Assembly (NCBI GenBank): GCA_005801395.1
Contig: SYDV01000399.1
Coordinates: forward strand, 1 to 13,836
Source: Planctomycetia bacterium
Lineage (GTDB): Bacteria; Planctomycetota; UBA11346
Reading direction: 5' to 3'
DNA: 13,836 nucleotides
The position numbers and the translations under genes are program-made. Numbering within the stretch: the first letter of the stretch is position 1; every line of letters begins with the position of its first letter. This document shows, one piece after another, positions 1-13,836 of the stretch. The notes below the pieces were generated by a model that was given only the letters and a program-made list of their open reading frames with translations, was not told the DNA's origin and ran no database searches.

Positions 1-297
1 CATTATCGCTGTCGTAAGCATTTCCGCTGATAAATTATTCATCGTCATCACAACGGCAGAAATTACACGTTGTTTCGGATTGAGCGCATGAAACCACGGA
101 CAGTTAGATAATGACAAGCCGTTAGCTATCACTGTTTGCCAATTTTGGGTCGACTCTGTGCCTTTAGCCGTGCGCCCTGTATCTTGCACAAAACTCGCCA
201 TTAAACGAGCCGCATGGGGCATCGTCCAGGATGGCACCAGCAACAACAGTGATGCTAAATCGACCATGTGCTGTGACGGCGTTTCCACTTGGCTCAT
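1..297 (-). CDS. Unrecognised protein, N-terminal 99 residues (cut by window edge)
   Basis: An open frame runs without a stop from an ATG at 297 to the window edge. The visible protein begins MSQVETPSQHMVDLASLL, with a hydrophobic stretch at about residues 13-22 (leucine-rich, then VPSW). A soluble-looking helical region with several Trp and Met residues follows. I see no signal peptide and no motif that I recognise, so no function is assigned. In-frame TGA six codons upstream limits the start to this ATG or a later one. The next candidates are GTG at codon 4 and ATG at codon 11. The gene follows the acyltransferase on the same strand, but a 110-base AT-rich gap with operator-like symmetry separates them, so it probably has its own promoter. 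The reading frame is convincing for its length and codon use resembles its neighbours, but 99 codons without an end is modest evidence. Confidence 0.6.
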   Translation of the reverse strand, partial: MSQVETPSQHMVDLASLLLLVPSWTMPHAARLMASFVQDTGRTAKGTESTQNWQTVIANGLSLSNCPWFHALNPKQRVISAVVMTMNNLSAEMLTTAIM

Positions 298-323
298 GAC
301 GGTAGCATTACGTCATTATCCTT

Positions 324-335
324 ATATCAAGATAT
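324..335. promoter_or_regulatory. Operator-like palindrome ATATC-N2-GATAT
   Basis: Five-base inverted half-sites with a 2-base spacer lie 27-38 bases upstream of the ATG at 297. That position and symmetry would suit a dimeric repressor such as an ArsR- or TetR-type protein. Short AT-rich palindromes also arise by chance, and no regulator gene is visible here, so the call is tentative. Confidence 0.3.
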
Positions 336-349
336 TTTTGTCCTTTTAT

Positions 350-365
350 CTCTTTATCAAAAGAG
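350..365 (-). terminator. Small hairpin downstream of the acyltransferase gene
   Basis: The arms CTCTTT (350-355) and AAAGAG (360-365) pair perfectly around a 4-base loop, about 43 bases after the acyltransferase stop. The stem is short and low in GC, and no clean T-run follows on the minus strand, so it is a poor intrinsic terminator. It is the only hairpin I see at the end of the long gene run. It may instead be part of the promoter/operator region. Confidence 0.2.
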
Positions 366-407
366 CGCTTCAATTAAGTGATGATCGCACAGGCTTTATG
401 GCTCTGA

Positions 408-1673
408 TTAGGCCCTTGAGTACATTCCCCAACCACTTGTAGATAAAGGCGTTACCTTTCCATGAGGCGCCGACACCTCGTCCAACCGGATAGCCACCGA
501 TAAAGCAGACGTCAACGGTTGCCACGCTTGAGCCCCCTGCGCATCTGCACCCATCCAGGCACATACTACCGACGCATCTGGGGGAATAATCGGCAACGAT
601 TGCAGATCACTCACCACCACATCACCTGCACGTTGCCACAATCGTGCGGCAGCATCTCGACGTGCTTCATCATATTCACAGGCATAAATAACCGCTTGTG
701 GGTAAAGCAAACGAATCACCTGCGCGATACTACTCCAACCAATACCTAATAATACCCACGGTCCCTTGGTATTAGGTAATTCTAAAATAACTCGCCACGA
801 TGAATCCGATAATTCCATTAATGCCAGTTGGCGCTGCGCAGGAGTGAGCACACCAAGGCGATGTTTTCTGTGACGATCTAAATCACCCGTAGTCAGGAGC
901 ATCTTCATGATTTCGCGACGACCATTAATAATTGCCTCTCGCACACGCGCGGCAAATTGGCGATTACTTTCGTCTGACATGATGGTCATCGCGGGCAATA
1001 TCCGCGCATGCACCCGAGTAGGATGAATCCACATCGATCCAGGACGAATACCTTGGCGCGAACCGGCAATGGCAACCGGCACTACCGAGCATGATAAATG
1101 CTTGGCTAATACAAATGCACCAGGACGAAAACGATCTAATAGTCCACTACGACTTCTGCGACCTTCGGAGAAAATAAATAAACCAATACCTACATCTGGT
1201 AACGTGATGGCGGCATCGTCTTGATAGGCATCCGGGGTTAATTCATCGCTATTGTACAAACCCGCTGCTCGAGCGGCCACCCCTAAAGGAAAGGCGCGAA
1301 AAACCCAAGTTTTCGCCAACATCGTGCGCAATCCAGGTAATCCGCACGCGACTAAAATATCGAGCATTCCTTCGTGATTCGACACCACGACACGTGCTGA
1401 TTTTAATGCCGCGATATCACCATCATAACGCCAACTCACCGTTGGTGTCACGAAGAAAACCGTGCGCATGGCAAAACGCATGACGATGGCAACCCAACGT
1501 CGTCTCCCAACGGGCAAAATATAAGCGAGCGGTAAGAACAGCGGCAAGGTCAGGCAAAAAGTCGCAAATGCAAAATAACCGCAAATGCTATTAATGACGG
1601 TAGCTAGATCGGCTGGCCAATATGGTTCGGCCAATGGCGGCTGTTCAATAACTGAGGCAACCGCTTCGTTCAT
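408..1673 (-). CDS. PlsC-type lipid acyltransferase with C-terminal methyltransferase-like domain
   Basis: 421 residues. A membrane segment at about residues 29-55 is followed by an LPLAT/PlsC acyltransferase domain (about 80-235). The catalytic NHEGMLD motif has the H-x4-D pair at H100 and D105. The acyl-acceptor motif SEGRRSRSG is at 169-177, and the VVPVAIAG block is at 197-204. The family moves acyl chains from acyl-CoA or acyl-ACP to lysophosphatidic acid or related lipids at the inner membrane. Beyond the usual 230-260 residues there is a linker. A Rossmann-like segment then follows (about 300-380), with LLGIGWSS as a possible SAM loop (308-315), an acidic CEYDE strand end (332-336) and SDLQSLP (355-361). 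This looks like a class I methyltransferase fold, perhaps degenerate. The ATG lies 6 bases after the thioesterase stop with no clear Shine-Dalgarno, so coupled translation is likely. The acyltransferase call is firm, but its substrate is unknown. Confidence 0.85.
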   Translation of the reverse strand: MNEAVASVIEQPPLAEPYWPADLATVINSICGYFAFATFCLTLPLFLPLAYILPVGRRRWVAIVMRFAMRTVFFVTPTVSWRYDGDIAALKSARVVVSNHEGMLDILVACGLPGLRTMLAKTWVFRAFPLGVAARAAGLYNSDELTPDAYQDDAAITLPDVGIGLFIFSEGRRSRSGLLDRFRPGAFVLAKHLSCSVVPVAIAGSRQGIRPGSMWIHPTRVHARILPAMTIMSDESNRQFAARVREAIINGRREIMKMLLTTGDLDRHRKHRLGVLTPAQRQLALMELSDSSWRVILELPNTKGPWVLLGIGWSSIAQVIRLLYPQAVIYACEYDEARRDAAARLWQRAGDVVVSDLQSLPIIPPDASVVCAWMGADAQGAQAWQPLTSALSVAIRLDEVSAPHGKVTPLSTSGWGMYSRA

Positions 1674-1679
1674 GGCATT

Positions 1680-2069
1680 TCAGCCAAGGACAGTGATAAT
1701 TTCTGGTGGAATCCGAATTGGTCGACCGGCTGGTGACATGGCGGCAATCGTTACCGTTGCCTCTGCACACAGAATCTCGCCATGACTCAAGGTGGTCGCA
1801 AATTCAACGCGACTTGGTCCTTTAGCGGTTGCCGTTGTGACACAGGTAATCACATCGTCAAAGCGTAAACTACGACGATAACTAACTGACAAATCTATGA
1901 CGGGCATTAATATGCCATTTTTTTCTAATTCACGATAACTACAGCCCAATTGCCGCAATAATTCGATGCGACATTCCTCAAGCCAAGTGACATAAGCACC
2001 ATGATGCGCCACACCCATCTGGTCGCTTTCGCTATAACGAACGCGAATAGAATGGGTGCCGATAGCCAC
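1680..2069 (-). CDS. YbgC-like acyl-CoA thioesterase (hotdog fold)
   Basis: 129 residues from the GTG at 2069. This belongs to the 4-hydroxybenzoyl-CoA thioesterase/YbgC family, small cytoplasmic oligomers that hydrolyse acyl-CoA or acyl-ACP thioesters. The N-terminal signature YSESDQMGVAHHGAYVTWLE (12-31) gives the catalytic Asp D16 and the conserved His H23, seven residues apart as in YbgC. IDLSVSYRRSLRFDD matches the family's central strand region. The frame stays open upstream to 2195 inside nuoN, but the extra 42 residues are Arg/Pro-rich and are the nuoN tail read in another frame. I therefore chose GTG 2069, four bases after the nuoN stop, which gives the normal family length. No Shine-Dalgarno is evident, so coupling to nuoN is likely. 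Its partner is the acyltransferase 6 bases downstream. The substrate cannot be told from sequence. Confidence 0.85.
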   Translation of the reverse strand: MAIGTHSIRVRYSESDQMGVAHHGAYVTWLEECRIELLRQLGCSYRELEKNGILMPVIDLSVSYRRSLRFDDVITCVTTATAKGPSRVEFATTLSHGEILCAEATVTIAAMSPAGRPIRIPPEIITVLG

Positions 2070-2073
2070 GTAA

Positions 2074-3633
2074 TTAGCGCGGTGTCGGTGTTGTAATTGG
2101 GGCAGCCGGAGCCACGGCCGCGGTTTTCGCTGCTGGGGCAGCGCCACTTTGCGCAGAACTCTTGCCCAAGGCATTCGGCCACGCCATGAGCGCAAACACC
2201 GCGATAGCAGCCACGCTCAAAGCCCAACGTGCCAATACTGGCGAACTAGCCGTTTGTGGTTCTTTATTGGTTGCAGCCCACAACGTCACAATCATACGAA
2301 TATAATAAGCCGCACCAACGACCGCCATTACCATGGCAAAAATCGCAATCATCATTTTGCCTTTGTGCACCAGATCAGCAAAGACTAAGAATTTACCCAA
2401 AAAGCCGATCGTGGGCGGAATACCAGCAATCGAAATCAGGAATATAGTGAGCATTAAACCATAGAAAGGTTGAGCGCGACCCTGACCAGCAAGGCTGCTC
2501 AAATTATCGCCCGCATCATCTTTTCCGCTAATTGCAGCAAAGGCCGCCAAAGCACCCGCCGTAGCAATCGCATAAGCGACCAAATAATACCACAGACTAT
2601 TCAGAGTTAAAAGTTCGCCAGTGCTGGTGGGCAATGCTAATGCCAACATCATGTAACCAGCATGGGCAATTGAACTATAGGCAACAATGCGGCGTGCGCT
2701 GGTTTGCTTGAGCGCACTGAAATTACCTAACACCAAACTTAACAAGCCTAAAACCAGCAAAGCGAGATTTAATTTCTCCAATGACACCATACCAACTTGG
2801 GTCACCGTAACCGCCTCACCCAAATTCAGCACACCACCTGGGTGAGTGCCGCTGCTCATTGCAACCAAGTTCAACCACAGTGCGCCAATGGCAGTAAAGC
2901 CACCGACTTTAATGACCGCACCCATGAAACCCGTGACCGCAATTGGTGCACCCGTGTACGCATCAGGTGCCCAGAAATGGAAAGGAACAACACCAACTTT
3001 AAATAATAAACCAATCAACATCAAAACCTGACCGACATAGAACAAGGTTTGATGATTAATATCTAAGGCGGCGTGACCAAAATTCGTGTGGCCCGTCGCA
3101 CCATACGTCAGCGCCGTACCATAGAGATAAATCGCGCTGAATACCGAACCCATTATAAAATACTTAAATAGCGCCTCGTTAGATTCGGGACGTGAGCGAC
3201 GTAAACCAACCATCGCATAAATGGACAGCGATGCTAATTCGATGCCAGCGAACAATGCTAAGCTGTCATTGGCCATCGTCATGACCATAGCGCCTACCGT
3301 GGCGAATAAGGTCAATGCGTAGGATTCACCACCTGGATATTCATCGCGTGATAAACTTTGTTGAAGACCTGCAATAGAACACAATGCCGCTGCAATAATG
3401 GCTCCGCACAACCACATGCGTGGAGTATCCATGGCTAATAAGCCATGCAGATGTCCAGTGGTCACACCAAACTGAGTCAGACCTGCTGCCACTAAAAATC
3501 CTGCCGCTAACCAAGGTATAATGGCATGTTTACTGGCTCGTTGCAGGAAAGGTTCAAACCCCAATGCCACTAAGGCGCCAATAAGCACCAGCGACATCGG
3601 CACGAGCATAGGAAAAAGGTCGGCGGTTGGCAT
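2074..3633 (-). CDS. nuoN: NADH-quinone oxidoreductase subunit N
   Basis: 519 residues. Antiporter-like membrane subunit of complex I, one of three Mrp-type proton channels in the membrane arm. The key residues line up with E. coli NuoN. They are the TM5 Glu in FAGIELASL (E132), K157 in EALFKYF, the TM7 Lys in LLFKVGVVPFHFW (K212), K242, and the TM12 Lys in GFLGKFLVF (K414). The YSSIAHAGYMM block (319-329) is typical of NuoN. The core ends at about residue 486. The last 33 residues are an Ala/Pro/Thr-rich tail not found in E. coli NuoN. The ATG lies 3 bases after the nuoM stop, with no obvious Shine-Dalgarno, which suggests coupled translation. Confidence 0.97.
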   Translation of the reverse strand: MPTADLFPMLVPMSLVLIGALVALGFEPFLQRASKHAIIPWLAAGFLVAAGLTQFGVTTGHLHGLLAMDTPRMWLCGAIIAAALCSIAGLQQSLSRDEYPGGESYALTLFATVGAMVMTMANDSLALFAGIELASLSIYAMVGLRRSRPESNEALFKYFIMGSVFSAIYLYGTALTYGATGHTNFGHAALDINHQTLFYVGQVLMLIGLLFKVGVVPFHFWAPDAYTGAPIAVTGFMGAVIKVGGFTAIGALWLNLVAMSSGTHPGGVLNLGEAVTVTQVGMVSLEKLNLALLVLGLLSLVLGNFSALKQTSARRIVAYSSIAHAGYMMLALALPTSTGELLTLNSLWYYLVAYAIATAGALAAFAAISGKDDAGDNLSSLAGQGRAQPFYGLMLTIFLISIAGIPPTIGFLGKFLVFADLVHKGKMMIAIFAMVMAVVGAAYYIRMIVTLWAATNKEPQTASSPVLARWALSVAAIAVFALMAWPNALGKSSAQSGAAPAAKTAAVAPAAPITTPTPR

Positions 3634-3636
3634 AGG

Positions 3637-5229
3637 TCAATTACTGGTGGGCGTGGCGGCGGAGGGAACAACAGGAGTCGATGCGGGTTTAGTCTGCGCT
3701 GCAGGGACGTCAGCTTTTACTGCTTGCGCTGCTTTTTCAGCGTCAGCTGCCTTATCTTTCAGCACGCGCGCTGGACGGATTAACTCATCAACGACAGGCA
3801 CAGCCACAGCGTTGATCGGCTTGGGATAGAATCCAAAAAAGAATGATGCGAGTAATAATGGCACCACGGCCATGGCTTCACTGGCATTTAAATCGGCCAA
3901 ACGATCCAAGCTTGGGTGACGCTTGCCATATAACCAACGTTGCACCACGCGCAGAATATAAACAGCTCCTAAGATCACTGACAAACCAGCGAGTAAGGCA
4001 ATGGTAAAACCCAATCCGGCATAAGTGCCGAACAAGAGCATGAATTCACCAATAAAGTTTGCCGTACCTGGCAATGCTGCTGACGCTAATCCGGTGATGA
4101 CAAATAAAACCGCGAAAATGGGTGTCCGATTCGCAAGCCCACCAAAATCATCTAAACCTCGACTTGAACTGCGCGCTTCCATGTAACCAACCAACAAAAA
4201 CAGCGCTGCCACTGATAAACCATGAGCGACCATCTGCACCGTCACGCCAGCGGATGCGGCTTGATGGAAACTGAAAATACCGACCATGACTAAACTTAAA
4301 TGGCTCAAACTGGAAAAGGCGATCATGCGTTTGATATCATCTTGCGCCATCGCGACCAATGCGCCGCCAACCACGCCAATTAAACCTAAATAGACAAACA
4401 CATCAGCGTACTCAACGCACAAACCTGGGAACATTGGAATGACGATTCGCAAGAAACCATAAACCCCAATTTTAGCCATCGCACCGGCTAACAACACCGC
4501 CGCGCCAGCGGGCGCTTCAGCATAGGTGCGCGCCTGCCAAGAATGAAATGGCACCAATGGAACTTTAACCGCAAAGGCCAAAGCGAATGCGGCGAATAAC
4601 CAACATTCCCCAGTCGCCGATAATACTCCGGAATCGCGAAGACCTGGGAGATCGGTAATAATACGTGCTAACTCAGTCGATCCAATCTTCCAGGCTAACC
4701 ACCAAATACCGACCAGCATAAATACTGATCCAAGCATGGTGTAGAGAAAGAACCACAAAGATGCACTGCGACGTTCAGACCCGCCGAACACCGCAATTAA
4801 CACCACCATCGGCACCAACATCGCTTCAAAGAATAAATAGAAGAGCACCAGATCGCGAGATAACAGCGCGCCGATCATTAATCCTTCCATCACCAACAAC
4901 GACGTCACAAATTCTCGCATGCGATCGCCCACCAATTGACGCGAACCCAAAATGGCAACCGGAGTCAACCAGGTCACCAATTGAATGAGCCAACTAGATA
5001 AGCCATCACTAGCTAAATGCACATGCACCGTGGCATTCGTACCCCACAAGGTGAACCACGGCATGCTAGCATCAAGGACAGGCATGCAGGTCACTAAGGG
5101 CAGACCCAATAAGGCGCAGCCAATAGCGAGTATCAGCCCCAAGCGAAAGCTGGACTCACCGTCACGTCCAGACGCAACGGCTGTCAGCACAGCGGCTAAA
5201 ATGGGTGCAATAAGCAGGGCGTAGAGCAT
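3637..5229 (-). CDS. nuoM: NADH-quinone oxidoreductase subunit M
   Basis: 530 residues. The middle antiporter-like proton channel of the complex I membrane arm. Residues matching the essential ones of E. coli NuoM are present. They are E135 in FFEAMLVPM (TM5), K222 in VKVPLVPFHSW (TM7), K253 in MAKIGVYGF (TM8), and E395 in NFIGEFMLLF (TM12), which replaces the Lys of NuoL and NuoN as is normal for NuoM. After the last helix (to about residue 478) there is a charged Lys/Ala helix-like stretch (488-508) and an Ala/Pro/Thr-rich end to residue 530. This tail is longer than in E. coli. The start is ATG 20 bases after the nuoL stop, preceded by a weak purine stretch (GCGGATAGG). Confidence 0.97.
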   Translation of the reverse strand: MLYALLIAPILAAVLTAVASGRDGESSFRLGLILAIGCALLGLPLVTCMPVLDASMPWFTLWGTNATVHVHLASDGLSSWLIQLVTWLTPVAILGSRQLVGDRMREFVTSLLVMEGLMIGALLSRDLVLFYLFFEAMLVPMVVLIAVFGGSERRSASLWFFLYTMLGSVFMLVGIWWLAWKIGSTELARIITDLPGLRDSGVLSATGECWLFAAFALAFAVKVPLVPFHSWQARTYAEAPAGAAVLLAGAMAKIGVYGFLRIVIPMFPGLCVEYADVFVYLGLIGVVGGALVAMAQDDIKRMIAFSSLSHLSLVMVGIFSFHQAASAGVTVQMVAHGLSVAALFLLVGYMEARSSSRGLDDFGGLANRTPIFAVLFVITGLASAALPGTANFIGEFMLLFGTYAGLGFTIALLAGLSVILGAVYILRVVQRWLYGKRHPSLDRLADLNASEAMAVVPLLLASFFFGFYPKPINAVAVPVVDELIRPARVLKDKAADAEKAAQAVKADVPAAQTKPASTPVVPSAATPTSN

Positions 5230-5249
5230 CGGGGCCTATCCGCTAATGG

Positions 5250-7343
5250 TCAGAAGAGGAATTCGAGTAACAAAAAGATAATTGCCACGGCGAGTGCGGC
5301 CAAACCGACCACCCACGCAATGGGTCCTGATAACAACAACAGCGCAACTAATCCAACGGCACCAGCAACGCTCAGTGTCAGTGAACTGCGCAGGCGAGGA
5401 CGTTGTACCGACGTATAGCCATCACCAAGAAAGCGTGAGACTTCAGCCGTCAGACCAACAATACCACCAATGATCGCATCAACGATCCAGGCCAAGATCC
5501 ATGCAGCCACTTTGGTCGGAATAATAACGGTGGCATGATAAACACGGTCGAAACCCCAGGTCCACCACGCGGCGAAACCAACCAAATCTTTTTCCGTGCT
5601 GTTGACGTGACCACGACTCCAAATGAAATGTGCGATTATCCAACCCAAGGCCGCTAATAAGGTACCTATTCCAGCAACGATCAACGGTAAATTGGAAGCA
5701 TGATGCGCAGCGGCATGTGGATGCATGAATTTTTGTGCCGACCCTACCACAGGACTGAGGTACGCTTCAAAAGCATTCGTACCAGAACCACCTAATACCG
5801 GCGACCACAACACACCAACCACCAAACTACCAAAACCCAATACTGAAATGGGAATAAGCATAGTCGCTGGTGATTCTTTCACATGGCCCTTTACCTCATC
5901 GCTATGACGGACTGGGCTCCAGAATGTCAAATACATCACGCGGGTCATATAAATCGCTGTCAGTAATGCCACAAACCCGGCAACTACGCCGACAATGGGC
6001 CCGAGAAAATGCGCCTCATATAAGCGTTCCAAAATAAGATCTTTCGAAAAGAAACCGGACCCCAGCGGTGCGCCAATAATTGCCCACCAACCACAGAACA
6101 TCCAAGTATAAGTAATTGGCATTAAGGTTTTCAAGCCACCCATACGACGCATATCTTGTTCGTGATGTAAGCCATGAATGACAGAACCAGCAGCTAAGAA
6201 CAACGTCGCTTTGAAGAAGGCGTGCGTAAAGACATGGAACAGTGCGACGTCAAAAGCACCAACGCCGCACGCCATAAACATGAAGCCCAATTGGCTAATA
6301 GTCGAATAAGCGAGAGCCTTTTTAATGTCGAGCTGAACCAAGCCAGCGACTGCACCCCAAGCCGCCGTAATACAGCCAACCACCAACACGATATCGAGCG
6401 CGGTCAGGCCGAAGCACACCGGAGCCGTCGCATGGACAAAAACATCAGATAAACGCGCCAGTAAATAAATACCCGACGTCACCATGGTCGCCGCGTGAAT
6501 TAATGCCGACACTGGCGTTGGACCCGCCATCGCATCTGGCAACCACGTAACCAAAGGAATCTGCGCACTCTTACCTGTGCAACCAACAAAGATCAAAATA
6601 CAGGCTGCACTGAGCAATCCCGCGCTACCCGCAATAATTCCGGCATTGGATGCGCTATTGAACCACGACGCGATTTCGCGGTAGTTGAAACTTCCTTGAC
6701 CATTTTGATTCATGACCATGAACAGGGCAAAGATACCTAATAAAAAGCCCAAATCACCAACACGATTAACGATAAAGGCTTTTCGTGCGGCATCGTTGTA
6801 ATCATTATTGTGGTGCCAGAAGCCAACTAACAGGTACGAACACATACCGACGCCTTCCCAACCCAGGAACGTCATTGGCAAACTGTCACCAATCACCAAC
6901 ACGATCATCGAAAACATAAACAAATTCATGTAGGTCATGAAGCGCGCAAAGCCGCGATCTTCCCACATGTAACCAACCGAATAAAGGTGAATCATGGTGC
7001 CGATACCGGTGACAAACAGCAACATCATGCTGGTCAGACGATCGAACATGAGGCCAACTTGTACATTCAGACTGAAACCGCCGACTTTGATCGACATCCA
7101 ATCCCACAAATTTTGCACTAAGGCGGGATTTGACTCTACATTCGCAATGCTGCCCAATTTAAAGGCCGCAATAACCGTCAGCACAAAGGCTAGGCCAGGC
7201 ATTAAAACAGCAATCAAGGATACGAACCCACGGTTCGGACCATACGCACTACGCGCACCACCTAAACTTAACGCACCATTTAATATGGCGCCTAAGAGCG
7301 GCAGAAACGGGATGAGCCACAATAACTCGAACGTGACTTTCAC
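5250..7343 (-). CDS. nuoL: NADH-quinone oxidoreductase subunit L
   Basis: 697 residues, against 613 in E. coli. Distal antiporter-like subunit of complex I with the long lateral helix. Key residues are visible: E163 in FLGWEGVGMCSYLLVGFW (TM5), K258 in CTGKSAQIPL (TM7), K378 in THAFFKATLF (TM10/11) and K434 in FFSKDLIL (TM12). A His-rich loop lies at about 541-548. The lateral helix region is about 595-645. After it the protein has two hydrophobic segments (about 653-672 and 675-697) where the family usually has one, so the C-terminus may end on the opposite side. The start is GTG, supported by a good AAGGAG site at 7351-7356. Confidence 0.97.
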   Translation of the reverse strand: MKVTFELLWLIPFLPLLGAILNGALSLGGARSAYGPNRGFVSLIAVLMPGLAFVLTVIAAFKLGSIANVESNPALVQNLWDWMSIKVGGFSLNVQVGLMFDRLTSMMLLFVTGIGTMIHLYSVGYMWEDRGFARFMTYMNLFMFSMIVLVIGDSLPMTFLGWEGVGMCSYLLVGFWHHNNDYNDAARKAFIVNRVGDLGFLLGIFALFMVMNQNGQGSFNYREIASWFNSASNAGIIAGSAGLLSAACILIFVGCTGKSAQIPLVTWLPDAMAGPTPVSALIHAATMVTSGIYLLARLSDVFVHATAPVCFGLTALDIVLVVGCITAAWGAVAGLVQLDIKKALAYSTISQLGFMFMACGVGAFDVALFHVFTHAFFKATLFLAAGSVIHGLHHEQDMRRMGGLKTLMPITYTWMFCGWWAIIGAPLGSGFFSKDLILERLYEAHFLGPIVGVVAGFVALLTAIYMTRVMYLTFWSPVRHSDEVKGHVKESPATMLIPISVLGFGSLVVGVLWSPVLGGSGTNAFEAYLSPVVGSAQKFMHPHAAAHHASNLPLIVAGIGTLLAALGWIIAHFIWSRGHVNSTEKDLVGFAAWWTWGFDRVYHATVIIPTKVAAWILAWIVDAIIGGIVGLTAEVSRFLGDGYTSVQRPRLRSSLTLSVAGAVGLVALLLLSGPIAWVVGLAALAVAIIFLLLEFLF

Positions 7344-7347
7344 TCGC

Positions 7348-7668
7348 CTACTCCTTCATATCCGCAAAGGCATCGCTATCGAGCGATTCACGCCCGCGCA
7401 CGATGCAGATCACCATTGCCAAACCGACACACGCCTCTGCTGCGGCAATGGCGATAATAAAAATAGGCGTCATTTGGCCAACCAACGATGCTTGCGCATC
7501 CAAGCCACGACTAAAACCAACAAAGCTTAAATTCACAGCATTGAGCATCAACTCGATACCCATCAGCAAGAGGAAGACATTACGACGTGTCAACGCGACG
7601 GCTAATCCTAAGCAGAACAAAATCGCCGCTATGATCTGCACATCACCAAGAGCAATATGATGGAACAT
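7348..7668 (-). CDS. nuoK: NADH-quinone oxidoreductase subunit K
   Basis: 106 residues with three membrane helices, close to the usual 100. It belongs to the MnhC/ND4L-like part of the complex I membrane arm that links the quinone site to the antiporter subunits. The two membrane glutamates needed for coupling are present: E39 in LLLMGIELMLNAVNL, and E78 in IAIAAAEACVGLA. They correspond to E36 and E72 of E. coli NuoK. The start ATG overlaps the nuoJ stop by one base (TAATG). A strong AGGAGG at 7679-7684 lies 10 bases upstream. Confidence 0.98.
   Translation of the reverse strand: MFHHIALGDVQIIAAILFCLGLAVALTRRNVFLLLMGIELMLNAVNLSFVGFSRGLDAQASLVGQMTPIFIIAIAAAEACVGLAMVICIVRGRESLDSDAFADMKE
7351..7356 (-). 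promoter_or_regulatory. Ribosome binding site AAGGAG for nuoL
   Basis: A perfect AAGGAG core overlaps the end of nuoK and lies 7 bases before the GTG at 7343. It fixes that GTG as the nuoL start. Confidence 0.8.
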
Positions 7669-8480
7669 TAGTGATGACCCTCCTCTTGAGAGACTTTGGG
7701 AGGCGGCGGACTGTCGAGATTGCGTTTCGCCAACACCACGGCACCAACCACAGCAGCCAATAACAACACGCCAATTAATTCGAACAGCAGATAATACCCT
7801 GGGCCATTACGATTACTGTTGAACATGGTTGCGGCCAAAATGGCGACTTCACCACGCGGCACACTGACCGATTGGAAAGTCACGCTGGCGGTGCCATTTT
7901 TATTGGCGCTATCGGCACTGGTGAGTTTCGCGGTATAGGTTCCAGCAGCGGCATACGTATGATCACTATGGCGACCACCGGCCGAAGTGCGGTCACCAAA
8001 TTCCCATTGATAGGTCGCCTTTTCGCCAGCATCAATTGCCGAAAATTGGACACGCAAAGCACTTTGATCCGCGAACGGAGTGACAATTAAACCGGCTGGA
8101 TCATTCAACGAAAAGGTCGGTTTAACCTGCAAGGCCGTCGTCACCAACGCCCCACCCAACACCACGGGTAACATTAAACCAGCTAAACTAAACCAATCGA
8201 ACAACGGAATAACATGCTCTTTAGCTTGATTCAGCACCATGATCACAAACACGACCAACATCATAATGGCACCTGCATAAACCAACACTTGCAGCACTGC
8301 CAAAAATGGACTGTGCAAGAGTGCGTAGATACCAGACAAACTTAGCATCACACCGATCAGGTATAATGCACCGTTAATGGGATGGCGGGAAAGTAATAAC
8401 CCTAGTCCGCACAACATCGAAATGCTGGCAAATAACCAGAAATAGGCGGGACCGAGAAGAGCATCAAGAACATGTAACAT
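7668..8480 (-). CDS. nuoJ: NADH-quinone oxidoreductase subunit J with inserted PKD domain
   Basis: 270 residues, against 184 in E. coli. Membrane-arm subunit (ND6 family) beside the quinone chamber. Helices are at about 11-31, 36-57, 60-84, 95-117 and 229-252. The TM3 signature FLAVLQVLVYAGAIMMLVVF (59-78), with the conserved Tyr at Y68, marks the family. YYLLFELIGVLLLAAVVGAV is the usual last helix. Between TM4 and TM5 lies an inserted soluble module with a PKD-type signature, YQWEFGDRTSAGG then HTYAAAGTYTAKLT. By the standard topology this loop faces the periplasm. The C-terminus is Pro-rich and ends in EEGHH. The reading frame is continuous through the insert. The ATG lies 2 bases after the nuoI stop. 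Confidence 0.95.
   Translation of the reverse strand: MLHVLDALLGPAYFWLFASISMLCGLGLLLSRHPINGALYLIGVMLSLSGIYALLHSPFLAVLQVLVYAGAIMMLVVFVIMVLNQAKEHVIPLFDWFSLAGLMLPVVLGGALVTTALQVKPTFSLNDPAGLIVTPFADQSALRVQFSAIDAGEKATYQWEFGDRTSAGGRHSDHTYAAAGTYTAKLTSADSANKNGTASVTFQSVSVPRGEVAILAATMFNSNRNGPGYYLLFELIGVLLLAAVVGAVVLAKRNLDSPPPPKVSQEEGHH
7679..7684 (-). promoter_or_regulatory. Ribosome binding site AGGAGG for nuoK
   Basis: A full AGGAGG within the last codons of nuoJ, 10 bases before the nuoK ATG. It is the strongest Shine-Dalgarno in the window, and its position confirms the one-base overlap of the two genes. Confidence 0.75.
7860..8087 (-). other. PKD (Ig-like) domain inserted in the NuoJ loop before the last helix
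   Basis: Residues about 132-207 of NuoJ. The order matches PKD domains: VQFSA strand (144-148), YQWEFGD (157-163, matching the family's WDFGD), HTYAAAGTYTAKLT (174-187, matching HTYxxxGTYTVTLT) and a closing ASVTFQSVSV strand. Such modules usually sit outside the cell and mediate contacts. The length fits one domain of about 75 residues. The domain call rests on motif recognition by eye. Confidence 0.85.
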
Positions 8481-8482
8481 AA

Positions 8483-9058
8483 TTAGTGGTACGTCCCCGA
8501 TTTAAATGCTTCGAGCGCCTCAGCATGGAGCAATCCACCTGGAGCTTTTTGGCTTTGAATATCCGCCACGGGATAATCCTTTGGCTTCCAATCCATCATC
8601 GTTTCTTTATTAATAATAAATTCAGCGCGATTATCGCCAGCCATGACACCTTCTCTGGTATCCATGCGAATCGCATCGCACGGACAAGCTTCAACACAGT
8701 AGCCGCAAAAGACACACAGGAGTAAATCAATTTCAAAGCGTACAGGACGCTTTTCGATGTGCTTATCCGGTGATTCTTCGGCAATGATATTAATGCAACG
8801 CGCTGGGCAGGCGGTTGAACACATGAAACAAGCAACGCACCGTGGCGTGCCATCTGGGCGCTTCATCAACCGATGACGTGCACGGTAATCACGCGGTAAA
8901 TTCGGCGCTTCTTCTGGGTAGTTCAGCGTCGGAAATTTTGTCGTTCCCGTTAAGTTGCGCACGGCATGAGCAATAGTGACCGTGAGACCTTTGAAGATCT
9001 CAACGAAATACACCTGCTCCCAGAAAGTCAGTTGCGGACGTGGTACGATTTTCGCCAT
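8483..9058 (-). CDS. nuoI: NADH-quinone oxidoreductase subunit I (two 4Fe-4S clusters)
   Basis: 191 residues. Peripheral subunit that carries clusters N6a and N6b and passes electrons from NuoG toward N2 and the quinone. Two ferredoxin motifs are complete. The first is CVACFMCSTACP (C74, C77, C80, C84) and the second is CVFCGYCVEACP (C115, C118, C121, C125). The N-terminus (about 15-38) is an amphipathic segment that would lie on the membrane. DAIRMDTREG after the second motif is also typical. The ATG at 9058 lies 6 bases after the nuoH stop with only a weak TAGG upstream, so coupling is likely. Confidence 0.98.
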   Translation of the reverse strand: MAKIVPRPQLTFWEQVYFVEIFKGLTVTIAHAVRNLTGTTKFPTLNYPEEAPNLPRDYRARHRLMKRPDGTPRCVACFMCSTACPARCINIIAEESPDKHIEKRPVRFEIDLLLCVFCGYCVEACPCDAIRMDTREGVMAGDNRAEFIINKETMMDWKPKDYPVADIQSQKAPGGLLHAEALEAFKSGTYH

Positions 9059-9064
9059 AAAAAC

Positions 9065-10480
9065 CTACTTTACCAACTTGGCGATGAGCGCGGTGACCAA
9101 CAGGTTCACTAACGCAATGTTAAGCATGATTTTCCAACCCAAGGCCATGATTTGGTCGTAACGGAAACGTGGCAGCGTCCAACGCACCCAGATGAATAAC
9201 CAGGCAATCAACAAGGTTTTGCCAAGCACAATCTTCAACTGAATAACGGCGGTAATAATACTGACCCATAATGGATAAACGGGATTCGCCTCATAGATGA
9301 TCCCAGGCAATGGCGCTGGGCCACCAATCACTAAGCATAACACGCCACCGGCAAATGTCACAAACGCCAGAAACATAAAGACAAAGGCGAAGAATGAAAA
9401 TTCGCGAACGCGTTCTTCCTTGTCGCTCACCGTCTTCATTGCGTACGCACGTTTATGGACCGTCACTAAGTGGCTGAGGACTAACATCAGCCCTGCGGTG
9501 GCCAACAACATGAGGCCGCCAACTAAACCCAAGTTCGCTTGCACCCAAGCGGTATTCAACGTCACCCAAGCACCGTCATGGCCAATCGGCAACGGCATCG
9601 GCAACAAGCTATAACCACCCAAATACAACGTCGCTATCAGAACTGACGCTAACAATACATGCAAATATTCAGCGGTCATGAACAACATGAATTTAGACGA
9701 AGCAAATTCCGTATGGAAACCAGCAACCAATTCAGATTCACCTTCGGCGACGTCGAATGGATTGCGGTTACACTCAGCAAACATCGAAACTAAGAACAAC
9801 ATAAAGCCAACTGGCTGCACCACGATGCCCCAAGTATTGGCTGTCTGCCATTCGACAATGCGCGTCAAAGAAAAATCACCAATTAACAATAATAATCCTA
9901 AGACCGATAAACCCATGCTCACTTCATAACTAATCATCATCGCCGAAGCACGCAGTCCACCGAGCAGCGAAAACTTAGAATTCGATGCCCAAGCACCCAG
10001 CACCACGCCGTACACCGATAATGAACCAATAGCGAACAATAATAATAAACCGACATCAGCATCAAAAATTTGCCCACTCACCACCTGAATGACACCGGAA
10101 TCCGTTTGATGAACAATCGGTCCAAACCAGGGCAATATTGCTGGTGTCAAAATCGCCGTGATGACTGGAATCGCAGGAGCGAAGGTATACCACCATTTAT
10201 GCGCAAAGGCTGCGGTGTAGCTTTCTTTAAATAATAATTTCACCGCATCAGCAAGATTGAACACCATACCGAAACCGCGAAGTTTGAAACCTTTGGTAAA
10301 AGGAATCAAAATTGCTGCACGATTAGGACCCGGACGATCTTGAATTAAAGCTGCACCGCGCCGTTCGGCGAGCACCAACAACGGTAAGACCTGAAATAGC
10401 AATCCGAATATCAACAACGGCTTAAGCACCGTCAGGATGATATCGAAATGATTAAACAATATGTTAGACAGGAACTCCAC
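9065..10480 (-). CDS. nuoH: NADH-quinone oxidoreductase subunit H with two extra membrane helices
   Basis: 471 residues, against 325 in E. coli. NuoH anchors the peripheral arm and forms much of the quinone tunnel. Conserved blocks are present: LAERRGAALIQDRPGPNR (37-54), SYEVSMGLSVLG (184-195), FAECNRNPFDVAEGESELVAG (234-254) and RWTLPRFRYDQIMALGWK (433-450). Helices 1-6 and the last two fit the family. Between them (about residues 296-392) is an insert holding two further hydrophobic segments, about 313-338 and 361-387. They are joined by a charged loop (VHKRAYAMKTVSDKEERVRE) that would face the cytoplasm. The start is GTG, 2 bases after the nuoG stop, with GGGAG 7 bases before it. Confidence 0.97.
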   Translation of the reverse strand: MEFLSNILFNHFDIILTVLKPLLIFGLLFQVLPLLVLAERRGAALIQDRPGPNRAAILIPFTKGFKLRGFGMVFNLADAVKLLFKESYTAAFAHKWWYTFAPAIPVITAILTPAILPWFGPIVHQTDSGVIQVVSGQIFDADVGLLLLFAIGSLSVYGVVLGAWASNSKFSLLGGLRASAMMISYEVSMGLSVLGLLLLIGDFSLTRIVEWQTANTWGIVVQPVGFMLFLVSMFAECNRNPFDVAEGESELVAGFHTEFASSKFMLFMTAEYLHVLLASVLIATLYLGGYSLLPMPLPIGHDGAWVTLNTAWVQANLGLVGGLMLLATAGLMLVLSHLVTVHKRAYAMKTVSDKEERVREFSFFAFVFMFLAFVTFAGGVLCLVIGGPAPLPGIIYEANPVYPLWVSIITAVIQLKIVLGKTLLIAWLFIWVRWTLPRFRYDQIMALGWKIMLNIALVNLLVTALIAKLVK

Positions 10481-10482
10481 GG

Positions 10483-12129
10483 TTAGGCTCCCACCGCCGC
10501 CGGCTGTTCAGCCGGGGCCAATTGCTGTCCCATTGGTCCAATGGAACGATAGGTCATGCCGACCAATTGTGGCGCACGCGCTTGCGCCGCCTTCCAACCA
10601 TCGACTTCTGAGGTCCACTTAAATGATTTTGTGGCTGCCTGCGACAATTGCGACAACACCAGCCATGCTGGCTCCAACTGTGCATTCGGTACAACCGGAC
10701 AGGCTTGTAGTAACTGTGCTCGACCATTACAGTTGATCATGGTGCCACGGACTACAGCCCAAGCACGTACGCCACTCGCAATGGTCGCATGATTGACGCT
10801 CTCGTTTACCCAGGCTGCCAAGGTGATGCGATGGGTGATGCCATCTAATTTCGCCGCTTTATCTGGATTTGCTGCCCATAAATCATGGCCAACGACCACT
10901 AAGCAATCGAAGTCCTTCGCGTTTTTTACCAAGTCATCAAGATTATCAGGAATGCCTAAGACCGCGCAGCCTTTGCGATTAGCAACCGGATCACCGCTCA
11001 AGGCGATGCCGTCAGCTTTGTTCACCGTTAGCCACGAGCCGCCAAAGACCGTTGCTTTATCACCGAGTGCGTCTTTGAGCGCCAAGATAGCGGCATTGTC
11101 TTCAACCGTTTGATGACCAGAAGCGACTAAGGCAACACGCTTCGACGATTTAATGGCTGTCGTTGCGGCATCAATCGCTGCACTAATAGTCAAGTCCTTG
11201 CCAGAAATTTTGCCATCGGTTAAGCGATTGACGGCTAATTGTTGGTAGAGCAAGCGCGTACGATTCGCAATCCAGCTCTTATTAACATCAGGATTACGGC
11301 GCGGCATTAATCGCCACACTTTGCCACCCTGACTATTGATATTGTAGTCGACGGTCAGATTCGCACCCAGCGCGTCGCTTGGGTCGATTGAATCTACGCT
11401 CTTCAGCATCCATACGCGTTGCTGGAATCGGAAATGTTTTCCCGTCAGCGCGCCTACCGGACAAATATCCGTGGTGTTTAAATCATATTCGTGATTCAAC
11501 GGTTCGTCAGGGAAGGTCGTCAAATAAGCGTGATCACCTCGTCCAGCAATGTCGAGTTGCGGTGACAACGCGACATCACTCATAAAACGAACACAGCGCG
11601 TGCAAATAATGCAGCGTTCTTGGTCAAGCACGATGCTTGGTCCTAAATCAATAGCTTTACCACCGCGATCATGACCTTTGCTGTCGATGAAACGGTGGTC
11701 TCCGCCGCCTTTATACTGTTTACCAACCTGATCGTCTAAGCGGCTCTGATGCCGACCTTGACCCATGTAGTGTTCTTGCAGCGTGCATTCGCCCGCTTTA
11801 TCACAAATAGGACAGTCAAGCGGATGATTGACCAATAAAAATTCCATCACGCCTTTGCGCAACTTCACAATTTTCTCACTGCTAATTTGCGTACGAACTT
11901 TCATTCCTGGTGCGGTTTGCATGTGGCAAGAAATGCCCAGTGCAAAACCACGTGGACCTTCCACTTCAACCAAACAAATACGGCAATTACCAGCGACCTT
12001 TAAGTCTTGATGATAACAAAACGCCGGTGTCTCGGTGTTGGCGTGATGACGCAACGCTTCGATCAATTGGATGCGTGGTGGCACCAACACATCTTTGCCG
12101 TCTACGTTAATGGTGATCATGTCAGACAT
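10483..12129 (-). CDS. nuoG: NADH-quinone oxidoreductase subunit G, short form
   Basis: 548 residues. Iron-sulfur subunit carrying electrons from NuoF to NuoI. The N-terminal 2Fe-2S domain has the N1b ligands C38, C49, C52 and C68. The N5 cluster has its His-Cys3 set in HPLDCPICDKAGEC (H102, C106, C109, C115). N4 has C173, C176, C179 and C223. The extra N7 cluster of E. coli and Thermus is absent, with no Cys in the region after residue 223 where it would lie. The C-terminal molybdopterin-oxidoreductase-like domain starts at about 245 and is much shorter than in E. coli (about 908 residues) or mitochondria (about 727). No frameshift is visible. The last residues are Ala/Pro-rich (LAPAEQPAAVGA). 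The start ATG has AGGGA 7 bases upstream. Confidence 0.96.
   Translation of the reverse strand: MSDMITINVDGKDVLVPPRIQLIEALRHHANTETPAFCYHQDLKVAGNCRICLVEVEGPRGFALGISCHMQTAPGMKVRTQISSEKIVKLRKGVMEFLLVNHPLDCPICDKAGECTLQEHYMGQGRHQSRLDDQVGKQYKGGGDHRFIDSKGHDRGGKAIDLGPSIVLDQERCIICTRCVRFMSDVALSPQLDIAGRGDHAYLTTFPDEPLNHEYDLNTTDICPVGALTGKHFRFQQRVWMLKSVDSIDPSDALGANLTVDYNINSQGGKVWRLMPRRNPDVNKSWIANRTRLLYQQLAVNRLTDGKISGKDLTISAAIDAATTAIKSSKRVALVASGHQTVEDNAAILALKDALGDKATVFGGSWLTVNKADGIALSGDPVANRKGCAVLGIPDNLDDLVKNAKDFDCLVVVGHDLWAANPDKAAKLDGITHRITLAAWVNESVNHATIASGVRAWAVVRGTMINCNGRAQLLQACPVVPNAQLEPAWLVLSQLSQAATKSFKWTSEVDGWKAAQARAPQLVGMTYRSIGPMGQQLAPAEQPAAVGA
10488..10492 (-). promoter_or_regulatory. Ribosome binding site GGGAG for nuoH
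   Basis: The site lies in the last codons of nuoG, 7 bases before the GTG at 10480. It supports GTG as the nuoH start over any downstream ATG. Confidence 0.65.
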
Positions 12130-12174
12130 GGGACAATCCCTGGGAAGCGTGAGGCGCTGTCGATAAAATAGCCA
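12130..12174 (-). promoter_or_regulatory. nuoF-nuoG spacer with the nuoG ribosome binding site
   Basis: This 45-base spacer is the longest within the nuo run. AGGGA at 12137-12141 lies 7 bases before the nuoG ATG. The same GGGA can pair with TCCC just before the ATG (GGGATTGTCCC), a very small hairpin that could hide the site. I see no promoter. Confidence 0.4.
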
Positions 12175-13521
12175 TTACCAGAACGCTCCTGACCGCTGCG
12201 TGACCAAATCACGAGGCTGGGTCTTTTGCGGGTTCTTGTCGATATAGGCCTGAAAATGTTCGCGATATTTTTTGGTGAAACTCAATACCGGCCATGCGGC
12301 ACCTGGGGCGAACGCACAAATGGTTGTCCATTCATAGCTTTCGGCCAAGTCGATAATGGTGTCGATGTCGCCATCGTGCCCTTGGCCATCGACCACATTA
12401 TCTAACATGCGGTCGACATAACCGGTGCCTTCACGACATGGGGTGCACTGACCACAGGATTCATGCGCATAGAAACGCGCGATTGATTGTAAGAATTTCG
12501 GGACATCCGTTTCAGTATTAAACGGCGTAATGGCCCCTGAACCGAGCATCGATTTAAACGCCGCAAGCGATTCATAATCAAGCGTCGCTTTTTTCGTTTC
12601 TTCAGCATTTAAGACCGGCGCTGACGAACCACCTGGGATACAACCCAGTAATTCACCTTTCAGGCCACCGCACAATTCAAAAAATTCCATGTAGCTCATG
12701 CCCAATGGTACTTCGTACACACCAGGCATTTTAATATCGCCGCTGATGGAAAATAATTTTGATCCAGGGCTCTTATCGGTGCCCCATTGGCGATAACCCT
12801 TAGCTCCATGTTTCAAGATATAGGGAACCGCCATAATGGTTTCTACATTATTAACCACGGTTGGCGCAGCGAACGCACCGCTGACAGCAGGGAACGGCGG
12901 TTTCAATCGTGGCTGACCTTTAAAGCCTTCGAGCGAGTTAATTAACGCGGTTTCTTCGCCACAAATATAAGCGCCAGCACCACGATGAACGTAAATATCG
13001 AGTGAATACTGCGAACCACCGATATTTTCACCCAATAATCCGGCCGCATATGCTTCTTTAATCGCGTCATTTAAATGACCAATTTGCGGCAACATTTCGC
13101 CACGAACATAAATATACGCAGTGCGTACGCCTAAGGCGTAACCGCTGATAATCATGCCTTCGATTAATAAATGTGGATCGCGGGTCATGCACAGGCGATC
13201 TTTGAAAGTGCCAGGTTCGCCTTCGTCGGCATTAATAACCAAATAGACTGGCTTACCGGTATTGCGCGGTACGAACGACCATTTCATGCCCGTAGGAAAT
13301 CCTGCACCGCCACGGCCACGCAAACCTGAATCTTTGACGATTTCAATTAATTCGAGTTGACTCTTATCGAATAACATTGGACCAATAGTTTCGTACGCAC
13401 CGTGTTTACGTGCGACGTCGAGTTTATTGCCGCCTTCGACTTGGAATAATCGACTCAAAATTCGTGGCAGGTCTTTACCCTTCCACTGTGCTGGCTGCGG
13501 AAATCCGTGGAGCATGGTCAT
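12175..13521 (-). CDS. nuoF: NADH-quinone oxidoreductase subunit F (NADH/FMN site)
   Basis: 448 residues, the normal length. NuoF binds NADH and FMN and carries cluster N3. The FMN/NADH loop GRGGAGFPTGMKW is at 69-81, followed by NADEGEPGTFKDR (97-109). The CGEETALINSLEG block is at 187-199. The N3 ligands are C356, C359 and C362 in ESCGQCTPCREGTG, plus C402 in TICAF. Segment 330-336 (AITPFNT) departs from the GGVIVMD-like sequence common here, though it is not at a cofactor ligand. The start ATG overlaps the preceding stop in ATGA, with GAAGG 7 bases upstream. A second ATG two codons later is possible. Confidence 0.98.
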   Translation of the reverse strand: MTMLHGFPQPAQWKGKDLPRILSRLFQVEGGNKLDVARKHGAYETIGPMLFDKSQLELIEIVKDSGLRGRGGAGFPTGMKWSFVPRNTGKPVYLVINADEGEPGTFKDRLCMTRDPHLLIEGMIISGYALGVRTAYIYVRGEMLPQIGHLNDAIKEAYAAGLLGENIGGSQYSLDIYVHRGAGAYICGEETALINSLEGFKGQPRLKPPFPAVSGAFAAPTVVNNVETIMAVPYILKHGAKGYRQWGTDKSPGSKLFSISGDIKMPGVYEVPLGMSYMEFFELCGGLKGELLGCIPGGSSAPVLNAEETKKATLDYESLAAFKSMLGSGAITPFNTETDVPKFLQSIARFYAHESCGQCTPCREGTGYVDRMLDNVVDGQGHDGDIDTIIDLAESYEWTTICAFAPGAAWPVLSFTKKYREHFQAYIDKNPQKTQPRDLVTQRSGAFW

Positions 13522-13836
13522 GGTGAAACCTTCGCCGCAGTTGGAGCAACAGGAGCAGGTGGCTGGCCAGTTGCCGATACCACCACACTTGGACGAGCGA
13601 TACGATCCTTTTCGTGGGCAATTACACGGTACTGCGCGCTGGCACCAACGGCTAACGTGTCGCCAGCTTTTTGATCTTTAGGTGTGGGTGTCGCTAATTC
13701 ACGCCACGTTGAACCATTATCATCCGATCGTTCTACGATGATTTTTGTGCTGCCCGAATCATTAATCCACGTCAGCGCTACGTTATCGCCCGCCACAGTG
13801 GCTGCTAATTTGAGTGCCTTGTGCTCCGTCCGGTCA
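13518..13836 (-). CDS. C-terminal part of a protein ending in a fibronectin-III-like domain (probably NuoE)
   Basis: The frame is open from the window edge to the TGA at 13518, giving 105 residues with no N-terminus. Residues about 8-90 have the fibronectin type III pattern: NVALTWINDSGSTKIIVERS, then NGSTWRELAT, then QYRVIAHEKD with the YRV strand, and a closing SVVVSAT. The last 15 residues are Pro/Ala-rich (GQPPAPVAPTAAKVSP). The stop overlaps the nuoF start (ATGA), so this is the gene directly before nuoF in the operon. That position normally belongs to nuoE, the thioredoxin-like 2Fe-2S subunit, but no NuoE motif is visible here. Identity as NuoE is inferred from position only. The GTG at 13796 inside the frame is not a likely true start because the domain extends upstream of it. 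Confidence 0.75.
   Translation of the reverse strand, partial: DRTEHKALKLAATVAGDNVALTWINDSGSTKIIVERSDDNGSTWRELATPTPKDQKAGDTLAVGASAQYRVIAHEKDRIARPSVVVSATGQPPAPVAPTAAKVSP
13566..13814 (-). other. Fibronectin type III-like domain at the C-terminus of the gene before nuoF
   Basis: About 83 residues. The B-strand Trp (ALTW), the VERSDDNGSTW stretch and the YRV of strand F are in the order and spacing expected of an FN3 module. Such domains are usually exported, yet the NADH module of complex I is cytoplasmic. The call is by eye and is sound for the fold, less so for its host protein. Confidence 0.75.

Follow-up and report, generated by a model that had tools for sequence, protein, structure and literature searches.

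The complex I subunit NuoJ encoded in the window, by which is meant the whole 13,836-nt stretch of DNA that was analysed, carries a PKD domain between its fourth and fifth transmembrane helices (TM4 and TM5), and such a PKD-bearing NuoJ is real and common to a small group of uncultured Planctomycetota within one class. The open reading frames, their Pfam matches and comparison with other loci define a minus-strand run nuoE(part)-F-G-H-I-J-K-L-M-N, the relevant features of which are collected in Table 1. The nuoJ product matches Oxidored_q3 (PF00499) over residues 25-250 (104.2 bits; cut-off 33.2) and, within those limits, both PKD_4 (PF18911; 49.4 bits, cut-off 27; residues 141-201, window 7878-8060) and PKD (PF00801; 45.5 bits, cut-off 23.5; residues 143-196). 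An earlier note on this DNA, which proposed a PKD domain within NuoJ on the strength of two signature motifs, is borne out by these scores, and both motifs are indeed present: WEFGD at residues 159-163, and HTYAAAGTYT at 174-183, with the H-x-Y...G-x-Y pattern at 174-182. The NCBIfam equivalog cut-off for NuoJ was missed, the best model being NF005165 (90.6 bits against 192) and the other listed NuoJ models also falling under their cut-offs. We regard these as models of particular lineages, and classify the protein as NuoJ because of its Pfam score, its five predicted helices and its place in the operon.

Table 1. Features of the nuo run referred to in the text, in window coordinates.
Feature	Position	Strand	Basis
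nuoE 3' part, encoding C-terminal FN3-like domain	13518..13835	-	aligned to L002 NuoE; AlphaFold and VIA on L002 NuoE
nuoH, 471 aa	9065..10480	-	PF00146
nuoI, upstream neighbour of nuoJ	8483..9058	-	4Fe-4S Pfam matches and place
nuoJ with PKD insert, 270 aa	7668..8480	-	PF00499 104.2 bits; PF18911 49.4 bits; operon place between nuoI and nuoK
NuoJ N-terminal part, TM1-TM4, residues 1-117	8130..8480	-	model helices; NuoJ/ND6 matches
NuoJ PKD domain, residues 121-206	7863..8120	-	Pfam, structure model, fold match
NuoJ linker with conserved RGE segment, residues 208-228	7797..7859	-	alignment A1, conservation table
NuoJ TM5, residues 229-255	7716..7796	-	model helix; alignment
nuoK, downstream neighbour of nuoJ	7348..7668	-	ORF; name from place and size
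nuoL	5250..7343	-	PF00361 and PF00662

The structure model of NuoJ, with a pTM of only 0.59, predicts five helices of transmembrane length at residues 2-30, 34-55, 58-83, 96-117 and 229-255, and places the strands of the insert within residues 123-204. The predicted fold of the PKD part is a beta-sandwich like that of solved PKD domains, as judged by structure match. Pfam, the model and the alignment agree with the earlier proposal of a PKD domain between TM4 and TM5 with the flanking NuoJ helices intact, and the insert is predicted to be structured. The extent then given, about 75 residues at 132-207, must be revised, as it misses the first strand: alignment with relatives that lack the PKD domain puts the additional stretch at residues ~118-205, about 80 in all (window ~7866-8129). 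The linkers are short, with TM4 ending at residue 117 and the first strand beginning at 123, and the last strand ending at 204 ahead of a conserved arginine at 209; of the 11 PKD-less rows in alignment A1, 8 share the RGE of the second linker. A sequence search of the PDB (28 sequences) divides the protein in the same way. The helical parts find NuoJ/ND6 chains, whose best stretches end at or before residue 136, and the insert finds collagenase, surface-layer and other PKD chains, whose best stretches lie within residues 132-205.

The side of the membrane on which the domain lies is suggested by analogy. E. coli NuoJ is described in PMC4604451 as having an Out/In topology with five transmembrane helices and, since five are also predicted here, the TM4-TM5 loop with its PKD domain should be periplasmic, as had been supposed. 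The charges of the loops agree weakly with this orientation: neither the N-terminus nor the TM2-3 loop has any lysine or arginine, the TM1-2 and TM3-4 loops have one each, and the C-terminus has three alongside three acidic residues.

The neighbouring genes allow some further observations. The nuoK frame shares one base with the nuoJ stop, and its product is 88% identical to that of the ORF in the same place in L002. The region following nuoN (window 408-2195, minus strand) contains a short ORF, presumably encoding a thioesterase-like protein, and then a PF01553 acyltransferase recognised by Pfam; ORFs of similar appearance come after nuoN in L002 and L003 as well. NuoH has 471 residues in the window, as against 325 in E. 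coli according to PMC8357420. Among the other closed NuoH ORFs compared, 15 fall at 432-484 residues, and those of L003 and L004 read longer still, perhaps from too early a start. The extra length is partly hydrophobic in appearance and perhaps corresponds to added helices.

A protein search with the window NuoJ returned 1274 proteins at E <= 0.001 and, among the best 120 clusters, 33 carry a PKD-labelled NuoJ; three of these (P0033, P0038 and P0039) are fragments, which were counted as carriers and left out of the NuoJ tree described below. A profile-based search (2166 proteins at E <= 0.001) gave the same 33 clusters, and no others, among its best 120. More distant NuoJ proteins with another insert may lie beyond the best 120 of either search. 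A protein search with the insert region only, which is an insensitive one, gave four matches, all known carriers. The genome loci with the insert, L001, L002 and L003, are all from Planctomycetota metagenome-assembled genomes. In the class to which G002 belongs, a match was found in 22 of 23 genomes, three of the matches (in G001-G003) spanning the insert. The contig of G004 ends at about the end of TM4, and its 118 readable residues are closest, among six rows compared, to the PKD-less P0034 (111/118). An even draw across the phylum recovered the insert in 3 of 392 genomes, together with the G004 match ending at TM4, at a threshold (E <= 1e-45) that divergent carriers could escape.

Carriers and non-carriers are sharply separated by loop length. 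In the columns of residues 116-207 the full-length carriers have 92-95 residues, P0037 has 160, and the 38 PKD-less rows have 11-20. P0037 is a 343-residue NuoJ in which a further charged stretch is inserted in the PKD region. In a further comparison of 88 rows, four (the window, L001, L002 and L003) have 91-94 residues and the remaining 84 have 18 or fewer. The PKD-less group includes near relatives: P0030-P0032 and P0034-P0036 share 72-78% identity with the window NuoJ and have loops of 11-20 residues.

Between the window and L001 the insert is 86.4% identical (dN 0.078, dS 0.42, dN/dS 0.185), as compared with 98.3% for TM1-4 (dN 0.011, dN/dS 0.03) and 98.1% for the part after the insert (dN/dS 0.028), so that the dN of the insert is about seven times that of TM1-4. 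Between the window and L003 the identities are 35% for the insert and 78% for TM1-4. With a dN/dS of 0.185 but an identity lower than that of its flanks, the insert is, on this sequence evidence, under purifying selection, kept as a protein and yet changing fast. The column entropies of the 34 carriers agree, the mean being 1.50 bits over residues 118-205 as against 0.48 over 1-117 and 0.64 over 206-257. W159, D163 and G152 are present in all 34 rows, and D150 (32 of 34), G169 (31), R170 (33) and H174 (33) are also well kept. The DAG of residues 150-152 occurs in the L126 PKD domain too, however, and the GRE of the 170 region in that of L124. Since the conserved positions are thus shared with PKD domains outside NuoJ, they support neither a NuoJ-specific PKD signature nor a contact surface particular to NuoJ.

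A NuoJ tree was built from 181 columns, with the insert columns excluded, for 31 carriers and 38 of the 87 listed PKD-less clusters. PKD-less rows separate the carriers into two groups, so that two changes of state are needed, and the order of gain and loss is left undecided by this tree. Forcing all carriers into one clade was not rejected (AU p 0.198). In a tree of the PKD domains themselves (89 columns), the 34 NuoJ domains lie on one side and nine other PKD domains from G001-G003 on the other, the branch that parts them having support of 83/79 and appearing in 90% of 200 bootstrap trees. The nine are those of the L118-L133 domains that scored at least 10 bits with the NuoJ-PKD profile, lower-scoring ones having been dropped, and two of these comparison rows have end branches longer than 1.5. 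Multiple independent insertions would account for the two changes in the NuoJ tree, yet one clade is not rejected and the NuoJ PKD domains group together against the nine others. The simplest account is therefore probably a single insertion in an ancestor within the class, with later losses in some branches.

The carrier genomes have a supply of PKD domains in large multidomain proteins. There were 13 non-NuoJ PKD matches, and six ORFs behind them, some cut by the ends of their loci, were scanned by Pfam, giving four GSDH (sugar-dehydrogenase) domains with CBM6, one GH5 cellulase with PA14 and one peptidase M11 match. The GSDH and GH5 proteins are those of L118, L121, L122, L124 and L131, with the architectures GSDH-PKD-CBM6 (four) and GH5-PKD-PA14 (one); the L122 protein has, in addition, a match to cytochrome c (24.9 bits against a cut-off of 21.3). 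The closest of the other PKD domains is that of the L118 cellulase, in comparison with which the NuoJ domain has a shorter loop before Y157; at 43 bits, against 110-130 for the NuoJ PKD domains, it is too distant, and so no donor within the genome can be named.

As to the role of the domain, it is tempting to suggest that it is a built-in accessory module. Because the linkers are short, the PKD domain, predicted to fold on the periplasmic side, should lie near the membrane and next to NuoJ TM4, where it would cover the periplasmic ends of TM4 and its neighbours and might brace the junction between the heel formed by NuoH, A, J and K and the NuoL side. This face of complex I is marked by added structure elsewhere. 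PMC11522691 reports that in bacterial complex I NuoJ TM4 lies towards ND5-TMH16, that hairpins stabilise the periplasmic side at the positions taken in mammals by NDUFA8 and NDUFS5, and that the Paracoccus enzyme has extended periplasmic beta-hairpins and a C-terminal extension of ND6; in mammals, according to PMC8762328, NDUFS5 and NDUFA13 contact ND6, with NDUFA13 on the IMS side. It is from the NDUFS5 and NDUFA13 contacts and the hairpins that we infer a bracing role here. An added segment can also reach neighbouring subunits in another part of the enzyme, as does the 94-residue loop of E. coli NuoG (PMC8357420), and another membrane assembly, a type VI membrane complex, has PKD-like domains predicted for the periplasmic portion of its TssP (PMC10781749). 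The low pTM of the model, the fast change of the insert, the near relatives without it and the non-exclusive conserved positions all count against bracing, which we put forward tentatively, as a possible role rather than a probable one.

It is somewhat less likely that the domain is a tolerated passenger, an extracellular-type domain in a permissive loop, kept folded only because misfolding would harm the subunit. Its fast change, its narrow range and the existence of PKD-less near relatives would all be expected of a passenger, as would conserved positions that are shared with other PKD domains and the long extra stretch in the PKD region of P0037. On the other hand, the 31 full-length rows of the tree keep the domain over much divergence, with a dN/dS of 0.185, and one might expect more frequent loss of a domain that served no purpose.

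PKD domains are commonly regarded as binding modules, and those elsewhere in these genomes sit in large multidomain proteins, so a docking function also merits consideration: the domain might bind a periplasmic partner, such as alternative complex III, cytochrome c or a layer of the cell wall, and so bring complex I into a supercomplex or to a particular place in the envelope. An NrfD-family gene, presumably belonging to alternative complex III, was found in 10 of 12 genomes, including all three carriers, and COX1 in 12 of 12. These candidate partners are present in PKD-less members of the class as well, and since they occur in carriers and non-carriers alike their co-occurrence neither helps the case for docking nor excludes it. 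Cytochrom_B_N_2, the one cytochrome b family searched for, was found in none of the 12, so that no partner is linked to the PKD domain by co-occurrence, and no partner gene was recognised in the nuo operon of the window. Docking in this broad sense is doubtful, and a PKD domain dedicated to bringing complex I to a periplasmic partner, for example an alternative complex III assembly, is improbable. If true, it would amount to a planctomycete respirasome joined by an immunoglobulin-like domain taken over from proteins of extracellular type. An artefact of assembly or annotation, such as a chimeric contig, might come to mind because the genome loci in which the insert occurs come from metagenomes, but it can be dismissed, given that the same architecture recurs in 33 clusters from several sources and in the assemblies L001, L002 and L003, in an open frame free of internal stops and under purifying selection.

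No description of a PKD domain in complex I or NuoJ was found among the open-licence papers listed; NuoJ and PKD were met with together only in PMC6788730, a proteomic study of E. coli membranes. The PDB sequence search agrees with this and with the earlier remark that no complex I with such a module had been described. NuoJ is a core membrane subunit, and an insert near TM4 that is present in some bacteria and absent from their close relatives provides a natural test case for whether the periplasmic face of NuoJ bears on stability, coupling or the formation of supercomplexes. The insert further suggests that bacteria are able to add an accessory module to a core subunit as a whole domain.

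Compared with known systems, the window protein resembles NuoJ/Nqo10/ND6 (PF00499) in its five helices of transmembrane length, its place between nuoI and nuoK, its profile score over the cut-off and a fold that matches chains from cyanobacteria, Paracoccus, E. coli and mitochondria, and differs in the approximately 80 additional residues between TM4 and TM5 that form the PKD domain. That domain in turn resembles the PKD domains of collagenase ColG/ColH, PrtV and Epp in its profile score over the cut-off, its WEFGD and HTY..GTY motifs and its fold, but unlike the PKD domains of secreted enzymes it is housed in a loop between two helices of a membrane subunit that has five. The nearest parallels within complex I are the extensions of particular lineages, as reported for the G-loop of E. 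coli NuoG and for the hairpins and ND6 tail of Paracoccus, in which extra structure is likewise carried on a core subunit of one lineage. Those extensions are loops, hairpins or tails; what is new here relative to known complex I variation is a whole domain, recognisable in its own right, of a known extracellular family.
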